DNA of 64,000 nucleotides from Pyrinomonadaceae bacterium. Its GTDB lineage: Bacteria; Acidobacteriota; Blastocatellia; Pyrinomonadales; Pyrinomonadaceae. Positions 1-64,000 of this stretch are shown piece after piece; within the stretch, counting starts at the first letter, position 1; each line of letters begins with the position of its first letter. The DNA lies in the NCBI GenBank assembly GCA_017983495.1, contig JAGOBH010000001.1, positions 124,001 through 188,000 on the forward strand, in the 5' to 3' direction. A program made the position numbers and the translations under genes. Under the pieces are notes generated by a model that ran no database searches, was not told the origin of the DNA, and saw only the letters and a program-made list of their open reading frames with translations.

Positions 1-336
1 AGCCCCCGACGCTGGCGCGAGGATATGACCGAACTGATCGGGATCATGCGTGAGCGAAATCCCGACGCGGTCATCTTTATATCAAACTGCCCGATGATCA
101 TTTACACAAGTGCGATCCCGCCGCCGTCCAAGCAGTTGCTTTGGCAGCTTTCGCAGATGCACGACGCCAATATCAAGGAATTTACACGTGATATGGACCG
201 TGTTTTTTATTATCCACAACCCGTCGAGGTTCGGCTCGAGGGCTTTTTCGCGGACGGCATCCACCCTTCGGAACAGGGCTATGACGACTGGGCCGCGGCG
301 ATGATCAAGTACTTTTCCCAACATCATAAATGGTAA
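1..336 (+). CDS. SGNH/GDSL-type hydrolase, C-terminal part (cut by window start)
   Basis: The reading frame is open from base 1, so the 5' end of the gene lies outside the window; an internal ATG occurs at 25 but is unlikely to be the real start. The visible C-terminal part has the block V signature DGIHPSEQGY, in which the Asp and His complete the Ser-Asp-His triad of SGNH/GDSL esterases and lipases, and it ends shortly after as is usual in this family. The strand VIFISNCPMI fits the central beta strand that precedes the late blocks. The substrate cannot be told from this part. The stop codon overlaps the start of the next gene by seven bases, which suggests co-transcription. The family call is fairly sure because of the DxxH block; the rest is inference. 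Confidence 0.75.
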   Translation, partial: SPRRWREDMTELIGIMRERNPDAVIFISNCPMIIYTSAIPPPSKQLLWQLSQMHDANIKEFTRDMDRVFYYPQPVEVRLEGFFADGIHPSEQGYDDWAAAMIKYFSQHHKW

Positions 337-1802
337 ACGCGGACGAACTCCGAGCCCTGATCGACGGCCACCACGAGTGGCTGCTCGTTCGTGAGGGCGG
401 CCGTTCGTTCCCGCTCAATTGCACCGAGATCGACATCGAGATCGGTGCCGAAAAGACGATGTTCAGCTTTCCGGACGATGCCGGATTTCATTCGTGGCGG
501 CTGAACGGCTTTGAGCTTGAGGGTTCCGATCTGGCTGTCGATGTCGCTGGTGCGTTTGGCCGCAACCGCGAGACCCTCCGGCTGATCCCGCGGACGCCCG
601 CTGCCGAGCTGGCCGCCGAGGTCGAGCTTGCACGGCTCAAAAAGGCCAACGAGATCGGTCGAATGATCGCCGACGGCCACGCGGACACTCGACTCGAGCG
701 GATCGCACTTAACACCGGAAACGGCCGCATGGCGCAGATCATCTTCAGCCGCGGCAAAACCCAATTCGGTGCCATCGGCGACGTTACCGCCGCAATGACG
801 CCCGAGGCGATCATGACCTCGGCGATGCTCTGGTACGAACGGCTCGGAAAGCGTAAGAAGAAACCGGTCCTCGATGTCTGGATCGTCGCCGAAAAGCGTC
901 AGGCGAGGAATCTGCAAAAGCTGCACGCGTTGCTGTCCGAACGCTGGCGCGCGATCGTCACCATTTTTGAGATCTCACGAAAGGCCGATCCGGCAGAGAT
1001 CGTTGAATTGCCAAAACGTCAGATCCGCGATCTGTGGCGTGAAAAATCGCGCCCGCTGACGCTTCCCGATGACCCGCAGCCGAGCTCTATCGCTCGCGAA
1101 CTGATCGCTGCCTCGCCCGAAAATACCGACATTGTCTATTCAAAACAGGGCGAGACCGTTCGATTTCACGGCCTGCCGTTCGCCCGCGTCAGGACGATGA
1201 TGGGCAGGGAAAAGGCGTGGTTCGGCATCGGGAAGGCAAAACAACCGCTAACGCCCGAGACCGACGGCCGGCTAAGCACATTGCTCGCCGAGCTCGAGCT
1301 AAACCGCACGCCCGAACCGCCGAATAAACGTCACGAACTCTACCGCACAGCCCCCGAATCGTGGCTCGAGTCGATACTCCGCCGCAATATCAAGCTGCTC
1401 GACGCAAATCTGATACTGGCCCCGATCTACAACCAATTTCGCTCTTCGAATGACAAGATAGACCTGCTCGCACTACGCAAGGACGGCCGTCTTGTCATCA
1501 TTGAACTCAAAACCCAACCCGACCGCGAGATGATCTTTCAGGCAGCCGATTATTGGCGAAAGATCGAGCTCCAGCGTCGTCGCGGCATCCTCGCCGCCGC
1601 TAATCTCTTTGGCGGACTCGAGATCATCGACCGTCCGGCACTGATCTACCTCGCCGCACCGGCGCTTAGCTTTCACCGCGACGTCGAATATTTTGCCGCT
1701 GCCGTTTCGCCCGAGATCGAGATCTGGCGGTTCGAACTGCACGAACATTGGCGCTCAGCCGTTAAGGTCATCGCCCGCATGTCACATTCGACAAATTATT
1801 GA
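330..1802 (+). CDS. Hypothetical protein with C-terminal PD-(D/E)XK-like nuclease fold
   Basis: A 490-residue protein without signal peptide or membrane segment. The C-terminal third shows a pattern typical of the PD-(D/E)XK nuclease superfamily: an upstream Glu-containing helix (APESWLESIL), then D378 in DKIDLLAL and E392-x-K394 in IIELK, followed by a Gln/Arg-rich helix. This resembles the RecB-like domain of NucS and DUF91 proteins. The first 330 residues are not recognised. The start ATG at 330 lies inside the end of the SGNH gene, so the two are probably translated together. No restriction-modification or repair partner is adjacent, so a role as a nuclease is inferred from the motif only. 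Confidence 0.6.
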   Translation: MVNADELRALIDGHHEWLLVREGGRSFPLNCTEIDIEIGAEKTMFSFPDDAGFHSWRLNGFELEGSDLAVDVAGAFGRNRETLRLIPRTPAAELAAEVELARLKKANEIGRMIADGHADTRLERIALNTGNGRMAQIIFSRGKTQFGAIGDVTAAMTPEAIMTSAMLWYERLGKRKKKPVLDVWIVAEKRQARNLQKLHALLSERWRAIVTIFEISRKADPAEIVELPKRQIRDLWREKSRPLTLPDDPQPSSIARELIAASPENTDIVYSKQGETVRFHGLPFARVRTMMGREKAWFGIGKAKQPLTPETDGRLSTLLAELELNRTPEPPNKRHELYRTAPESWLESILRRNIKLLDANLILAPIYNQFRSSNDKIDLLALRKDGRLVIIELKTQPDREMIFQAADYWRKIELQRRRGILAAANLFGGLEIIDRPALIYLAAPALSFHRDVEYFAAAVSPEIEIWRFELHEHWRSAVKVIARMSHSTNY

Positions 1803-1862
1803 GCTCCAACACTTTGGGTGCTACTATCGACCTTGGTCCAGCTATATTATCGGAGGTTACCA

Positions 1863-4800
1863 ATGAAAGTTCACGGCGTTCGTCTTGCAGCAGCGGCTTT
1901 TCAGGTGTGGGTACTCGTTTTTTCGATCGCTGTGACGGTACCGGCTCAGGCACGGCCCGGTCGCGCGGTCGAATCGCCGTCGGCAGTTTTCAGCAACACC
2001 CAAGCCATCACCATCAACACGAACACCGGGCTGACAGCCCCGACCATCGCGTCGGTCTACCCATCATCGATCAGTGTCTCCGGCATGACCGGAAATATCA
2101 CCAAGGTCGAGGTGTCGATCAAAGGCGTGACGCACACCATAGGGCAGATCGATCTGCTGCTGGTCAGCCCGACCGGGGCGAAGTTTGTCTTCCTTTCTGA
2201 TAGTAACGCGGCGATTCGCGCGGACTCGTTTTTTACGTTTTCCGACTCGGGCGCGACAATGCTGATGCAGCCGAATCCGGTCGTCTCCGGCGGCACTTAT
2301 CTGCCATCGGATCTCAACAGTGGTACCGACACCTTTCCCGCTCCGGCACCTGCCGGCCCGTACAACCTGCCGCCTGCGGCGACCTTCGCATCCGTCTTTA
2401 ACGGCGCGACGCCGAATGGCACCTGGCAACTCTTTGCGGTTGACGACACCTTATTTACGCCCGGCTATATCGTTTCCGGCTGGTCAATGAACATCACGAC
2501 CGACGGGGCACCTCAGACCTTCGCAAATCCGGGCTATATTGGTTTCAACGACATAATTGCTCCGGCAACACCGTACGGCTCGACAATAGATGTTTCGGGG
2601 CAAACAGGCGTGATATCAAAGCTAAAGGTTATGCTCACGGGCTTTTCGCACGCTCGTCCGTCAGATGTGGATGTTCTGCTGACCAGCCCGAACGGGAAGA
2701 GCGCAGTTATAATGTCGGATGTTCCCATTACCCAAACAGCAAACAGCATAGATCTAACATTTGATAGCGCCGCGACAGCATACCTAAATAACAGTCCGAT
2801 GGTCTCGGGGTCATACCTGCCGTTTGATTTCTCCTCGGGCGAGAGTGATCTTTTTCAACCACCTGCACCGCTTCCCCCGCATCTGACATTTACCGATTCG
2901 TTAGATAGTTTCAACGGATTTAGCCCGAACGGCGAATGGCGGCTCTTTGTCGTCGACGATAGCCAGGTCAACAGCGGTTCGATCGCCGGTGGATGGAGCA
3001 TCGAGATCACAATGGTTCCGACGCCCCCGCCCGCACCGCTTAGCTGTTCCGGCCCAAGTTTCAGCCCGACGAACTTTCCAACGGGGACAAATCCGACGAA
3101 CATGGCGGTCGCGGACTACAACAATGACAACAAGGCGGATCTGGCTGTCGTGAACCAAGCTTCAAACGACGTTTCGATCCTGCTGGGCAACGGCAACGGA
3201 ACGTTTGGCGCACAAACTACTTTCGCTGCCGGTTCGGGTGCTTACGCTATCGTTGCAGGTAAGTTCAACGCGGACAATATTTTTGATCTTGCCGTCGCCA
3301 ATTCCGGCTCGGGTAATGTGTCGATCCTGCTTGGCAATGGCAACGGAACATTCGCTGCGGCGACGAATTTCGCAGCCGGTGTTAATCCGATCTCGATCGA
3401 CTCTGCGGATTTTAATGGCGACGGCAAAGTCGATCTGTCGGTGGCGAATTTCGGAGGATTCTTCTACGGTTCGGTCACGATCCTCATCGGAAATGGCACC
3501 GGCGGCTTTGCCCTTGGCACCCCGGTCCGGACACGAACGCAGCCGTCTTACGTTGCGGCCACCAATTTTAATGGTGACGGCAATCAGGATCTGATCATTG
3601 CCAGTTTTGGGGCGAACAGCGTCTCGACGTTCGCCGGTATCGGCAACGGTACGTTTCAGCTGAATCAGAACATCTCAACAGGAGCCGGCCCAGTTGCCGT
3701 TGAGACGACAAATCTCAACGGTGATGCATTCCTCGACCTTGCGGTGGCAAACTATAACTCTGACTCTGTAACGATCTGTTACGGCAATAGCAACGGAGCA
3801 TTCACCGGCTGCTCAGCTAATAATCCAGCGGGTGGAGCAAACCCGATCGCCCTCACGTCCGGCGACTATACCAATACCGGGGTTCGTACGATCGCATCAG
3901 CACTAAGCGGTTCGAATGCAGTCGGTGGATTCGCAAACCCGATCGCCGTCGGCCTGTTTCCAAATGCGATCAAAACAGCTGATTTTAACGGTGACGGCAA
4001 ACCAGATATGGTCACCGCAAACTCCGGTTCGAATGACGTTTCCGTCCTGATCAACAGCTGTCTTGCGGCAAAGGGGCTGCTGTATGATTACAACGCTGAT
4101 CGAAAAACCGACTATTCGGTGTTCCGGCCTTCAACGACGTCGTACTATATCCAATCGCTCAACAATTCGGGACCGCATCTAACTTTTGGCAGGCCGAACG
4201 ACACGCTCGTTCCCGCCGATTATGACGGCGACCGACGCACAGATTTTGCCTATTACCGCCCTGAAAGCGGTTTATGGTTCATATTGGATTTTGCTAACAG
4301 GCCGCTATATTTTCTCCAGTTCGGCCTACCGGCGGACATTCCAACTCCTGCCGATTATGACGGTGATGGCAAGGCCGACCTTGCCGTCTTTAGGCCTTCG
4401 GATGGTAACTGGTACATTCGCCGCAGTACTGACAATTCGCTGCAAGTCACACATTTTGGCGCTAGCGGCGACAAACCCGTGGCGGCTGATTTCGACGGCG
4501 ACGGCAAGGATGACATTGCAATTTTCCGTCCATCGACCGGCGTCTGGTACATTTTGCGTAGCTCGGACGGACAGGCAACTATTCGCCAATTCGGCATCAG
4601 CGAGGATAAAACTGTCGTCGCTGATTATGATGGCGACGGCAAAGCTGACATCGCCGTTTGGCGACCATCAACCGGTGTATGGTATATCCTGCGTTCGTCT
4701 GACGGCGATTTTAACGCTATTGCCTGGGGATTGTCGGCTGACACTCCGGTTGTCGGCGACTTCGACGGCGATGGCAAGTTTGATCTGGCCATCTGGCGTG

Positions 4801-4907
4801 AGAGCGACACCACGTGGTACATACGCAAGAGTTCGGATTCGGGCGGTCTGTATTACTTCTGGGGGGCCGCCGGCGACAAACCGTTGCCGAATGCCTACAT
4901 CCGCTAG
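1863..4907 (+). CDS. Secreted protein with two P domains and FG-GAP/VCBS repeats
   Basis: The start ATG at 1863 is preceded by GGAGG at 1852-1856; the frame also contains a GTG at 1818, but the later start gives a clean signal peptide (MKVHGVRLAAAAFQVWVLVF). The mature protein has two proprotein-convertase P-type beta domains, each ending in a WQLFAVDD or WRLFVVDD segment and a GWSMNI or GWSIEI strand (nucleotides about 1995-2500 and 2525-3010). Several FG-GAP/VCBS repeats follow with calcium-binding-like DYNNDNKADLAV and LLGNGNGTF segments (3090-4060). The last part is six repeats of about 45 residues of the form DYDGDGKADIAVWRPSTG (4087-4904). It is about 1014 residues. Such proteins are exported and are usually adhesins or matrix proteins; no catalytic domain is visible. 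The gene ends four bases into the convergent response-regulator gene. Confidence 0.85.
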   Translation: MKVHGVRLAAAAFQVWVLVFSIAVTVPAQARPGRAVESPSAVFSNTQAITINTNTGLTAPTIASVYPSSISVSGMTGNITKVEVSIKGVTHTIGQIDLLLVSPTGAKFVFLSDSNAAIRADSFFTFSDSGATMLMQPNPVVSGGTYLPSDLNSGTDTFPAPAPAGPYNLPPAATFASVFNGATPNGTWQLFAVDDTLFTPGYIVSGWSMNITTDGAPQTFANPGYIGFNDIIAPATPYGSTIDVSGQTGVISKLKVMLTGFSHARPSDVDVLLTSPNGKSAVIMSDVPITQTANSIDLTFDSAATAYLNNSPMVSGSYLPFDFSSGESDLFQPPAPLPPHLTFTDSLDSFNGFSPNGEWRLFVVDDSQVNSGSIAGGWSIEITMVPTPPPAPLSCSGPSFSPTNFPTGTNPTNMAVADYNNDNKADLAVVNQASNDVSILLGNGNGTFGAQTTFAAGSGAYAIVAGKFNADNIFDLAVANSGSGNVSILLGNGNGTFAAATNFAAGVNPISIDSADFNGDGKVDLSVANFGGFFYGSVTILIGNGTGGFALGTPVRTRTQPSYVAATNFNGDGNQDLIIASFGANSVSTFAGIGNGTFQLNQNISTGAGPVAVETTNLNGDAFLDLAVANYNSDSVTICYGNSNGAFTGCSANNPAGGANPIALTSGDYTNTGVRTIASALSGSNAVGGFANPIAVGLFPNAIKTADFNGDGKPDMVTANSGSNDVSVLINSCLAAKGLLYDYNADRKTDYSVFRPSTTSYYIQSLNNSGPHLTFGRPNDTLVPADYDGDRRTDFAYYRPESGLWFILDFANRPLYFLQFGLPADIPTPADYDGDGKADLAVFRPSDGNWYIRRSTDNSLQVTHFGASGDKPVAADFDGDGKDDIAIFRPSTGVWYILRSSDGQATIRQFGISEDKTVVADYDGDGKADIAVWRPSTGVWYILRSSDGDFNAIAWGLSADTPVVGDFDGDGKFDLAIWRESDTTWYIRKSSDSGGLYYFWGAAGDKPLPNAYIR

Positions 4908-5608
4908 GATTTTGTGTTGACGAATTTGTAACCGATGCCCCGAACGGTCTGAACGATCTTCGGGTTATTCGGTTCGTCCTCGAGATGTTTGCGAAGGCGG
5001 ACGATAAAATTGTCGATCGCCCGCGTGTCGGTGTCTTCCTGCAGATGCCAGACCTCTTCGAGAATGACCTTGCGTGAAACGGCACGTCCCTCGTGTTCAA
5101 AAAGGTACCGCAGCAGATTGGCCTCCATCAGCGTCAGGTGGATCAGCTCGTCGCCGTTGCGAAGTTCGAGATTTTCGAGATCCACGGTGCGGCCGTTGAT
5201 GCTGACGACGTTTACGGTCTCTTTAGCCTTGGCCTCAGTTCCGCCCCAAACGCTTCGACGAAGCAAGGCCTTCAGCCTTGCCAGAAAGATATCGAGATCG
5301 AACGGCTTTGCCAGATAATCGTCCGTGCCGGCCTCAAACCCGTTCAGTACATCTTCGGGTCGCCCCCGAGCCGTCAGCATCAGGATCGGCGTGTAATCGC
5401 CGCGTCCGCGCATCGTCCGGGCGACCTCAAAACCGTCCGCCTTTGGCAGCATAACGTCGAGCACGACGGCGTCGAACGCCTTTTCGGCCAAACGCGACAT
5501 CGCCCGTTCGCCGTCCGCCGCAACCTCGGCCTCAAATCCCTCGGCCTCAAGGTTAAACCGTAACCCGTCCGCCAGATGCTGTTCGTCTTCGACGATCAAA
5601 ATATTCAT
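4904..5608 (-). CDS. OmpR/PhoB-family response regulator (orphan)
   Basis: A two-domain response regulator of about 234 residues. The receiver domain starts MNILIVEDEQ, with the acidic pair E7/D8, phospho-acceptor D51 in VVLDVMLPKADGF, T79 and K101 in DYLAKPFD. The C-terminal winged helix contains RAIDNFIVRLRKHLE and ends VQTVRGIGYKFV, typical of OmpR/PhoB DNA-binding domains. I chose the ATG at 5608 because it gives the canonical receiver N-terminus; an in-frame start six codons upstream (5626) is possible. No histidine kinase gene is next to it, so its kinase must be encoded elsewhere. Targets are unknown. Confidence 0.9.
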   Translation of the reverse strand: MNILIVEDEQHLADGLRFNLEAEGFEAEVAADGERAMSRLAEKAFDAVVLDVMLPKADGFEVARTMRGRGDYTPILMLTARGRPEDVLNGFEAGTDDYLAKPFDLDIFLARLKALLRRSVWGGTEAKAKETVNVVSINGRTVDLENLELRNGDELIHLTLMEANLLRYLFEHEGRAVSRKVILEEVWHLQEDTDTRAIDNFIVRLRKHLEDEPNNPKIVQTVRGIGYKFVNTKS

Positions 5609-5653
5609 TCCCGGATAACCTGTCATTCATCACAAGTATATGTGATGGAGATG

Positions 5654-6121
5654 TCAGTTCCGAATTACATCTCCGAGAATCTCCATCACGGCCTTTTGCC
5701 GGTAATCGAATATCTGGTCCAGCTCCTTTCTGACGAAAAAATGGGCGATGTCCCCGAGCGGTTCAAACGGCAAGCGATAGCGGACCTCGTCGACGATCAA
5801 GGTTTGTTCGGGTCCGAGTTCGGTAAAAGTGTGGGTGTGTATCCACTGTGTGTATGGCCCGATCAGCTGTTGATCGACAAAGCGAAATGGCGGTTCCCAG
5901 ACCGATATCTCGGTCCGCCATTTGATCGGCAGGCCGCGCATTTTCAGTTTGTAATCGATCAGCGCACCCTCCATGATGTCGATCGGCTGGGGCGTCGTGA
6001 TCTGAAAATTGAGTTGCGGAGGCGTAATTCGCTCGAGGTTGCCGGCGTCGGCAAAAAAATCAAAGACCTCGGGCCGCGGCAGGTCGAGTGTCAATTCACG
6101 TGTAAGAATATGTTCAGCCAT
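5654..6121 (-). CDS. SRPBCC-family ligand-binding protein
   Basis: A 155-residue protein that begins with ILTRELTLDLPRPEVFDFFAD, the usual first strand and helix of START/Bet v 1-like (SRPBCC) domains. It continues with ERITPP, the strand segment WRTEISVWEPPFRFVD and the terminal helix, covering one complete helix-grip fold. Related single-domain proteins bind hydrophobic ligands or act as CoxG-like assembly factors; here the ligand is unknown. It lies between the response regulator and the broken membrane-protein remnant, on the same strand as both, with short gaps. The family call is good; a function is not claimed. Confidence 0.75.
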   Translation of the reverse strand: MAEHILTRELTLDLPRPEVFDFFADAGNLERITPPQLNFQITTPQPIDIMEGALIDYKLKMRGLPIKWRTEISVWEPPFRFVDQQLIGPYTQWIHTHTFTELGPEQTLIVDEVRYRLPFEPLGDIAHFFVRKELDQIFDYRQKAVMEILGDVIRN

Positions 6122-6197
6122 AGACGTTGGCGGTCAGTGGATCGCCTAAGTAGGTGATTCGCCAACCGCCGCTGATCAGATGCTGAAATGTTCGGCT

Positions 6198-6475
6198 TTA
6201 TAGCGCTATCAGCGGTCGCCCGAGCAACGCCTGTACGAACATTAGCATGAACAACCCGAAGTACGCCGCCGCAAAGCCAATGGTACGCGCCGTTCGTCCA
6301 GAACTACGATACCGCTCGACCAGATCACCAACGATCGGCAACGCCTGCAGCGAATATAGCCGTAGGAAATGAGCTACGCGGAGATCGCGGGCGACGGTCG
6401 ACCAGTTAACTAGAGGCAATCCGGGCCCGCCATCCGCAGCGCCGACCTGGCGTACTCGGTCGAATGGCCGAACTA
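6198..6475 (-). pseudogene. Truncated copy of the membrane-protein gene at 9332-10105
   Basis: Read on the minus strand, the frame from about 6475 to the stop at 6198 encodes GAADGGPGLPLVNWSTVA and a last membrane segment ending QALLGRPLIAL. This matches the C-terminal quarter of the protein at 9332-10105 (GAADGGPGLPLVNWSTVA ... QALSGRPLLSL), about two thirds identical over 73 residues by eye. Nucleotides 6390-6447 match 9524-9581 at 57 of 58 positions. Upstream the frame runs into a stop and homology fades, so the N-terminal three quarters are missing. A methionine start at 6419 would give a 73-residue product, but the simplest reading is a gene remnant. Confidence 0.75.
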
Positions 6476-6555
6476 AGCCTCCAAATCCTCAAAATTTAGT
6501 CGTCGTCCGGCTGTATAAAAAACGGGTTTACGTCTAATATGTCAGAAACCTACAT

Positions 6556-9147
6556 ATGGATGACCCAACAAAACTAGACAGTTCTGGCAACGAAAACAAG
6601 ACCGCGATCAAGGCCAACACTACCGCCGACACCAAAGCGGGTGACTTTGTTGCTGGTACGGTGCTCGCGGACCGCTATCGCATCATCGGCCTGGTAGGCA
6701 AGGGCGGGATGGGTGAGGTTTATAAGGCTGAGGACATTAAGCTCTCGCAGATGGTCGCGCTCAAATTTCTGCCCGACAGCTACCAAAACGACAGCGGAGC
6801 ACTCGAACGTTTTCACGCCGAGGTGCGCAATGCCCGTCAGGTGTCCCACGTTAATGTCTGCCGTGTGTTCGACATAGGCGAGATCGACGGGCGGCATTTT
6901 TTGTCGATGGAGTTTGTTGATGGCGATGACCTGTCGGAGCTGTTGACGCGGGTTGGGCGGTTTACCCACGAAAGAGCGGTTGAGATCTCGCGGCAGCTTT
7001 GTGTTGGGATGGAGGCGATACATAAGGCCGGAATTCTCCATCGCGACTTCAAGCCCGCAAATATCATCATCGACAAAAAGGGCATTGCGCGTATTACCGA
7101 TTTTGGCATCGCGGGAATTGAGGCCGACATTTCCAAAGACGAGATCCGCTCCGGCACGCCGGCGTATATGTCGCCTGAGCAGATAACGGGCAAGGAAGTC
7201 ACGACACGCAGTGATATTTACGCACTTGGCCTCGTGATCTACGAGATCTTCACCGGCAAACAGGCGTTCATCGCGGCGACCGTCCCCGAGCTGATAAAAA
7301 TGCATCAGACGGCGACGCCGACCAACCCTTCGACCCACGTCAATGGCATCGACCCGCTGGTCGAGAGCGTTATCGCACAATGTCTCGAAAAGGATCCGAA
7401 GGATCGTCCGCAATCCGCTCTCCACGTCGCGATGGCTCTGCCCGGCGGCAATCCGATGCAGATCGCCCTCGACGCCGGTCAGACTCCTAGCCCGGAGATG
7501 GTCGCCGCATCGCCGAAAATAGGGGCGTTAAAGCCGATAGTTGCTCTGGCTTTGCTCCTGACCATAATTGTTGGTTACGGGGTCTTGGTGGCAGCCTCAA
7601 AAAGTACATCAGTTCAGCATTTTGTGCCGCTCGACAAATCGCCCGATGTTTTGAGTCAGCGCAGTCGTGAGCTGGTTAAGAAATTCGGTTACCCAACGGT
7701 TGATGCGTATCATTTTTTTGGGCGGGATATCGATTACTATGACTACCTGAAGCAAAATGATCAGACACAGGAGCGATGGCAAAAACTGGCAACCGGACAG
7801 CCTGCCGTTTTGTCGTTTGATTCTCGCACTGGCGCTCAGCCGATAGTGCCTCTCGCCGGCGGAGCCCCGAACACTAACGACCCGCCAAACGTCGTCCCCG
7901 GAATGACCCTGATGCGGGTTGATACGACAGGACGTTTGATCTATTTTGAGGGTGTTCCGCCGCGAGTCAAAGAGGCAGATCAGCCGCGCGTCGAATTTGA
8001 TTGGGCGGGTGTTTTTAAGGAAGCCGGATTTGACCTCACTTACTTTCAAGCGGTTGAACCGCAATTGACACCACCGCAGGCCTTTGACGAACAGAGAGCT
8101 TTTTCGGGTAAATATCCCGACGGGCCTGAGATCCCGATCCGCGTTGAGGCGGCGGTCTATCAGGGCAAACTCGTTCATTTTCAAATTGTTGCTCCGTGGG
8201 ATCGTCCTCCGGGTGCACCGACGAGTGTGACCCTGAGCATTCTGCAACTTGTTGTTTGGATTTCACTATATCTCGGATTGTTGTTCGGTGGCGGGTGGCT
8301 CGCCCTCAGAAATATCCGCGCCGGACGGAGCGATCTTAAAAATGCCTTTCGCGTTGGTTTGTTACTGTTCGTAGCACGAATGATGATCGGTTTTTTTACC
8401 ACCCATCACGTCGCTTCGTTTGGCGAATTCAATCTCTTCATTACGGCTTTGGCATTCGCGCTGCTCTGGGCGGTATTGGGCTGTCTGTTATATCTGGCGT
8501 TTGAACCTTATTTGCGAAAGATCGCCCCGGAGCGTGTCATCTCGTGGAATCGGCTGCTGGCGGGTGACTGGCGCGATCCGCTTGTTGGACGTGACGTTTT
8601 GATCGGTGTCGCGGGAACTTCGTTTATAGCTTTTATGAATCTCCTGTTGAAAAATTTGATACCAAGATGGCAAGGCAAACCACCGAACCTCAATTTGATC
8701 GACCCATTGAAACTGTCTAATATTTTTCCGGCGATCTTTTCAGATAGTATCAGCCAAGCGCTGATTGTGGCGTTAGGGTTGTCGTTTTTCATTCTGTTCT
8801 TTGGTTTGATACTTCGTCGCAAATGGTTAGGCGCAGTGGCGGTTTGGTTGATCTTAATTGCAGTTACTCTCTCTCCGAGTTTTGCCCCCCTTGAAATTGT
8901 TTCTGTAATTCTGGCGAACACTCTCTTGGTTTTTATAGCGACGCGGTTCGGGGTTGTGGCGGTGATGGCTCTGTGGTTCTTTAATATTCTAGACGACATT
9001 CCGTTTACAACCGACATTTCTGCCTGGTATTCCGGCAATTTCATCCTCTTTGTCATCGTTCTGTTGGCAACGTCATTCTATGGTTTTTACACCTCGACCG
9101 CCGGACAAAAACTATGGCAAGGCAAACTCCTCGGGGACGGGGATTGA
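6556..9147 (+). CDS. Membrane-bound serine/threonine protein kinase (PknB-like) with polytopic C-terminus
   Basis: An 863-residue protein. The N-terminal Hanks-type kinase domain (about residues 41-300) is complete: glycine loop G48-K-G-G-M-G53, ATP-binding K70 in VALKF, catalytic HRD at 162-164 (HRDFKPANI), DFG at 182-184 and the GTPAYMSPEQ activation segment. A membrane helix follows at about 328-348, then an extracytoplasmic stretch of about 200 residues, and from about 555 to the end several more hydrophobic helices, giving a multi-spanning C-terminal domain that I do not recognise. Most PknB-like kinases have only one membrane helix with an external sensor, so this layout is unusual. The HRD loop has Phe-Lys instead of Leu-Lys, which is tolerated. 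The gene sits between two copies of the same membrane-protein gene end. Confidence 0.9.
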   Translation: MDDPTKLDSSGNENKTAIKANTTADTKAGDFVAGTVLADRYRIIGLVGKGGMGEVYKAEDIKLSQMVALKFLPDSYQNDSGALERFHAEVRNARQVSHVNVCRVFDIGEIDGRHFLSMEFVDGDDLSELLTRVGRFTHERAVEISRQLCVGMEAIHKAGILHRDFKPANIIIDKKGIARITDFGIAGIEADISKDEIRSGTPAYMSPEQITGKEVTTRSDIYALGLVIYEIFTGKQAFIAATVPELIKMHQTATPTNPSTHVNGIDPLVESVIAQCLEKDPKDRPQSALHVAMALPGGNPMQIALDAGQTPSPEMVAASPKIGALKPIVALALLLTIIVGYGVLVAASKSTSVQHFVPLDKSPDVLSQRSRELVKKFGYPTVDAYHFFGRDIDYYDYLKQNDQTQERWQKLATGQPAVLSFDSRTGAQPIVPLAGGAPNTNDPPNVVPGMTLMRVDTTGRLIYFEGVPPRVKEADQPRVEFDWAGVFKEAGFDLTYFQAVEPQLTPPQAFDEQRAFSGKYPDGPEIPIRVEAAVYQGKLVHFQIVAPWDRPPGAPTSVTLSILQLVVWISLYLGLLFGGGWLALRNIRAGRSDLKNAFRVGLLLFVARMMIGFFTTHHVASFGEFNLFITALAFALLWAVLGCLLYLAFEPYLRKIAPERVISWNRLLAGDWRDPLVGRDVLIGVAGTSFIAFMNLLLKNLIPRWQGKPPNLNLIDPLKLSNIFPAIFSDSISQALIVALGLSFFILFFGLILRRKWLGAVAVWLILIAVTLSPSFAPLEIVSVILANTLLVFIATRFGVVAVMALWFFNILDDIPFTTDISAWYSGNFILFVIVLLATSFYGFYTSTAGQKLWQGKLLGDGD

Positions 9148-9158
9148 AGAAGGGGATT

Positions 9159-9319
9159 CACCACAGAGGCACGGATGGCACAGATGGGAATTCACCACAG
9201 AGTCACAGAGAGCACAGAGGATTCTTAGAAGGTTCTTCATAGTACCGAGTGTCGATTAAAATGAAGTTCCCAAATGATTCTGGTTTGTCTTTCTCTGTGT
9301 CCTCTGTGACTCTGTGGTG
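9159..9319. repeat. Dispersed CACAGAG-type inverted repeat element
   Basis: The gap between the kinase gene and the membrane-protein gene holds two direct copies of a CACCACAGAG-containing sequence (from about 9160 and from 9193). The second copy, 9193-9220, is inverted at 9292-9319 with 25 of 28 positions matching. Such CACAGAG / CTCTGTG palindromic elements occur scattered in intergenic regions of many bacteria. The structure could fold into a long hairpin after the kinase gene. No coding capacity or promoter is evident here. Confidence 0.75.
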
Positions 9320-9331
9320 ATTCCGGAAAAG

Positions 9332-10105
9332 CTACAAAGACAATAAAGGCCGTCCGCTAAGGGCTTGTGCAAACAAGAACATAAACACCGCAAGGTAGAC
9401 AAACGCAAAACCGACGGTCAGAGCGGTTCGTCCGGAAACGCGGAACTTTTCAAGCAAGAGACCGACGATCGGCACCACTTGTAGCGAATGTAGGCCGAGG
9501 AAATGTGGGACGCGAAGGTCGCCGGCGACGGTCGACCAGTTAACCAGAGGCAATCCGGGCCCGCCATCCGCAGCGCCGACCGTGTGACCGACTCGAGAAG
9601 ACATATAACCGCCCTGAATACTGCCAAACATGAACAATAACAGCCCGAGCCGTATTCCCCAGACGACGGCCGGCGGCAGGTCGATGTTCGAGCGGAAATA
9701 ATGGTATGTCAGCACGCCGACCAAGATCGTGTTGATAACGATCGCCGTGCCCATCACCGCAAAGATCGCCCCGTCGATGGGATTTCCGATATTAAAATGC
9801 GATGTCGTACCGCGAATCGCTTGCCCCGTTACCGCAGCCATCTCGACGGCGAAGACGATTATCATGGCCCACGATGTCATTCGTGAAAATCGTTCTTTAT
9901 TCGGCAGATATTGCAGCAAAACGGCGATTGTCCAGACAAATATCGCGATCGAGATGTAAAACTTCATCGGCTTGATCCAGCGGTTGGTGCCGAGGATCTG
10001 AGTATTGTCGGCAAGCGACAATCCAAGTGTTGCGACGAAGCATACGAAAGATATCGCGCCGGCGACCATCAGCGGCCGTTGATCGCTAAACAGTTTCGAG
10101 ATCAT
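9332..10105 (-). CDS. Polytopic membrane protein of unknown function
   Basis: A protein of about 257 residues. I chose the ATG at 10105 (MISKLFSDQRPLM) because AAGGAG lies just upstream; the frame extends further to 10171 without an RBS. It has about seven hydrophobic segments (for example MVAGAISFVCFVATLGL, FYISIAIFVWTIAVLL, and the last FVYLAVFMFLFAQAL) with conserved-looking polar loops (TNRWIKPMKF, HFNIGNPIDG, DGGPGLPLVNWS). I do not recognise the family. It overlaps the upstream ABA4-like gene by 20 bases and is the last gene of a string that starts with a TetR regulator. Its C-terminal quarter is duplicated at 6198-6475. Confidence 0.75.
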   Translation of the reverse strand: MISKLFSDQRPLMVAGAISFVCFVATLGLSLADNTQILGTNRWIKPMKFYISIAIFVWTIAVLLQYLPNKERFSRMTSWAMIIVFAVEMAAVTGQAIRGTTSHFNIGNPIDGAIFAVMGTAIVINTILVGVLTYHYFRSNIDLPPAVVWGIRLGLLLFMFGSIQGGYMSSRVGHTVGAADGGPGLPLVNWSTVAGDLRVPHFLGLHSLQVVPIVGLLLEKFRVSGRTALTVGFAFVYLAVFMFLFAQALSGRPLLSL

Positions 10106-10529
10106 TCTCGACTCCTTTTCGCGGGATGAATAGCTTGATCGCCGTATAGAGCAAAAAGCCGATCGGCCCAAAAAGAAACGTCAACACCAAACACGGGATC
10201 ACCAGCAAATGCGATATTCCGCGACGCTGAGCATCACGCACCTCCCAGCTGCCGATAAAGAGGTCAAACGCCAGATAATGTATCCAACCGGCCAGCACCG
10301 CCCATTCGTTGGTAAAGAGCTTCATCACGTTTGCGAGCGAATCGAATCCGCCCTCGGCCTTACCAAAAAACAGCACGATAAGCGCCAGATACGCGACCGA
10401 CAGCAGCAGCGGTACCGCACCGCTCAATACGACTAACCGCGTGAATTTCCAACGCGGCAGGATCGCGATCAGCAGCCAACCCGCCATTGCCGTTAGGTTT
10501 ACGATAGAAAATATCTGTTCAGCTTTCAT
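10086..10529 (-). CDS. ABA4-like family membrane protein (DUF4281 type)
   Basis: A 147-residue protein with four predicted membrane helices and the polar signature NEWAVLAGWIHYLAFDLFIGSW, which is typical of ABA4-like (DUF4281) proteins. In plants ABA4 is needed for neoxanthin formation; the bacterial members have no settled function. The C-terminus (LLYTAIKLFIPRKG) fits the family's last helix. It overlaps the next gene by 20 bases and starts 12 bases after the quinone reductase gene ends, so it is most likely part of the TetR-led operon. The family call rests on the central motif seen by eye. Confidence 0.75.
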   Translation of the reverse strand: MKAEQIFSIVNLTAMAGWLLIAILPRWKFTRLVVLSGAVPLLLSVAYLALIVLFFGKAEGGFDSLANVMKLFTNEWAVLAGWIHYLAFDLFIGSWEVRDAQRRGISHLLVIPCLVLTFLFGPIGFLLYTAIKLFIPRKGVENDLETV

Positions 10530-10540
10530 CTTTGTTCTCC

Positions 10541-11125
10541 CTACTTAAGCCCTTTCCCTAGTTCACGCACTTTCCCGATCCACTTCTTTCGTTTTGCTTC
10601 GTCCGAAGACTTGACCTGTCCAAATGCCGTCACGCCAACGGGTTTGATCCCGCAAAACTCGAGCACCGCCTTTTTCATCGTCCGTCGGCCGCCGCCGAAG
10701 TACACCAGTCGGTCGTACCAAACGGGAGCGTCCATGGTCACGATCATGCGACCCGACCGCCCCGTAAGGTATTTGTCCCAGAATGCCGAGTTTTCTCTGT
10801 ATTTGAAGGCAAATCCGGGAAGAAAGGTGCGGTCCAGAAAGCCCTTTAACAAAGCGGGCATCGTGCCCCACCAGATCGGATAGACCCAAACGATGTGCTC
10901 GGCCCACTTTATCGATTCCTGGGCGTCGGAAAGGTCCGGTTCGAGCTGTTGGACGTCGTGATAGCCCATACGCAAGATCGGATCGAAATTGAGTTCGCTC
11001 AGGCTGATCGCCCGCACTTCGGCTCCCGCCTGACGTGCTCCTTCTGCGTAACTTTCTGCGAGGCCGGCACAAAAACTTTTTGTATCCGGATGTCCCATGA
11101 TCACCAATACTTTTTTAGACATCAT
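10541..11125 (-). CDS. NAD(P)H-quinone oxidoreductase / flavodoxin-fold reductase (KefF/MdaB-like)
   Basis: A 194-residue flavodoxin-like-fold protein. It starts with KVLVIMGHPDTKSFCAGLAE, the FMN/FAD phosphate-binding loop of the NQO1/MdaB/KefF family, and has the central HIVWVYPIWWGTMPALLKGF with the substrate-pocket Trp-Trp-Gly and the following FLDRTFLPGFAF loop. Members reduce quinones or other electrophiles by two electrons using NAD(P)H. The start is at MMSKK or one codon later (11122); GGAG lies just upstream. It follows the tetR gene directly, and the gap between them contains a sequence matching the palindrome in front of tetR. Induction by an electrophile or drug through TetR is therefore a reasonable inference. 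Confidence 0.88.
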   Translation of the reverse strand: MMSKKVLVIMGHPDTKSFCAGLAESYAEGARQAGAEVRAISLSELNFDPILRMGYHDVQQLEPDLSDAQESIKWAEHIVWVYPIWWGTMPALLKGFLDRTFLPGFAFKYRENSAFWDKYLTGRSGRMIVTMDAPVWYDRLVYFGGGRRTMKKAVLEFCGIKPVGVTAFGQVKSSDEAKRKKWIGKVRELGKGLK

Positions 11126-11145
11126 TCTTTCTCCAAATAGATATA

Positions 11146-11160
11146 GTTATCACCGTTAAG
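11146..11160. promoter_or_regulatory. Candidate second TetR operator
   Basis: GTTATCACCGTTAAG matches the palindrome CTTAACACTGTTAAG in front of tetR (11794-11808) at 12 of 15 positions, and the shared block continues as GTTAAGTTAC. It lies between the tetR stop and the start of the quinone reductase gene, so it could give separate control of the downstream genes. It is a comparison within the window only. Confidence 0.5.
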
Positions 11161-11177
11161 TTACTGAGTAAAAAAAT

Positions 11178-11789
11178 TCAATCCCTAAGTCCGTTGATCA
11201 GCGTATCGACGACCGATGCGACGAGGGTTTCTTTATCGACAAATGGAAAACCGTCATGGGTGATCAGCAGCGACGTGACACCGTGGATACCGGCCCAAAG
11301 GGTTTGCGAGACTGTTGCGACATCTGACCCCCGGATAGCCCCGGCTTTCATGCACTCCGCGACTGAATCCGAGAGCAACTCAAACGCACGTCTTCCCATT
11401 GATTCGTCAAATGAATACTCCTCGCCAACGGAATTTGCGCGCTTCGGCGAGATGAACACGACGTCATAATGATGCGGATTTATCAGGCCGAACGCGACGT
11501 ACGCGAACATGCCCTGACGCAGCACCTCGATCGGCGTCGTTCCCAACAACTGACTCCGAGCGATCTGCTCGCTGAGCTTTGTAAATGCTTCTTCACACAC
11601 CTGGTGGAGAAGCTCGTTCTTGTCCTTGAAGTAGAGATAGATCGTCGTCGGCGAATAGTCGATCCGTTTTGCGACCTTTCGCATTGAAACGTTCTCATAG
11701 CCCTCGGCGACGAACAGCTCTCGGGCGGCGTCAAGTATCTCTTGGCGCAGATCTTCCTTCTCTCGTCTTCGTCGTTCGCTGATCGTCAT
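11178..11789 (-). CDS. TetR/AcrR-family transcriptional regulator
   Basis: A regulator of about 203 residues. The N-terminal part (EILDAARELFVAEGYENVSM then RKVAKRIDYSPTTIYLYFKD) is a typical TetR helix-turn-helix at about residues 16-60. The C-terminal ligand domain resembles the TetR_C groups found with WHG-like regulators. I chose the ATG at 11789; a GTG at 11801 is in frame but would lie within the operator palindrome. Upstream is a promoter-like pair with a palindrome over the -10 region, which suggests autoregulation. The genes that follow on the same strand (quinone reductase, ABA4-like protein, membrane protein) are the likely targets. Confidence 0.88.
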   Translation of the reverse strand: MTISERRRREKEDLRQEILDAARELFVAEGYENVSMRKVAKRIDYSPTTIYLYFKDKNELLHQVCEEAFTKLSEQIARSQLLGTTPIEVLRQGMFAYVAFGLINPHHYDVVFISPKRANSVGEEYSFDESMGRRAFELLSDSVAECMKAGAIRGSDVATVSQTLWAGIHGVTSLLITHDGFPFVDKETLVASVVDTLINGLRD

Positions 11790-11793
11790 AATA

Positions 11794-11808
11794 CTTAACA
11801 CTGTTAAG
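11794..11808. promoter_or_regulatory. Candidate TetR operator (autoregulatory)
   Basis: CTTAACACTGTTAAG is a 15-base palindrome with one central mismatch, five bases upstream of the tetR start codon and overlapping the proposed -10 box. A close copy lies in front of the next gene at 11146-11160. Position and repetition fit a TetR binding site. Confidence 0.6.
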
Positions 11809-11835
11809 TTACATTACACAGTAAAGCACTGTCAA
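11806..11835 (-). promoter_or_regulatory. Candidate promoter of the tetR operon
   Basis: On the minus strand a perfect -35 box TTGACA (11830-11835) is followed after 18 bases by TAACTT (11806-11811). The -35 box lies in the middle of a second palindrome, GTAAAGCACT-4-AGTGCTTTAC (11821-11844), with perfect ten-base arms. This could be another regulator site. Confidence 0.5.
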
Positions 11836-11855
11836 GTGCTTTACTAAACCTGAAC

Positions 11856-12392
11856 CTAGTTTTTTGTTTTCAGATACTTTTTCGGTATCGGGTTATCGGG
11901 CGTTTCGGCTTGCCAGTAGATCGTGACGACCCACCATCGTTTGCCGTCATTGAGCAGCTGAAAGCTGTTGATGCCGCGAAGGAAGGGCGTTTTGTCGTCC
12001 GATTTGCGAAATGCGTGATAGGTCGAAAAGACCTGTGCGATGTTGCCGTACATGTCGACATGCCGGGCGAGTTCGCGTTCATGAAAACCGTCCTTGGCAA
12101 AAACGGGATCGGCACGCTTCACGTAATCGGCGGGCGAGATCGCATTAGCGCCAAATATTCCAGTCTGAGCGTTTTTCCCGGCCGGTATCAGCTTTGCGTC
12201 TTTGTAAAAGAGCGATTGAAACCGTTCCCAGTCGCGGGGTTTTCCGGCGTCGCCTGAGATCACGTCATATACTGCCTTCATTATCGCATCGAGCGATGCG
12301 ACGTCTTTCGGGTCAGCCTCTTTCGGTGTCTGTGCCATAGCGGTCTGAAACATGAACAATGTGACGGCGAATATGAGTATGAGCTTTTTCAT
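11856..12392 (-). CDS. Secreted NTF2/SnoaL-like protein
   Basis: A 178-residue protein with a clear signal peptide (MKKLILIFAVTLFMFQTAMA). The mature part has a helix (DAIMKAVYDVISGDAGKPRD), then WERFQSLFYKDAKLIPAG, a middle region and a last strand pair INSFQLLNDGKRWWVVTIYWQ. This is the cone-shaped NTF2-like layout found in SnoaL and DUF4440 proteins. Ligand or enzymatic role is unknown. It reads toward the tetR promoter region on the same strand but is separated from tetR by the palindromic sequences, so it is probably a separate unit. Confidence 0.7.
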   Translation of the reverse strand: MKKLILIFAVTLFMFQTAMAQTPKEADPKDVASLDAIMKAVYDVISGDAGKPRDWERFQSLFYKDAKLIPAGKNAQTGIFGANAISPADYVKRADPVFAKDGFHERELARHVDMYGNIAQVFSTYHAFRKSDDKTPFLRGINSFQLLNDGKRWWVVTIYWQAETPDNPIPKKYLKTKN

Positions 12393-12440
12393 ACCGACAT
12401 CATACGCTCATTTTGGGGATTTTGTTTACCACCGCGGACA

Positions 12441-13310
12441 TCAATTTCCGTCTGCACGCGTTTCGATACGGTCCTGAAGTTCACGCGGCAGCGAACTAAA
12501 AAGGTCGATGCCCGCCCGTTGCTCGATCGCCCTGACCGTTGTTCGGTACTTCTCCCAACTGTCATTGGCAATTCCGTCAGTATTAGGCATATCGACAGCG
12601 ATGATTCGGGTCACGTTCGTGATCGTGTCGACACGCTGCCCGCGTCCAAAGACGACTACCACCTTCCAGCAGTTGGTGGGCACCGTGACCTTATTTTTCA
12701 GGCGTTCCGCTTCGCCGTATACACCCGCGAGGGTGTAGAGTTCGTTGCCGCGTCGGACGAGCGTACGGGCGTAAGACTCAAATTTCTCCCATGGAAACTG
12801 ATTGAGGTCGGCGGTCTGCGGGACGATATTCGACATATAGAACGTCTGCCCGAATTGCTCACGGTTGCCGAATCGGTCCGCTGCCGGCACGAGATGCCCG
12901 CGGTCATAGCCGCTGCCGGCATAATCGTAGTAACCGATCCGCCGAAACGACCGCGGCAGTTCGGGGTCGGGCTCGAACATCGGCCGTTCGATTGAATTAC
13001 TAAGATCCGCGGCCCGCGTCCGCCACGCCGCCCAGTTGGCAGTGCCGCGTGAATTGTTATACGAGATCACGGACGATTCGCGAGCAACGAGATAATTGTC
13101 TTCATTAGACGCGTCGGCGGTTGCGTTCGTCGGGTTGCCAAACGGCAATTTGGCGGATCCGACGCTTGCCGGTGCCGCGGGCTGCTCAACAGACGGCGCC
13201 GGACGCTGCTCGACGTAGGCACATCCCGCAGCCGCCAAGGCGATAATGGCGGTGAGCAGCAGCACGACGAACGATCTGATCTTGTGGGTTGTATGGCACG
13301 TCGTCTGCAT
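12441..13310 (-). CDS. DNA/RNA non-specific endonuclease, lipoprotein-like
   Basis: A nuclease of the beta-beta-alpha-metal NUC family, about 289 residues from the ATG at 13310. The start gives a signal peptide with hydrophobic core and a possible lipobox (LAAAGC). The catalytic motif YDRGHLVPAADR is intact, with the general-base His in DRGH, followed by YMSNIVPQTADLNQFPWEKFE carrying the metal-ligand Asn region. Such enzymes cut DNA and RNA outside the cell. It is a paralogue of the larger nuclease at 18679-20391, sharing NPxNAT, NYL, GSGYDRGH and the NIVPQ region. Its 5' end runs toward rlmN on the other strand. Confidence 0.9.
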   Translation of the reverse strand: MQTTCHTTHKIRSFVVLLLTAIIALAAAGCAYVEQRPAPSVEQPAAPASVGSAKLPFGNPTNATADASNEDNYLVARESSVISYNNSRGTANWAAWRTRAADLSNSIERPMFEPDPELPRSFRRIGYYDYAGSGYDRGHLVPAADRFGNREQFGQTFYMSNIVPQTADLNQFPWEKFESYARTLVRRGNELYTLAGVYGEAERLKNKVTVPTNCWKVVVVFGRGQRVDTITNVTRIIAVDMPNTDGIANDSWEKYRTTVRAIEQRAGIDLFSSLPRELQDRIETRADGN

Positions 13311-13387
13311 CGAATGTGAGTTTAGCAAACCCGCCCCAAAAATCCGAGATAAGCAGATTCCCGGCATTTACGGTAAAATACAAGTCT

Positions 13388-14458
13388 GTGGTTGAAAAGG
13401 TACATATTACGGGCCTCACGCCCGAACAGCTCGTCGAGATGGCCGCCAATTTTGGCGAACCGCGTTATCGCGCCAATCAGATCTTTAAGGCCGTCCATGA
13501 GCGGCGGCTTCGTTCGTTCGAGGACATTACCGATCTGCCTAAAAAGTTGCGTGAAAAGCTCGAGACCGTCGCCGACATCTCGCGTCTGACGGTCGACGCG
13601 CGATACGTCTCGACCGACGGCACGCGGCGCTATCTGATGAAAACGGCCGATGGTTATCCGGTCGAAACCGTGTTTATCCCGAGCGAAAAGCGTGACACCG
13701 TCTGCTTTTCGTCACAGTCCGGCTGTCCGCTCAAGTGCGATTTCTGCCTGACGGCAAAGCTCGGCCTGCTCCGCAACCTGACCGTCGGCGAGATCGTCGA
13801 GCAGATAATTATCGTCCTCAACGACGTTTATGGCATCGGAGCCGAAACGCCGCACGGCACCAACCTTGTCGGAATGGGTGCGGGCGAACCGTTCCTCAAT
13901 TTTGAAAATTTGATCGCCGCACTCGGCATTATGGCCGACGAAAACGGCTTGTTCATCGTACCGAACCGCGTCACCATTTCGACCGCCGGCATCGTGCCGA
14001 AGATCTACGAATTTGCCGCTCTCGAAAACCGGCCGCATCTGGCGATCTCGCTGTCGTCGGCTCGCGACGAGCTGCGCGACACGCTGATGCCGATCAACAA
14101 ACGCTGGAGCCTCGACGATCTGATGTCGGCGGCAAAGGAATTTGAGGGAAGTTTAAGACGCGGGGAGCGGTTTACATTCGAGTACGTAATGCTCGGCGGC
14201 GTCAACGATTCTGACGCCGACGCGGGCGAACTTGCACGTCTGCTCGACCGCTATCAGCTCTCGCGGGTCAAGATCAACCTGATACCGCATAACGGTGCCG
14301 AGCAGCTCGACTACAAAACGTCGCCGCCCGAGCGTGTCGAACGGTTCAAGAGTATTTTGGAATCACGCGGCGTCTCTGCGTACGTTCGCCAGCCGCGCGG
14401 CCGCGACATCTACGCCGCCTGCGGCCAACTTGCAGCTATGGACAGTGAGAAAGGTTGA
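13388..14458 (+). CDS. rlmN: 23S rRNA (adenine2503-C2)-methyltransferase / tRNA methyltransferase RlmN
   Basis: A radical SAM enzyme that methylates A2503 of 23S rRNA and A37 of some tRNAs. The cluster motif CPLKCDFC gives C113, C117 and C120 for the 4Fe-4S centre, and the methyl-carrying cysteine is C345 in AACGQL near the C-terminus. GMGAGEP, LAISLSSARDELRDTLMPIN and the FEYVMLGGVND segment are family hallmarks. The frame is open from 13289, but the region before 13388 does not look like RlmN, so I use the GTG at 13388 (VVEKVHITGLTPEQ), giving 356 residues, normal for the family. No strong RBS is visible. Confidence 0.93.
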   Translation: MVEKVHITGLTPEQLVEMAANFGEPRYRANQIFKAVHERRLRSFEDITDLPKKLREKLETVADISRLTVDARYVSTDGTRRYLMKTADGYPVETVFIPSEKRDTVCFSSQSGCPLKCDFCLTAKLGLLRNLTVGEIVEQIIIVLNDVYGIGAETPHGTNLVGMGAGEPFLNFENLIAALGIMADENGLFIVPNRVTISTAGIVPKIYEFAALENRPHLAISLSSARDELRDTLMPINKRWSLDDLMSAAKEFEGSLRRGERFTFEYVMLGGVNDSDADAGELARLLDRYQLSRVKINLIPHNGAEQLDYKTSPPERVERFKSILESRGVSAYVRQPRGRDIYAACGQLAAMDSEKG

Positions 14459-14535
14459 AAGTAAAACGGCCGAAGAGCATTAGCCGGACCCGACGGGCTT
14501 TTCGACTTTTTCACATTTTCACTTTTTCCCTTTAA
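14445..14535. repeat. GTGAAAA-type imperfect inverted repeat
   Basis: The gap after rlmN contains GTGAGAAAGGTTGAAAG on one side and CGACTTTTTCACATTTTCAC with a following CTTTTTCCCTTT on the other, enclosing a GC-rich CCGGACCCGACGGGC segment. It resembles the element at 25091-25176. It may act as a hairpin after rlmN. Confidence 0.4.
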
Positions 14536-14539
14536 GAAT

Positions 14540-15055
14540 ATGGAACTACTTATTCCCGGCCTCATTCTCGTCGCACTGATGGTTTATGCATCGACCCGCA
14601 TCAAGCGTGTCGCAGCCGAAGCATTTGAGGCTGAAACCATTGAAACGGCCGAATTTTCGATCGAAAAGCCCGAGGGCTTTCTCAACGTGATCCGCCCGCA
14701 CGACGGACTGGCTCTCGAGGCTTATTCGAAAGATTTCGGCTCGGCTGATGCGGCCGATTTTAAGGCGGCGAGGGCTGAGATCCGCATTTACCGCAACCGT
14801 TCGCTCAAATACGCCGCCGGTGCGATCCGCGAGGCCGCCAAGGTCACGTCCGAGACCACCGAGGTCATCGACGGTCGCAAATACGTTGTCTTTGAGGCAG
14901 AAATGGTCGAACGCGGCATCGGGTTTCGCGAAATTTACAAGCTTGCCGAGAGCGGCGGCAACGTAGTTGAATTGAAGTTCATCGTACTCGAAACGCTTCC
15001 CGAAGCGATCTCGGCAGGCGTCGATGCGATGCTATCGAGCTTTACGGTCAAATAG
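14540..15055 (+). CDS. Membrane-anchored hypothetical protein
   Basis: A 171-residue protein with one N-terminal membrane helix (LLIPGLILVALMVYAS) and a soluble remainder of alternating strands and helices, ending with a segment AISAGVDAMLSSFTVK. I do not recognise a family. The soluble part looks like a small alpha/beta domain of the kind found in PsbP or DUF1795-like proteins, but this is a weak resemblance. It ends eight bases before the DsbD-alpha-like gene, so the two are probably one transcript. Confidence 0.65.
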   Translation: MELLIPGLILVALMVYASTRIKRVAAEAFEAETIETAEFSIEKPEGFLNVIRPHDGLALEAYSKDFGSADAADFKAARAEIRIYRNRSLKYAAGAIREAAKVTSETTEVIDGRKYVVFEAEMVERGIGFREIYKLAESGGNVVELKFIVLETLPEAISAGVDAMLSSFTVK

Positions 15056-15063
15056 AATTCGAA

Positions 15064-15537
15064 ATGAAATTTAACCTTGTCAGAACACTGTCGATTTTTG
15101 TGTTATTTATTGCTGCGGCGGCGCTTACCGGTGTAAACGGCCAGACTGTCACGGGCTCGATCGCCGGCGGAACGGTCACGCGTGGAAAGGCGGCCAAGGC
15201 GACAGTCACACTTAGCCTGCCGAGCGAATTGCACGTCAATTCTAATCGTCCGGGAACCGAGTACCAGATACCGACGACCGTTCGTGTCACTGCGCCGGGC
15301 ATTACGATCGGGCCGGTCACCTATCCGCGCGGCCACAATAAGAAATTCGCTTTTTCTGAGAATACGATAAACATTTACGACGGCCGGACCACGTTTCGCT
15401 TCAACGTGACGGTGCCCCGCAGCTTTCGCGGCGACCGCATCTCGATCCGCGTCGCTGTGAGATATCAGGCGTGTACCGACGAGGTTTGCTATCCGCCGAA
15501 GACCAAAGAGATCACGCTGACCGCAAAGGTCAAATAG
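15064..15537 (+). CDS. Secreted DsbD N-terminal (DsbD-alpha)-like protein
   Basis: A 157-residue exported protein with signal peptide (LVRTLSIFVLFIAAAALTG). The key feature is YQACTDEVCYPPKTKEI near the C-terminus, the Cys-x4-Cys-Tyr-x-Pro motif of the N-terminal periplasmic domain of the thiol reductase DsbD. The immunoglobulin-like strand pattern before it fits the same domain. In full DsbD this domain passes electrons to periplasmic disulfide proteins and is followed by membrane and thioredoxin domains; those are absent here, so this is a stand-alone version. A partner encoded elsewhere is expected. Confidence 0.75.
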   Translation: MKFNLVRTLSIFVLFIAAAALTGVNGQTVTGSIAGGTVTRGKAAKATVTLSLPSELHVNSNRPGTEYQIPTTVRVTAPGITIGPVTYPRGHNKKFAFSENTINIYDGRTTFRFNVTVPRSFRGDRISIRVAVRYQACTDEVCYPPKTKEITLTAKVK

Positions 15538-15542
15538 CGGCT

Positions 15543-16394
15543 CTAGCGTCGTCCGATCACCGATAGCAGGCGGCCGGTCTTACCGTTTGTACGCTTTTCC
15601 AAACGATATGAGAAAAACAGATCGACGAGTTCCATCGTGCAAAACGGTGCGGTATGGATCGCATTGTTCTTTATTCCCGCTGATACAAGCTGATCCCGGT
15701 TTGCCTGATGCAGGTCGACGAGTGCGTGGCCGGGACGCGTCGGCATAAAGTATTGCTCGCTGCCCTCGAAATTGGCTGCAAATGCGTCAATCACGTCCTG
15801 CCCGATCTCGTAATTGCGTCCGCACGCCGCCGGCCCGATGGCTGCGATCATATCTCCCGGGTCAGCTCCGTATTTATCTACCAATCTCTTCACCGCCTTG
15901 GCCGCGATCGAACTGACGGTTCCGCGCCAGCCGGCATGGACCGCCGCAAATGCTCCGGTATTCGGATCGCCGATCAGAACCGGCACGCAATCGGCAGTCT
16001 TGACGGCAGCCAAAACGCCCGCGAGATCGGACGCGACCGCATCGGCTCGTTCATCAGATTCTGCAATATCAGAAAGCTTGTTGATGTCCTTGATGTCGTC
16101 ACCATGGATTTGCCAGACGGTCGCCAGCTGCCATTCGCCGTCAAAAGCACGCAGGAAACGCCTTCGATTCTCGTATATATTCTCGTCCGAATCTTCGTCA
16201 AAACCTGCCAAATTTAGGTCGCCCTCGGGAAACGGCGACACACCGCCGAGCCGCGTCGAAAAGCCATTGGCAAAGCCCGCTGCCTCGAGCGCCGTGCAAA
16301 CCAGCACCTTTACGCCGTCACGCTCTCGCCAAACAAAGCCGCTATCGGTTAAACTCGTGTCTTCAACTGTGATCATTTCTACTGGCATCGACAT
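15543..16394 (-). CDS. pgeF: Peptidoglycan editing factor PgeF (purine nucleoside phosphorylase / laccase-domain, YfiH family)
   Basis: A 283-residue member of the DUF152/YfiH family. It contains TADCVPVLIGDPNTGAFAAV, HAGWRGTV and PAACGRNYEIG, which together supply the His and Cys metal ligands. E. coli YfiH removes misincorporated residues from peptidoglycan precursors, and other members act on purine nucleosides. Length is normal. The start could be 16394, 16388 or 16376; none has a strong RBS. Its 5' end overlaps that of acpS on the opposite strand, an unusual head-to-head arrangement. Confidence 0.9.
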   Translation of the reverse strand: MSMPVEMITVEDTSLTDSGFVWRERDGVKVLVCTALEAAGFANGFSTRLGGVSPFPEGDLNLAGFDEDSDENIYENRRRFLRAFDGEWQLATVWQIHGDDIKDINKLSDIAESDERADAVASDLAGVLAAVKTADCVPVLIGDPNTGAFAAVHAGWRGTVSSIAAKAVKRLVDKYGADPGDMIAAIGPAACGRNYEIGQDVIDAFAANFEGSEQYFMPTRPGHALVDLHQANRDQLVSAGIKNNAIHTAPFCTMELVDLFFSYRLEKRTNGKTGRLLSVIGRR

Positions 16395-16749
16395 TGTGGA
16401 AGTTTATCGTATACGCGAAACGTTGGAAAGAACGCCGCGGTTCGCGACACGTGTCTTTACCGAACGTGAACGTACCTATTGCGAGAGCAAGGGCGTCACC
16501 GCCCACCAGAGCTACGCCGCCCGATTTGCCGCTAAAGAAGCGTTTTTGAAGGCTCTCAAGACAGGTTGGCGGGGCAAGATCTCATGGCAAGACATCGAGG
16601 TCGTGTTAGACGCAAGCGGTGCCCCCACAATTGAGATCACCGGCGAAGCCAAGCTATTGCTCGACGCCGCCGGTGCTGATACCGTCCACATTTCACTATC
16701 GCATACGGCGGATCACGCCATTGCTCAAGTCATTTTAGAAAAACGCTGA
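16369..16749 (+). CDS. acpS: Holo-[acyl-carrier-protein] synthase AcpS
   Basis: Transfers 4'-phosphopantetheine from CoA to the acyl carrier protein. Starting at GTG 16369 the protein is 126 residues, the usual AcpS length. It begins with IISTGIDIVEVYRIRE (magnesium-ligand D8) and contains RFAAKEAFLKAL with the second metal ligand Glu, then HISLSHTADHAIAQVIL. The reading frame continues upstream without a stop to 15814, but that part is antisense to pgeF and has no AcpS similarity. The start overlaps the pgeF start region on the other strand by up to 26 bases. Confidence 0.93.
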   Translation: MIISTGIDIVEVYRIRETLERTPRFATRVFTERERTYCESKGVTAHQSYAARFAAKEAFLKALKTGWRGKISWQDIEVVLDASGAPTIEITGEAKLLLDAAGADTVHISLSHTADHAIAQVILEKR

Positions 16750-16753
16750 TGTG

Positions 16754-18679
16754 CTAAGGTTTGACCACCGCCGCATCCAGCGTAAAGTATGCGACCGCGA
16801 CGTCATGGTCCGAAAACCGCTCGGCGCGTGCATCGTCATTTCGGTATACCGCGGGAAAATCGGCATTGACGCGTGCGTAGCCAAATCCGTGTATGTAATT
16901 CTTCAGCCCGTCGCTGACGATGACGTGGTCGAGCACCTGGCCGTTTCCGTCATACCGGTACGAGTATTTTTGCTCGGCGTTGATCAGATCGACGAGGTCG
17001 ATCATGTCCGGATTTACCAGATCTTCCGACGGATTCATCACCTCGTCTTTCGGTGCCGGTTTGCCCTTGATCGCTCCGATCACATCGACGATGCCGTCAT
17101 TAAATTGGAAAGCGTTAAAATCGCCGATGAGGATGATCTTGGCGTTCGGGTCGGCCTTTTGACGCTCCTGCACGAATTTGGCCAAAAACTCTGCCTGGAG
17201 CCGCTTCTTGGTCCGTACGCCATCCATGCGTTTCGGGTCGTCGTAGCCAAGGAACGATTTCAGGTGATTGACGATCACGGTAAATTCGAACGGCTGGTTG
17301 GTCTTGGTGTCCTGGATCGAAGCCCGCAGCATAAGCGGCGGCCGATCGTTGAGAAAAGCCTCGTCCGACGTGCTCTTGTTATCGAATCTGTCCTCTTTCC
17401 CCAACTGTTTGACCTCGATCACCTTGATCCTTGAAGTCTTGACCAGGAATCCAGAATCGATGCCGCGGCCGTCGTTGCCGTCAATCAGATATGCTTCGTA
17501 TTTCGGGTTTGGCTTTCCGGCGGCTTCGGCGTCGGCGTTGATCTTGTCGGCAAGACGCTTGAGCACCGCGAGATTCTCTACCTCGATGACGCCGATGACG
17601 TCGGGCGTCTGCATGATGTTGCGGACCGCCAGCGAGATCTTGTTGAAACGTTTTTTCAACGATTCGGTCGTGGCGATATCCTCTTTGATGTTCGGGTCGT
17701 CCTCGTCGTCAAAGAGATTTTCGACGTTCATACCTGCGACTGAAAATTGACGTTCTGTGACCGGCGGCAGATTGACCTGCTTGACGTAGCTCGAGACCGA
17801 CGGCCGTTTTTCGACATCGGTCAGTATCGTGTATGTACGATATCCGTAGTGGAGCACGCCGGTCACGTTCTTAAGTTCCGTCAACGCGGGCACATCGATC
17901 GCCTGTGAACCGAGCTGTGCTGTACTCTCGACACGCAACCGCTCGGGGTTCGAATCGTTGAGCCGCATTTTCGGATACGCCTTTCTGAATTCGTCTTTTT
18001 CCTTGTCGGTCAAAAAGACAAAATCATACAGTTCGTAGCCCGGCTCGCGAAACGGTTTCGCCAATCCTTTGACCACGCCGTAGAACGTGCCGTTAGATTC
18101 CGATTGATCGCTTTTAATGTCGACTCGACCACCCGTCGGGGCGATGACCGTCATTTCGGCCACAGCGACACGCATACCCTCGTATTTTTCAAGCTGATCG
18201 ATGGTGTTGAGCTTAAAATTATCTATCGTCAACGTGATCGGTTTGGGCAGCGGGTTTGCCTTCGAAAGCACCTGGATCAGGTCGCGGCCCTTGAACATCG
18301 ACAGTTCGGTGATCGGCAGGCTCGCCTGCTCGGCACGCGGGCGAAATTCCTCGACCGAACCCGAAACTACGACCAAATTACCGACCGCGGCGTCGCTAGG
18401 CGGTTCGGTCTTGGTGAATACAAATATGCCCTCGGACGTATTCGGATTGCTGTCGACCTTATCGTCGGGCGTCTGGATAAAGAAACCGCTCTTGGTTCTG
18501 GCGGTGACGATGCCCGATGCCTTGACGACCTGCCGCTCGTAGGGCGACATATTCTTTTCGCCCTGAATGAGCGAGATCGCAATTTCCTTTTGTCCGAAAG
18601 CGGAAAAGGCGCCTGCCAAAACAATGGCGGCGCCGAGGACCAAACTAAAGCGGGGCGAACCCGTAGATCTTGTATTCAT
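16754..18679 (-). CDS. Secreted endonuclease/exonuclease/phosphatase-family nuclease (ExeM-like)
   Basis: A 641-residue exported protein with signal peptide ending near AFSAFGQ. The first part (residues about 25-290) resembles the OB-fold-containing N-terminal half of ExeM/NucH-type extracellular nucleases. The second part is an EEP domain: VAGMNVENLFD at its start, DVIGVIEVENLAVL with the metal-binding Glu, VNHLKSF with the catalytic His, LIGDFNAFQ and the terminal SDHDVAVAYF. Such enzymes degrade extracellular DNA. Its start codon overlaps the stop of the preceding nuclease gene by one base, so the pair is translationally coupled. Confidence 0.88.
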   Translation of the reverse strand: MNTRSTGSPRFSLVLGAAIVLAGAFSAFGQKEIAISLIQGEKNMSPYERQVVKASGIVTARTKSGFFIQTPDDKVDSNPNTSEGIFVFTKTEPPSDAAVGNLVVVSGSVEEFRPRAEQASLPITELSMFKGRDLIQVLSKANPLPKPITLTIDNFKLNTIDQLEKYEGMRVAVAEMTVIAPTGGRVDIKSDQSESNGTFYGVVKGLAKPFREPGYELYDFVFLTDKEKDEFRKAYPKMRLNDSNPERLRVESTAQLGSQAIDVPALTELKNVTGVLHYGYRTYTILTDVEKRPSVSSYVKQVNLPPVTERQFSVAGMNVENLFDDEDDPNIKEDIATTESLKKRFNKISLAVRNIMQTPDVIGVIEVENLAVLKRLADKINADAEAAGKPNPKYEAYLIDGNDGRGIDSGFLVKTSRIKVIEVKQLGKEDRFDNKSTSDEAFLNDRPPLMLRASIQDTKTNQPFEFTVIVNHLKSFLGYDDPKRMDGVRTKKRLQAEFLAKFVQERQKADPNAKIILIGDFNAFQFNDGIVDVIGAIKGKPAPKDEVMNPSEDLVNPDMIDLVDLINAEQKYSYRYDGNGQVLDHVIVSDGLKNYIHGFGYARVNADFPAVYRNDDARAERFSDHDVAVAYFTLDAAVVKP

Positions 18680-20391
18680 TACTGCTTATCCCGTCTGCGT
18701 TCGATGATCTCCTGAGTATTCTTTGGGATGCTTGAAAAGAAATTGTATCCCGTCAGGTTCTCGACCTGATCCACCGTGACCCGGTAATTGCGCCACGCGG
18801 TGGTATTGATCGGCGGCTGATTAGAGACGATGATGCCAAAGGCACGCGTCGCTCGCGTGATCCGTGACAGGTCGTTTGTGCCGTTGGGCAGGACGAGGAC
18901 CACTTTCCACGTCACCGCCGGGATCGCCACACGGCCGGCGGCTATCGTGCCGATCGTGCCTGACGGGCCGGTTATGATGTAAACCTCATTTCCCTGGCCG
19001 GCTAGGGAACGGCAATAATTTTCGAAATCGTTCCACGGGCCCTGGTTGTTTGCACCGAGCTGCGGCACAAAATTGGTCATCAGGAACGTCGACGAATTGT
19101 CCGGTATCGACCGTGTGCGGTCGCCAGACGGACACATATGCCCGCGGTCGTAGCCCGAACCCGAATAGTCGTTGTCCTGGACCTGATACCAACCCGCCGG
19201 CAGCGTGGTGTCGCCGCGATAGTCGTCCTGTCGCGGAGCACCGCCGATCCACGAACTATCCAGACGCCACGCGACCCAGTTCGGACGGCCGTTCGTGCGG
19301 TGATACGAGAGAGAATACTGCGGCTTTTGCATGAGATAGTTGGTCTCGTCGGCAATATTAACCGTAGCATTGCTCGGGTTACCGAGAATGAGCGGATCTT
19401 CGTCCGGCAGCGGCGCACTGACGGTAATGTTTTGATTGAGATTTACCGAGCGAGCCTGTGCGTCGGTGGCGACCGCAGTGACCAATTTGGTTCCGCCAGT
19501 CGCATTTGCCGGGATCGGCGCGAAGACCGAAAAGACGTTATCGCCTATCGTCTCGTCGCCGTTCGTACCGTCGTCAAAGAATGTCTGCGTCGCCGAACCG
19601 CCGATCTGAGTCAGATTGCCGACGACTGTAATGCCGGTACTTGGCGGTGTCGTTGCCGGAATGACCGTCACCGTCAGCAGCGTCGATCCGCCCGGAATGA
19701 CCGTCGACGGATTAGCCGCGATGGCTGCAAAAAGTGTCGTGCCGCCTCCGCTGCAGGCAAACACCGGTGTCGCCGTGTTTCGTGCGGAAAACGGCGTCAG
19801 TACCGCAAAATCGTTGAGGTTATTGTCAGTGTCCTGACAGCCCTGATTCAAACGGGCCTGGCTGTTGCCGCTGCCCGGTGCGATAACGCGTGTCCCCTCG
19901 AAAAAGATGTTGGTCGCCGCACCCCAGCCGATCGCGTCAATAATTGTACCTGCATTTACAGCACCCTGACGAATGGCCATGCCGCCTGCCGTTGCCGACA
20001 GCGAGCACGAACAGGTCGTCGGGTTATACGTCACATCCGGGGTTGCTGTACCGGAATACGATGTCGACGCGATCAGATAATACTGTCCCGGCAGAACGAT
20101 GGTCGAGGTCGACCACGTGGCCATCGGCCCGACGTCATTGACGCCGCTCGAAGAACGGTAAACAAGTATGTGCCCATTCAGATCGACCGGAGCCGCACCG
20201 ATATTGTGCAGTTCGATAAATTCGTCATTTGGATTAGCCGTCGTCCCCGGTTGGATCTGACTGATAACGAGATTGGGCGAAGGCAGCAGCGTTGCCGCCT
20301 CCTTGTCCGCCTGAGCGGTAGCCTTGAACGACGTCACCAGACCAGCCGCAGCTAGTGACAACACGAGAAAACTAAACAAAAACTTCTTCAT
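18679..20391 (-). CDS. Secreted lamin-tail-domain / non-specific DNA/RNA endonuclease
   Basis: A 570-residue exported protein. Signal peptide (FLFSFLVLSLAAAGLVTS); then a lamin-tail domain (LVISQIQPG, DEFIELHNIG, YYLIAS) at about residues 40-180; an immunoglobulin-like segment around 215-330; and a NUC endonuclease domain from about 335, with catalytic SGYDRGHMCPSGDR and LMTNFVPQLGANNQGPWNDFE. It is a larger paralogue of the nuclease at 12441-13310. Gene order nuclease-nuclease with a one-base overlap suggests joint secretion for nucleic-acid scavenging or matrix turnover. The 131 bases upstream, to the M28 gene, contain the promoter but I see no recognisable regulator box. Confidence 0.9.
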   Translation of the reverse strand: MKKFLFSFLVLSLAAAGLVTSFKATAQADKEAATLLPSPNLVISQIQPGTTANPNDEFIELHNIGAAPVDLNGHILVYRSSSGVNDVGPMATWSTSTIVLPGQYYLIASTSYSGTATPDVTYNPTTCSCSLSATAGGMAIRQGAVNAGTIIDAIGWGAATNIFFEGTRVIAPGSGNSQARLNQGCQDTDNNLNDFAVLTPFSARNTATPVFACSGGGTTLFAAIAANPSTVIPGGSTLLTVTVIPATTPPSTGITVVGNLTQIGGSATQTFFDDGTNGDETIGDNVFSVFAPIPANATGGTKLVTAVATDAQARSVNLNQNITVSAPLPDEDPLILGNPSNATVNIADETNYLMQKPQYSLSYHRTNGRPNWVAWRLDSSWIGGAPRQDDYRGDTTLPAGWYQVQDNDYSGSGYDRGHMCPSGDRTRSIPDNSSTFLMTNFVPQLGANNQGPWNDFENYCRSLAGQGNEVYIITGPSGTIGTIAAGRVAIPAVTWKVVLVLPNGTNDLSRITRATRAFGIIVSNQPPINTTAWRNYRVTVDQVENLTGYNFFSSIPKNTQEIIERRRDKQ

Positions 20392-20522
20392 TGATCGATC
20401 CTAATTGTTACACCGGGCGGGAACGGCTGAATTTTAAGCAAACTACATTAGTAACACAGTTTGACGCTCAAACGAACCGTGCAGGTTGCGGGGAATATTA
20501 ATTCGGGCTTACTTCTTTTACG

Positions 20523-21881
20523 CTATTGCCGCATCGGCCGCGGATAGACCACCGGACTCTTGTTGCCTGCCTTATCGACCGAACGCACGCCGAAGAAGTA
20601 ATTGTCCTTCGACATAGCCTTAACGGTGTAGGTCGTTACGTTGCCGACGAACTGCGAGTTGGTCCACTCGGCCGATGTCGTATCGCGCCAGACGACCTCG
20701 TAGCCGGCAAGATCGGCATCTGTTCCGGCGTCCCACTTGAGGTCGGTATCGTTGGTCAGACGAGCTGTCACGATGCCGACATTCTGCGGTTTGGCGGGTG
20801 CGTTGGCCATGCTCGCAAGTGCGATCAGATTAACGCGGCCGACATTTGCCGTGTACTCAAAGTCAACAAATTCGGGCGTATCGCCGTAAAACACGCCGCC
20901 CTCGGTCCGAACGTTCTGATGCTGATGGGTGTAGTCCTCGTCCGATTCGGTAATGCGTACGGCGGTAAATCCGCGTTCGACAAATGGAATATGGTCGCCC
21001 CCTCGCCCGAACCGGTCGCGGCGATAGATCATCATCACACCAAAATTCTTGAGATATCGGGCGGCCTGTTCCTTGATGTAACGGGCAAGCTGACGCGACG
21101 CCGAATCGTTCTCGCCGCCGACGCTGCGACGCGTATTTGCCTGCTGTTCGTTTTCGTTCGACGGAACACCTTCGCTAAAAACGCGGACCTTATTGCGGTT
21201 GATCGAGCCCTTTTGGGTCGTCACGCCGCCGACGATGTCGTTGGTGATCATCGCCTCGATGTTGGTTTTCGCGAGCTTTGCCTGTTCGGCGTAGTACGCC
21301 GCACCGAGCAATCCCTGCTCTTCGCCCGGAACTGTAATAAAGACGATCGTGGCGTCGTATTTCTGCTTCGACATCACACGGGCGAGCTCGAGCGAAACCG
21401 CCGTGCCCGATGCATCGTCATTTGCGCCCGGAGCATCGCATTTCGCGTCCGTCGGGCTCGTACACATCGAATCGTAATGCCCCGAGACGACATAGACGCG
21501 TGTCGGGTCGGTCGTGCCCTTTAGCACGGCAAAAACGTTGGTCAACGTCGTCGGTTCCGGAATGCGGTTGGCCTTTGGCTGAACGAAAGACTGTTTTTGC
21601 ACGTCGAGGCAACCACCACAATCCGCACTGATCTTCTGAAACTCCGAATAGATCCAATCGCGCGCCGCCCCGATGCCGCGGGTCGGATTGTCCTGTTCCG
21701 AGAGCGTGTTACGAGTCCCAAACGACACGAGCTTACGGATCGTCGCCTCGATATTCTTCGCCGAAACCTCTTTCACCATCTTGGCGATCTCAGGATTCGG
21801 TTTAGCCGGTTTTTGAGCCGTGATTTGAAGAACGGACACAACGAGACAAACAGAAGCGATAACAAATATTCGAAATTTCAT
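20523..21881 (-). CDS. Secreted M28-family zinc aminopeptidase with C-terminal fibronectin-III-like domain
   Basis: A 452-residue exported protein with signal peptide (RIFVIASVCLVVSVLQITA). The peptidase domain shows the M28 zinc and catalytic motifs in order: VSGHYDS (His ligand), GANDDASGT (bridging Asp), GEEQGLLG (catalytic and ligand Glu), ITNDIVGG (Asp ligand) and DHIPFVERGF (last His). A fibronectin-III-like segment (LKWDAGTDADLAGYEVVWRD) ends the protein. It probably acts as an extracellular aminopeptidase in protein scavenging. It is a single gene on the same strand as its neighbours, with gaps of over 100 bases on both sides. Confidence 0.9.
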   Translation of the reverse strand: MKFRIFVIASVCLVVSVLQITAQKPAKPNPEIAKMVKEVSAKNIEATIRKLVSFGTRNTLSEQDNPTRGIGAARDWIYSEFQKISADCGGCLDVQKQSFVQPKANRIPEPTTLTNVFAVLKGTTDPTRVYVVSGHYDSMCTSPTDAKCDAPGANDDASGTAVSLELARVMSKQKYDATIVFITVPGEEQGLLGAAYYAEQAKLAKTNIEAMITNDIVGGVTTQKGSINRNKVRVFSEGVPSNENEQQANTRRSVGGENDSASRQLARYIKEQAARYLKNFGVMMIYRRDRFGRGGDHIPFVERGFTAVRITESDEDYTHQHQNVRTEGGVFYGDTPEFVDFEYTANVGRVNLIALASMANAPAKPQNVGIVTARLTNDTDLKWDAGTDADLAGYEVVWRDTTSAEWTNSQFVGNVTTYTVKAMSKDNYFFGVRSVDKAGNKSPVVYPRPMRQ

Positions 21882-21909
21882 ATTTCAATTTAAGATGAGC
21901 GGAAAATTA

Positions 21910-21982
21910 ACCACAGATTAACACGAATTCGCACAGATATATCAACAGAGAACATCTGCGTCTATCCGCGTCCATCTGCGGT
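21910..21982. repeat. CACAGAT-type imperfect inverted repeat
   Basis: Between the M28 gene and the propeller gene, 21910-21938 (starting ACCACAGATTAAC) is inverted at 21954-21982 with about 20 of 29 positions matching; most mismatches are A/G exchanges that would still pair as G-U in RNA. It belongs to the same general class as the CACAGAG element near 9.2 kb. Confidence 0.6.
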
Positions 21983-21989
21983 CGATTTC

Positions 21990-23894
21990 TTATCGGTTCA
22001 AGATACCGAACGCCTGCAATCTACTGCCGTCCGCCGAATACAGCATGTTCGACGTTTCGTCCGTCACGAACTGCGGATCTGGGTCCGAAACGAGTGCGTA
22101 TCGCGCGTCGCGGCCGGTATGGATATTTACACCGACGAGGCCTTTTTTGTCAAAGGGTTTGGGCAGGTCGGTGTAGAAATACATGTGGTTTGAACGCAGC
22201 TCAGCCAGACGTTTGCGGCGAAGCAGAAAGTCCGAAAAACGCTCCATTTGGCGGATCGGATCGATGCGGTCAAAGATGCTTTCTTGCACGTCCGCTCGCG
22301 AAGGCGTCACGCGGTCGATGGCACGGCCGGTGATCTTACCGCGGAGGTCGGTGGCATTTGGTATCGTCACCTGCAGGCCCGAAAGTCTGGTCAGCAGCCC
22401 GGGCGTTCGGCCGAGCGAGCCGTATGCGTAGATGCGCCGCGTGACCACGTTTCTGATCGAGTTGCCCGCGAGCGTTGAGAGGTCAAACGAGCCGAACCGC
22501 GTCTTCAGCCCCGAAACGCGAAACGAATTGACGGCCGTCATCAGGCTCAGGCCGCCGCGAGCGAACCCGATCGCCGATGTAGCCAGCCCGCCGTAACGGA
22601 AATATATCGCAGCCGCACGCAGGGCGATGCCCGCGACGATCCGAAAAGCACCGCGGTCCGGAGACTTGTGACGAACACGCCAAACTTCCGATTGCGGATT
22701 GCGGATCGCGGATTGCGGATTTTGGAAGGCTGCGATCTCCTCGCGTCCGCCGACCACTGCCTGGCCGTTCTCGTTTATCAGCACGAACTGAGCTTTGTCG
22801 ATCTTATGTTCTCGCTTTGAGCGAACTTTTCCGGTTTTGGCGTCGATCGCTATCAGATCGTCTTTATCGGCGATCATGATCGTGCCGGCGTCGGCAAAGG
22901 CGAAATTGGTCAGCCCCTTATCGGCACCCTTATAACGCCAAAGCGTTTTGCCGTTTGAGGTATCGATCGCGGAAACTCCGTACGGACCTTTTTCCTGAAT
23001 TTCGCCGTCCTTGAGCCGTGTAAACTGGCCGCCCGTGCGGACATACAGCACGCTGCCGACCTGAGCCATTTCGGCACTGATGCCGAGGTCGTCGGCTTTC
23101 CAGTCGACATTGCCCGTTTGGCGGTTGACCGCGCGGATGCGGCCGCGTCCCGAGACATATACGTGCTTGGCGTCAACGATCGGGTCGGCCTCGGTCAGAG
23201 CGAGTCCGTCCTCGTTGATCCTGAAACTTTCACGTTCTTTTTCTTTGCCCGTGCGTGCGTCGTAAGATGTCGCCCCGTCGTAAAAGAGGTATAGCCGTCC
23301 GTCGAGCAGTAGCGGAGCACGATAATTATCGAGCGTAAAGGCGATCTCGCCGAGATTCTCGCCAAACCGTGCCGGCATCATCTCTATCGAGTCTTCGAGG
23401 TCGCGTTTCCAGACTTCCTCGCCGGTCGAAAGCTGCATTACGTGAACGACCGGTTTGCGTTTGAGCGTCTCGCCGCCCTTTCCGGTAGCGTCTTTGACCA
23501 TCACGACGGCGATCAGATCGTTCTCAGGGTCGACCGCTAGCTGCATCACGTCGCCCTTGACCTTGTCGCTCTGCCACAGACGTGCACCCGTGACGATATC
23601 GACCGCCTCGAGCCGCGACTTACTTCCGACATCCTGCGTAAACAAAACGACGTCCGTGTCCGGCACCGGTGTCACCGCCGTCTCGCCGATCTTGCCAGTC
23701 GAACGCCGCCACAAACGCTCGCCCGTCTGCCCGTCAATGGCATAAAGGCTCTTCTCCGTCCCCGCCAAAATGATGCCAAGATCCGTCGTCTGATAAAACC
23801 GTATCCGCGAATCGAGATTTGATTGCCAATTAGGCTGGGCCGCAGCGACACCGGCAATGCAAAAAACGCACAAAAGCAATGCAAATACTCTCAT
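21990..23894 (-). CDS. Secreted PQQ-like beta-propeller protein
   Basis: A 634-residue exported protein with signal peptide (MRVFALLLCVFCIAGVAAA). Residues about 25-390 are a beta-propeller of the PQQ-enzyme-repeat kind, with blades of the form LYAIDGQTGERLWRRSTG and VDIVTGARLWQSDKV. No PQQ-binding catalytic residues are apparent, so it is more likely a BamB-like or structural propeller than a dehydrogenase. At about residues 390-404 a heptamer repeat in the DNA gives the sequence NPQSAIRNPQSEVW, an in-frame insertion. The last 230 residues are basic and unrecognised, ending in a propeller-like ADGSRLQAFG strand. Confidence 0.75.
   Translation of the reverse strand: MRVFALLLCVFCIAGVAAAQPNWQSNLDSRIRFYQTTDLGIILAGTEKSLYAIDGQTGERLWRRSTGKIGETAVTPVPDTDVVLFTQDVGSKSRLEAVDIVTGARLWQSDKVKGDVMQLAVDPENDLIAVVMVKDATGKGGETLKRKPVVHVMQLSTGEEVWKRDLEDSIEMMPARFGENLGEIAFTLDNYRAPLLLDGRLYLFYDGATSYDARTGKEKERESFRINEDGLALTEADPIVDAKHVYVSGRGRIRAVNRQTGNVDWKADDLGISAEMAQVGSVLYVRTGGQFTRLKDGEIQEKGPYGVSAIDTSNGKTLWRYKGADKGLTNFAFADAGTIMIADKDDLIAIDAKTGKVRSKREHKIDKAQFVLINENGQAVVGGREEIAAFQNPQSAIRNPQSEVWRVRHKSPDRGAFRIVAGIALRAAAIYFRYGGLATSAIGFARGGLSLMTAVNSFRVSGLKTRFGSFDLSTLAGNSIRNVVTRRIYAYGSLGRTPGLLTRLSGLQVTIPNATDLRGKITGRAIDRVTPSRADVQESIFDRIDPIRQMERFSDFLLRRKRLAELRSNHMYFYTDLPKPFDKKGLVGVNIHTGRDARYALVSDPDPQFVTDETSNMLYSADGSRLQAFGILNR
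22691..22725. repeat. Heptamer tandem repeat (ATTGCGG) inside a coding region
   Basis: ATTGCGG, ATTGCGG, ATCGCGG, ATTGCGG and ATTTTGG follow each other without gaps. The total keeps the reading frame of the propeller protein and encodes the repeated NPQS units. Similar ATTGCGG runs are known as dispersed sequences in several bacterial groups. Confidence 0.75.
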
Positions 23895-23933
23895 GCGTCT
23901 ATTCTACCGCCATCGGTGTGAATGTTGAAGAAA

Positions 23934-25079
23934 TTATTGGATCCGGTACGCCTTGTCTTTCCAGATCACGACGACGGTGCCGCCGAGGTTGTCGGCGATG
24001 CTGCGGAGACCGCTGTCCAGTTTTTTGTAAGCGTCGGTGCCGCGTTTGACGTTGGTCGTCGCCTGATTGCGGTAGGCGATGTCGTACCAGACGCCGTCAC
24101 GCCTGTCGAAGGTCTTGCCGTTTACCGAGCGGGCAAGGTTTTCGTTAAAGACATTCTGCGTCTGCAATTGTACCTGGTTGTTCGCCGGCCCCGAGCGTGT
24201 CGGCCCGGTAGCCTTTTTCGCTGCGGCCGGTGCCGAATCACGAGCCATCGCGTCGTCGGTAGATCTTGAGCGTTCGGAGGCGATCAGACCTCGGTCTTCG
24301 AGTTTGCGCTTATCCTCGACCTTTAAGGCCTCGCCGGCCGTCGATGCCGGTGCTCCGCCGACAGGTGCGGGCGGCGGCTGAGCGGCAGGCTTTGATTCTT
24401 TTTCGTCGTCGTCCTTGGCTGGGACCGCATCTGTCCGGCCCACTAAGGTGCCGCCAGGAGTAACGGCTTCAGGCCGCACAGGTGCGTTCGATGTCGTGTT
24501 GGACGCCGGCATCGCGGTGTTCGCTGCGGTATTCGCCGACATCACGCTTGCGGGTTTATTTGCTGTTGTAGCTGAATTTGCGGAGTAGTCCGCCTCGCCG
24601 CCGTAGAACGGACCGCCCTGGGTCTGCGGCTGTTCGACCGCCTTGGAAACTTCCGGAGCAGCGGTCTCTTGTCGATTTTGGATCGCAAGATAACCGAGAA
24701 TGCCCGAAAATGCGAGCACGGCCGCTCCCATCGCGAGGGCAAGGTTTGGCGTTTTGAAAATCCGCTGATACCACGGTATCGTCGCCTCGGTCGTTTCCGT
24801 CGGAGCAATTGAAGCGGCCCCAACATCTGCCGTAACCGCCTCAGAATTCAGCATTATCGACTGCGAGAGCATTCGCCGGCACCTGTCACAGTCGGCGAAA
24901 TGCTCCATATAGAGCATCTTGGCCTTTTGCGGCAGTGCGTTTTCGGCAAACGCGGCGATCGTGTCGGCGTCGAGGTGCTTTTTAGGCTCCGGCGGTTCAT
25001 CGCCGACGAGCACACCCCGATTCACCCGCGCTTTCCGCAGGATCGCATCGATCTCTTTGTCGAATTCAAGTTCCATCAA
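23934..25079 (-). CDS. Zinc-finger anti-sigma-factor-like membrane protein
   Basis: A 381-residue protein with the putative zinc finger H60-x3-C64-x2-C67 (EHFADCDRCRRM) typical of zf-HC2 anti-sigma factors, one membrane helix at about 112-133 (LALAMGAAVLAFSGILGYL) and a long outer part rich in Ala, Pro and Thr. The C-terminal domain is small (RDGVWYDIAYRNQ, KLDSGLRSIADNLGGTVVVI). It lies just downstream of a sigma-factor gene on the same strand and is its likely partner. The start may be the first or second Met. It is transcribed across the inverted repeat at 25091-25176. Confidence 0.8.
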   Translation of the reverse strand: MMELEFDKEIDAILRKARVNRGVLVGDEPPEPKKHLDADTIAAFAENALPQKAKMLYMEHFADCDRCRRMLSQSIMLNSEAVTADVGAASIAPTETTEATIPWYQRIFKTPNLALAMGAAVLAFSGILGYLAIQNRQETAAPEVSKAVEQPQTQGGPFYGGEADYSANSATTANKPASVMSANTAANTAMPASNTTSNAPVRPEAVTPGGTLVGRTDAVPAKDDDEKESKPAAQPPPAPVGGAPASTAGEALKVEDKRKLEDRGLIASERSRSTDDAMARDSAPAAAKKATGPTRSGPANNQVQLQTQNVFNENLARSVNGKTFDRRDGVWYDIAYRNQATTNVKRGTDAYKKLDSGLRSIADNLGGTVVVIWKDKAYRIQ

Positions 25080-25090
25080 TTAATGTTCAA

Positions 25091-25176
25091 AAGGCGAAGA
25101 GTGAAAAGGTGAAAAAGGGTCACGCGAACGCGATGGATCGCCTTTTCACTTTTTTCCTTTTTCACTCTTTCACCTT
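25091..25176. repeat. GTGAAAA-type inverted repeat between sigma and anti-sigma genes
   Basis: The arm AAGGCGAAGAGTGAAAAGG (from 25091) is matched in inverse orientation around 25141-25176 (CCTTTTCAC, CTCTTTCACCTT), with some offsets. In RNA it would form an imperfect hairpin between the two genes and could reduce readthrough from the sigma gene into the anti-sigma gene. Confidence 0.55.
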
Positions 25177-25196
25177 CCATGGTTTTCGTAACCCAA

Positions 25197-26159
25197 CTAA
25201 AGAACGCCGCCCGTCCACAAATCTTGCACAAACGCCATCACCAGCAGTATCGCGATCATCGTCTCGAGGTTTAGCCCGAGGCCGGCGGCGGTGTCGGAAA
25301 GATGCCTTTTTACCTCGCCATCGGTCCAGCCGTGCCTCGATTTCAGCTCCTTTTCGACGCCCTTGCGGATGTCCGCCTGAACGCGCGTCAGTTTTCGGCT
25401 CGCCGTAGCTTCGTGGTAGCCAAAGGTCGCGGCGATGTCCTTTAATTTCAGATCGTCAAAATAATACATCTTCAGGATCAACCGATCCTCGGCCTCGAGA
25501 CCGGCGATCGCGGCCGCGAGTGCGGTCGAAACGTCTGCCGTGGCCTGGCCCTCGCTAAAGATCACCTCGGGGTTTTGTCCGTGCGACGCAAAATGATTGT
25601 TATCGTTCCCCGCCGCCTCATTTGCCAGATTTTCAAATTCGCGGTCTTCTTCGATCTGAACAAATTTCGACTGCTTTCTGAACTGATCGACCGCCAGTTG
25701 CGACACGACAGCCCGCAGCCATCCAGCCAGGCTGCCGCGGCCGGAATAGTACGCGAGCTTGCTCTTTTTATTGCCGTCCGCGTCCACCCGCAGCCCGTAA
25801 AGCTCGGCCCAGATGGAACTCGCCAGATCCTCGGCGTCCTCGTTATTTGACGATATCTTGCGGGCCGCCGACTTTACGGTCGAGTCAAAATTTGCGACCA
25901 GATCTTCCCACGCCTTTTCATCACCGCGTTCGCACGCCACGATCAGGCACAGGTCGTCGGCTCGTATCTCCTCGACAAAATCGAGTATCTCGGTATGTGC
26001 CGCTCCAGGCGTATCCCGCAGCAGATATTTTTCGACCGTCGCACAGACGCGTGCCGAAACGTCGGCACCACTTAGCCCGCGCGCATTAACAGCGCGCGAT
26101 ATCAGGTGCTCTATCGCTTCATTGACCGTATTTTTGTGCTTCTCGGCGATCGGGCTCAT
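25197..26159 (-). CDS. Sigma-70-family (ECF-like) RNA polymerase sigma factor with hydrophobic C-terminal tail
   Basis: A 320-residue protein. After an N-terminal extension of about 75 residues, a sigma region 2 (WEDLVANFDSTVKSAARKIS, DAEDLASSIWAEL, SLAGWLRAVVSQLAVDQFRK) and a region 4 helix-turn-helix (EDRLILKMYYFDDLKLKDIA then ATFGYHEATASRKLTRVQAD) are clear. The usual ECF size is near 200 residues, so it is long. The last 25 residues (GLNLETMIAILLVMAFVQDL) are hydrophobic enough for a membrane helix, unusual in a sigma factor. It is followed by an anti-sigma-like gene. The divergent gap toward 26374 has a TTGACA on the plus strand at 26167. Confidence 0.85.
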   Translation of the reverse strand: MSPIAEKHKNTVNEAIEHLISRAVNARGLSGADVSARVCATVEKYLLRDTPGAAHTEILDFVEEIRADDLCLIVACERGDEKAWEDLVANFDSTVKSAARKISSNNEDAEDLASSIWAELYGLRVDADGNKKSKLAYYSGRGSLAGWLRAVVSQLAVDQFRKQSKFVQIEEDREFENLANEAAGNDNNHFASHGQNPEVIFSEGQATADVSTALAAAIAGLEAEDRLILKMYYFDDLKLKDIAATFGYHEATASRKLTRVQADIRKGVEKELKSRHGWTDGEVKRHLSDTAAGLGLNLETMIAILLVMAFVQDLWTGGVL

Positions 26160-26373
26160 TCAAAAGTTGACAAGATTTTAGCACTCTTTTGATGAATGTT
26201 TTAGTGTTTGGAGTTGTTCACCGCGTGTTTCTCGACTTTCTGAAGATATTGAAAGTACACGACTCTGTGGCTTGGGGGGTTAATATGGGGAGGGCGTCAA
26301 TCAAGAAAAGTTCTAGCAAATTTCGCCAAAATGGGTTACCGTTGCATCAAAACACCAATTCCGAGGAATATCG

Positions 26374-27018
26374 ATGAAAATAAAGGTAATATGTCTCTCC
26401 TGTATTTCTGGCGTCCTTATTGCGGGGGGCCTTGCATTTCAGCCCGCTGTTACGAGCACTGGATTCGGTATCAAACCGTCCGCGACACCCAAATCACGTA
26501 AGACGAAGACAAAACCGACAACCTCGGCTGTCCAACCGACGCCTCCGAAACGTTTTAAGGTAGAACTTCCTGAAGAACTTGAAGATGCAGGAGGTGTCCG
26601 AACACGGCGTAACGGTAATCGGGAGAACGTTGGGAGTTCTGCTGGGGTCGTTCCGCAACCCACACCGGGCGGCTCGATTTCCCCGCCACGTTCCAACACC
26701 CCGACACAGCCGGCCAACTCCAATTCAAGTAGCGGATATATCGGTGGCACCGAAGACGGCTCGAGCATTCGCCGCCGCCGGGGAAACTCCAATCGGCAGG
26801 TAAATACGAACCGGGCGGGCGGAACACGAGTCCCGGCGAATACGAATACTGCCACGCCAACGACCACCGGCGGCAACAGACAAAGTGCGATCGGAAACGT
26901 TCCAATGGCTGACGGAGCCTCCGCGAATTCGCCAAGAGCAAATACAAATACCAGTACGGGTGCGAAAAGTTCCGCAGCTCCGATTCGGCAGAAACGCCGA
27001 CCGAAAACGAAACAATAA
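26374..27018 (+). CDS. Secreted low-complexity Asn/Thr/Pro/Arg-rich protein
   Basis: A 214-residue protein with a likely signal peptide (VICLSCISGVLIAGGLAFQP) preceded by GAGGAA at a good distance. The rest is low complexity: PTPPKRFKVELPEE, RRNGNREN, many NTN and TPT runs, and a basic tail (RQKRRPKTKQ). No domain is recognised. It may be disordered and surface-exposed. It is a single gene, convergent with the hydrolase gene after a four-base gap. Confidence 0.6.
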   Translation: MKIKVICLSCISGVLIAGGLAFQPAVTSTGFGIKPSATPKSRKTKTKPTTSAVQPTPPKRFKVELPEELEDAGGVRTRRNGNRENVGSSAGVVPQPTPGGSISPPRSNTPTQPANSNSSSGYIGGTEDGSSIRRRRGNSNRQVNTNRAGGTRVPANTNTATPTTTGGNRQSAIGNVPMADGASANSPRANTNTSTGAKSSAAPIRQKRRPKTKQ

Positions 27019-27021
27019 ATA

Positions 27022-28038
27022 CTATTTAAGGTACCTTCGCAGGAAAGACACGATCTTATACCCGTCGTAATAGACCCACGGTTTTTCGCCTAATGTGTAG
27101 TGGCCGCAGGGGATGGCGGCTTTGCTGTGTTTGATCTTGTGGCGGCGGAGCGCGTTCATCGTGTCGCGTGATAGGTCGACGGGGAAGCTGAGGTCGTAGA
27201 GCGTGTAGATGTAACGCTGCGGACGCGGCGGCAGCTTGGCGAGGCGTTCCATGTATGCCATCGGCGAGATCGGCAGCCAGTATTCGCGCAGCTCGTCGAG
27301 GCCGACGTTGTCCCCGATGCCCTCTTTGACGTGATAGGTCGACAGGCCTTCCCAGACGACGTCGGCGACATAGCCGGAGACGTGGTTAAAAACGGCCGTG
27401 TCGATCTGCATATCGTGCGCAAACGCAAAAAAGCCGACGCAAGAACCGATACTCGTTCCGACGATCCCGACCTTTTCATAACCCTGCTGCTTTAGCCACC
27501 GAACCGCCGAACGCGTATCGACGACCGATTGCCTCAGCGATTGCAGCGTGCGGCCGACATTCGGCGCTACCAGATAGTCGGCGCGTTCAAGCTCGGGCGG
27601 CATACGCTCCTCGTGATACGGCAGCGTCATTCTGAGCGCCGAAAACCCGACGCGGTTGAACACTTTACAGAGGTCGAAGTACGTTCCGGCCTTGGCGTTC
27701 CAGTGGGGCAGCACGAGCACGGCGGCCTTTTTGCTGTTTGATTCGTGAGGGAAATATTTGGCGTAAACCGTATTATTCTCGACCGACGGCGTTTCGATGC
27801 CGCTCGTCCAGGTCAGGTCGTCGCCGTCGAGACGGAAATCGGCGATCTCGGGCGAGCAGAAAAATTCGTCGCTGTGCTCGATGGTGTGTTTGGAATATTC
27901 GCTGAACAGCTCACGCGGATCGCGGCCCGCCGCGTCATCGGTAATATACTCGGTGCCCCAGTCGAACGGATGGACGGTGCGATTGTCTTCGAGAAACGCA
28001 TGGTACCGTTCCCGCTTGTGCATGTAACGTCTGAGCAT
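27022..28038 (-). CDS. Alpha/beta-hydrolase family protein
   Basis: A 338-residue cytoplasmic protein. The strand-loop AAVLVLPHWNAKAG, the nucleophile elbow GTSIGSCVGF (catalytic Ser), and a late CGHYTLGEKPW that can supply the His fit an alpha/beta-hydrolase resembling the ABHD18-type group. The substrate is unknown. The start at 28038 (MLRRYMHKRERYH) is supported by coding up to that point, with an alternative Met five residues later. A strong inverted repeat separates it from bshA. Confidence 0.8.
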   Translation of the reverse strand: MLRRYMHKRERYHAFLEDNRTVHPFDWGTEYITDDAAGRDPRELFSEYSKHTIEHSDEFFCSPEIADFRLDGDDLTWTSGIETPSVENNTVYAKYFPHESNSKKAAVLVLPHWNAKAGTYFDLCKVFNRVGFSALRMTLPYHEERMPPELERADYLVAPNVGRTLQSLRQSVVDTRSAVRWLKQQGYEKVGIVGTSIGSCVGFFAFAHDMQIDTAVFNHVSGYVADVVWEGLSTYHVKEGIGDNVGLDELREYWLPISPMAYMERLAKLPPRPQRYIYTLYDLSFPVDLSRDTMNALRRHKIKHSKAAIPCGHYTLGEKPWVYYDGYKIVSFLRRYLK

Positions 28039-28042
28039 ATTT

Positions 28043-28097
28043 GGAATGCAGGCTGCCCGCCTGCGACTTTCAAACGCAGGCTGGCAGCCTGCGTTCC
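28043..28097. repeat. Near-perfect TGCAGGCTG inverted repeat
   Basis: Arms 28043-28065 and 28075-28097, each 23 bases and beginning or ending GGAATGCAGGCTG / CAGCCTGCGTTCC, match at 21 of 23 positions around a nine-base loop. In RNA it gives a very stable hairpin just after bshA. There is no clear T run after it, so it is better called a dispersed palindromic element than a terminator. Confidence 0.8.
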
Positions 28098-28102
28098 GGC
28101 AA

Positions 28103-29245
28103 TTATACGGCGGCGGCCTTCGCCTTCTGCACGATCTTTTCGTAAAAGGCGATATATTGCGGAATGATGTTTTCCGTCGAGTAACGCGTGACGGCTAGTT
28201 CGCGGCCGCGTTCGCCAAATGAACGTCGTTTTTCTTCGTCAACAAGCAGTTTCAGCGTGTCCGCAGCCATCTTATCGACATCGCCGATCTCGCTCAGATA
28301 GCCGCTTTCGCCGTCATTGACCACCTCGGGAATGCCGCCGATCCGCGTTGCGATGACCGGCACCTCACACGCCTGAGCTTCGAGGGCCGCAAGGCCAAAC
28401 GATTCGAGCTCTGACGGCAGCAGGAAAATATCCGCGACGCCGAGATAATCGGCGATATTCGCCTGTTTTCCGACGAACGAAACGTTGTCGATCACGCCTA
28501 GTTGTTCGGCACGATAGCGAACCGCCGAAAGCTCAGGGCCGTCGCCGACCAGCACGAGCCTCGCGTCCTGTCCCGCCGCACGCACCTTTGCCAGTATCTC
28601 GACGCAATCGAGCGGACGCTTGACCGCACGAAAATTCGACACATGCGTCAGCAGACGTTCGCCGTTTGGCGCTAATTCGGTTCGCAAGTGCGAATCCGGC
28701 AAACGCAGATAGTGTTTCGGGCAAATGAAATTGGGTATGACTTCGATCTCGTCAAAATCAAACGTCTCGATCGTCGCTTGCTTAAGAAACTTCGACACGG
28801 CCGTCACACCGTCCGATTGCTGCAGGCCGTACCGCGTGATCGGCAGATAGCTGCGGTCGGCTCCGACGAGTGTGATATCGGTGCCATGGAGCGTTGTGAT
28901 TACCGGCACGTAGCGTTTTTGTTTGATCGATTCGCGGGCCAGTATAGCCGAGATCGAATGCGGTATGGCGTAATGAACGTGCAGCAGATCGAGCTTTTCC
29001 GCACGGGCCACGGTTGCCATCTTGGTCGCGAGTGCGAGGTCGTACGGCTGATGTTCGAACAACGGATACGACATCATCTCGACCTCGTGAAAATGGATCC
29101 GTTCGTGGCTCTCGGTCAGCCGCATCGGCATGATCGACGAGATAAAATGGACGTTATGTCCGCGTCTCGCCAGCTCGAGCCCAAGCTCTGAGCCGACTAT
29201 GCCGCTCCCGCCGTAAGTTGGATAGACCGTGATCCCTATATTCAT
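28103..29245 (-). CDS. bshA: N-acetyl-alpha-D-glucosaminyl L-malate synthase BshA
   Basis: A GT4-family glycosyltransferase that joins GlcNAc from UDP-GlcNAc to L-malate, the first step of bacillithiol synthesis. The 380-residue protein has the distinctive N-terminus GITVYPTYGGSGIVGSELG, then LHVHYAIPHSISA, TTLHGTDITLVG, SKFLKQATIETF and HVSNFRAVKR, ending in the GT4 E-x7-E region SELESFGLAALEAQACEVP. These match BshA rather than other GT4 enzymes. BshB and BshC are not in the window. If correct, the organism probably makes bacillithiol as its low-molecular-weight thiol. Confidence 0.9.
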   Translation of the reverse strand: MNIGITVYPTYGGSGIVGSELGLELARRGHNVHFISSIMPMRLTESHERIHFHEVEMMSYPLFEHQPYDLALATKMATVARAEKLDLLHVHYAIPHSISAILARESIKQKRYVPVITTLHGTDITLVGADRSYLPITRYGLQQSDGVTAVSKFLKQATIETFDFDEIEVIPNFICPKHYLRLPDSHLRTELAPNGERLLTHVSNFRAVKRPLDCVEILAKVRAAGQDARLVLVGDGPELSAVRYRAEQLGVIDNVSFVGKQANIADYLGVADIFLLPSELESFGLAALEAQACEVPVIATRIGGIPEVVNDGESGYLSEIGDVDKMAADTLKLLVDEEKRRSFGERGRELAVTRYSTENIIPQYIAFYEKIVQKAKAAAV

Positions 29246-29313
29246 CTCTCTCTAGTCTATCGAGTCCTGAGAGACGCGCAAGTCCGTAGAGAATGCGATC
29301 GCGGCCGAAACGT

Positions 29314-30495
29314 CTATCCTCGCCCGGCTTTTCGACGAACAAGGTAAACGACGCCGGTGAAATCGTCAGTCATCAGGAATGAATTGGCGTCGAGTTTCAT
29401 GATGTCACACGGGCGTCCGTGGACGGTGCCGCGCTCGAGAAATCCGGTCATAAAATCCTGCAGCTTCTCGCCCTTTCGCATAATGACGACCTTGTAACCG
29501 TGGCCGATGGCCTTGTTGGTCGAACCGTGGAGCGACACTAGGAACGCGTCCTTGATCGCGGCATCCGCGTCGGCATCGTCAAAATAATCAAAGCCAAGCG
29601 CCGACGAGCGTGCGGGGAAATAGGCATACGGTGCCGTCACGTTCGCACATTGGCCCGGCCGCTTGAATTTCGGATCAGCAAAGATCCTGCCGTTTGACGA
29701 GTGGCAGTACGGCCAGCCGTAATCGGCTCCCTGTTTGAGCGCGTAAAATGTCTCGTCAGGCTTTTGCAGGCCCAGATGGTCCGAGCCCTGATTGGTCGCA
29801 AAGACAAATTTGCCGATCGCACGCAGCCCGACGGCATTGCGCAAACCTCTGGCAAACTCTCTCTGATCAGTCCCATCGGGATTCATCGAGATAATGCTGG
29901 CACGGATCTTCTCCTTTTCGACGCAGGCGTTGCAGCTCGAACCGACCGAAACGTAAAGTTTGCCGTCGGGCGAAAACGAGATCGTTCGCGTCAGGTGCCA
30001 ACCGCCGTATTTGTAACTCAGCCCGTAGTCGGGAAATGTCGCCAGTGTCTGCGGCCGCGTGTCGGTCGGTTTGGTTTCGCCGTGGGTGAATTTGCGCCGT
30101 GTCAGCTTTTCCGTCTCCGCCAGATAGAGCCAGTCCTGGCCGTCGGCGTCGCGGTAAAACTGGACGCTGTTCGGATTATGCAGGTTGGTCATATACGGTA
30201 TGACCTTCGAAAATTTACCTTTCACAGCGTCCCAGCCGTCGAGTATGTAAACCGTGCCGCGTTTATTGTCGGTCAGGTTGTACATGTCGGTGACGAAGAT
30301 GCGGCCGTCCGGAGCCTTGGCGAAAAATCTTACTCGTTTCAGCCCCTCGGCCGCCGGGATTATCTCAAAATCCTCAGCAAGTCTGAGCGTGAAGGTCTTT
30401 CCGCTTTTCAGCGTCACCTTGTTCGGAACCAGCCGCGGCTGTCCGTAAACCGACGCCGTAATTAACAGAGTGGCAAATATAGATAGTATTTTCAT
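29314..30495 (-). CDS. Secreted PQQ-dependent sugar (sorbosone) dehydrogenase-like beta-propeller
   Basis: Starting at the ATG at 30495 (MKILSIFATLLITASVYGQ, a signal peptide) the protein is about 393 residues. It has the soluble glucose/sorbosone-dehydrogenase propeller pattern: VRFFAKAPDGRIFVTDMY, TRTISFSPDGKLYVSVGSS, NPDGTDQREFARGLRNAVGL, TNQGSDHLG and DYGWPYCHS. These segments supply the His, Asp and Arg that bind PQQ and calcium in relatives. The substrate is unknown. An upstream start (30573) would add a non-signal sequence and overlap the ppk2 promoter area, so it was not used. Confidence 0.82.
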   Translation of the reverse strand: MKILSIFATLLITASVYGQPRLVPNKVTLKSGKTFTLRLAEDFEIIPAAEGLKRVRFFAKAPDGRIFVTDMYNLTDNKRGTVYILDGWDAVKGKFSKVIPYMTNLHNPNSVQFYRDADGQDWLYLAETEKLTRRKFTHGETKPTDTRPQTLATFPDYGLSYKYGGWHLTRTISFSPDGKLYVSVGSSCNACVEKEKIRASIISMNPDGTDQREFARGLRNAVGLRAIGKFVFATNQGSDHLGLQKPDETFYALKQGADYGWPYCHSSNGRIFADPKFKRPGQCANVTAPYAYFPARSSALGFDYFDDADADAAIKDAFLVSLHGSTNKAIGHGYKVVIMRKGEKLQDFMTGFLERGTVHGRPCDIMKLDANSFLMTDDFTGVVYLVRRKAGRG

Positions 30496-30535
30496 TTGAT
30501 TCGTGATATTCGTGTTATTAGCGGCAAAAACCATT

Positions 30536-31486
30536 ATGAAACTCGATAAATTACGCGTTCCCGAAGGTTCCAAAGTCGATCTAAAAGATTACCCGACCGA
30601 TTATTCTGGCGAGTATAAAGATAAGAAACAGGCTGTCGCCGATCTTGCAAAAAACATCGAGCGGCTCGCCGAGCTGCAGGACGTGCTGTACGCACAGAAT
30701 GTTCACTCACTTCTGATCATTTTTCAAGCGATGGACGCCGCCGGCAAGGACGGTGCCATCAAACACGTGATGAGCGGACTCAATCCGCAGGGCTGCCACG
30801 TCGTTTCGTTCAAGGCTCCGTCCGCTGAAGAGGTCGATCACGATTTTCTGTGGCGATGCCAGAAATCGCTGCCCGAACGCGGCCGCATCGGCATCTTTAA
30901 CCGTTCGCATTACGAAGAGGTGCTCGTCGTCCGCGTCCATTCCGGCATCCTGCAGCTGCAACAGCTGCCCGACGATATCAAGAGTGATAAGTTCATCTGG
31001 AAAAAGCGTTACAAGCAGATCCGCGATTGGGAACAGCACCTCGTCGAGAACGGCACCCACGTGCTGAAGTTCTTTCTCAACGTTTCAAAGGACGAGCAGA
31101 AAAAACGCTTTCTCGAACGCATCGACATCCCGGATAAGAACTGGAAATTTTCGGCCGGCGACGCCAAGGAACGTGGCTTTTGGTTCGACTATATGAACGC
31201 CTACGAGGATGCGATCGAGGCAACCTCAACCGATCACGCACCGTGGTACATCGTCCCGGCTGATAAGAAATGGTTTACGCGGTTGGCCATTTCGGAGATC
31301 ATCGTCAAAAAGCTCGAGTCGTTAAAAATGCACTATCCGACGGTCGGCCCGGAGCGAATGGCCGAGCTGCATGAAGCCAAAAAGATGCTCGAGGGCGAGA
31401 TCGCCCCGCACCTGTTGATCCAGAAAGATCTGCAGGCGAAGCCGAAAACCGTAAAGAAGCCGAAAGCTAATAAAGCAAAGAAATAG
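30536..31486 (+). CDS. ppk2: Polyphosphate kinase 2 family protein (polyphosphate:nucleotide phosphotransferase)
   Basis: A 316-residue PPK2 enzyme starting at ATG 30536 (MKLDKLRVPEGSKVDLKDYP). It has the Walker A form FQAMDAAGKDGAIKHVMSG (residues about 61-79), the HDFLWRCQKSLPERGRIGIF segment and NRSHYEEVLVVRVH (Walker B region), and the lid-type RFLERIDIPDKNWKFSAGD. PPK2 proteins transfer phosphate between polyphosphate and AMP, ADP, GDP or their triphosphates; class cannot be settled by eye, though the length and N-terminus fit the class III type. The short palindromic AT-rich sequence at its end may terminate both this and the convergent gene. Confidence 0.92.
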   Translation: MKLDKLRVPEGSKVDLKDYPTDYSGEYKDKKQAVADLAKNIERLAELQDVLYAQNVHSLLIIFQAMDAAGKDGAIKHVMSGLNPQGCHVVSFKAPSAEEVDHDFLWRCQKSLPERGRIGIFNRSHYEEVLVVRVHSGILQLQQLPDDIKSDKFIWKKRYKQIRDWEQHLVENGTHVLKFFLNVSKDEQKKRFLERIDIPDKNWKFSAGDAKERGFWFDYMNAYEDAIEATSTDHAPWYIVPADKKWFTRLAISEIIVKKLESLKMHYPTVGPERMAELHEAKKMLEGEIAPHLLIQKDLQAKPKTVKKPKANKAKK

Positions 31487-31492
31487 AAATTT

Positions 31493-32644
31493 CTATTTTT
31501 CAGGAACGAGCCGCATGATCCGGTCGTCGTCCTTCGACGGCGACGCCCGGCCATCGCGGTTTGAGGTCGAAAAGTAGATATAGCCGTCAGGCCCCTCGGC
31601 CATTTCGCGAATGCGGCCGACGGTGCCCTCAAGCAGATTTTCCTGAGACGTGACGGTTCGGCCATTGAGGGTTACCCTGATAATGCGTGCTCCGCGCAGA
31701 CACCCGAAAAAGAAGTTTCCCTTGAACGCCGGAAAGGCGGCACCGTTATAGAACATCCCGCTGCCCGGCGCACACGCCGGACTGTATTCGAGCAGCGGCG
31801 AGACCATGCCGTCGCGTTTCTCGGTGTGGTGGATCTCGGCCCAACCCAGATTCTTGCCGGCTTCGACGATATTCACTTCATCACCACCCGACCCTTTGCC
31901 TTCGAAAAAGCTCGGTCCGTGCTCGGTCTGAAACATCAACCCCGATCCCGGCTGCCACGCCAGGCCCTGCGCATTACGGTGGCCGTAGCTCCAGATCTCC
32001 GGCCGTGCTCCCGCCGTTTTCGAGAATGGGTTGTCCGAAGGCACCGTCCCGTCGTCATTGAGCCGCAGCGTCTTGCCGGCAAGCGAGTCGAGCTTTTGTG
32101 CCAGATTCCAGTCGGTCGAATCACCGGTTGTCACGTAGAGTTTCCCGTCCGGCCCAAACCGGCACCGCATGCCCGCATGATTAGGCGCTCCGGGCACGTC
32201 TTCGATGATCGCCTTCGGCTCGGTAAATTTGCCGCCCGCGTATTTATACCGCATCACCTTAACTCGTTTACCCTCTTTGTTATAGGCGTAGGCGAGGTAG
32301 ATAAAGCCGTTCTTGGCAAAATCCGGGTGGAGCGAGATGTCCATCAGTCCGCTCTCGCTCGACGGTTCGACGTCCGGTACGATGAATACCGGCTCGGGCC
32401 GCAACTTACCGCCCTCGATGATCCGTACGCGTCCGGGCCGCTCGGTAAACAGCAGATCTTTATTCGGCAGCCACGCAAATCCCCACGGCACCTCGAGCCC
32501 CGTCGCCACCGTCTCGACCCGAAACCGCGCGTCCTTAGCCCGCGTCTCGAAAACCTGGCTTTCGGCAACACCGCTCGGAGCCGAGCACCCGGCCGAAAAT
32601 ATGCAGATCGCGAAAAAACTGATAATTGCCGAGAATTGCGTCAT
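31493..32644 (-). CDS. PQQ-dependent sugar dehydrogenase-like lipoprotein
   Basis: A soluble aldose-sugar-dehydrogenase-type propeller of about 383 residues. The ATG at 32644 has GAGGTG upstream and gives a lipoprotein signal (ICIFSAGC lipobox). Motifs: GLEVPWGFAWLPNKDLLFTE, SESGLMDISLHPDFA, GMRCRFGPDGKLYVTTGDS, SYGHRNAQGLAWQPG and TEHGPSFFEG, the order seen in GdhB/YliI-type enzymes and HHIP. Likely a periplasmic, PQQ-dependent oxidation enzyme; the substrate is unknown. It is the second such propeller near ppk2, but the two are not close paralogues. Confidence 0.88.
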   Translation of the reverse strand: MTQFSAIISFFAICIFSAGCSAPSGVAESQVFETRAKDARFRVETVATGLEVPWGFAWLPNKDLLFTERPGRVRIIEGGKLRPEPVFIVPDVEPSSESGLMDISLHPDFAKNGFIYLAYAYNKEGKRVKVMRYKYAGGKFTEPKAIIEDVPGAPNHAGMRCRFGPDGKLYVTTGDSTDWNLAQKLDSLAGKTLRLNDDGTVPSDNPFSKTAGARPEIWSYGHRNAQGLAWQPGSGLMFQTEHGPSFFEGKGSGGDEVNIVEAGKNLGWAEIHHTEKRDGMVSPLLEYSPACAPGSGMFYNGAAFPAFKGNFFFGCLRGARIIRVTLNGRTVTSQENLLEGTVGRIREMAEGPDGYIYFSTSNRDGRASPSKDDDRIMRLVPEK

Positions 32645-32721
32645 ATTCACCTCGCCGTCCACTATTCTTTTACCCTACTATCGACCCGTTTGTCATTAGT
32701 TGCGTCAATAAGAAAGTTAAG

Positions 32722-32748
32722 TTGCACTTCAACAATTGGTGTTATAAT
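32722..32748 (+). promoter_or_regulatory. Candidate promoter of the antitoxin-VapC pair
   Basis: TGTTATAAT (32740-32748) is an extended -10 box with perfect TATAAT; TTGCAC at 32722-32727 lies 15 bases upstream as a weak -35. AGAGGT at about 32757 precedes the ATG at 32769. Confidence 0.6.
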
Positions 32749-32768
32749 TCCGGTTCAGAGGTCGTGAT

Positions 32769-33014
32769 ATGACGAAGACGCTTAGTATAAATGAGGTCCC
32801 AAGCCTTTTGCCCGCGCTCCTTGCACTTGCAAAAGAAGGTGACGAGATAATTATCGAAGAGAACGGCGAACCGGTAGCATCGGTATTGCCGATTTATAAA
32901 ACTACGAAGCCCGCACGGCGTGTGCCGGGTCTCGGACGCGGAACCATTTGGATGAGCGACGATTTCAACGACGAACTCCCCGATGAGTTTTGGGGCTTTG
33001 ATAAAGAACTATGA
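32769..33014 (+). CDS. Phd/YefM-like antitoxin
   Basis: An 81-residue protein with the antitoxin N-terminal pattern SINEVPSLLPALLALAKEGD then EIIIEENGEPVASVLP, the beta strand pair typical of Phd/YefM/VapB DNA-binding antitoxins. The acidic, aromatic C-terminus (DDFNDELPDEFWGFDKEL) is the usual toxin-wrapping part. Its end overlaps the start of the PIN toxin by four bases (ATGA), the normal arrangement. It should repress its own promoter, where TATAAT lies 20 bases upstream of the ATG. Confidence 0.88.
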   Translation: MTKTLSINEVPSLLPALLALAKEGDEIIIEENGEPVASVLPIYKTTKPARRVPGLGRGTIWMSDDFNDELPDEFWGFDKEL

Positions 33015-33397
33015 AGCTTTTGCTCGACACTCACACGTTTATTTGGTGGCGTGACAGCCCTGAGAAACTCTCCTCCACAGCTTACGATGAGATATCGACA
33101 CTTGAAAACAATGTCTATATTAGTACGGTAGTCGTTTGGGAAATTCAAATAAAACGCGCCTTAAGAAAGATCGAGACAAAAGAGTCGTTGGAACATTTGA
33201 TCGAAGTTGAACGAAATGCCAACGGATTTCATTTACTTGCAGTCGATCTCAACCACGCATTAAATATCGAAAACCTAAAACGCATTCATGGCGACCCATT
33301 CGACCGTATGCTGATTTCTCAAGCTATGGTCGAGGATATGACGATCGTGACGGCGGATCGTGCGTTTACCGATTACGACGTTAAGCTTCTGTGGTGA
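33011..33397 (+). CDS. vapC: PIN-domain ribonuclease toxin VapC
   Basis: A 128-residue PIN-domain protein. The magnesium-binding acidic residues are present: D6 in LLDTHTFIWW, E44 in VVWEIQIKR, D98 in HGDPFDRMLI and D116 in VTADRAF. VapC toxins are ribonucleases that cut tRNA or rRNA and are held inactive by the antitoxin encoded just upstream. The start overlaps the antitoxin stop by four bases. Length and motif order are typical. The pair lies beside the ABC-F gene, convergent with it after 17 bases. Confidence 0.9.
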   Translation: MKLLLDTHTFIWWRDSPEKLSSTAYDEISTLENNVYISTVVVWEIQIKRALRKIETKESLEHLIEVERNANGFHLLAVDLNHALNIENLKRIHGDPFDRMLISQAMVEDMTIVTADRAFTDYDVKLLW

Positions 33398-33414
33398 CTC
33401 GGCTCGATTCAATC

Positions 33415-35310
33415 CTACTCAACCCTGTCCGCCAACTCAGCCCAGCGCATCATGTCTGTTTCCAGCTGCTCACTGAGTTTCTGCTGCTCGACAAAAAGTT
33501 CGTGAACTTTTCCGGCATCGCTGGCGGCGAGCGTGAGCTCGCGGTCTATCTCGGGCAGGCGGGCTTCTGCTGCGGCGATGCTTGTTTCGAGGGCTTCGAG
33601 TTCGCGTGTTTCCTTAAAGCTAAGCTTCTTTGGTTTCGGTTTGTCAGCCGCGGCTTCCGATTTTGGCTCAGCCTTTTTGACCGTTGGCTCCGGCTCCTTT
33701 GATTCGCTTTCCTCGCGTTCGCGGGCTTCGAGATAGGCGGTGTAGTCGCCTGCGTATTCGCGGACGTGTCCGCCGGGCTCGAATCGAAATACGTTCTCGA
33801 TCGTCCGGTCCAGAAAATAGCGGTCATGGCTGACGACGATCAGCGCACCGGCGAAATCGTCGAGGTATTCTTCGAGAGCGATCAGCGTCGGGATGTCGAG
33901 GTCATTAGTCGGCTCATCTAGCAGCAGAACGTTCGGCGAGCCCATCAGAATCCGCAGCAAGTACAATCGCCGTCGTTCGCCGCCCGACAGATTGCCGATG
34001 ACCGCGTACTGCGCGGCCGGCGTAAATAAAAATCGCTCGAGCATCTTGCCCGCGGTGATCTGCACTCCTTCATTCGTGGTGACGTATTCGGCGACATCAC
34101 GGATATAATCGATGACACGCTGGTCGTCGTTGAGCTCACGGCTTTCCTGATCGTAATAGCCGACATGTACGGTCTGCCCTATGTCGATCTCGCCTTCGTC
34201 CGGGGCAACACGGCCGGTGATCATGTCGAGCAGCGTCGTCTTGCCCGAACCGTTGGCACCGATTATGCCGATGCGGTCGTCACGTTTGAGCAGGTACGTG
34301 AAATTGTCGATCAGTTTTGCCGTGTCGTACGATTTCGAAACGCCCAGCATCTCGATGACCTTTGACCCGAGTCGTTTTGACCCGATCGCGATATCGACCT
34401 CGCCCTTTGCCTGCTCTTTGGGCTGTGCCATCAGCGTGTGAGCGGCCTCGATGCGGTGTTTCGATTTGCGGGTTCGTGCCTTGGCTCCGCGGCGAAGCCA
34501 GGCAAGCTCCTTCTTTATCAATTGCTCGCGCTTGTGTCCCTCGACCGCACGCAGCTCGTCCTGCTCGGCCTTTTTCTCTAGGTAATACGCATAATTCCCA
34601 TTAAAACTCTGCACGTCGCCTCGATCGACTTCGAATATCCGGTCCGTCACGCGGTCCAGAAAATAGCGGTCGTGCGTCACCAGCAGCAAAACGCCTGTGT
34701 AACGCCGCAGATAATCCTCGAGCCACTCGATAGTGTCGGCGTCGAGGTGGTTGGTCGGCTCGTCTAAGATCAGGATGTCGGGTTTGAAGATCAACTCGTG
34801 TGCAAGGGCGACGCGCTTTCGCTGTCCGCCCGAGAGCGTTCCCATCAGGGCATGCGTGTCCGTAATGTCGAGCCGCGTCAGAACGGCACGTGCGTTTGCC
34901 TCGATCTCCCAGCCGCCATTGATGTCGAGCTCGTGCTGCAGCTCGGAGACGCGTTCGAGCAGAGCCGCATCGTGAGCACCGGCCGCCAGATCGTGACATG
35001 CCGCCTCGTAATCGCGGATCGTCTGCATTACGCCCTTGCTCGACGCAAATATCGTCTCGAGCACGGTCAGCTTGTCGTCGAACGGCGGATTTTGCGACAG
35101 GTACGCGAGCGTTTTGCCCTTTGCACGCACTACACGGCCCGTATCCGGCTCTTCAAGCCCGGCGATTATCCGAAGCAATGTTGTCTTTCCGGACCCATTC
35201 GCCCCAATGATCCCGATCTTGTCGCGGTCCTCAAGCCCGAGCGTCACCCCCTCAAACAGCGGCCTGAACCCATAATTCTTCGAGACATTTTCGAGCGAAA
35301 GGATATTCAT
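33415..35310 (-). CDS. ABC-F family ATPase (Uup type)
   Basis: A 631-residue protein with two ABC domains in tandem and no membrane part. The first has GANGSGKTTLLRII, signature LSGGQRKRVALAHEL and Walker B ILILDEPTNHLD; the second has GANGSGKTTLLDMI, LSGGERRRLYLL and VLLLDEPTNDLD. An interdomain linker rich in Arg and Lys (RRGAKARTRKSKHRIEAA) and a C-terminal coiled coil of about 65 residues fit the Uup branch of ABC-F proteins. These bind ribosomes or DNA structures and help with stalled translation. The gene is single in its orientation between two toxin-antitoxin pairs. Confidence 0.93.
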   Translation of the reverse strand: MNILSLENVSKNYGFRPLFEGVTLGLEDRDKIGIIGANGSGKTTLLRIIAGLEEPDTGRVVRAKGKTLAYLSQNPPFDDKLTVLETIFASSKGVMQTIRDYEAACHDLAAGAHDAALLERVSELQHELDINGGWEIEANARAVLTRLDITDTHALMGTLSGGQRKRVALAHELIFKPDILILDEPTNHLDADTIEWLEDYLRRYTGVLLLVTHDRYFLDRVTDRIFEVDRGDVQSFNGNYAYYLEKKAEQDELRAVEGHKREQLIKKELAWLRRGAKARTRKSKHRIEAAHTLMAQPKEQAKGEVDIAIGSKRLGSKVIEMLGVSKSYDTAKLIDNFTYLLKRDDRIGIIGANGSGKTTLLDMITGRVAPDEGEIDIGQTVHVGYYDQESRELNDDQRVIDYIRDVAEYVTTNEGVQITAGKMLERFLFTPAAQYAVIGNLSGGERRRLYLLRILMGSPNVLLLDEPTNDLDIPTLIALEEYLDDFAGALIVVSHDRYFLDRTIENVFRFEPGGHVREYAGDYTAYLEAREREESESKEPEPTVKKAEPKSEAAADKPKPKKLSFKETRELEALETSIAAAEARLPEIDRELTLAASDAGKVHELFVEQQKLSEQLETDMMRWAELADRVE

Positions 35311-35328
35311 TTGGTTTACTCGAAATGG

Positions 35329-35673
35329 TCAGTTCTTTTTAGCAAGATCCGGATGGAAGATCTCAACAACTTCGCCTGGATGAATCTCATTTAACGCACT
35401 CTCTACGGACTGGATCATCTCAACGTGGGTTACGAGGCGATTATTAAACGCACGAAAAATGAGAATCGCTATATTACGATTTGATAAATTTTGCTGATTC
35501 TTTATATTTGCGTCTGCGGTTAGAATTACACCAAAACCATTTAGTTCGGCAAGATCAAGTAATTTTCCATTGACCACATCGGCCCATCCTTGCTCTTGCG
35601 TAGTAGCGGTGTCGTGTTTGGAAAAGTGAGCCTTAAGTCGGCGATCTAAATTGTGGTCAAGCAGGATCTTCAC
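35329..35673 (-). CDS. DUF5615 PIN-like toxin
   Basis: A 114-residue protein that begins KILLDHNLDRRLKAHFSKHD, the first strand and helix of the DUF5615/Mut7-C PIN-like fold with acidic D6, and continues with GVILTADANIKNQQNLSNRN and IAILIFRAFNNRL. Such proteins are coded directly after DUF433 genes and are regarded as toxins of that module. It overlaps the upstream DUF433 gene by four bases. The function of this pair has been tested in few cases, so toxicity is inferred. Confidence 0.82.
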   Translation of the reverse strand: MKILLDHNLDRRLKAHFSKHDTATTQEQGWADVVNGKLLDLAELNGFGVILTADANIKNQQNLSNRNIAILIFRAFNNRLVTHVEMIQSVESALNEIHPGEVVEIFHPDLAKKN

Positions 35674-35888
35674 TTTTTCGCAGTTTCCTTCAGCAACGAT
35701 TGTTTGGCCAGTTCCAAAACATCGATGGCTTGTTCTCGGGTGACCGGTGGAAACCCGTCTAGAAAATCCTCAAGCGTATCACCACCCTCAATGTAGTCGA
35801 AGAGATTTTGTATCGGCACGCGGGTTCCGGCAAAAACCGGAACACCGCTAAGCTTTTCAGGGTTGATCTCTATTGTCTTGCTCATCAT
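35670..35888 (-). CDS. DUF433 antitoxin-like protein
   Basis: A 72-residue protein with the DUF433 signature: IEINPEKLSGVPVFAGTRVP then IQNLFDYIEGGDTLEDFLDG, and a helix after FPPVTREQAIDVLELA. This is a winged-helix-like DNA-binding protein usually found in front of DUF5615 genes. The start is MMSK or one codon later. The four-base overlap with the next gene is typical of antitoxin-toxin pairs. It lies between the ABC-F gene and the large VWA gene. Confidence 0.85.
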   Translation of the reverse strand: MMSKTIEINPEKLSGVPVFAGTRVPIQNLFDYIEGGDTLEDFLDGFPPVTREQAIDVLELAKQSLLKETAKK

Positions 35889-35907
35889 TTTCTGATTTTA
35901 TCACAGG

Positions 35908-38900
35908 TCAACTTGTCAATCGCCGGTAAATATTCGGCATCCGCTCCGGCAGGCTTAGCACGTCGTCGATGATCGTGTAGCCAACGTCGCCGTAGAGGTC
36001 GCGGAGTTCGCTTTCGGATTCGCGATCGATGGTGATGCAAAATGGTGTAATGCCCATCATTTTGGCCTCGGTCAGGGCTTCGCGGACGTCCTCGCGGGCG
36101 TAACGTGCGTCGCCGTAATCGTGATCGTACGGCCGGCCGTCGGTCAGGATGATAAGCAGCTTGGTTCGCGACTCTTGTCGCAGTAACTTATGGGCAGCAT
36201 GTCGGATGGCTGCCCCGAGCCGCGTGTTGTTTTGAAACGTAATACCGCCGATCCGCCGTTCGATCTCCTCGGAGTATTTTTCGGCAAAATCCTTGACGAC
36301 GTAAAATTTCACATTTCGCCGCCCTTCGCTCGTAAAACCGTTGATCGAATAAACATCGCCGACCGCCTCGAGGGCTTCGCTCATCAGCACCAGGCCTTCT
36401 TTCTCGATCTCGATTATCCGGCGGCCCGGATGCGTGTACGGCTGCAGCGGATTGCGCGTGATCGTGCGTGCGGTCGATGAGCTTTGGTCCAGCAGCAACG
36501 AAACGGCCACGTCACGCTGCCGCCTGAGGCGCTTGGTATAGATATTCTCCGATTGCTGGCCGTCGGCACGTCGGTCGACAACGTAATCGACCAGGGCGTT
36601 GAGGTCGTAATCCTCGCCGTCGATCTCGCGGTTCACACGTGTCAGATTTTCGGGCTTCATCAACTGAAATTGATGTCTGATCGAAGATATCACGCCGCGG
36701 TAACGCGTCCGCGTCAGCTCGACAAACGTCCGGTCACCCTGCTTGACCTTTTTCTCGATGACACGGCTCCAGCCGACGCGGTAATCGTTCAGCTCGCGGT
36801 CCCATTCGTCATAGGCAAACGCCTCGTCGCCCGCTTCGAGAGCCTGCTCGGGCATTTCGCTCTGCGACCACGCCTCCGAGCCCTGCAGATCGTCGGGTTC
36901 ACCCTCGTCGTCGAGGCTGTTCCAGGCGTTAAAGAGGTCCGAGACGTCGCGTGCATCCTTGGGCTTTTCGCGTTTGACCTGATCCTCGGTCACGGCCTCG
37001 GCGGCGTCCTTGTCGTCGTATGCAAACTCGCTCTTGTCGTCCGAATTTTCCGGCTCCGTCTCCTGCGTCTCCTCGGGCGAGATCGTTTGAAACAGCGTAT
37101 AGACGCGGCTCGTCGCCATTAGTGAATCGGCGACCGACGCCTCGTTCATCTGCAGATACTTTTCGACGACCGTCTCGACCTCGGAGACGATCTGGCCATA
37201 GAATCTGCGTGCGTCATCGGTCGCACCGCCGCACATCGTGATCTGAAACAGCAGTTCGAACGGCACCTGATACATCGGCAGATCAAATATGTACGGCCTG
37301 TTCGCCCGCAGAAATTCCTTCATCAGATCGAGGTCCTTACGCAGGCCGCGATAGGTCTGCCGCAGATGGTTATCGATCCGTGCGTTTTCCATCGTGCCGA
37401 AGATCTTTCGTGCCAGACGCGGTTCTGGAAACGCCGTCAGCACCGCACGATAATCCGAATCTTTAGGCAGCTTTTTCCGCCGCCGCTTCGCCTCTTCGCG
37501 GATCTCTTTTTCCGGCAGTGCCTTTTCGCCCTTCTGCACATCCTCGATATAACCCGCGAGAGAAAACGCGTCCGTCTCGTCTGCCGTTGCCGAATAAAGT
37601 TCGGTCAGTTCGGTATATGCCGCCTTGAGCCCGGCTGTATCGCGTTCGAACGTACCAAATTCGATCTGTCCCGCACCATGTGCGGCCAGCACTTTGTACA
37701 GACGAAAGTCCATCTCGTCCTCGTCAAACTCAGCCACCGACGCCGGCAAATAGATCGTCTTGCCGTCGCCGATCCGCGATTCCTGCGGCACCTCAGTGAT
37801 CGGGGCGATCTCGACCTCTTTTCCGGTCAGAGCCTCGACGTACATCCGCAAAATGCTCTGAACGCGTTCCAGCGGCAGCCCGAGCCGTGTTCGCTGGAGC
37901 CGCGAGTTCGATTCGCGCGTCTCAAGAGCAAAATAGCTGCGTCGCGATTTCGAAGATTCGGATGCGCGTTCGTTGATGCCGGTTTCGGCCCACTCGACGA
38001 ACTGCTCCAGGGAAACCGTACGCAACGCGGCAGCACTCGATTTGAACGCCGCCAGAGCGCTCTCGGCGTCCTTTTCGGCGATCTGTGCCGTCAGCTGCAG
38101 CACACGCCGGATCGCCTCCGAGTGGTCCTCGCGTTTACTTCGGGTAAGCGAAGCGAGCACCTTGGGCGTCGAACGTAGAAACGAGATGAGCACTGCGTTG
38201 CCGTGCCGGGCAATCGTTCGGGAAACGATGCTCCAGTCCTCAAACGCCTTTTCGGCGCTCTGTAGTACGCCGCTGCCGGACGTGACAAAATGCAGTGTCA
38301 CGCTGCCGCCAAACTCGAGAAAATCGGTCGCCCGCCGCATCAGCACGATCGCGTTTGCGGCCGAAAGCTTTTCGAGGGCCTCAGGCAGATTCGCCCACAG
38401 GTCAGCCGTCATTCCGCCGGTGCGATCGGCAAAATGGCCTGCGAGTTCGAGTATCGCGGCCGCGACCGCTGCCTGTTCGCCCTCAAATCGGGCGATCGCA
38501 CGTGCAACTTCGGGGGTGTGCTGCAAAAACTCGGCACTATGCTTGGCAGAACGCTGGGCGATTTCGACGGCGAGCACGAGGATATCCACGAGCAGCTTTT
38601 TATCCTCGATCTCACTCGCGATCTCGGGTACGGAGCGAAACGTTTCGAGCGCGATCGAACTCGACAGAACCAGTTGCCTTGTGCAGATCTGAAAGACAGC
38701 GGCGCGTCCGGGTTCGGGTATTGCCTTGAGTCCGGCAACGCCGTCGATGAAAAATTTGGCACCCGATTCGGCGTTTCCCATCGCCAGCCGACGGCCCATC
38801 TCACCCCACTGTCGCAGGTCATCCGCCGACAATATCTTCGCGGCACGCGGCACCGCCTCGACAAATTCGCGGCTTGCCCTGAGGCTGACGCCGGCAAGTG

Positions 38901-39003
38901 CGGCGCTCATCTCCAGAGCCGCACGCTTCTTGTCACTCGGCAGCCGGCCAAGCCGTGCGGCCAGCCCGGTCAGCGAATTCTTGTGCTTTGACCCATCTTC
39001 CAT
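35908..39003 (-). CDS. Large VWA-domain protein, NorD/CbbO-like
   Basis: A 1031-residue cytoplasmic protein. The first 350 residues are alpha-helical repeats rich in Ala and Leu; a middle part (about 350-700) has NorD-like segments such as [20 protein letters not shown] and [15 protein letters not shown]; an acidic stretch follows ([12 protein letters not shown]). The C-terminus is a von Willebrand A domain with MIDAS residues DQSSS at about 837, then [10 protein letters not shown] and [17 protein letters not shown]. NorD and CbbO work with a MoxR-type AAA ATPase (NorQ, CbbQ) to activate a metal enzyme. No such ATPase is adjacent here, so partner and target are unknown. It is divergent to the secreted protein at 39111. 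Confidence 0.82.
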
Positions 39004-39110
39004 TTATATTTCAAGTCTATGAAGTGTGAGGCGTATTGTCCAAAACCACGGAACATATCCGTCCGCCGGGGCGTTCTATCTTAATTACTCTGCCCGGAGG
39101 AACAGTTTAT

Positions 39111-39914
39111 ATGAGCAAGATCTCGTCGATATTGGTTCTAGCTTCCGCCATTTTGGTTGGCGTTGGTTTGGCGGCAGCCCAAACCCCGGATTTTCGTTTG
39201 CGGCCGGGACGCGTCGCAGTCGGTACGGTCTATCATTATCTCAAGACCAACGTCGACGGCACCCAGCCCGAGAACATATCGCTCTATATCGCCAATTCGA
39301 CGCGTATCGAGTCGTTCAAATTTCACGAAAAAGGCACTCGTGCCGGTCTCGTAACCGCCGAAATGGATTGGACGACGTTCATTCCGGCCAAGATCGAATC
39401 GTGGCAGGTCAGCTCAAAGACCGACCGCAAACTCTTTGCGACATTGACCTATAAACCGGCTGACCAAAGCGTCGAGGTCTCGATACCGGCGATGAAACCG
39501 ACGAGCGAATTTGCCAGGATCGGGCTGCTGCCTTTCCATTTATACAATTTTGATCTCGCCAGCCTGAACGTCTCGCTGCCGCATCTGATCGACCCGAAAC
39601 GCTCATTCACCGTCGGCATTGCCGACCCGACGTTCAAACCCGACGGCCCGATGTTCGCCTATCGCGGCGGCCTCACCTTTACGTTTGAGAAGGACGAAGA
39701 GCGAAACGGCGTCAAATGCCGCCGCTACTCGGCCGCGGGCGACGGCATCGGCGGCAAAGGTACCGTTTGGGTCAACAAAAAGGGCGGTTATATCGAGGAT
39801 ATGGAGTTTGACGTCGCCAATAATCCGGACTGGAAGACATTTAAGCTAAAGCTCCTAAAAAAAGAAACGATGACCGCCGCCGGCTGGCAGCAGTTCATCG
39901 CCTCGCAATTCTGA
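39111..39914 (+). CDS. Secreted DUF3108-like protein
   Basis: About 267 residues from ATG 39111, preceded by GGAGG at a proper distance; an upstream in-frame start (39036) lacks a signal peptide directly after it. Signal peptide ends near VGVGLAAAQ. The body is all-beta, with LIDPKRSFTVGIADPTFKP and LTFTFEKDEERNGVKCRRYS, and a last part NPDWKTFKLKLLKKE. It resembles the DUF3108 group of exported beta-barrel-like proteins, but this is a weak call. It ends directly against the convergent FHA-peptidase gene with no gap. Confidence 0.65.
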   Translation: MSKISSILVLASAILVGVGLAAAQTPDFRLRPGRVAVGTVYHYLKTNVDGTQPENISLYIANSTRIESFKFHEKGTRAGLVTAEMDWTTFIPAKIESWQVSSKTDRKLFATLTYKPADQSVEVSIPAMKPTSEFARIGLLPFHLYNFDLASLNVSLPHLIDPKRSFTVGIADPTFKPDGPMFAYRGGLTFTFEKDEERNGVKCRRYSAAGDGIGGKGTVWVNKKGGYIEDMEFDVANNPDWKTFKLKLLKKETMTAAGWQQFIASQF

Positions 39915-41411
39915 TCAGCCTTTCGGCGGCAAGCCGTCCGAGTAGATAAAGACGTGCCAGCACGCGTTGGTACCGTATTCGATCAGGGCGTCAAGCTTAT
40001 TGTCGTTTTCCATCTCCGCGAGTTTATCCATCACGTAATTCTGCTCTTCGGCCGTCATGTGCTTGCGGGCGAGGTCAAACGCGCAGCCCGACGTGTGCGG
40101 CGGCAAGCTGCCCTCGCCGCGAACCTTGAACGAATTGGCGTTGGTCGCGTTGAGGCTGATCTGATAGTCCATCGAACGAGTCAGCGACGTCACACGCAGC
40201 GGCCGATTGTATTTGGCGTAATAGTGCTCGGCGAGTTCGATCAGGATCGGTTTTGCCCGCTTATTGAACATTCGCAGCAGACGGACGCGCATTTGTTTGC
40301 GGTCGCTCGGGTTGTTCAGGTCGTACTTTTGCCCGGCGAAATTGCTGGCAAGCGTTGACAGGAAAGTGTACTTCGGATGTCCCGGCACTATTTCATCCCG
40401 AACATCAGGAAATGCGAACGTCATGAACGGCCCGTCACCGGCACTGCCGCCGACGCTGAGATAGTAGCTTCTGGTCGCCATCGGCATCTCGATCAATTCC
40501 TTGTTGAGCCGTTTTTCGGCAAGCTCACCAAAATCCAGCGGCTGACGGTAGCCTGTTGTTTTCATCTCAGCGAGCTTTCTCTTTTGTTTGACCACGCCGT
40601 CGCCGAATAGCTCTTTAGGAACATTCAGGCCCGCAGGGCGGATGCCCGTTTCGCCGCTTCGCGCTTCGAGCGATTTTGCCTGCCGGTCGGCGAGCAGTGC
40701 GGCCGAAACGTTCAGATCGGCCTCGTCGGTGTTGTCAGATTCGACCTTTACGTCGCTAACCGTCTTTGCGTCGATCTCTTTTTCCTCGGTTTCCCACGAT
40801 GATATCAGGTCGTCAAGATCCTCTTCGTCCTCACCGCCGAGCGGATCGATGACACGCATCGGTATCACCTTTGACGCGAGGATCGGCGGTGGAGTCTTGC
40901 CGCCCGGGCCAACCGTTCCGCCGCCGTTTCGCGAAGCAAAGAGTAGAGCGATCACGGCGCCGAAAATTATCACGAACGTCATTGCCGCCGCCGCGATGAG
41001 CATCATCGGATAACCGCCGACCTTTTCCGACGGGGCTGCCGCAGCAGTCTGCGGAACTATCTTCGGTGCCGCAGCCGGCTCGGGAACCGCGGTCGGCTGG
41101 ACATATGACGCGGCTTCCATCTCGACCGTTATGGTCGTGTCGCTGCCGATCTTGAGCACGTCGCCGTTCTTGAGCAAACGCGGGCCGCCCGAGACCTTGT
41201 TCCCATTCAGAAACGTGCCGTTGAGCGAATCTTCGTCAACGACCAGCAGCTCGTCTTCGTCCCAGAAAAATGTTGTGTTCCTGCGGGAGAGCCCCGAGTC
41301 GCCGATAACAAGCTGTGACGAATCGGTCCGCCCGATGGTCAGCTCGTTATCGAGCGAAACCGAGCGGTCACCGTCCGGGGCCTGGATCTTTAAAACGGCT
41401 TTATTCATCAA
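39915..41411 (-). CDS. FHA-domain membrane protein with C-terminal M15/LAS-type peptidase domain
   Basis: A 498-residue fusion. The N-terminal FHA domain (residues about 5-95) has LTIGRTDSSQLVIGDSGLSR and DSLNGTFLNG, the pThr-binding loops. A Pro/Ala linker is followed by a membrane helix (MMLIAAAAMTFVIIFGAVIA, about 136-158) and an outer part. The C-terminal domain carries the LAS-peptidase pattern: RVTSLTRSMDYQ, PPHTSGCAFDLA with H-x6-D (about 435-442), a downstream Glu and the final ACWHVFI His. M15/LAS enzymes cut peptidoglycan cross-links. Joining a pThr sensor inside the cell to a wall peptidase outside is unusual. It overlaps the small zinc-ribbon gene by four bases. Confidence 0.78.
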   Translation of the reverse strand: MMNKAVLKIQAPDGDRSVSLDNELTIGRTDSSQLVIGDSGLSRRNTTFFWDEDELLVVDEDSLNGTFLNGNKVSGGPRLLKNGDVLKIGSDTTITVEMEAASYVQPTAVPEPAAAPKIVPQTAAAAPSEKVGGYPMMLIAAAAMTFVIIFGAVIALLFASRNGGGTVGPGGKTPPPILASKVIPMRVIDPLGGEDEEDLDDLISSWETEEKEIDAKTVSDVKVESDNTDEADLNVSAALLADRQAKSLEARSGETGIRPAGLNVPKELFGDGVVKQKRKLAEMKTTGYRQPLDFGELAEKRLNKELIEMPMATRSYYLSVGGSAGDGPFMTFAFPDVRDEIVPGHPKYTFLSTLASNFAGQKYDLNNPSDRKQMRVRLLRMFNKRAKPILIELAEHYYAKYNRPLRVTSLTRSMDYQISLNATNANSFKVRGEGSLPPHTSGCAFDLARKHMTAEEQNYVMDKLAEMENDNKLDALIEYGTNACWHVFIYSDGLPPKG

Positions 41412-41635
41412 TGATGATGGTCATCATCGGCTACTTCTTTCAGCTTTGAGATGTCGAGCAGACGAGCAAATTCATCGAAATGGAACATCGTCTCGTCCTT
41501 ACAATAATCGCAAAAGAACGTCACATCTTCGCCGAGATACATATCCTTAAGATGATATGCGATGAAGCAGCCGTAACATCGCTGAATGCGTTTGCCGAAT
41601 TCGGCAATAACTTCTTCTGAAACGTGATCTGTCAT
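41408..41635 (-). CDS. Small zinc-ribbon-like protein with His-rich tail
   Basis: A 75-residue protein with two cysteine pairs, C-x2-C in RCYGCFIAY and C-x2-C in FFCDYCKDE, the spacing of a zinc ribbon, and a C-terminal DDDHHH. No family is recognised. It starts 83 bases from the histidine leader on the other strand and overlaps the FHA gene by four bases, so it is probably translated with it. The zinc-ribbon reading is from cysteine spacing only. Confidence 0.7.
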   Translation of the reverse strand: MTDHVSEEVIAEFGKRIQRCYGCFIAYHLKDMYLGEDVTFFCDYCKDETMFHFDEFARLLDISKLKEVADDDHHH

Positions 41636-41677
41636 AAACTGTCCGCGATTTTACCACATTCATTTTTTGGACTCCGC

Positions 41678-41707
41678 TTGCAAAACCATTTCCTATGTGT
41701 TTTTAAT
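41678..41707 (+). promoter_or_regulatory. Candidate promoter of the histidine operon
   Basis: TTGCAA (41678-41683) and TTTAAT (41702-41707) are 18 bases apart. Transcription would start only a few bases before the leader peptide ATG at 41718, which has no obvious RBS, so the leader would be nearly leaderless. This is a tentative assignment. Confidence 0.45.
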
Positions 41708-41717
41708 ACTAGTAACG

Positions 41718-41786
41718 ATGTATCAGGGAATTTCTCAAATCCATCATCTCCACCATCATCACGCGACACATTCGCGCGTGAACTGA
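41718..41786 (+). CDS. hisL: Histidine operon leader peptide HisL
   Basis: A 22-codon frame starting ATG 41718 and ending with TGA at 41784-41786. The peptide has seven His in positions 9-18 (HHLHHHHATH), coded by both CAT and CAC. It lies between the candidate promoter and hisG and is followed by a terminator-like hairpin just before hisG. A run of histidine codons in a short frame ahead of a his operon is the hallmark of ribosome-mediated attenuation: scarce His-tRNA stalls the ribosome and prevents terminator formation. The frame is too short to appear in ordinary gene calling. The seven His codons in ten are hard to explain otherwise. Confidence 0.88.
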   Translation: MYQGISQIHHLHHHHATHSRVN

Positions 41787-41827
41787 TCTCGTTGTTCTAA
41801 CCAACTCGTAAATTAGTTTTAATACAA

Positions 41828-41876
41828 ACGCCGCGAAACTTGAAAAAGTCTCGAGGGCGTCGCTTTGTTGTTTTTT
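41828..41876 (+). terminator. His operon attenuator terminator
   Basis: ACGCC (41828-41832) pairs with GGCGT (41856-41860), CGA (41834-41836) with TCG (41851-41853) and ACT (41838-41840) with AGT (41847-41849), with a loop TGAAAA. A T-rich run TTTGTTGTTTTTT follows (41864-41876) and ends four bases before the hisG ATG. The hairpin lies 41 bases after the leader peptide stop. AGTTT at 41815-41819 can pair with AAACT (41836-41840) and may be part of an antiterminator. Confidence 0.75.
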
Positions 41877-41880
41877 GATC

Positions 41881-42735
41881 ATGAAATTAAAAATAGCTAT
41901 ACAAAAATCAGGAAGACTGGCCGATAATTCGACGGCAATGCTCCGAAAATGCGGCATCGGATTCTCAAACGGCCACGGAAAGCTCAGGACCGAAGCTGCG
42001 GACTTTCCGCTCGAGATATTCTTTCTACGCGATGACGACATACCCGATTACGTCGCTGACGGCGTAGCCGATGTCGGCATCGTCGGCGAAAACATCGTCG
42101 CGGAGGGCGGAAAGCCCGTCGACGTGATCGAAAAACTCGGTTTCGGAAATTGCCGGCTCTCGCTGGCGATACCCAAAGGCGAAAGTTACTCGACGTTGAC
42201 CGAACTTGCCGGAAAGCGGATCGCAACTAGCTATCCAAATATTCTGGGCACGTTTTTTGCCGCACGCGGGATCTCCGCCGATATTCACGAGATCAGCGGT
42301 TCGGTCGAGATTGCTCCGTCGATCGGCCTTGCGGATGCGGTTTGTGACCTCGTAAGCTCGGGCAGCACGCTTTTTTCAAACGGGCTCCGCGAGGTCGAAA
42401 CCGTGATGAATTCCGAAGCGGTGCTTATCGCTCGCAGAGATCTCAGTGCGGACGCCTCGGCGATCCTCGACAAACTCCTTTTTCGCATCCGCAGCGTCAA
42501 GGCCGCAGCCCAAAATAAATACATTCTTCTCAACGCCCCGACCGACAAGGTCGATGAGATCACACGGCTTCTGCCCGGCATGCGCAGCCCGTCGATGATC
42601 CCGCTCGCAACGCCCGGTTGGGTTTCGATGCATTCGGTTGTCGGTGAGACAGACTTTTGGGAGGTCGTGGATTCCCTCAAAAGGGCCGGTGCCGAGGGCA
42701 TTCTAGTATTGTCGATAGACCAGATGATCAGGTAA
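41881..42735 (+). CDS. hisG: ATP phosphoribosyltransferase HisG (long form)
   Basis: First enzyme of histidine synthesis, joining ATP and PRPP. The 284-residue protein has the HisG start KLKIAIQKSGRLADNSTAML, the LRDDDIPDYVADGVADVGIV and GENIVAEG segments, ADAVCDLVSSGSTL and the C-terminal regulatory domain (RSPSMIPLATPGWVSMHSVV). It is the long, feedback-regulated form, so no HisZ is needed. The ATG at 41881 is used; a TTG at 41875 is in the terminator T run. No RBS is visible because the T run lies directly upstream. Confidence 0.95.
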   Translation: MKLKIAIQKSGRLADNSTAMLRKCGIGFSNGHGKLRTEAADFPLEIFFLRDDDIPDYVADGVADVGIVGENIVAEGGKPVDVIEKLGFGNCRLSLAIPKGESYSTLTELAGKRIATSYPNILGTFFAARGISADIHEISGSVEIAPSIGLADAVCDLVSSGSTLFSNGLREVETVMNSEAVLIARRDLSADASAILDKLLFRIRSVKAAAQNKYILLNAPTDKVDEITRLLPGMRSPSMIPLATPGWVSMHSVVGETDFWEVVDSLKRAGAEGILVLSIDQMIR

Positions 42736-42741
42736 ACACAA

Positions 42742-44040
42742 ATGAAAATAGTTAAATATCCGTCAAAAGAAACATGGGGAGCACAGCTTAAGCGACCGGC
42801 CCTCGACACACGATTTCTCGAACGAACCGTCGCCAATATCCTCGCCGACATTCGCGACAACGGCGACAAGGCCCTGCGTCATTGTGCCCGCCATTTCGAC
42901 AAGGTCGAACTGGACGAATTTCTCGTGACCGGGGACGAATTTCTCGAAGCCGAATCTCTCGTCTCAGTGGACATCAAGGAGGCCATCGCGGTAGCAAAGG
43001 CCAATATTGAGAAGTTTCACGCGGTACCCGACGAACGATCAAACGTTATCGAAACCACCGCCGGAGTTTTTTGCTGGAAAAAGACCGTCGCGATCGAAAA
43101 GGTCGGCCTTTATATTCCCGCGGGCAGTGCTCCACTGTTTTCCACGGTCCTGATGCTTGTTGTTCCCGCAAAGATCGCAGGTTGCCGCGAGATCGTCGTC
43201 GTCTCACCTCCAAATACCGAGGGAAAGATCGATCCGATAACGCTCTATGCCGCAAAGCTATGCGGTGCGACCAGCGTGTACAAGATAGGTGGAGCACAGG
43301 CGATCGGTGCACTCGCCTACGGCACCGAGACGGTCCCGAGCGTTTACAAGATATTTGGTCCGGGCAATCAGTTTGTGACAGAGGCAAAGCTGCAGGTCCT
43401 GCGTTCCGGCGTGGCGATCGATATGCCCGCCGGGCCGTCGGAGGTTGCGGTATTAGCGGACGAAAGCTGCGTCCCGGCATTTGTTGCGGCCGATCTTTTG
43501 TCGCAAGCCGAACACGGCCCGGACAGCCAGGTAGTGTTAGTGTCGACGTCCGAGACCGTCATCAACGAAACCCTCGCTGAGGTCGAGCGGCAGATCGAAT
43601 TGCTGCCGCGAAAAGCAATCGCCGCCGCCGCGATCCAAAATTCGACGGCGATTCTTGTCAAAACGATCGCCGACGGTGTCGAGATAATAAACGACTACGC
43701 ACCCGAGCACCTCATTATCGCAACGGACAACGCTGAAACGGTCGCCGAACAGATCGTTAATGCGGGGTCGGTTTTCATCGGCAATTACTCGTGCGAGAGT
43801 GCCGGTGATTATGCCTCGGGCACCAATCACACATTGCCGACGGGCGGTGCGGCACGGGCTTACAGCGGCGTTTCCGTCGCGAGTTTTACCAAGACGATCA
43901 CGTTTCAGCGGCTGACCCCCGACGGCATCCGCAACCTCGGCCCGACGATCGAGACAATGGCCGCCGCCGAGGGGCTTGATGCGCACAGGAACGCGGTCGC
44001 AATGCGACGCGAATGGATCGGAGGCCGCGATGACATTTGA
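42742..44040 (+). CDS. hisD: Histidinol dehydrogenase HisD
   Basis: Oxidises histidinol to histidine in the last two steps, using NAD+ and zinc. The 432-residue protein has YIPAGSAPLFSTVLMLVVPA, KIGGAQAIGALAYGTETVP, KIFGPGNQFVTEAKLQV, AGPSEVAVLADE, LSQAEHGPDSQ and the GTNHTLPTGGAARAYSGVSV segment with catalytic and zinc-binding residues. Six bases after hisG; its end overlaps the hisC start by 11 bases. Length is standard. Confidence 0.96.
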   Translation: MKIVKYPSKETWGAQLKRPALDTRFLERTVANILADIRDNGDKALRHCARHFDKVELDEFLVTGDEFLEAESLVSVDIKEAIAVAKANIEKFHAVPDERSNVIETTAGVFCWKKTVAIEKVGLYIPAGSAPLFSTVLMLVVPAKIAGCREIVVVSPPNTEGKIDPITLYAAKLCGATSVYKIGGAQAIGALAYGTETVPSVYKIFGPGNQFVTEAKLQVLRSGVAIDMPAGPSEVAVLADESCVPAFVAADLLSQAEHGPDSQVVLVSTSETVINETLAEVERQIELLPRKAIAAAAIQNSTAILVKTIADGVEIINDYAPEHLIIATDNAETVAEQIVNAGSVFIGNYSCESAGDYASGTNHTLPTGGAARAYSGVSVASFTKTITFQRLTPDGIRNLGPTIETMAAAEGLDAHRNAVAMRREWIGGRDDI

Positions 44041-45097
44041 GCTCGAACGGCTTGTCCGCAGAAACATCAGAAATCTGAAGCCGTATTCGTCGGCCCGTTC
44101 GGAGTTTGTGGGAACGGCTGAGGTGTTTCTTGACGCCAATGAGAACGCCTTCGGTTCACCGGCAGGCGGCGGATTTAATCGTTATCCCGACCCGCTCCAG
44201 GCCGAGTTGAAAGGCCGTATCGCTCCGATGAAAGGCGTCGACTCGTCGCAGATATTCGTCGGGAACGGCAGTGACGAGGCTATCGATCTGCTGTTTCGCA
44301 TTTTTTGCGAGCCGGCTCGGGACGAGGTGATCGTATGCCCGCCGACTTACGGAATGTACCGCGTGTCGGCTGACATCAATGACGTAACGACCAAGAATAT
44401 TCCGCTGACCAAGGATTTTCAGCTCGATGTGCCGTCGATCCTCAACGGCATCAGCGATCACACGAAACTGATCTTTATCTGCTCGCCTAATAATCCGACG
44501 GGCAATCTGATGAATCGCGAGTCCATCGCGGAGATAGCCTCGAGATTCCCTGGCCCATGCGTGGTCGACGAGGCATATATTGACTTTGCGGCTGCGCCGT
44601 CGATCACCGCGGAACTCGCGTCTTTGCCCAACCTCGTCGTTCTGCAAACGTTCTCGAAAGCGTGGGGAATGGCCGGCCTTCGCGTCGGTCTGGCTTTTGC
44701 CGGCAAAGAGATCATCGATCTAATGAATCGCGTAAAGCCGCCCTACAACGTCAGCGGCATTGCACAGCGTGCCGTTATTGATGCTCTCGACGATGAACGG
44801 TCTGTTCGCGAATGGACGGCAATGGTGCTTGAGCAACGAGCCGCTTTGAGCGAATCGCTCACCGGATTCGATCTTGTCGAGACGATCTATCCCTCGGACG
44901 CAAATTTTCTTTTGGTCAAGGTCGCGGACGCCGAGGCCATTTATCGCTATCTGGTTGCTGAGGGCATCGTTGTCCGCAATCGAAGTAATGTTGAGCTTTG
45001 CGGAGGCTGCCTCCGCATAACGGTCGGAACACCGAACGAAAATCGACGGCTTATCGAGGCCCTTACGAAGATCGAGCGGCAACTCGCAGCCGAATGA
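44030..45097 (+). CDS. hisC: Histidinol-phosphate aminotransferase HisC
   Basis: PLP enzyme that makes histidinol phosphate from imidazole-acetol phosphate and glutamate. From ATG 44030 ([13 protein letters not shown]) the protein is 355 residues. Family motifs: [58 protein letters not shown] with the PLP-binding Lys, and [11 protein letters not shown]. The start lies within the end of hisD; an upstream in-frame ATG (43976) would extend into hisD and is less likely. Confidence 0.95.
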
Positions 45098-46209
45098 GAG
45101 AAATTATGAAGAAAGTACTATTCATCGATAGAGACGGAACTCTGATCCGTGAACCTGATGATTTCCAGGTCGATAGTCTCGAAAAATTACGGTTCATACC
45201 CGGCGTGATCACCGCTCTTGCTAAGATCGCCCGTGAAACCGATTTCGTGTTGGCGATGGTCACAAATCAGGACGGGCTGGGCACGGCAAGCTTTCCGGAG
45301 GAGACGTTTCATCCGGCGCATGATCTGATGATGCAGACGCTGCTCGACGAAGGCATCGAGTTTGCCGATGTATTTATCGACCGCACACTTCCGGCCGAAA
45401 ATGCACCGACACGCAAACCGGATGTCGGAATGCTGTCCCGGTATCTGACAGGCGATTACGACCTCGCCAATTCGTATGTCATCGGCGACCGGGAGACCGA
45501 TATCCAGCTTGCCGCAAATCTCGGGGCAAACGCCATCTATCTGCGCAATCCGCAGTTTCCGGTCGATACGGCGGACAATGATGGGGTCGTTGCAGTCGAT
45601 AGTTGGACCGACATCTATGAGCTTTTGCGGTACCGTCCACGCCGGGTCGAACATCGCCGGACGACCAAAGAGACCGACGTTGCGATAGATCTCGTTCTTG
45701 ACGGAACAGGAAAGTCCGAGATCGCAACCGGCATTTCGTTCTTTGATCATATGCTCGAACAGATTTCGCGGCACGGCGGCCTCGATCTGACGATCGCCGT
45801 AAAGGGCGATCTTGAGGTCGACGAACACCACACTATCGAAGATGTCGCGATCACACTGGGCGAGGCTTTTTCGATGGCGTTGACCGACAAACGCGGGATG
45901 GAGCGTTACGGGTTTTGTCTGCCGATGGATGACTGCCTGGCGCAGGTCGCGATCGATTTTGGTGGGCGAAACTGGATCGTGTGGGACGCCGAATTCAAAC
46001 GTGAGAAGATCGGCGAGATGCCGACCGAAATGTTCTTTCATTTCTTTAAGTCGTTTAGCGACAAAGCGTTATGCAATCTGAATATCAAAGCGGAGGGTAC
46101 CATCGAGCACCATAAGATCGAGGCGATATTTAAGGCGTTTGCCAAGTCGATAAAAATGGCCGTCCGCCGCGAGGGAAGCGAGTTGCCGTCCACAAAGGGA
46201 GTCCTGTGA
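45094..46209 (+). CDS. hisB: Bifunctional histidinol-phosphatase / imidazoleglycerol-phosphate dehydratase HisB
   Basis: A 371-residue fusion of two enzymes. The N-terminal HAD phosphatase has FIDRDGTLI with D12 and D14, [16 protein letters not shown], and [16 protein letters not shown]. The C-terminal dehydratase, from about residue 190, has [32 protein letters not shown], and [19 protein letters not shown] with the manganese-binding His residues. The ATG at 45094 overlaps the hisC stop as ATGA, like other junctions of the operon; a Met at 45106 gives the more common N-terminus [11 protein letters not shown]. Fused HisB is known from enterobacteria and Bacteroidetes and some others. Confidence 0.95.
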
Positions 46210-46790
46210 AAGTAGGAATCGTAAAATACAACGCCGGTAACACCGTTTCGGTGATCAACGCCCTGAAACGCCAGGGCATCGACCCGGTCGTCACGGATGA
46301 CGCTGAAACGCTCCGGTCGGCCGATAAGGTGATCTTTCCCGGCGTTGGCGAAGCCTCGACCGCGATGCGATATCTCCGGATGCGCGGCCTCGATATCGTC
46401 ATACCGTCACTGACGCAGCCCGTTCTCGGCATCTGTTTGGGTATGCAGCTGATGTGTGCGTTTTCCGAGGAGAACGAAACCGCTTGTCTTGGAATTTTGC
46501 CGCATCGTGTGAGGCGATTCGTATCTGACAGACTCAAGATCCCGCACACCGGTTGGAACCGGATCGGGCAACTGCGGTCGCCGCTGTTTGACGGCGTAGG
46601 CGAGGGCGAACGAGTCTATTTTGTTCACGGCTACTATGTCGAGACCGGTGCAGACACCACCGCAGTTACAGATTACGGCCTTGACTTTAGTGCGGGCGTG
46701 GGTCGGGGCAATTTTCACGCGATACAGTTTCACCCCGAAAAATCGGGCGATGCAGGGGCTCGGATCTTAGCGAATTTCCTAAAAATATGA
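46206..46790 (+). CDS. hisH: Imidazole glycerol phosphate synthase glutaminase subunit HisH
   Basis: Class I glutamine amidotransferase that supplies ammonia to HisF. The 194-residue protein starts [20 protein letters not shown] and has [29 protein letters not shown] with the catalytic Cys, and [15 protein letters not shown] with the catalytic His and Glu. Start overlaps hisB stop by four bases and the end overlaps hisA by four. Confidence 0.96.
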
Positions 46791-47509
46791 TCGAAATTAT
46801 TCCCGCAATGGACCTCATCGGCGGCAAATGCGTGCGTTTGACCCAGGGCGATTTTTCGCGTGAGACGGCCTACGCCGACGATCCGCTTGAGACAGCAAAA
46901 CGGTTTGAGGCGGCCGGACTTTCGCGTCTTCATATGGTTGACCTCGACGGCGCCCGTTCGGGTGCACCGGCAAATCTTCATGTGCTAAGCCGCATCGCCT
47001 CGGGCACGTCGCTGATTGTCGACTACGGCGGCGGGATCAAGTCAGAGGCGGACGTCGCCGCCGTGTTCGATGCCGGAGCCTCGATCGTAAATATCGGCAG
47101 CCTTGCGGTTCGTCAGCCTGAGATGTTTCTTGGTTGGGTCGAAAAATTCGGCGGCGACAAGATATTGCTCGGCGCCGACGCCAAAAATGGAATGGTGGCG
47201 ATAGACGGATGGCAGACTGAGACCACGGAACAGATCCTGGCATATCTCCGTAAGTTTGCTGATCGTGGCGTAACGAGGGCCTTCGTCACCGACATCGCGA
47301 GCGACGGAGCGATGGCGGGACCGTCGGTAAAGCTCTACCGCGAGATCACGGCCGCTGTGCCGGCGATCGGCCTGATAGCCAGCGGCGGCGTTCGTTCGAC
47401 CGCCGACATCGACGAACTTGAGAGCATTGGGTGCAAGGGCGTCATTATCGGAAAGGCTCTCTACGAGCAGACCATCAATTTGGAGGATCTGGCAAAGTAT
47501 GTTGGCTAA
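46787..47509 (+). CDS. hisA: ProFAR isomerase HisA
   Basis: Phosphoribosylformimino-5-aminoimidazole carboxamide ribotide isomerase, a TIM barrel of 240 residues. [20 protein letters not shown] carries the catalytic Asp; then [42 protein letters not shown] with the second catalytic Asp, and [16 protein letters not shown]. It overlaps hisH by four bases and hisF by eleven. Confidence 0.96.
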
Positions 47510-48254
47510 ACGAATCATTCCATGCCTCGACGTCAAAGACGGCCGGACCGTCAAGGGCACAAATTTTGTCGGCCTTCGCGACGCCGGCGACCCGGTCGAG
47601 CTGGCGGCCCGATATTGTGCCGAGGGCGCAGACGAGCTGGTCTTGCTTGATATCTCGGCGACAAATGAACGCCGCAAGACGCTAACCGCACTCGTGCGGG
47701 ATGTCGCTGCCGAGATCAATATCCCATTTACTGTCGGCGGCGGCATCTCGACTGTCGACGATATTGGTGCTTTGCTCGATTCGGGTGCAGACAAGGTTTC
47801 GATAAATACCGCGGCGGTAAAAGAACCGGAACTTCTAACTGCAGCCGCGGCTAATTTTGGTTCGCAATGTATCGTTCTTGCGATCGACGCCCGAATGACG
47901 CCGGACGGGTGGCGCGTCTATCTGAACGGCGGCCGGGTCGCGACCGATCTGGATGCGGCCGAATGGGCAAAGCGCGGCGTTGAACTCGGTGCGGGCGAGA
48001 TATTGCTGACGTCGATGAACGCCGATGGTACGAAGGACGGTTTCGAGATCGGCTTGACCCGAGAGATCTCGACGAACCTGAAGGTGCCGGTCATTGCCTC
48101 GGGCGGTGCCGGAAGTATGGACGATTTTGCCGACGCTTTTGCACTGGGCCGGGCCGATGCGGCTCTCGCGGCAAGCGTTTTTCACTACGGCGAAATAGCG
48201 ATCCCGGATCTGAAAGCTTTTCTCGCGATGCGCGGGATCGAGGTAAGGTTATGA
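47499..48254 (+). CDS. hisF: Imidazole glycerol phosphate synthase cyclase subunit HisF
   Basis: TIM-barrel cyclase partner of HisH, 251 residues from ATG 47499. [20 protein letters not shown] has the catalytic Asp; then [56 protein letters not shown] with the second Asp, and [14 protein letters not shown]. The start lies in the end of hisA; the frame is open upstream but that part belongs to hisA in another frame. Confidence 0.96.
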
Positions 48255-48856
48255 ATCTGAATTACGAAAAATACGCTGACGGCCTCATCCCGGCGATCGT
48301 CCAGGACGCAAAGACCGGGTCAGTTTTGATGCTCGGCTTTATGAACGCTGAGGCGGTCGCGAAAACGCACGAAACTCGTCGCGTCACATTCTATTCCCGT
48401 TCCCGGCGGCAGCTTTGGACAAAGGGCGAGACAAGCGGCAATTTCCTCGAGCTGGTCTCGATCACCGCCGACTGCGATCAGGACACCGTGCTTATCCAAG
48501 CGACGCCGGCCGGCCCGGTCTGTCACACGGGAAACGACACTTGCTTCGGCAACGTCGATGAATCGGATCCTAACCCGCTCGACGCCCTCCGGGAACTAGA
48601 GAAAACCATCGACGATCGCCGGCACAGAATGTCCGAAGATTCGTACGTCGCCTCGCTTTTCAAAGACGGCATCAACAAGATCGCCCAAAAGGTTGGCGAG
48701 GAAGCTGTCGAATTGATCATTGAGGCAAAGGACAACGACCTCGAACGCTTTACGTCCGAGGCCGCTGATCTGCTGTTTCACTATCTGGTTTTGTTAAGAG
48801 CAAAAGATGTATCGATCAGTGACGTGGTGACCACGCTTAGATCCCGTAGGCGGTGA
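48251..48856 (+). CDS. hisIE: Bifunctional PR-AMP cyclohydrolase / PR-ATP pyrophosphohydrolase HisIE
   Basis: A 201-residue fusion of HisI and HisE. HisI part: [60 protein letters not shown] with the zinc cysteines and His. HisE part from about residue 110: [32 protein letters not shown] and [20 protein letters not shown]. It ends the operon. Its stop is directly beside the lpxA stop on the other strand, with no room for a separate terminator. Confidence 0.96.
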
Positions 48857-49636
48857 TCATTTGACGACGCCGCGTTTCGAATTTTCGATGAAATCGACGA
48901 GCAGATCGACCTCTTTGCAGCCGCTGATGTCTTCACGGATCTTTTCGAGAGCCTGCGTTGTGTTCATTTTTGCCGAGAGCAGCAGGCGAAACGCGTGGTT
49001 CAGCTTTTCGATCGTCTCTTTCGGATATCCGCGGCGTTTTGCACCGACACGGTTCAGGCCGTAACATTTGGCGTGATTTCCCTGGATGATCGCGTACGGC
49101 AGAGCGTCCTTTACGACCACCGAATATCCGCCGATAAACGCCTCGACGCCTACGCGGCAAAATTGATGGATGCCAGAATATGCCCCGACGCTCGCCCGGT
49201 CGTCGATCTCGACGTGGCCCGCGAGCGTGGCCGCGTTTGCCATTATGACGCTGCTGCCGACCTGACAATCATGGGCGACGTGCGCCTGGGCCATCAGCAA
49301 ATTGTCATCGCCGATCCGCGTAATGCCGCCGCCGCCGACCGTTCCGCGGTGGATGGTGACGAATTCGCGTATGTGGTTGCGTTTGCCGATCTCGGTCCGC
49401 GTCGGTTCGCCGGCGTATTTCAGGTCCTGCGGTGCCAGCCCGATCGAAACGAACGGATAGACCCGCGTGCCGTCACCGATGGACGTCGTGCCGTCGACGA
49501 CCACATGCGAATCGAGCCGCACGCCGTCACCGAGCGTTACACCTTCGCCGACTGTGCAAAACGGGCCGATGTGGCAATCGTCGCCGATCACGGCTCCGTC
49601 GCCAACGATGGCCGTTGGATGGATATTTGTCTTCAT
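48857..49636 (-). CDS. lpxA: Acyl-[ACP]-UDP-N-acetylglucosamine O-acyltransferase LpxA
   Basis: First enzyme of lipid A synthesis. The 259-residue protein shows left-handed beta-helix hexapeptides from the start (IHPTAIVGDGAVIGDDCHIG), the catalytic His region MAQAHVAHDCQVGSSVIM, ANAATLAGHVEIDDRA and GIHQFCRVGVEAFIGG, and the C-terminal helical part (GLNRVGAKRRGYPKETIEKL). Gene order fabZ-(membrane protein)-lpxA is like other Gram-negatives. It overlaps the upstream small gene by four bases. Confidence 0.95.
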   Translation of the reverse strand: MKTNIHPTAIVGDGAVIGDDCHIGPFCTVGEGVTLGDGVRLDSHVVVDGTTSIGDGTRVYPFVSIGLAPQDLKYAGEPTRTEIGKRNHIREFVTIHRGTVGGGGITRIGDDNLLMAQAHVAHDCQVGSSVIMANAATLAGHVEIDDRASVGAYSGIHQFCRVGVEAFIGGYSVVVKDALPYAIIQGNHAKCYGLNRVGAKRRGYPKETIEKLNHAFRLLLSAKMNTTQALEKIREDISGCKEVDLLVDFIENSKRGVVK

Positions 49637-49926
49637 ACGACGGGCTGATCGTCCTCCGGAGCGGCCGCCGACGCGGTTTCAGCCAACGCCGCTTTTGCCT
49701 GGCGGGCTACGAGCCAGGTAAAAATGATGGTCGCAGGGATCGACGCAAAAATGCCGAGCACCGCACCGCCAAGGGTCGCGACAGCGATTCCCGCCACACC
49801 GAGCTTGAGCTGCTTATTGAAATAGCCGAACAGCAACGGGATCAGCCCGAGTACGAGGCCGATCACCGCATTGATCAGCATGACCCAGACTATAGCTTCG
49901 CGGGTTGAGATCTGATAGGGCTCCAT
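49633..49926 (-). CDS. Small membrane protein between fabZ and lpxA
   Basis: A 97-residue protein with about three hydrophobic segments: AIVWVMLINAVIGLVLGLIP, LGVAGIAVATLGGAVLGIFA and IPATIIFTWLVARQAK, and an acidic tail. No family is recognised. It is two bases from fabZ and overlaps lpxA, so it is co-expressed with lipid A and fatty-acid genes; a role in the envelope is possible but not shown. Confidence 0.75.
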   Translation of the reverse strand: MEPYQISTREAIVWVMLINAVIGLVLGLIPLLFGYFNKQLKLGVAGIAVATLGGAVLGIFASIPATIIFTWLVARQAKAALAETASAAAPEDDQPVV

Positions 49927-49927
49927 A

Positions 49928-50377
49928 TTATTGCTCCTTAGGGCGGTCGGCGATTATCGACATAATGGTCGCCTCGGCTGTCACTTGGCCATCGACCATT
50001 GCGACGCCACGCATTCGTTGCACCTTACTACCGATACGCAGTGCGGTCACCTCCAGCGTCAGCGTGTCTCCGGGCACGACGGGCCGTCGAAACTTGGCTT
50101 CTTCGATGCCTGTAAAGAATGGTATCTTGCTGTCGCGGTCTTCAAATTCACGAAGGGCAAGTATCGCCCCGACCTGTGCAAGTGCCTCGATCTGCAGCAC
50201 GCCGGGCATGACCGGTGCCCCCGGAAAGTGTCCGGCAAAGAAAGGTTCGTTGATCGTGACCTGTTTGATGCCGACGATCCGCACCCGCGGGTCGAGCTCG
50301 ATTATCCTGTCCACCAGCAAAAACGGATAGCGGTGCGGCAGTATCTTTTGGATTGCGACAGAATCTAGGATGACCAT
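49928..50377 (-). CDS. fabZ: 3-hydroxyacyl-[ACP] dehydratase FabZ
   Basis: Hotdog-fold dehydratase of fatty acid and lipid A precursor synthesis, 149 residues from ATG 50377. ILPHRYPFLLVDRIIELDPR, INEPFFAGHFPGAPVMPGVL (catalytic His) and QIEALAQVGAILAL (catalytic Glu) are canonical. The frame is open to 50410, but that part contains the end of the terminator hairpin of the upstream unit, so the start at 50377 is preferred. Confidence 0.95.
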   Translation of the reverse strand: MVILDSVAIQKILPHRYPFLLVDRIIELDPRVRIVGIKQVTINEPFFAGHFPGAPVMPGVLQIEALAQVGAILALREFEDRDSKIPFFTGIEEAKFRRPVVPGDTLTLEVTALRIGSKVQRMRGVAMVDGQVTAEATIMSIIADRPKEQ

Positions 50378-50401
50378 ACTCGGAAATGATACCAAAATTA
50401 C

Positions 50402-50444
50402 AAAAAGCAAGAAGCCGGCAAAGCGTATTTACCGGCTTACTTGC
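50402..50444 (-). terminator. Rho-independent terminator after ompH
   Basis: On the minus strand, GCAAGTAAGCCGG and GCCGGCTTCTTGC form a long stem (50407-50444) with a twelve-base loop, followed by TTTTTG (50406-50401). It lies 24 bases after the ompH stop and 24 before the fabZ ATG, so bamA-ompH transcription should end here in part. Confidence 0.85.
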
Positions 50445-50468
50445 TGATTCAGCTGGACAACGTCCGGC

Positions 50469-51068
50469 TTATCTAGGTGTCGCTGTTGCGGCACCGGCCG
50501 GGCGTGCGTTGTAGAACGTGATGAAATCCTTGGTAATGTCGAACTTGTCGTCAAAACCCATCAGGATCCCGGCTTCTTCGAGTTTCGGGCCGTCAAGAAT
50601 AACGGCGAAACCCTTAGCCTTTGCATAATCGTTCATTGCTTTAATGATGTCGTTGTAAACAGGGCCGATGACCTCGCCTGAGCGGCGCTCATAGCGGACC
50701 TTAGCATCTTCCTGCTTACGCTTCATCGAGATCTCAAGCTGCTGATACTCATCAGCCTTGGTCTGAATTGCTTTCGGATCAGCCTGCGGCACGGCCTGCA
50801 GTTTCTGGATCTCGGCTGCAAGACTCGCGTACCTGGTCTGCATCGTTTTCAGCTCATCAAACGTCGGCTTGAACTCGGCCTCGAGCGCGCCGATCGCGTT
50901 CTTATACTTGGTAATACCCGCGCCGGCTTTGTCTTCGCCAAACATAATCGAATTTACCAGTCCGACTTTGCCGGTCCCGGTCTGTGCCGCGCCTGTCTGA
51001 GCACTTGCTGATACCGCGAACGTCACGGCGAAAATAAGGCTGACGGCAGCTAAACTAAATCTTCTCAT
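50469..51068 (-). CDS. ompH: OmpH/Skp-family periplasmic chaperone
   Basis: A 199-residue exported protein (signal MRRFSLAAVSLIFAVTFAVS). It has the OmpH pattern: GKVGLVNSIMFGEDKAG, a long coiled-coil (EAEFKPTFDELKTMQTRYAS to KADEYQQLEISMKRKQEDAK) and VYNDIIKAMNDYAKAKGFAV, ending ITKDFITFYNA. Skp/OmpH holds unfolded outer-membrane proteins for BamA, encoded just upstream on this strand. AAGGAG precedes the ATG. It has its own promoter-like sequence and a strong terminator after it. Confidence 0.88.
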   Translation of the reverse strand: MRRFSLAAVSLIFAVTFAVSASAQTGAAQTGTGKVGLVNSIMFGEDKAGAGITKYKNAIGALEAEFKPTFDELKTMQTRYASLAAEIQKLQAVPQADPKAIQTKADEYQQLEISMKRKQEDAKVRYERRSGEVIGPVYNDIIKAMNDYAKAKGFAVILDGPKLEEAGILMGFDDKFDITKDFITFYNARPAGAATATPR

Positions 51069-51184
51069 TATTATCTGATACTCCTTAAACTCTTAGAAAG
51101 GTCCAATGCCTTCGCAATTGCGACAATCTATTTGAACCTTATTTTACGTAAACTGTTGCTTGTCGTTTCAAAAAAAGAAAAGCA

Positions 51185-51213
51185 ATAGTAATTTATCGAA
51201 AAATACTTGTCAA
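51185..51213 (-). promoter_or_regulatory. Candidate promoter of ompH
   Basis: On the minus strand, TTGACA (51208-51213) and TACTAT (51185-51190) are 17 bases apart, about 115 bases before the ompH ATG. The gap between bamA and ompH (167 bases) is otherwise AT-rich and non-coding. Confidence 0.55.
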
Positions 51214-51235
51214 TTTTTGACCGTAAACGCTCAAC

Positions 51236-54200
51236 CTAGAACGTTCGTCCAACCGTGAACCTGAAACCGCTGCGTTTGCCCGGCAAAAAGATGTTCGGCA
51301 ATTCCTCGGTGTAACCAAGTTTGGCGTTCGGGTTGTAATAGTAGATCAATCGGAACGGGACATTGACGATCGGCACCTGAACACGAAGCTCAACGCCAAC
51401 ACTTGTCTTGTAATCCGAGATCTTCGAGAACGCCGCTTCACCGACCTTGAGCAGCGAATTTTGCTGCACTTCGCCACGCAGATAAAGCTGTTGGATCTGC
51501 GGTGACAGACTGGTCGGGCACGAAAAACGGTTGCCTCGGCAAAACTCGCTGAGAAAGTCGGTCCGCGTCATCACGCGTCCGCGGTAGAACAAAAGACTTC
51601 CGAAACTCGGCTCAAGCACCGGCGTATTTATCAGGCCGAGGGCCGTCAGGCGTCCGCCGCCGAGCAATTTCTCGTCCTCGAGAAATTCGCTGTTGATGGT
51701 CTGCGTGCCCGCATTTCGTAGATTAAAGACCGAACCGATATCGGCGAACAACGCCAGCGTCGCCGGGCCAAAGATCGGAATGCGGTATTCAACGTTTGCC
51801 AGCAGCTGTGTGTCGCCGCCGATGAAGCGGAAATTGCGGCTGAACAGTGCCGGGTTCGCTCCGCTCGCACCGGTCAACTGACCTATGGTGATCAGTTCGT
51901 CGCGGGTGCGTGGGTCAAGCAGATGATTCGTTTCGGCTGTGCCAAACGCGTTTGTCGCCAGTGTCACGTTGCGGCTCGTCACATATGTGTCGAACGGAGC
52001 GACCGGCCCGATCGAACGCGAAGAGTATCCACGGAGGTCGTTCTCACTGCCCAAAAAGTAGCGTTCGTACGCCGGTACGCCGCCGACAAAGGCGATCGAA
52101 TTTGCATTCTTAACCTTATCGGTCAGTGCCCAGGTACCGATCGTGCCGGCAATGACGCGGAATGCAAATACGTCAGGATTCTGCGATTTCTTTTTGCGGA
52201 CCGGGATGAACTTAGAATAGCTGACCGACGGCTGATATGTTCGGACGTCGCCGCCGAGCCCGGAAAATCCGATCGACAGCGATAGCTGGCTCCCGCTGAG
52301 CGTGTCGATACCGTTCTTCGCCGGCTGACGGGTGTCATAAACAAAGGTTCCCGTTATGCGGCTTGTCAAAATATTCGGCTGAGTATAGATGATCGGGATG
52401 ACCGCAGACGGATCGGTCGACTGATTCACCTCGGGGTCGGTGATGCTGGTCGCCGACAGTTGATAATTCAATCCGACACGCGAAAACTGCGTAAACCGTC
52501 GTTTCTTAAAGAAAAGCTCAGAAAGCGGTGCAGTTACAAACAATGTTCCGCCGTAGGTGCTCTGAGTGAACAGATTCGCCGAATCGGTGATCACACTGCC
52601 GTTAGGATTGTAGAGATCGTTGAGGATGTCCTCGTTCTGCGTCAGGTAGGTGCCCTCGCCGAAGAATTTATAACGGCTGGCAAACACCGATATCCCGGCC
52701 GAGATCGGCCTGTTGCGGAAATAAGGCTGCTGATAGGTAAACTGCAGGCTCTGCTGACGGTTGCCGACTCCGGCGTTGAATGACAGGATCTCACCGCGAC
52801 CGGCAAGGTTGTTCGTCGAATATTCAAGTCCGAAGTACGAACCGCCGATACCCGAGATACCGCCGTTGAACGAGATCTGCTGACGGCCTTTTTCCTTGAC
52901 CTTGACGATCAGATCGACGTTGCCGTTCTCTTCGTCGGTTCGGATCTCGACGTCCTGGTCCTTATCGACCGGATCGAAATACTGGGTCTGGTTGATACGT
53001 GCGACCGATATGTCGAGGTAATTCTGATTGTAGATATCGCCTTCGTTGATCAGGAACTCGCGACGCATCACGCGGTCACGGGTAAACGTGTTACCCGTAA
53101 ATTCGAGCCTGCGCAAGGTAAACTGTTTGCCTTCGTCGATCGAGATGACGATATCAACGATGCCCTCGTTCGGGTTTGTCGGATTGTCTTTGAAATCCGG
53201 CTCAAACTCGGCGTTGTACTGAACAAAGCCCTGTCCGCCGTAAACTTTCTTGAGGTCCTCGTAAACGGCGTCCTGCAGACGTTTACCGTCAGCGATCTCA
53301 CCTTTCTTGAGGCCGACGTAGCTTAGGATCTGAGCCTCGGAAAAGATCGAGTTGCCCTCGACCTTGAGATCGCCGACGCGAAAAACGCGGCCTTCAGTCA
53401 CGGGAACAATGATCTTGAGCGTATCGTCCTTGGAGGTCAAAAGCGGGATCGGGAAATTCTTAATGATCGGTAGCCCGGTGCGTTTGTATCCGAGCCCGAC
53501 AACCTCAGGTTCGCCGATGCGGGCCTGAAAATAGCCCTTCGAGAACATATACGCCCGAACATTTTTCTGCAGGTCGTACTGCAGTTTTTTCAGATCGAGA
53601 ATATCCTGGCCCTTAAATCTGGTGATGATGCCGGATTCCTGAACCAGCACTAGAGCCTTACGCAGCTCGCTGTCCTTAAATTTCTCGTTGCCCTCGAAAT
53701 CTATTTCGACGATTCGCGAACGGTTGCCCTGATCGATGTTGAACGTAAGGGCGATCGAAGTTGCCGAGACCTCGTCTTCCTGAACGGTCACCTTCGCGTT
53801 CGGATAACCCTTGGACGCGAGCATTTCACGCAGGATTCGGGTTGCCGTACGGGACTTGACCGGATCGTACACCGCCTCTTTCGAGATACCGACGCGTTTT
53901 TCGCGAAATTCCTTGAGAATATCCGATTCCTGTATCGCCTTTGATCCCTTGAACTGCAGATCGCGGATAATAGCTAACTCACGCACCTCAAAGATAACGT
54001 TGACGCCGCCGCGGACGCCTTCTTCGGTCAAAACGCGGGTCGCGGTCTTGTCGAAAAAGTTGAGCGAGAGCAGTTCTTTGAGGTCACGTTCGAGTGCTGC
54101 CGGGTCGTAAATGTCGCCGGGACGCGTTTTGATGTAGTAGAGCAGATCCTCGTCGCGAAGACGTCTGTTGCCCTGAATATCGACAGTTTCGACTACCTGC

Positions 54201-54322
54201 TGTGCGGCCGGAGCCTTGATCGCTGGGGTATTATTCGCACTTTCGTTGGTTTTAGCAGCGGCAGGAAATGCCATTGCGGCCAAAGCCAGTAATACGAGCC
54301 CGAGTGCGCGAAATTTGTACAT
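51236..54322 (-). CDS. bamA: Outer membrane protein assembly factor BamA (Omp85)
   Basis: Core of the beta-barrel assembly machine in the outer membrane. The 1028-residue protein has a signal peptide (ALGLVLLALAAMAFPAAA), POTRA domains from about 40 to 490 (first VVETVDIQGNRRLRDEDLLY; later VGDLKVEGNSIFSEAQILSY and LRRLEFTGNTFTRDRVMRRE), and a surface-antigen barrel starting QQISFNGGISGIGGSYFGLE. AYERYFLGSENDLRGYSSRS contains the RGY signature in the L6 loop. The C-terminus FRFTVGRTF ends with Phe, the usual barrel signal. It is longer than E. coli BamA (about 810), mainly in barrel loops. Confidence 0.94.
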   Translation of the reverse strand: MYKFRALGLVLLALAAMAFPAAAKTNESANNTPAIKAPAAQQVVETVDIQGNRRLRDEDLLYYIKTRPGDIYDPAALERDLKELLSLNFFDKTATRVLTEEGVRGGVNVIFEVRELAIIRDLQFKGSKAIQESDILKEFREKRVGISKEAVYDPVKSRTATRILREMLASKGYPNAKVTVQEDEVSATSIALTFNIDQGNRSRIVEIDFEGNEKFKDSELRKALVLVQESGIITRFKGQDILDLKKLQYDLQKNVRAYMFSKGYFQARIGEPEVVGLGYKRTGLPIIKNFPIPLLTSKDDTLKIIVPVTEGRVFRVGDLKVEGNSIFSEAQILSYVGLKKGEIADGKRLQDAVYEDLKKVYGGQGFVQYNAEFEPDFKDNPTNPNEGIVDIVISIDEGKQFTLRRLEFTGNTFTRDRVMRREFLINEGDIYNQNYLDISVARINQTQYFDPVDKDQDVEIRTDEENGNVDLIVKVKEKGRQQISFNGGISGIGGSYFGLEYSTNNLAGRGEILSFNAGVGNRQQSLQFTYQQPYFRNRPISAGISVFASRYKFFGEGTYLTQNEDILNDLYNPNGSVITDSANLFTQSTYGGTLFVTAPLSELFFKKRRFTQFSRVGLNYQLSATSITDPEVNQSTDPSAVIPIIYTQPNILTSRITGTFVYDTRQPAKNGIDTLSGSQLSLSIGFSGLGGDVRTYQPSVSYSKFIPVRKKKSQNPDVFAFRVIAGTIGTWALTDKVKNANSIAFVGGVPAYERYFLGSENDLRGYSSRSIGPVAPFDTYVTSRNVTLATNAFGTAETNHLLDPRTRDELITIGQLTGASGANPALFSRNFRFIGGDTQLLANVEYRIPIFGPATLALFADIGSVFNLRNAGTQTINSEFLEDEKLLGGGRLTALGLINTPVLEPSFGSLLFYRGRVMTRTDFLSEFCRGNRFSCPTSLSPQIQQLYLRGEVQQNSLLKVGEAAFSKISDYKTSVGVELRVQVPIVNVPFRLIYYYNPNAKLGYTEELPNIFLPGKRSGFRFTVGRTF

Positions 54323-54641
54323 AAAACCGAGTATCCTTTTTATAAGTGCAAAATATTAAGCCCTATCAGCTCAGACAATGCCGTATTGATCTGTTCAGAC
54401 CCCAAAGCTGATCGAACAAACCCGGCATTTCAATGTCGGATTTTACTCAATCTATGATTCGCACTAACTGCGTCAGGTTGCCCTTTTGCGACTATCCAAC
54501 AAACTTACGAATTATACAGGCAAAAGGCCGAAAAATAAAAAGCTCACGCACGCTAACGCCTTTTGCCCACGCCAAAATGAAGGCCGCATACGGACATATT
54601 GTGCATGTCACGGACGCGGCCACCATAGATTGAAGTTACAG
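54323..54641. other. Intergenic region between bamA and sdhB
   Basis: This 319-base gap must contain the bamA promoter and 5' region on the minus strand (AAGGA about 11 bases before the ATG) and the 3' end of the sdh transcript. An inverted repeat GCAAAAGGC (54520-54528) / GCCTTTTGC (54558-54566) could be a terminator but has a 29-base loop. Two overlapping short open frames on the plus strand lack support. No other feature was seen. Confidence 0.5.
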
Positions 54642-55442
54642 CTATTTTTTCAACCAGCCAAAAAGCGCATTGACCGTGATATCACGATTGGTCTCGTAAA
54701 TTGCCTTGGTCAGCGGCAGAGACATCGGACATGCCTGAATGCAATTCTGCGCGTTGCCGCAATTGGTGATGCCGTCGTCGCCCATCAGCCCGCTCAGACG
54801 CTCCTCGGCCGTGTTCTTGCCGACCGGGTGCATATTGAACAGCCGTGCCTGAGCGATCGCCTGCGGCCCGATGTAATTGTCATCGCCATACTGCGGGCAT
54901 GCCTCGAGACAGCAGCCGCAGGTCATACAGCGTGACAGGGCGTAGCGTTCCTGCGCGAGTTCGTTCGGGATCTGCGGGCCAGGCCCGAGATCGTACGAAC
55001 CGTCAAGTTCGATCCATGCCTCGACCTTTTTGAGATGTTCGAACATCTTCGAACGGTCCACACGCAGATCGCGAACATTCGGAAACTTGGACATCGGCGC
55101 CAGCGTGATCGTGTCGTTGCCGGTCGCCAGCAAAAGATCGTCGACCAGAGCCGAACACGATTGCCGTGCCTTGCCGTTGATGACCATCGTGCAGATGCCG
55201 CACACCTGTTCGAGACACGACATGTCCCAAACCGGCGGCGTGGTCTGACGGCCCTCGATCGTGATGGGATTTTTGCGGATATCCATCAGCACCGAGATCA
55301 CGTTCAGATTGCGGCGATACGGTATCTCAAACGTCTCCCAGGACGCCGACGCGCCTTCCTTTTCCCGACGCTGGATCTTTACCTTAATGCTAGTCGGCGG
55401 ATTATCCAGCCTCTTTTTCTCAATATGTGCGTTCGTGGTCAT
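54642..55442 (-). CDS. sdhB: Succinate dehydrogenase / fumarate reductase iron-sulfur subunit SdhB
   Basis: A 266-residue electron-transfer subunit from ATG 55442 (MTTNAHIEKKRLD). The 2Fe-2S domain has CLEQVCGICTMVINGKARQSC, here given as the Cys-rich stretch around residues 75-97. The C-terminal part has RCMTCGCCLEACPQYGDDN and NCGNAQNCIQACPMSLPLTK, the ligands of the 4Fe-4S and 3Fe-4S clusters. It is separated from sdhA by a MntA/HepT toxin-antitoxin pair, so the order is sdhC-sdhA-mntA-hepT-sdhB on this strand. Confidence 0.94.
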   Translation of the reverse strand: MTTNAHIEKKRLDNPPTSIKVKIQRREKEGASASWETFEIPYRRNLNVISVLMDIRKNPITIEGRQTTPPVWDMSCLEQVCGICTMVINGKARQSCSALVDDLLLATGNDTITLAPMSKFPNVRDLRVDRSKMFEHLKKVEAWIELDGSYDLGPGPQIPNELAQERYALSRCMTCGCCLEACPQYGDDNYIGPQAIAQARLFNMHPVGKNTAEERLSGLMGDDGITNCGNAQNCIQACPMSLPLTKAIYETNRDITVNALFGWLKK

Positions 55443-55449
55443 AAACAAT

Positions 55450-55785
55450 TCAATTCAAAAGCTTTTCACAGTTCGCCCTAAGTTCCGGCAAGTACTCTTC
55501 GATTATTCCCCAAACCAGCCGATCGGAAATGGACTCATAGCCGTGTACCAGCACATTTCTGAAACCTATAATTCGCTGAGCATTAGCTATCGTAGAAAAC
55601 ACCTCGGCGTCGATCTGCTTCAGCCGGCTTAACGACTCACCAATGTTAATAAACCGCCTCTCAACTGCCGACCTGACAAGTTCGTTAGACGCATACGAAT
55701 CGAAATCCATCGAGCCGACAAAGCCGCTGATCAGCTTGCAATTCTCTACCACATCGAAAAGATGCGTGTTCGCGTCACGTTCCAT
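55450..55785 (-). CDS. hepT: HepT-like ribonuclease toxin (DUF86)
   Basis: A 111-residue all-helical HEPN protein with the catalytic R-x4-H-x-Y motif RNVLVHGY (R76, H81, Y83). NLP: ERDANTHLFDVVENCKLISG and VERRFINIGESLSRLKQI are the typical family helices. HepT is an RNase toxin blocked by adenylylation by MntA, coded just upstream with an eleven-base overlap. It lies seven bases before sdhB, within the sdh operon. Confidence 0.9.
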   Translation of the reverse strand: MERDANTHLFDVVENCKLISGFVGSMDFDSYASNELVRSAVERRFINIGESLSRLKQIDAEVFSTIANAQRIIGFRNVLVHGYESISDRLVWGIIEEYLPELRANCEKLLN

Positions 55786-56071
55786 AGATCCTGATGCGGT
55801 CTTTTTCGATCGCCCTTTTGAAATATGGATTCTTTACAGCTCGTTCTTCGATCACATCTACCGGGCGGTCGAAAATTGCTTCAAGACGCTCCTTGAGCTC
55901 GAAATAACGCCCAAACAGCCTCTCGTCATTGTCAAAACTGACCAAGACATCAACGTCGCTCTTCGAACCAAAGTCATCACGGGCAGCAGAACCGACAATG
56001 TCCAAACGCCTGAGCGAGAGGTCACGGCAAACCGCTTGTATGCTCTCCTGGTACTGCTCGATCTTGATCAT
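55775..56071 (-). CDS. mntA: MntA-type minimal nucleotidyltransferase antitoxin
   Basis: A 98-residue nucleotidyltransferase with the G-S-x10-D-x-D motif: G27-S28 (VGSAARDD) and D39, D41 in SDVDVLV. FDRPVDVIEERAVKNPYFKR supplies the third acidic residue. MntA adds AMP to a tyrosine of HepT and neutralises it. The gene starts 29 bases after sdhA and overlaps hepT. Confidence 0.9.
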   Translation of the reverse strand: MIKIEQYQESIQAVCRDLSLRRLDIVGSAARDDFGSKSDVDVLVSFDNDERLFGRYFELKERLEAIFDRPVDVIEERAVKNPYFKRAIEKDRIRIYGT

Positions 56072-56100
56072 TTTCTGTCACCCAAGGACAAGCCTGGCGT

Positions 56101-57894
56101 TTATGCCGGCTTTTTCTTGTTTGCCGAATAGTCGCGTTTTCGCGGTTCGACCAGCGATACGTCGATCGCTTCGTAGCTGAAAACCGGCGCCTCGGCCGAG
56201 TATTCGGCGATCGTCGACTTCATGAAATTCTCGTCATCGCGTTCCGGAAAATCCGGTTTGTAATGGGCACCTCGCGATTCGTCGCGGTTTAGCGCTCCGA
56301 GCGTGATGACGCGTGCCAGGTCGAGCATGTTGTCCAGCTGGCGGGCATGCGGTATCGCCTGCGTCGCCCACAGGTTCGAATCGTTGATCGAGATATTCTT
56401 GAACCTGTCTTTCAGCTCGAGCAACTTCTCATCCGTCGCCTTGAGCCGGTCGTTATAGCGGACGACCGTGACGTTATCCGTCATGATCTTGCCCATTTCC
56501 TCGTGCAGCTTATACTGATTCTCGCCGCCCTCGTTACGGGCGATCTGATCGTTGATGTCCTGCTGCTTTTTGAGTTCGGCGGCGTGTATGCCGTTGGTTT
56601 CGGTGCTGCCGCGTTCGACGTTCTTGGCGTAATCGAGAGCCGCCGGAGCCGCGACGAAACCGCCGTAAACGCATGACAACAATGAGTTTGCCCCGAGGCG
56701 ATTGGCACCGTGGATCGAATAGTCGCATTCGCCAGCAGCAAACAATCCCGGAATATTCGTCCGTTGTTCAAAATCCACCCAGAGGCCGCCCATCGAATAA
56801 TGGACGCCCGGGAAAATACGCATCGGCACGTAACGCGGATCGTCACCGACGAACATCTCGTAGATCTCGAGGATCGCGCCGAGCTTTCGCGTCAGCGTTT
56901 CAGCCGGAATGTGCGTCAGATCGAGATAGACCTGATTTTCTCCGCCGACGCCGTGGCCGTCGAGACAAACCTGAAAGATCTCTCGCGTCGCGATGTCACG
57001 CGGAACGAGGTTGCCGTACGCCGGATATTTTTCTTCGAGAAAATACCAACGCTCGGCATCTGGGATGTCCTTGGGTTTGCGTGCGTCCTGTGCGTCACGC
57101 GGAACCCACACACGGCCGCCTTCGCCGCGGGCCGATTCGCTCATTAGACGAAGTTTGTCTTCGCCGGGGATCGAGGTCGGATGGACCTGTATAAATTCAC
57201 CGTTCGCGTACTTGGCCCCCTGCTGATAGCACGCCGCCACCGCACTGCCGGTACAGGTCTGCGAGTTGGTCGATTTGCCAAAGACCATGCCCGGGCCGCC
57301 CGTCGCCATGATCACGGCGTCGGCGGCAAACGATTTCAGCTCGAGCGACTGCAGGTTCATCGCGATCAAACCGCGGCAGACCTGATGGTCGTCCATCACG
57401 AGCGAGAGCATCTCCCAGCCCTCGTATTTCGTGACCTTGCCTTCTGATTCAAACTTACGCACCTGCTCATCGAGCGCGTACAGCAGCTGCTGTCCGGTCG
57501 AGGCTCCGGCAAACGCCGTTCGGTGGTGGAGCGTTCCGCCAAAACGTCGGAAATCCAGGAGCCCTTCCTGCGTTCGCGAAAAAGGCACGCCCATCCGGTC
57601 GAATAAATATATGATCTCCGGCGCCATGTCGGTCATTCGCTTGACCGGCGGCTGGTTCGCCAGAAAATCGCCGCCATAGACCGTATCGTCGAGGTGCTTG
57701 GCCGGCGAGTCGCCCTCGCCCTTGGTATTGACCGCACCGTTGATGCCGCCCTGAGCGCATACTGAGTGTGACCGTTTGACCGGTACGACCGAGATCAGAT
57801 CTACGTCGTGCCCGGCTTCGGCTATTTTCATCGCCGCAGCCAGGCCCGCAAGGCCGCCGCCAACGATCGCAATTTTTAATCCGCTTGATGCCAT
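56101..57894 (-). CDS. sdhA: Succinate dehydrogenase / fumarate reductase flavoprotein subunit SdhA
   Basis: A 597-residue flavoprotein. FAD-binding KIAIVGGGLAGLAAAMKIAE, the FAD-linking His region KRSHSVCAQGGINGAVNT, the active-site Arg/His areas HPTSIPGEDKLRLMSESARG, and VHYSMGGLWVDFEQRTNIPG are all present, and the C-terminal domain has NLWATQAIPHARQLDNMLDL. Together with SdhB and the b558-type SdhC it oxidises succinate to fumarate or runs the reverse. It is ten bases from sdhC. Confidence 0.95.
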   Translation of the reverse strand: MASSGLKIAIVGGGLAGLAAAMKIAEAGHDVDLISVVPVKRSHSVCAQGGINGAVNTKGEGDSPAKHLDDTVYGGDFLANQPPVKRMTDMAPEIIYLFDRMGVPFSRTQEGLLDFRRFGGTLHHRTAFAGASTGQQLLYALDEQVRKFESEGKVTKYEGWEMLSLVMDDHQVCRGLIAMNLQSLELKSFAADAVIMATGGPGMVFGKSTNSQTCTGSAVAACYQQGAKYANGEFIQVHPTSIPGEDKLRLMSESARGEGGRVWVPRDAQDARKPKDIPDAERWYFLEEKYPAYGNLVPRDIATREIFQVCLDGHGVGGENQVYLDLTHIPAETLTRKLGAILEIYEMFVGDDPRYVPMRIFPGVHYSMGGLWVDFEQRTNIPGLFAAGECDYSIHGANRLGANSLLSCVYGGFVAAPAALDYAKNVERGSTETNGIHAAELKKQQDINDQIARNEGGENQYKLHEEMGKIMTDNVTVVRYNDRLKATDEKLLELKDRFKNISINDSNLWATQAIPHARQLDNMLDLARVITLGALNRDESRGAHYKPDFPERDDENFMKSTIAEYSAEAPVFSYEAIDVSLVEPRKRDYSANKKKPA

Positions 57895-57904
57895 AACTAA
57901 TTTG

Positions 57905-58621
57905 TTAAAACTTGGTCGCCCCGCTCGGAGCTGCTTTATGCGATTCTTCGCAAAGTGCCTGCGGAAGCAGGCCGCACGGCCGCACGAATGCGAACGCCGC
58001 GTTGATGCCGACCGCCGACAAAAATACCGCCAGCCCGAGGCTCGCCGTCAGCGTTACCTTCTGAGCCCTTTGCCCGATCACGATGCCCCAATCGACCGCG
58101 AACAGAAACAGTCCGTACGCCAGATGCCACGCCGTCGCTATGACGCCGAGGATGTATAGGACCAGGACCCACGTGATCTTAAATTCGGTGGCGACGATCG
58201 CAAATGCTTTGCCGGCGTTGGTCGCGACCGGATCGATGTTCAGCCCCGGTATCAGCCCAAACCTCAGGTTGAGTACGTGAAACAGTATGAAAACGAACAG
58301 GAATATACCCGTCACACGCTGCAAGACGTAAAACCAGTTGCGCGCGTGGCCGTACGTCAGGACGTTATTCTTGGCCTCCGACGAGATCAGTATCCCGTAG
58401 ACGGAGTGAAAAATAAGCGGCACAAAGATACCAAATATCTCAATAAAAATAAGGTACGGGATATCTTGTATCTCCTGCACCTTTTTATTGAATGCCGCCG
58501 ACCCGTTGAGGGCCGCCGAGTTTGTGAACATGTGAACAAAGAAAAATGCCCCCAGCGGAACGATGCCCGTGATCTGGTGCAGTTTTCTCAAGAGGAACGT
58601 GTTTGAGAATTTGATCGCCAT
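57905..58621 (-). CDS. sdhC: Succinate dehydrogenase cytochrome b558 subunit SdhC
   Basis: A 238-residue membrane anchor with five helices (for example GIVPLGAFFFVHMFTNSAAL, VTGIFLFVFILFHVLNLRFG, LYILGVIATAWHLAYGLFLF) and His residues for two hemes. It is the single large cytochrome b558 anchor seen in Bacteroidetes, Firmicutes and Acidobacteria, so no SdhD is expected. First gene of the sdh operon; the 179-base gap to the divergent LysR gene holds its promoter. Confidence 0.92.
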   Translation of the reverse strand: MAIKFSNTFLLRKLHQITGIVPLGAFFFVHMFTNSAALNGSAAFNKKVQEIQDIPYLIFIEIFGIFVPLIFHSVYGILISSEAKNNVLTYGHARNWFYVLQRVTGIFLFVFILFHVLNLRFGLIPGLNIDPVATNAGKAFAIVATEFKITWVLVLYILGVIATAWHLAYGLFLFAVDWGIVIGQRAQKVTLTASLGLAVFLSAVGINAAFAFVRPCGLLPQALCEESHKAAPSGATKF

Positions 58622-58755
58622 TCTATAAATGCCGTGTAAATTGAATCCAAAAATCTAATTTTAATGAATTCTATTCTAAATACGTGTTTCGGCAAAGTAT
58701 TCAGGATGGTTTCTATGATAGGCACGGAATTAGATAAGATAAAATGAATTCTTTT

Positions 58756-58785
58756 GGCAGGATTAAGCAGCTCTGCTAATCTGCC
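58756..58785. promoter_or_regulatory. Palindromic sequence before the LysR gene
   Basis: GGCAGGATTAAGCAG (58756-58770) and CTGCTAATCTGCC (58773-58785) are imperfect inverted repeats in the gap between sdhC and the LysR gene, 16 bases before the latter's ATG. It may be a regulator site or a 5' hairpin. A further ATAC-N13-GTAT at 58680-58700 is weaker. Confidence 0.4.
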
Positions 58786-58800
58786 TGCAGTAAAGGTATT

Positions 58801-59700
58801 ATGCACATCGAAACTTTGAAAGTTTTTTGCGACCTCGTCGACCTCGAGAGTTTCTCATTGGCCGCCGAACGCAATTTCATCACCCAGTCTGCCGTAAGCC
58901 AGCAAATACGGACACTTGAGGACAAATTCAAACGCCGTCTGCTCGAGCGTGTCCGCGGTCGGCGCGATGTCAAACTGACCTCGACGGGCGAGGTCTTTTA
59001 CCGCGAATCAAAAAAGGTCCTCGACAGCTTTGATCAGCTGCAGGAATCGCTCCGCGGCGTCGTCGGCAAGATCGGCGGCACGGTCAAGATCGCAACCGTT
59101 TACAGCGTCGGGCTGCACGAGCTGCCCCCAAAGGTTCGCGAATTTATGACCAAGTTTCCGTCCGCCAAGATCGATCTCGAATATTCGCGCACCACGCGTG
59201 TCGTCCGCGACGTTCTTAACGGCACCGTCGAACTCGGCATCATCGCCTTTCCCGAACCGCGACGCGGCCTGACGATAGTCGAAATGGCCAACAACCGCCT
59301 CGTGCTCATCGCTCCGCCGGATCACAAGCTCGCGGCTAAAAAGAGGGTCAAAACGAGCGATCTCGACGGGCAGGATTTTGTGCTTTTCGAACGCGACGTG
59401 CCGACCCGTAAGGCGACCGACAAGATACTGAAAGAGCACGGCGTCGAGGTAAGCAAGGTCGCGGAGTTTGACAATATCGAGACCATCAAACGCGCCGTCG
59501 AGGTCGGATTCGGCTTGGCGATCGTACCGGAACCGACTGTTTCCGGTGCCTCGCAGAGCGACAAGCTGGCCGTTATCGAGCTTGCGGAAAAATACTGGGT
59601 CCGCACCGTCGGCGTCATCTACCGCAGCGACCGAGCCCTATCGCTGGCGGCACGAAAATTTGTCGAGCTGATCGCTGACCGAACTGCCGAAAAAGTATAG
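58801..59700 (+). CDS. LysR-family transcriptional regulator
   Basis: A 299-residue LysR regulator. The N-terminal winged helix (HIETLKVFCDLVDLESFSLA, RNFITQSAVSQQIRTLEDKF) is standard; LFVELIAD-type tail and an effector-binding domain of the CysB/CbbR sort follow (GTVKIATVYSVGLHELPPKV, LNGTVELGIIAFPEPRRG, AVEVGFGLAIVPEP). It is divergent from the sdh operon, which is the usual place for a regulator of the neighbouring genes, but its target is not shown. Ligand unknown. AAAGG precedes the ATG. Confidence 0.9.
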   Translation: MHIETLKVFCDLVDLESFSLAAERNFITQSAVSQQIRTLEDKFKRRLLERVRGRRDVKLTSTGEVFYRESKKVLDSFDQLQESLRGVVGKIGGTVKIATVYSVGLHELPPKVREFMTKFPSAKIDLEYSRTTRVVRDVLNGTVELGIIAFPEPRRGLTIVEMANNRLVLIAPPDHKLAAKKRVKTSDLDGQDFVLFERDVPTRKATDKILKEHGVEVSKVAEFDNIETIKRAVEVGFGLAIVPEPTVSGASQSDKLAVIELAEKYWVRTVGVIYRSDRALSLAARKFVELIADRTAEKV

Positions 59701-59750
59701 GAATTTGACCGGCATTTGTAGTAGACTCAGTCTGCCGCACCAGTTGAACA

Positions 59751-60137
59751 ATGACAGAAAATTTCTCAGCAGACCCATGTAAGATCACGTTCGAACTGAG
59801 CGACACGCACTTGCGCGCCTTTGTTGAGGGCTCGGAAGACAGCTACGCGGTCTCGCGATATCTATGGACGAAGGTCGCTGCCGAATGCCGGCGTACCGGG
59901 GCGACACGTGTGCTGGTCGTCGAAAACCTCGGCAGCCCGAGCTCGATAAACGAGACCTATCGCGTCACAACAGAACTGCCGGAATTCGGGCTGGTCGGGA
60001 TCAAGATCGCCTTCGTGGACCTGGTCGAAACTCAACACAACATCAATCAGTTTGGCGAGCTCGTCGCAAATAACCGCGGCCTCAACGCAAAGATCTTTCG
60101 ATCCGTCGATGAGGCCGAGGCGTGGTTGTTAGATTGA
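59751..60137 (+). CDS. Small hypothetical protein, STAS-like
   Basis: A 128-residue cytoplasmic protein. The pattern of alternating strands and helices (KITFELSDTHLRAFVEGS, TRVLVVENLG, GLVGIKIAFVDL, NAKIFRSVDEAEAWLLD) resembles SpoIIAA/STAS-like alpha/beta proteins, but there is no phospho-Ser motif. It lies between the LysR gene and the convergent partner-switching cluster, nine bases from the latter. A role there is only suggested by position. Confidence 0.7.
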   Translation: MTENFSADPCKITFELSDTHLRAFVEGSEDSYAVSRYLWTKVAAECRRTGATRVLVVENLGSPSSINETYRVTTELPEFGLVGIKIAFVDLVETQHNINQFGELVANNRGLNAKIFRSVDEAEAWLLD

Positions 60138-60145
60138 CCTTATAA

Positions 60146-61423
60146 TTAATTGGTCGCGATGTAAGTCAGCGGCGTGGTCGGCCGCATTTCGTTGAGAGCG
60201 GTCTTGACGATCGTCGCGAGGCCCTCGGCTTCCATATATTCGCGTCCAAGCTGCCGCCGGAAACTCTTTTCTTTCGATTCGCCGGTCAGTTCCTTCAGCA
60301 TTCCTCTTAAAAATGCCGTGACCAATTCGGGTGCAAACTGTTTGCCCGCGTTTCGCTGTAGATCTTCGATCACCTCTTTGGCCGGACGCCGTGCCTTGTA
60401 CGGGCGGTCGGTCGTCATCGCGTCGAACGAATCCGCTAAGTTCACTATTTTCGCAATATACGGTATCTCGCGGTCATACAGCCCGTCAGGATAACCGCGG
60501 CCGTCGAGGCGTTCGTGGTGGTATTTTGCCGCCAGCGGCACGTCCGTGTACGGGTGATGGATCGGCTGCAGTATCTCGTAACCGACGGCCGGATGCTTGT
60601 TCAGCTCTGCCGATTCTTTAGCGTTGATGCGGTACGGAGCGTTGATGATCTTGCGTTCGACGGTCAGCTTGCCGACGTCGTGCAGATAACCGGCGGTCGC
60701 GGCTCCCTCGACCTCCTCGGCCGCCCAATCCAGTTCGGCCGCGATGATCTCAGAGTAACGCCCGACGCGGACCGAGTGTCCCTCGGTGTACTTATCTTTA
60801 CAGTCGATCGCGGCGGCAAACGCCTTGACCGTGTCGTTATATGTCGTTCGCAGCCCTTCGAACAGTCTGCGGTTCTCCTCGGACTGACGCTCGACCTCGG
60901 CCATCAGATTGCGCTGGGCGATGGCGACGCCGATGTGGCGGCCCATCGCGCAGATGATCTCTTTTTCGTACGACGTGTACGGTTCGCCCGTCGCCTTTTC
61001 GCCCAAGAATACCGCCCCGACGATCTCGTCGCGGATAATTAGCGGCAGCAGCAGCTCGATCCGGCGGCTGTCAAAACTTCGGTCGTACACCTGAAAGAAC
61101 GGCAGCACCTTCGCCTGCGACGTCTCGATCGGGTTTAGTCCGTTCGCCAAAAACTGACGTTCGTCCTCCATGCACAGCGACAGGCTGAGCGGAAAATCGT
61201 CGCCGAGGCCCCGGACCGCCAGCATATTCAGCTCATGGCCAAAACGCGAATACCGTGCGACGCCGCCGCGCATGATCGCCAGCGAACCCGATATCAGGTG
61301 CAGCGATGTGCGTATCGTCTCCTGAAAATTGTTCTTGTTCGCGACCTCTTGCCCCAGGTCCGCCAACGCCCCAAATGCGTGGATCAGTTTTGTTCTTTGT
61401 TCGATCATTGTGTCGTGGTTCAC
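60146..61423 (-). CDS. GAF domain - HD-GYP domain protein
   Basis: A 425-residue signalling protein. The N-terminal GAF domain (residues about 10-175) binds small ligands; a short coiled linker (LMAEVERQSEENRRLFEGLR) leads to an HD-GYP domain with HD at about 247 (AGYLHDVGKL), HHERLDGRGYPDG at about 300 and NLADSFDAMTTDRPY. HD-GYP proteins break down cyclic di-GMP. Metal-binding residues appear complete. It overlaps the STAS gene by four bases, so it is produced with the partner-switching proteins and may couple c-di-GMP to them. Confidence 0.9.
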   Translation of the reverse strand: MNHDTMIEQRTKLIHAFGALADLGQEVANKNNFQETIRTSLHLISGSLAIMRGGVARYSRFGHELNMLAVRGLGDDFPLSLSLCMEDERQFLANGLNPIETSQAKVLPFFQVYDRSFDSRRIELLLPLIIRDEIVGAVFLGEKATGEPYTSYEKEIICAMGRHIGVAIAQRNLMAEVERQSEENRRLFEGLRTTYNDTVKAFAAAIDCKDKYTEGHSVRVGRYSEIIAAELDWAAEEVEGAATAGYLHDVGKLTVERKIINAPYRINAKESAELNKHPAVGYEILQPIHHPYTDVPLAAKYHHERLDGRGYPDGLYDREIPYIAKIVNLADSFDAMTTDRPYKARRPAKEVIEDLQRNAGKQFAPELVTAFLRGMLKELTGESKEKSFRRQLGREYMEAEGLATIVKTALNEMRPTTPLTYIATN

Positions 61424-61740
61424 GCAATAGTAACGTGCTTGGTCAGGCCGAGCATTTCAAAGAGTTCGGCGGATTCTTCGTTAAGGTCCGAGAATACCAC
61501 CTTTGCTCCTGAGTTTGCGGCTGTGTCGATGACGCCGAGTAGGATCGAGATGCCGATGCTGTTAATGATCTCGGTCTGCGAAAAATCGACGACCAGCTCT
61601 TTGACGCCCGCGTCGAGCCGCTGTTTACACTCGCGTTCGATCGTCTCGCCCGAGAGCTTGTTCAGATAGTCACCCGCAAGCACGACCGCCTTGTCATCGG
61701 CCCCGATAAATGCCGTTTCCGCACCGTTTTCAGTGATCAC
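61420..61740 (-). CDS. STAS-domain anti-sigma-factor antagonist
   Basis: A 106-residue STAS protein of the RsbV/SpoIIAA kind. ELVVDFSQTEIINSIGISIL contains the phosphorylatable Ser before I-G-I, and LLGVIDTAANSGAKVVFSDL and LFEMLGLTKHVTI follow as usual. Its natural partner is an RsbW-type kinase, which is coded 145 bases upstream on the same strand as part of the AAA fusion. It overlaps the HD-GYP gene. Confidence 0.9.
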   Translation of the reverse strand: MITENGAETAFIGADDKAVVLAGDYLNKLSGETIERECKQRLDAGVKELVVDFSQTEIINSIGISILLGVIDTAANSGAKVVFSDLNEESAELFEMLGLTKHVTIA

Positions 61741-61885
61741 TAATGTTTTATCCTTGTTTAACTTAACCTGATTTTGCGAAGACTCTACTTGAGGTTAGTT
61801 TTTACCACAGTGCCCCGCCAAATACAACACAAATCGAATACAGTGCGGACTATGCCGGGACGAATTTTGCATCGATTTAGTGTGC

Positions 61886-64000
61886 CTAGGCCTTGGCTGC
61901 GGCGACTGCGGTTCGGCGTTTGATCATGGTGACGCGTGTGCCGTCGTCGGACTGCTCGATGCGGACCTCGTCCATCAGGCCTTTCATCAGTTTTAGGCCC
62001 CAGCCGCGTCTGCCTTCGTCAGGTGTGATCTCGGGAGCGGGTTTGTCAGCGAGCCTGAGGCCGCGATTGGCGACGGTGATCGTCATCTTTTCGCTGTCGA
62101 CGGCAAATTTCTGATAGATCCGCCGGTCCGGGCTCAGGCTGTGTTCGGTGGCGTTGATACAGGCCTCGACCAGTGCCGTCTTGATCTGATTGATCGCTTT
62201 TGGCGTAAAATTGTGTCTTTTTGCGATCTCCTCGACGGCATGTGCGGCGATCATCTCGGTGTCGTCGCCCATCGGGATGACGATCTCGTAAACGTCCGCT
62301 CGCGGTTCGGCCTCTTTGCGGCCGCCGCTGACGATCTCGCCGATCAGCATTTCGGCCTGCTTACGGCTCGAACCGTACGCCCCGCGGCTGCGGAGCATCT
62401 CGGCCGCCTCGTCGGTAAAGCCCTCGGGCGATACGAGCCACATCTTGTAGTTGAGAAAATTGCACGAAACGGCCACCATCTCGAGCCGGTCGAGCCAAAA
62501 TTCGGTCAGGTCGCATGGGGCCTCGAGCTTTGAGTCGATCTCGGCGGCGATCCAGACGGTTTCGTCGCGAAAGCTGTTTTCCTCAAATCCGAGCGCGATC
62601 GTCGATCGTTCGTTCTCGATCAGCTCACCGATCTTTGAGTAAAACGCGGCCGTGTGAGCCGTGTAGACGATCTGCGGCAGCCTGATCTTTTCGGTCGATT
62701 CGGCCAGTTTGGCTTTGATCTCAGCGTCGGTCAGGCCCTTGAGGCCGGCCTTAAAATCCGTGTAGTCGATCGCCGCAACGGGTATCTCCTGACAGTCAAA
62801 TGCACCGAGCAGATCGCGCAGGCCGAGGGTCGCGTTTCGACGGTAAACACGTGCCAGCAATTGCGGAGCCCGTTTCAGGTACGCCGTCGTCGCCTCGCCG
62901 ACCACCAGTGCCCGATTCTCACCGGCCTCGAGCCGAGCCCGTCCGCAGATGTAATCGACCAACGTTTGATTGCCGAGTTCGGCAAAGACGCTGCCCGAAC
63001 GGAAGCTGACGATCTCGTTGATATTGAGCAGCCCGATCATCGTGCGAAAATCGCGTCCGGGCATCTCGAGGTTTCGTCGCCAGTAAGACAACGGCATTTT
63101 GCCGTTTGCGGCATCGACACCTTCGCAAATGAGCGATATCACCTGCGGACGAACTTCCGCCGGCACAAGCCGTTCGATCAGAGCGTCGAGGCCGCGGCTG
63201 ATGCGGCCGCCAAAGATCTCGTCGGTATAAGCACGTTCTGCACGGCGAAAATCCTCAAGACTATCGCCCCGTTCGGCGACGGATGCGATAAATGAGGTGA
63301 TGCGTGCCGTATTGCCGCCAAACTGGACCGCGATCAGGTCGCGCGTCTGGTCATTGATCGCAACGCCGTGTTTCGCGGACAAAGATTCGACCAGCTTACC
63401 CGCGGGTTCCATCCCGAGAGCGTCGATCCGCAGAGTCTCGGCAGGGCCGATACCGTAGAGAAAACGCCTGGCTCCGCATAGGACGTACGGCTGTTCGGAG
63501 CGGCGATAGATGTCGCGGATCTCGTCGAAGAACGACATGCCCGACGGCATCTCGGCCGCGTGGTGAACGTCGTCGATCATTACAAATAGCTTAGCTCCCT
63601 GTCCGGCTGCACGCAGCGGTCCGCTGAGCATCGAGCGTATTGCCGAGGGCTCGTCAGCACCGTCCGCGTCTGCAAAAAATGCCTCGACGAGACGGTCGAT
63701 CCAGTAACCGTCTTCGGGCACGGCCAGCTCCGACAGCTCGTGTATCTCGGGCGACGCCGCGATGATCGACGGGTCGCGGCGGCGAAACGCAACGGTCTGT
63801 GTGATCAGGTCGCGGACAAATCTAAGTGCCGCGTCGTGCGGCCCGCGGTCGGTCGCACGCATCGCAAAGTAGAATGGAATGACGTCCGTCTGCTCGCGAA
63901 ACAGGCGGTCGTATGTCTGCCGCAGCAGCTCGGAAGAGCCCGCACCCGGAGCCGCGAGCACACTCAAGCCGGCCGCACGGCCCGATACGGCAAAGGCGTG
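61886..64000 (-). CDS. AAA/STAND-like ATPase fused to RsbW-type serine kinase domain (cut by window end)
   Basis: The frame is open to base 64000, so the N-terminus is missing; a start at 63967 would cut the Walker A-like GLSVLAAPGAGSSELL and is not likely. Visible part: P-loop-type segment at the start, VMIDDVHHAAEMPSG as Walker B region, arginine-finger-like CGARRFLYGIG, a long helical middle, and from about residue 560 of the visible part a GHKL ATPase: VEACINATEHSLSPD (N box), ITVANRGLRLADKP, and RRGWGLKLMKGLMDEV (G box). This last part resembles anti-sigma Ser kinases RsbW/SpoIIAB. Joining it to a STAND-type sensor ATPase is unusual. Confidence 0.82.
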   Translation of the reverse strand, partial: HAFAVSGRAAGLSVLAAPGAGSSELLRQTYDRLFREQTDVIPFYFAMRATDRGPHDAALRFVRDLITQTVAFRRRDPSIIAASPEIHELSELAVPEDGYWIDRLVEAFFADADGADEPSAIRSMLSGPLRAAGQGAKLFVMIDDVHHAAEMPSGMSFFDEIRDIYRRSEQPYVLCGARRFLYGIGPAETLRIDALGMEPAGKLVESLSAKHGVAINDQTRDLIAVQFGGNTARITSFIASVAERGDSLEDFRRAERAYTDEIFGGRISRGLDALIERLVPAEVRPQVISLICEGVDAANGKMPLSYWRRNLEMPGRDFRTMIGLLNINEIVSFRSGSVFAELGNQTLVDYICGRARLEAGENRALVVGEATTAYLKRAPQLLARVYRRNATLGLRDLLGAFDCQEIPVAAIDYTDFKAGLKGLTDAEIKAKLAESTEKIRLPQIVYTAHTAAFYSKIGELIENERSTIALGFEENSFRDETVWIAAEIDSKLEAPCDLTEFWLDRLEMVAVSCNFLNYKMWLVSPEGFTDEAAEMLRSRGAYGSSRKQAEMLIGEIVSGGRKEAEPRADVYEIVIPMGDDTEMIAAHAVEEIAKRHNFTPKAINQIKTALVEACINATEHSLSPDRRIYQKFAVDSEKMTITVANRGLRLADKPAPEITPDEGRRGWGLKLMKGLMDEVRIEQSDDGTRVTMIKRRTAVAAAKA

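Follow-up and report, generated by a model that had tools for sequence, protein, structure and literature searches.

A histidine biosynthesis operon in a bacterium of the family Pyrinomonadaceae (Acidobacteriota) is preceded by a short open reading frame dense in histidine codons, and the locus raises the question of whether this operon is controlled by attenuation and, if so, how the element is related to the attenuators of other phyla. Histidine attenuators have been described for Proteobacteria and some Firmicutes (PMC9413887), and hisS and hisZ leaders are known in bacilli (PMC2965389). A search of open-licence papers found no description of attenuation of the histidine or the trp operon in Acidobacteria, in line with the remark in the first-pass annotation of this DNA that such an element is not commonly described there. 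An amino acid attenuator is recognized by a short leader ORF with a run of the regulatory codons directly upstream of the operon, by a predicted intrinsic terminator between this ORF and the first gene, and by a mutually exclusive antiterminator that forms with a ribosome on the regulatory codons. The present analysis covers the window, the whole stretch of 64,000 nucleotides, which is part of contig C3 of a 4.0-Mb assembly. Sequence and comparison establish the operon, the leader ORF, and the hairpins, as well as the conservation and co-variation found among relatives; together with folding models, they indicate, with a probability of about 0.9, that ribosome-mediated attenuation of transcription controls the operon at this locus.

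The Leader Reading Frame and Its Operon

The leader ORF (Table 1) has His at 7 of its 22 codons (codons 9, 10, 12–15, and 18). Among the 1,308 short ORFs of the window (8–60 codons, both strands), it is the only one with at least 5 His in any 12 codons, the runner-up having 4. A 22-codon frame with seven His codons directly before a full his operon was what the first-pass annotation had reported, and both its coordinates and its description are confirmed. The identities of the genes from hisG to hisIE come from curated NCBIfam models. A divergent ORF of 75 amino acids (41408–41635, − strand) adjoins the his promoter; it contains two CxxC motifs and a DDDHHH tail and has no match among NCBIfam models, and a similar sequence is also found 5′ of the leader in several members of the genus.

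Table 1. Features of the his leader and operon (positions in the window)
Feature	Position	Strand	Basis or remark
Predicted leader promoter, −35 box TTGCAA	41678–41683	+	sigma-70-like consensus only
Predicted −10 box TTTAAT	41702–41707	+	predicted transcript start ~41713–41716 from consensus spacing
Leader peptide ORF	41718–41786	+	MYQGISQIHHLHHHHATHSRVN, then stop; 22 codons; ORF reading and 34/34 family loci
Element 1, CACGCG, 5′ arm of hairpin P1	41760–41765	+	within His codons; swap test
Element 2, UUCGCGCGUGAACUGAU, 5′ side of antiterminator	41771–41787	+	overlaps leader stop codon; co-variation, folding
3′ arm of P1, CGCGUG	41775–41780	+	inside element 2
3′ side of helix P2, AUUAGUUU	41812–41819	+	partner GAACUGAU at leader stop; includes AGTTT; co-variation, folding
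Element 3, ACGCCGCGAAACUU, 5′ arm of terminator	41828–41841	+	first 10 nt (41828–41837) used by antiterminator
Element 4, AAGUCUCGAGGGCGU, 3′ arm of terminator	41846–41860	+	
Terminator hairpin, ACGCCGCGAAACUU..AAGUCUCGAGGGCGU	41828–41860	+	−14.0 kcal/mol
Antiterminator	41771–41787 with 41812–41837	+	17 bp, occupying terminator 5′ arm; folding model
U-rich tract, UUUGUUGUUUUUU	41864–41876	+	after terminator; hairpin and U-rich tract in 31/34 relatives
hisG, long form (HisG with C-terminal domain)	41881–42735	+	TIGR00070 and TIGR03455 above cut-off
hisD	42742–44040	+	TIGR00069
hisC	44018–45097	+	start approximate; TIGR01141
hisB, bifunctional	45100–46209	+	start approximate; NF003937 above cut-off
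hisH, hisA, hisF, hisIE	46206–48856	+	overlapping or closely spaced; TIGR01855, TIGR00007, TIGR00735, NF002747

Conservation and Distribution

A profile search places long-form hisG in 33 of 119 Pyrinomonadaceae genomes, and the 34 loci whose upstream regions were read are those from this search together with a contig-edge copy of hisG in G033 (L022). In all 34, the operon directly follows a short leader ORF that contains a His-codon run; these leaders are mostly 15–26 codons long and start 141–202 nt before hisG. A comparison of the hisG upstream regions of relatives had been suggested earlier as a check, and its outcome is that the His-codon run and the alternative hairpins are kept throughout the 34 loci, with no relative seen among them that keeps the operon and has lost the His codons. 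Relatives with a short-form hisG (35–40% identity) have no such His leader before hisG, nor do two relatives from the class with a more distant long-form hisG (L020 and L021). L021 comes from a different family of the class; there, the gene directly before the distant long-form hisG is YerC/TrpR-like, or HisR-like (L021:951–1445), and L020 has a similar sequence; members of this gene family have been named HisR in other phyla (PMC9413887).

A covariance model built from the alignment of the 34 leaders has matches in 35 of the 119 family genomes, one copy in each, and recovers two leaders from outside the training set. One, MSGNTFHVNHLHHHAHAHSRMN in G017, precedes a hisG that is cut by the contig end. 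The other, MLNILKTKSVHHHRLNIHAD in G120 (L173:3370–3520, − strand), precedes hisS, the histidyl-tRNA synthetase gene (TIGR00442), in a genome that has no long-form hisG. The model has no match in the other genomes of the 119 that are without the operon. In a phylum-wide scan, the element was found in 13 of 396 genomes, all of them Pyrinomonadaceae, and in no other family. About half of the species in the genus of the window (G001–G040) are without hisG and hisD, including near-complete genomes in 2–8 contigs (G027, G023, and G014), which suggests either histidine auxotrophy by loss or a patchy gain of the operon.

Promoter and Start of the Transcript

Most of the 34 relatives have TTGCAA or a close variant ∼39–41 nt 5′ of the start codon of the leader. 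In the window, 10 nt separate the end of the predicted −10 box from the leader ATG, and the spacing is alike in most relatives. No Shine-Dalgarno sequence of at least 4 bases was found before the leader in the window, and runs of this kind (at least 4 bases) precede the leader at just 4 of the 34 family loci; within the window, Shine-Dalgarno-like runs are present before hisD, hisI, and a BamA-like gene. Because of the spacing of the promoter boxes and the scarcity of Shine-Dalgarno runs, the leader ORF is predicted to have either no 5′-untranslated region (leaderless) or one of a few nucleotides at most, the two being equally likely. The earlier reading of a leader that has no ribosome-binding site and begins near the transcript start therefore holds across the family, as a prediction.

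Alternative Hairpins and the Proposed Mechanism

The elements listed in Table 1 can combine in alternative ways: elements 1 and 2 form P1, element 2 pairs with AUUAGUUU and element 3 in the antiterminator, and elements 3 and 4 form the terminator. A predicted intrinsic terminator, with a hairpin and a U-rich tract, lies between the leader ORF and the first gene at 31 of the 34 loci. The U-tract is imperfect, with three bases (CGC) between the stem and the U-rich stretch and two interruptions by G, and is followed by GATC and then by the ATG of hisG; a hairpin with a T run that ends four bases before hisG was thus rightly described. The same annotation had proposed that AGTTT competes with the terminator arm. 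Its position (41815–41819) was correct, but the proposed pairing with the terminator was not supported: the conserved partner of AGTTT is GAACU/AACUGAU at the leader stop codon (helix P2), and it is UUCGCGCGUG, in the last part of the leader ORF, that competes with the terminator arm.

From this arrangement we infer the start of the transcript, its termination, the stalling of the ribosome, and the response to histidine. Transcription would start a few bases 5′ of the leader AUG, and a ribosome would initiate on the leaderless, or nearly leaderless, leader ORF and trail the RNA polymerase. When His-tRNA is ample, the ribosome would reach the UGA and cover element 2, so that element 3 would be free and the 3:4 terminator would stop transcription before hisG; if no ribosome is present, P1 would sequester element 2, with the same termination as the result. 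When His-tRNA is scarce, the ribosome would stall with a His codon (codons 10–15) in the A site and element 1 covered, and element 2 would pair with the 3′ side of P2 and the first 10 bases of the 5′ arm of the terminator; this antiterminator would block the terminator and allow the operon to be transcribed.

At one locus, L016 (genome G060), the leader and P1 are kept and there is no recognizable terminator. In its place, directly before hisG (L016:2356–2496, − strand), a short inverted repeat around GGAG can be seen by eye, and this locus has possibly switched to translational control. An extension of such control to the other loci, in which the hairpin would hide the start of hisG and stalling would open it, is improbable. 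The distance of only 20 nt from the end of the hairpin to the hisG AUG, the imperfection of the U-tract, and the hairpin-like stretch in L016 are in its favor, but hisG in the window has no Shine-Dalgarno sequence to be hidden, and the widespread succession of a hairpin and a U-rich tract is a further argument against it.

Co-variation of the Helices

In a MAFFT alignment of the 34 family leaders, 76.5% of the antiterminator cells are paired, as compared with 22–48% when slid by 1–3 columns, and individual pairs vary in a compensating manner (alignment pair 83:152 is CG in 14 leaders, UA in 8, and UG in 3; pair 80:155 is GC in 25, GU in 4, and AU in 2). It should be noted that 49 of 500 within-column shuffles of this alignment reach the observed percentage, so that the excess of co-variation is only modest; the shuffles come close because most of the pairs are strongly conserved. 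RNAalifold predicts no pairs on the same alignment.

Around P1 the alignment contains too many gaps, and a swap test that needs no alignment was used instead, with a clearer outcome. In it, the helix partner from each sequence is compared with partners from other genomes in 5000 permutations. With relatedness uncorrected, the own partner binds better in each helix, the counts per 5000 being 0 for P1, 0 for the 2:3 pairing, 17 for P2, 0 for the whole antiterminator, and 0 for the terminator. A control with elements 1 and 3, each of which should match element 2 and not the other, gives no signal (4823 of 5000). Compensating changes can also be recognized by eye: CGCGU is found with ACGCG in L013, L113, and L114, CGCGC with GCGCG in L118, L124, and L125, and CACGC with GCGUG in L120 and L127.

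These observations bear on a further explanation, that the ORF encodes a functional His-rich, metal-binding peptide and that the hairpin is its ordinary terminator, with no coupling to hisG. The ORF is real and of unusual composition, and it has its own predicted promoter and a terminator, all of which is in favor of this reading. However, conservation is limited to the His run and the RNA arms, the ends of the peptide vary, and the ORFs of L012 and L014 stop early yet keep the RNA arm CGCGUG; the co-variation of the arms and the position of the leader, always before hisG and once before hisS, also argue against this explanation, which is very improbable indeed.

Folding with a Ribosome Placed on the Leader

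The attenuation mechanism was modeled by folding the transcript as it would be just before the 3′ arm of the terminator is made, with a ribosome footprint that extends 13 nt, counted from the first base of the codon in the A site. For the window, the fold with no ribosome gives 0.90 for P1 and 0.08 for the 2:3 pairing. With the A site at codon 9, the two are half and half; 2:3 is 0.70 at codon 10 and 0.83 at codons 12–15, where the 17-bp antiterminator is formed (−13.5 to −16 kcal/mol), and no antiterminator is formed with the A site from codon 17 to the stop. On this codon-by-codon placement, the switching codons are the His codons, codon 16 (2:3 of 0.65) being a partial exception. A ribosome on the His codons is computed to give an antiterminator that excludes the terminator in 33 of the 34 family leaders, L016 being the sole failure. 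Over the 34 leaders, the mean number of antiterminator pairs is 7.8, as against 3.5 with dinucleotide-shuffled downstream sequence; taken by itself, the window has a fold with no clear advantage over shuffled sequence (z −1.4), and its antiterminator score is attained in 4 of 40 shuffles. Once both of its arms have been made, the terminator is thermodynamically preferred even if a ribosome has stalled, and the switch must therefore be kinetic and dependent on timing. Other attenuators are likewise kinetic.

Relationship to Known Attenuators

The element has several features in common with hisL of Escherichia coli and Salmonella (Rfam RF00514, His_leader), including a leader with His codons directly before hisG, a terminator, alternative helices, the same gene order from hisG on, and a bifunctional hisB. 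It differs in that the His run is broken by other codons and extends into the first hairpin, and in the prediction that the leader ORF begins within a few nucleotides of the transcript start, whereas that of hisL does not. RF00514 has no match up to an E value of 5 in positions 41000–42500 and none at its gathering score in L002, L114, L124, L037, or L043, although the E. coli hisL control (L133) scores 131.6 bits; a search of the window with Rfam found nothing. The first-pass annotation had called the element the classical attenuator of Enterobacteria. This is appropriate for the mechanism, since conservation at all 34 loci, co-varying helices, and an antiterminator on folding in 33 of the 34 suggest that it works like the ribosome-mediated his attenuator, but not for the RNA family. 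The mechanism is thus of a known kind in a new lineage, in a phylum where his attenuation has hardly been described, and an alignment and covariance model are now given for an element that is absent from Rfam.

The histidine attenuators of Firmicutes also combine His-codon leader peptides with a terminator and an antiterminator before his genes or hisS (PMC9413887, PMC2965389), but these belong to another phylum and the likeness is known at the level of architecture. A transcript that begins with its leader ORF, which in Pyrinomonadaceae is a prediction, has precedents in the leaderless leader peptide of Sinorhizobium meliloti trpL (PMC7298713) and in those of the mycobacterial polycysteine attenuators, as cited in PMC13236596 (Canestrari 2020); the regulatory codons in these are Trp or Cys as opposed to His. 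For Flavobacterium psychrophilum, clues to leader-peptide attenuation before amino acid operons have been reported, as has a conserved 5′ element with structure upstream of hisG (PMC9723704). Leaders before hisG in Chitinophagaceae and other Bacteroidota (e.g. MKQFTHNHHHHFLPNG) resemble those of Pyrinomonadaceae in being rich in His and close to the promoter, and in 24 of 69 the 1:2, 2:3, 3:4 logic can be read as CTTACC/GGTAGGC/GCTTACC/GGTARGC. Their helix sequences are different, however, the peptide is mostly shorter, and the promoter has TAnnTTTG in place of TTGCAA and a TATAAT-like box.

Origin of the Operon and Its Attenuator

The best matches to HisG outside the family are from Bacteroidota (∼60–65% identical), and most of the nearest Bacteroidota hisG loci have His-rich leaders, 69 in all, the majority a few bases 3′ of a TAnnTTTG box. 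In phylogenetic trees, the family sequences fall into a single clade among Bacteroidota both for HisG (100/99) and for HisD (99/88). A transfer of the his operon between the two phyla is likely because a different hisG, of the short form, is present elsewhere in the class and even within the family. The trees leave its direction open, since a tree with Bacteroidota as one separate clade is not rejected (AU p 0.547 for HisG and 0.177 for HisD); from the breadth of distribution only, the donor would be Bacteroidota-like and the recipient the ancestor of the family.

The operon has its nearest relatives in Bacteroidota, with leaders that are also rich in His. Operon and attenuator were therefore probably transferred between the phyla as a unit and acquired by the family ancestor from such a donor. 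Joint transfer is favored by parsimony. The RNA sequence does not distinguish it from a new origin of the attenuator: the family covariance model scores Bacteroidota leaders at up to 20.6 bits, barely above the 16.3 bits of E. coli hisL. These scores demonstrate no similarity in RNA beyond the His run and would also suit an attenuator that arose independently in Pyrinomonadaceae after the operon had arrived. This origin is rather unlikely, in that the presence of His-rich leaders near the promoter of most of the nearest Bacteroidota hisG genes makes an operon lacking an attenuator the less likely cargo. For joint transfer, a fuller account, on which our judgement is evenly balanced, is that in the passage from Bacteroidota to Acidobacteriota the promoter was replaced and the helices changed in sequence, whereas the logic of stalling and switching was kept, as was a leader that begins at the very 5′ end of the transcript, and that the element was later placed before hisS. 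The locus offers a case in which to ask how an RNA switch withstands a move from one phylum to another.

The genome that contains the window also has, upstream of trpE (L131; G000:C2:73864–75252, − strand), a leader, MNLFSTKFHQTSFAHTGLGWWRISASVGF, with tandem Trp codons; no leucine-rich leader was seen in the upstream region of leuA. The trpE leader has a TTGACA/TACAAA promoter, with 7 nt between the end of the −10 box and the ATG, and a downstream hairpin, ACGCCGC..GCGGCGTTTTGCATTTT, and is a probable trp attenuator as judged from these features. Leaders with two or three closely placed Trp are found before most of 30 trpE loci in the family. With its his and trp leaders, this genome points to a lineage whose leader peptides seem to begin at the transcript 5′ end.
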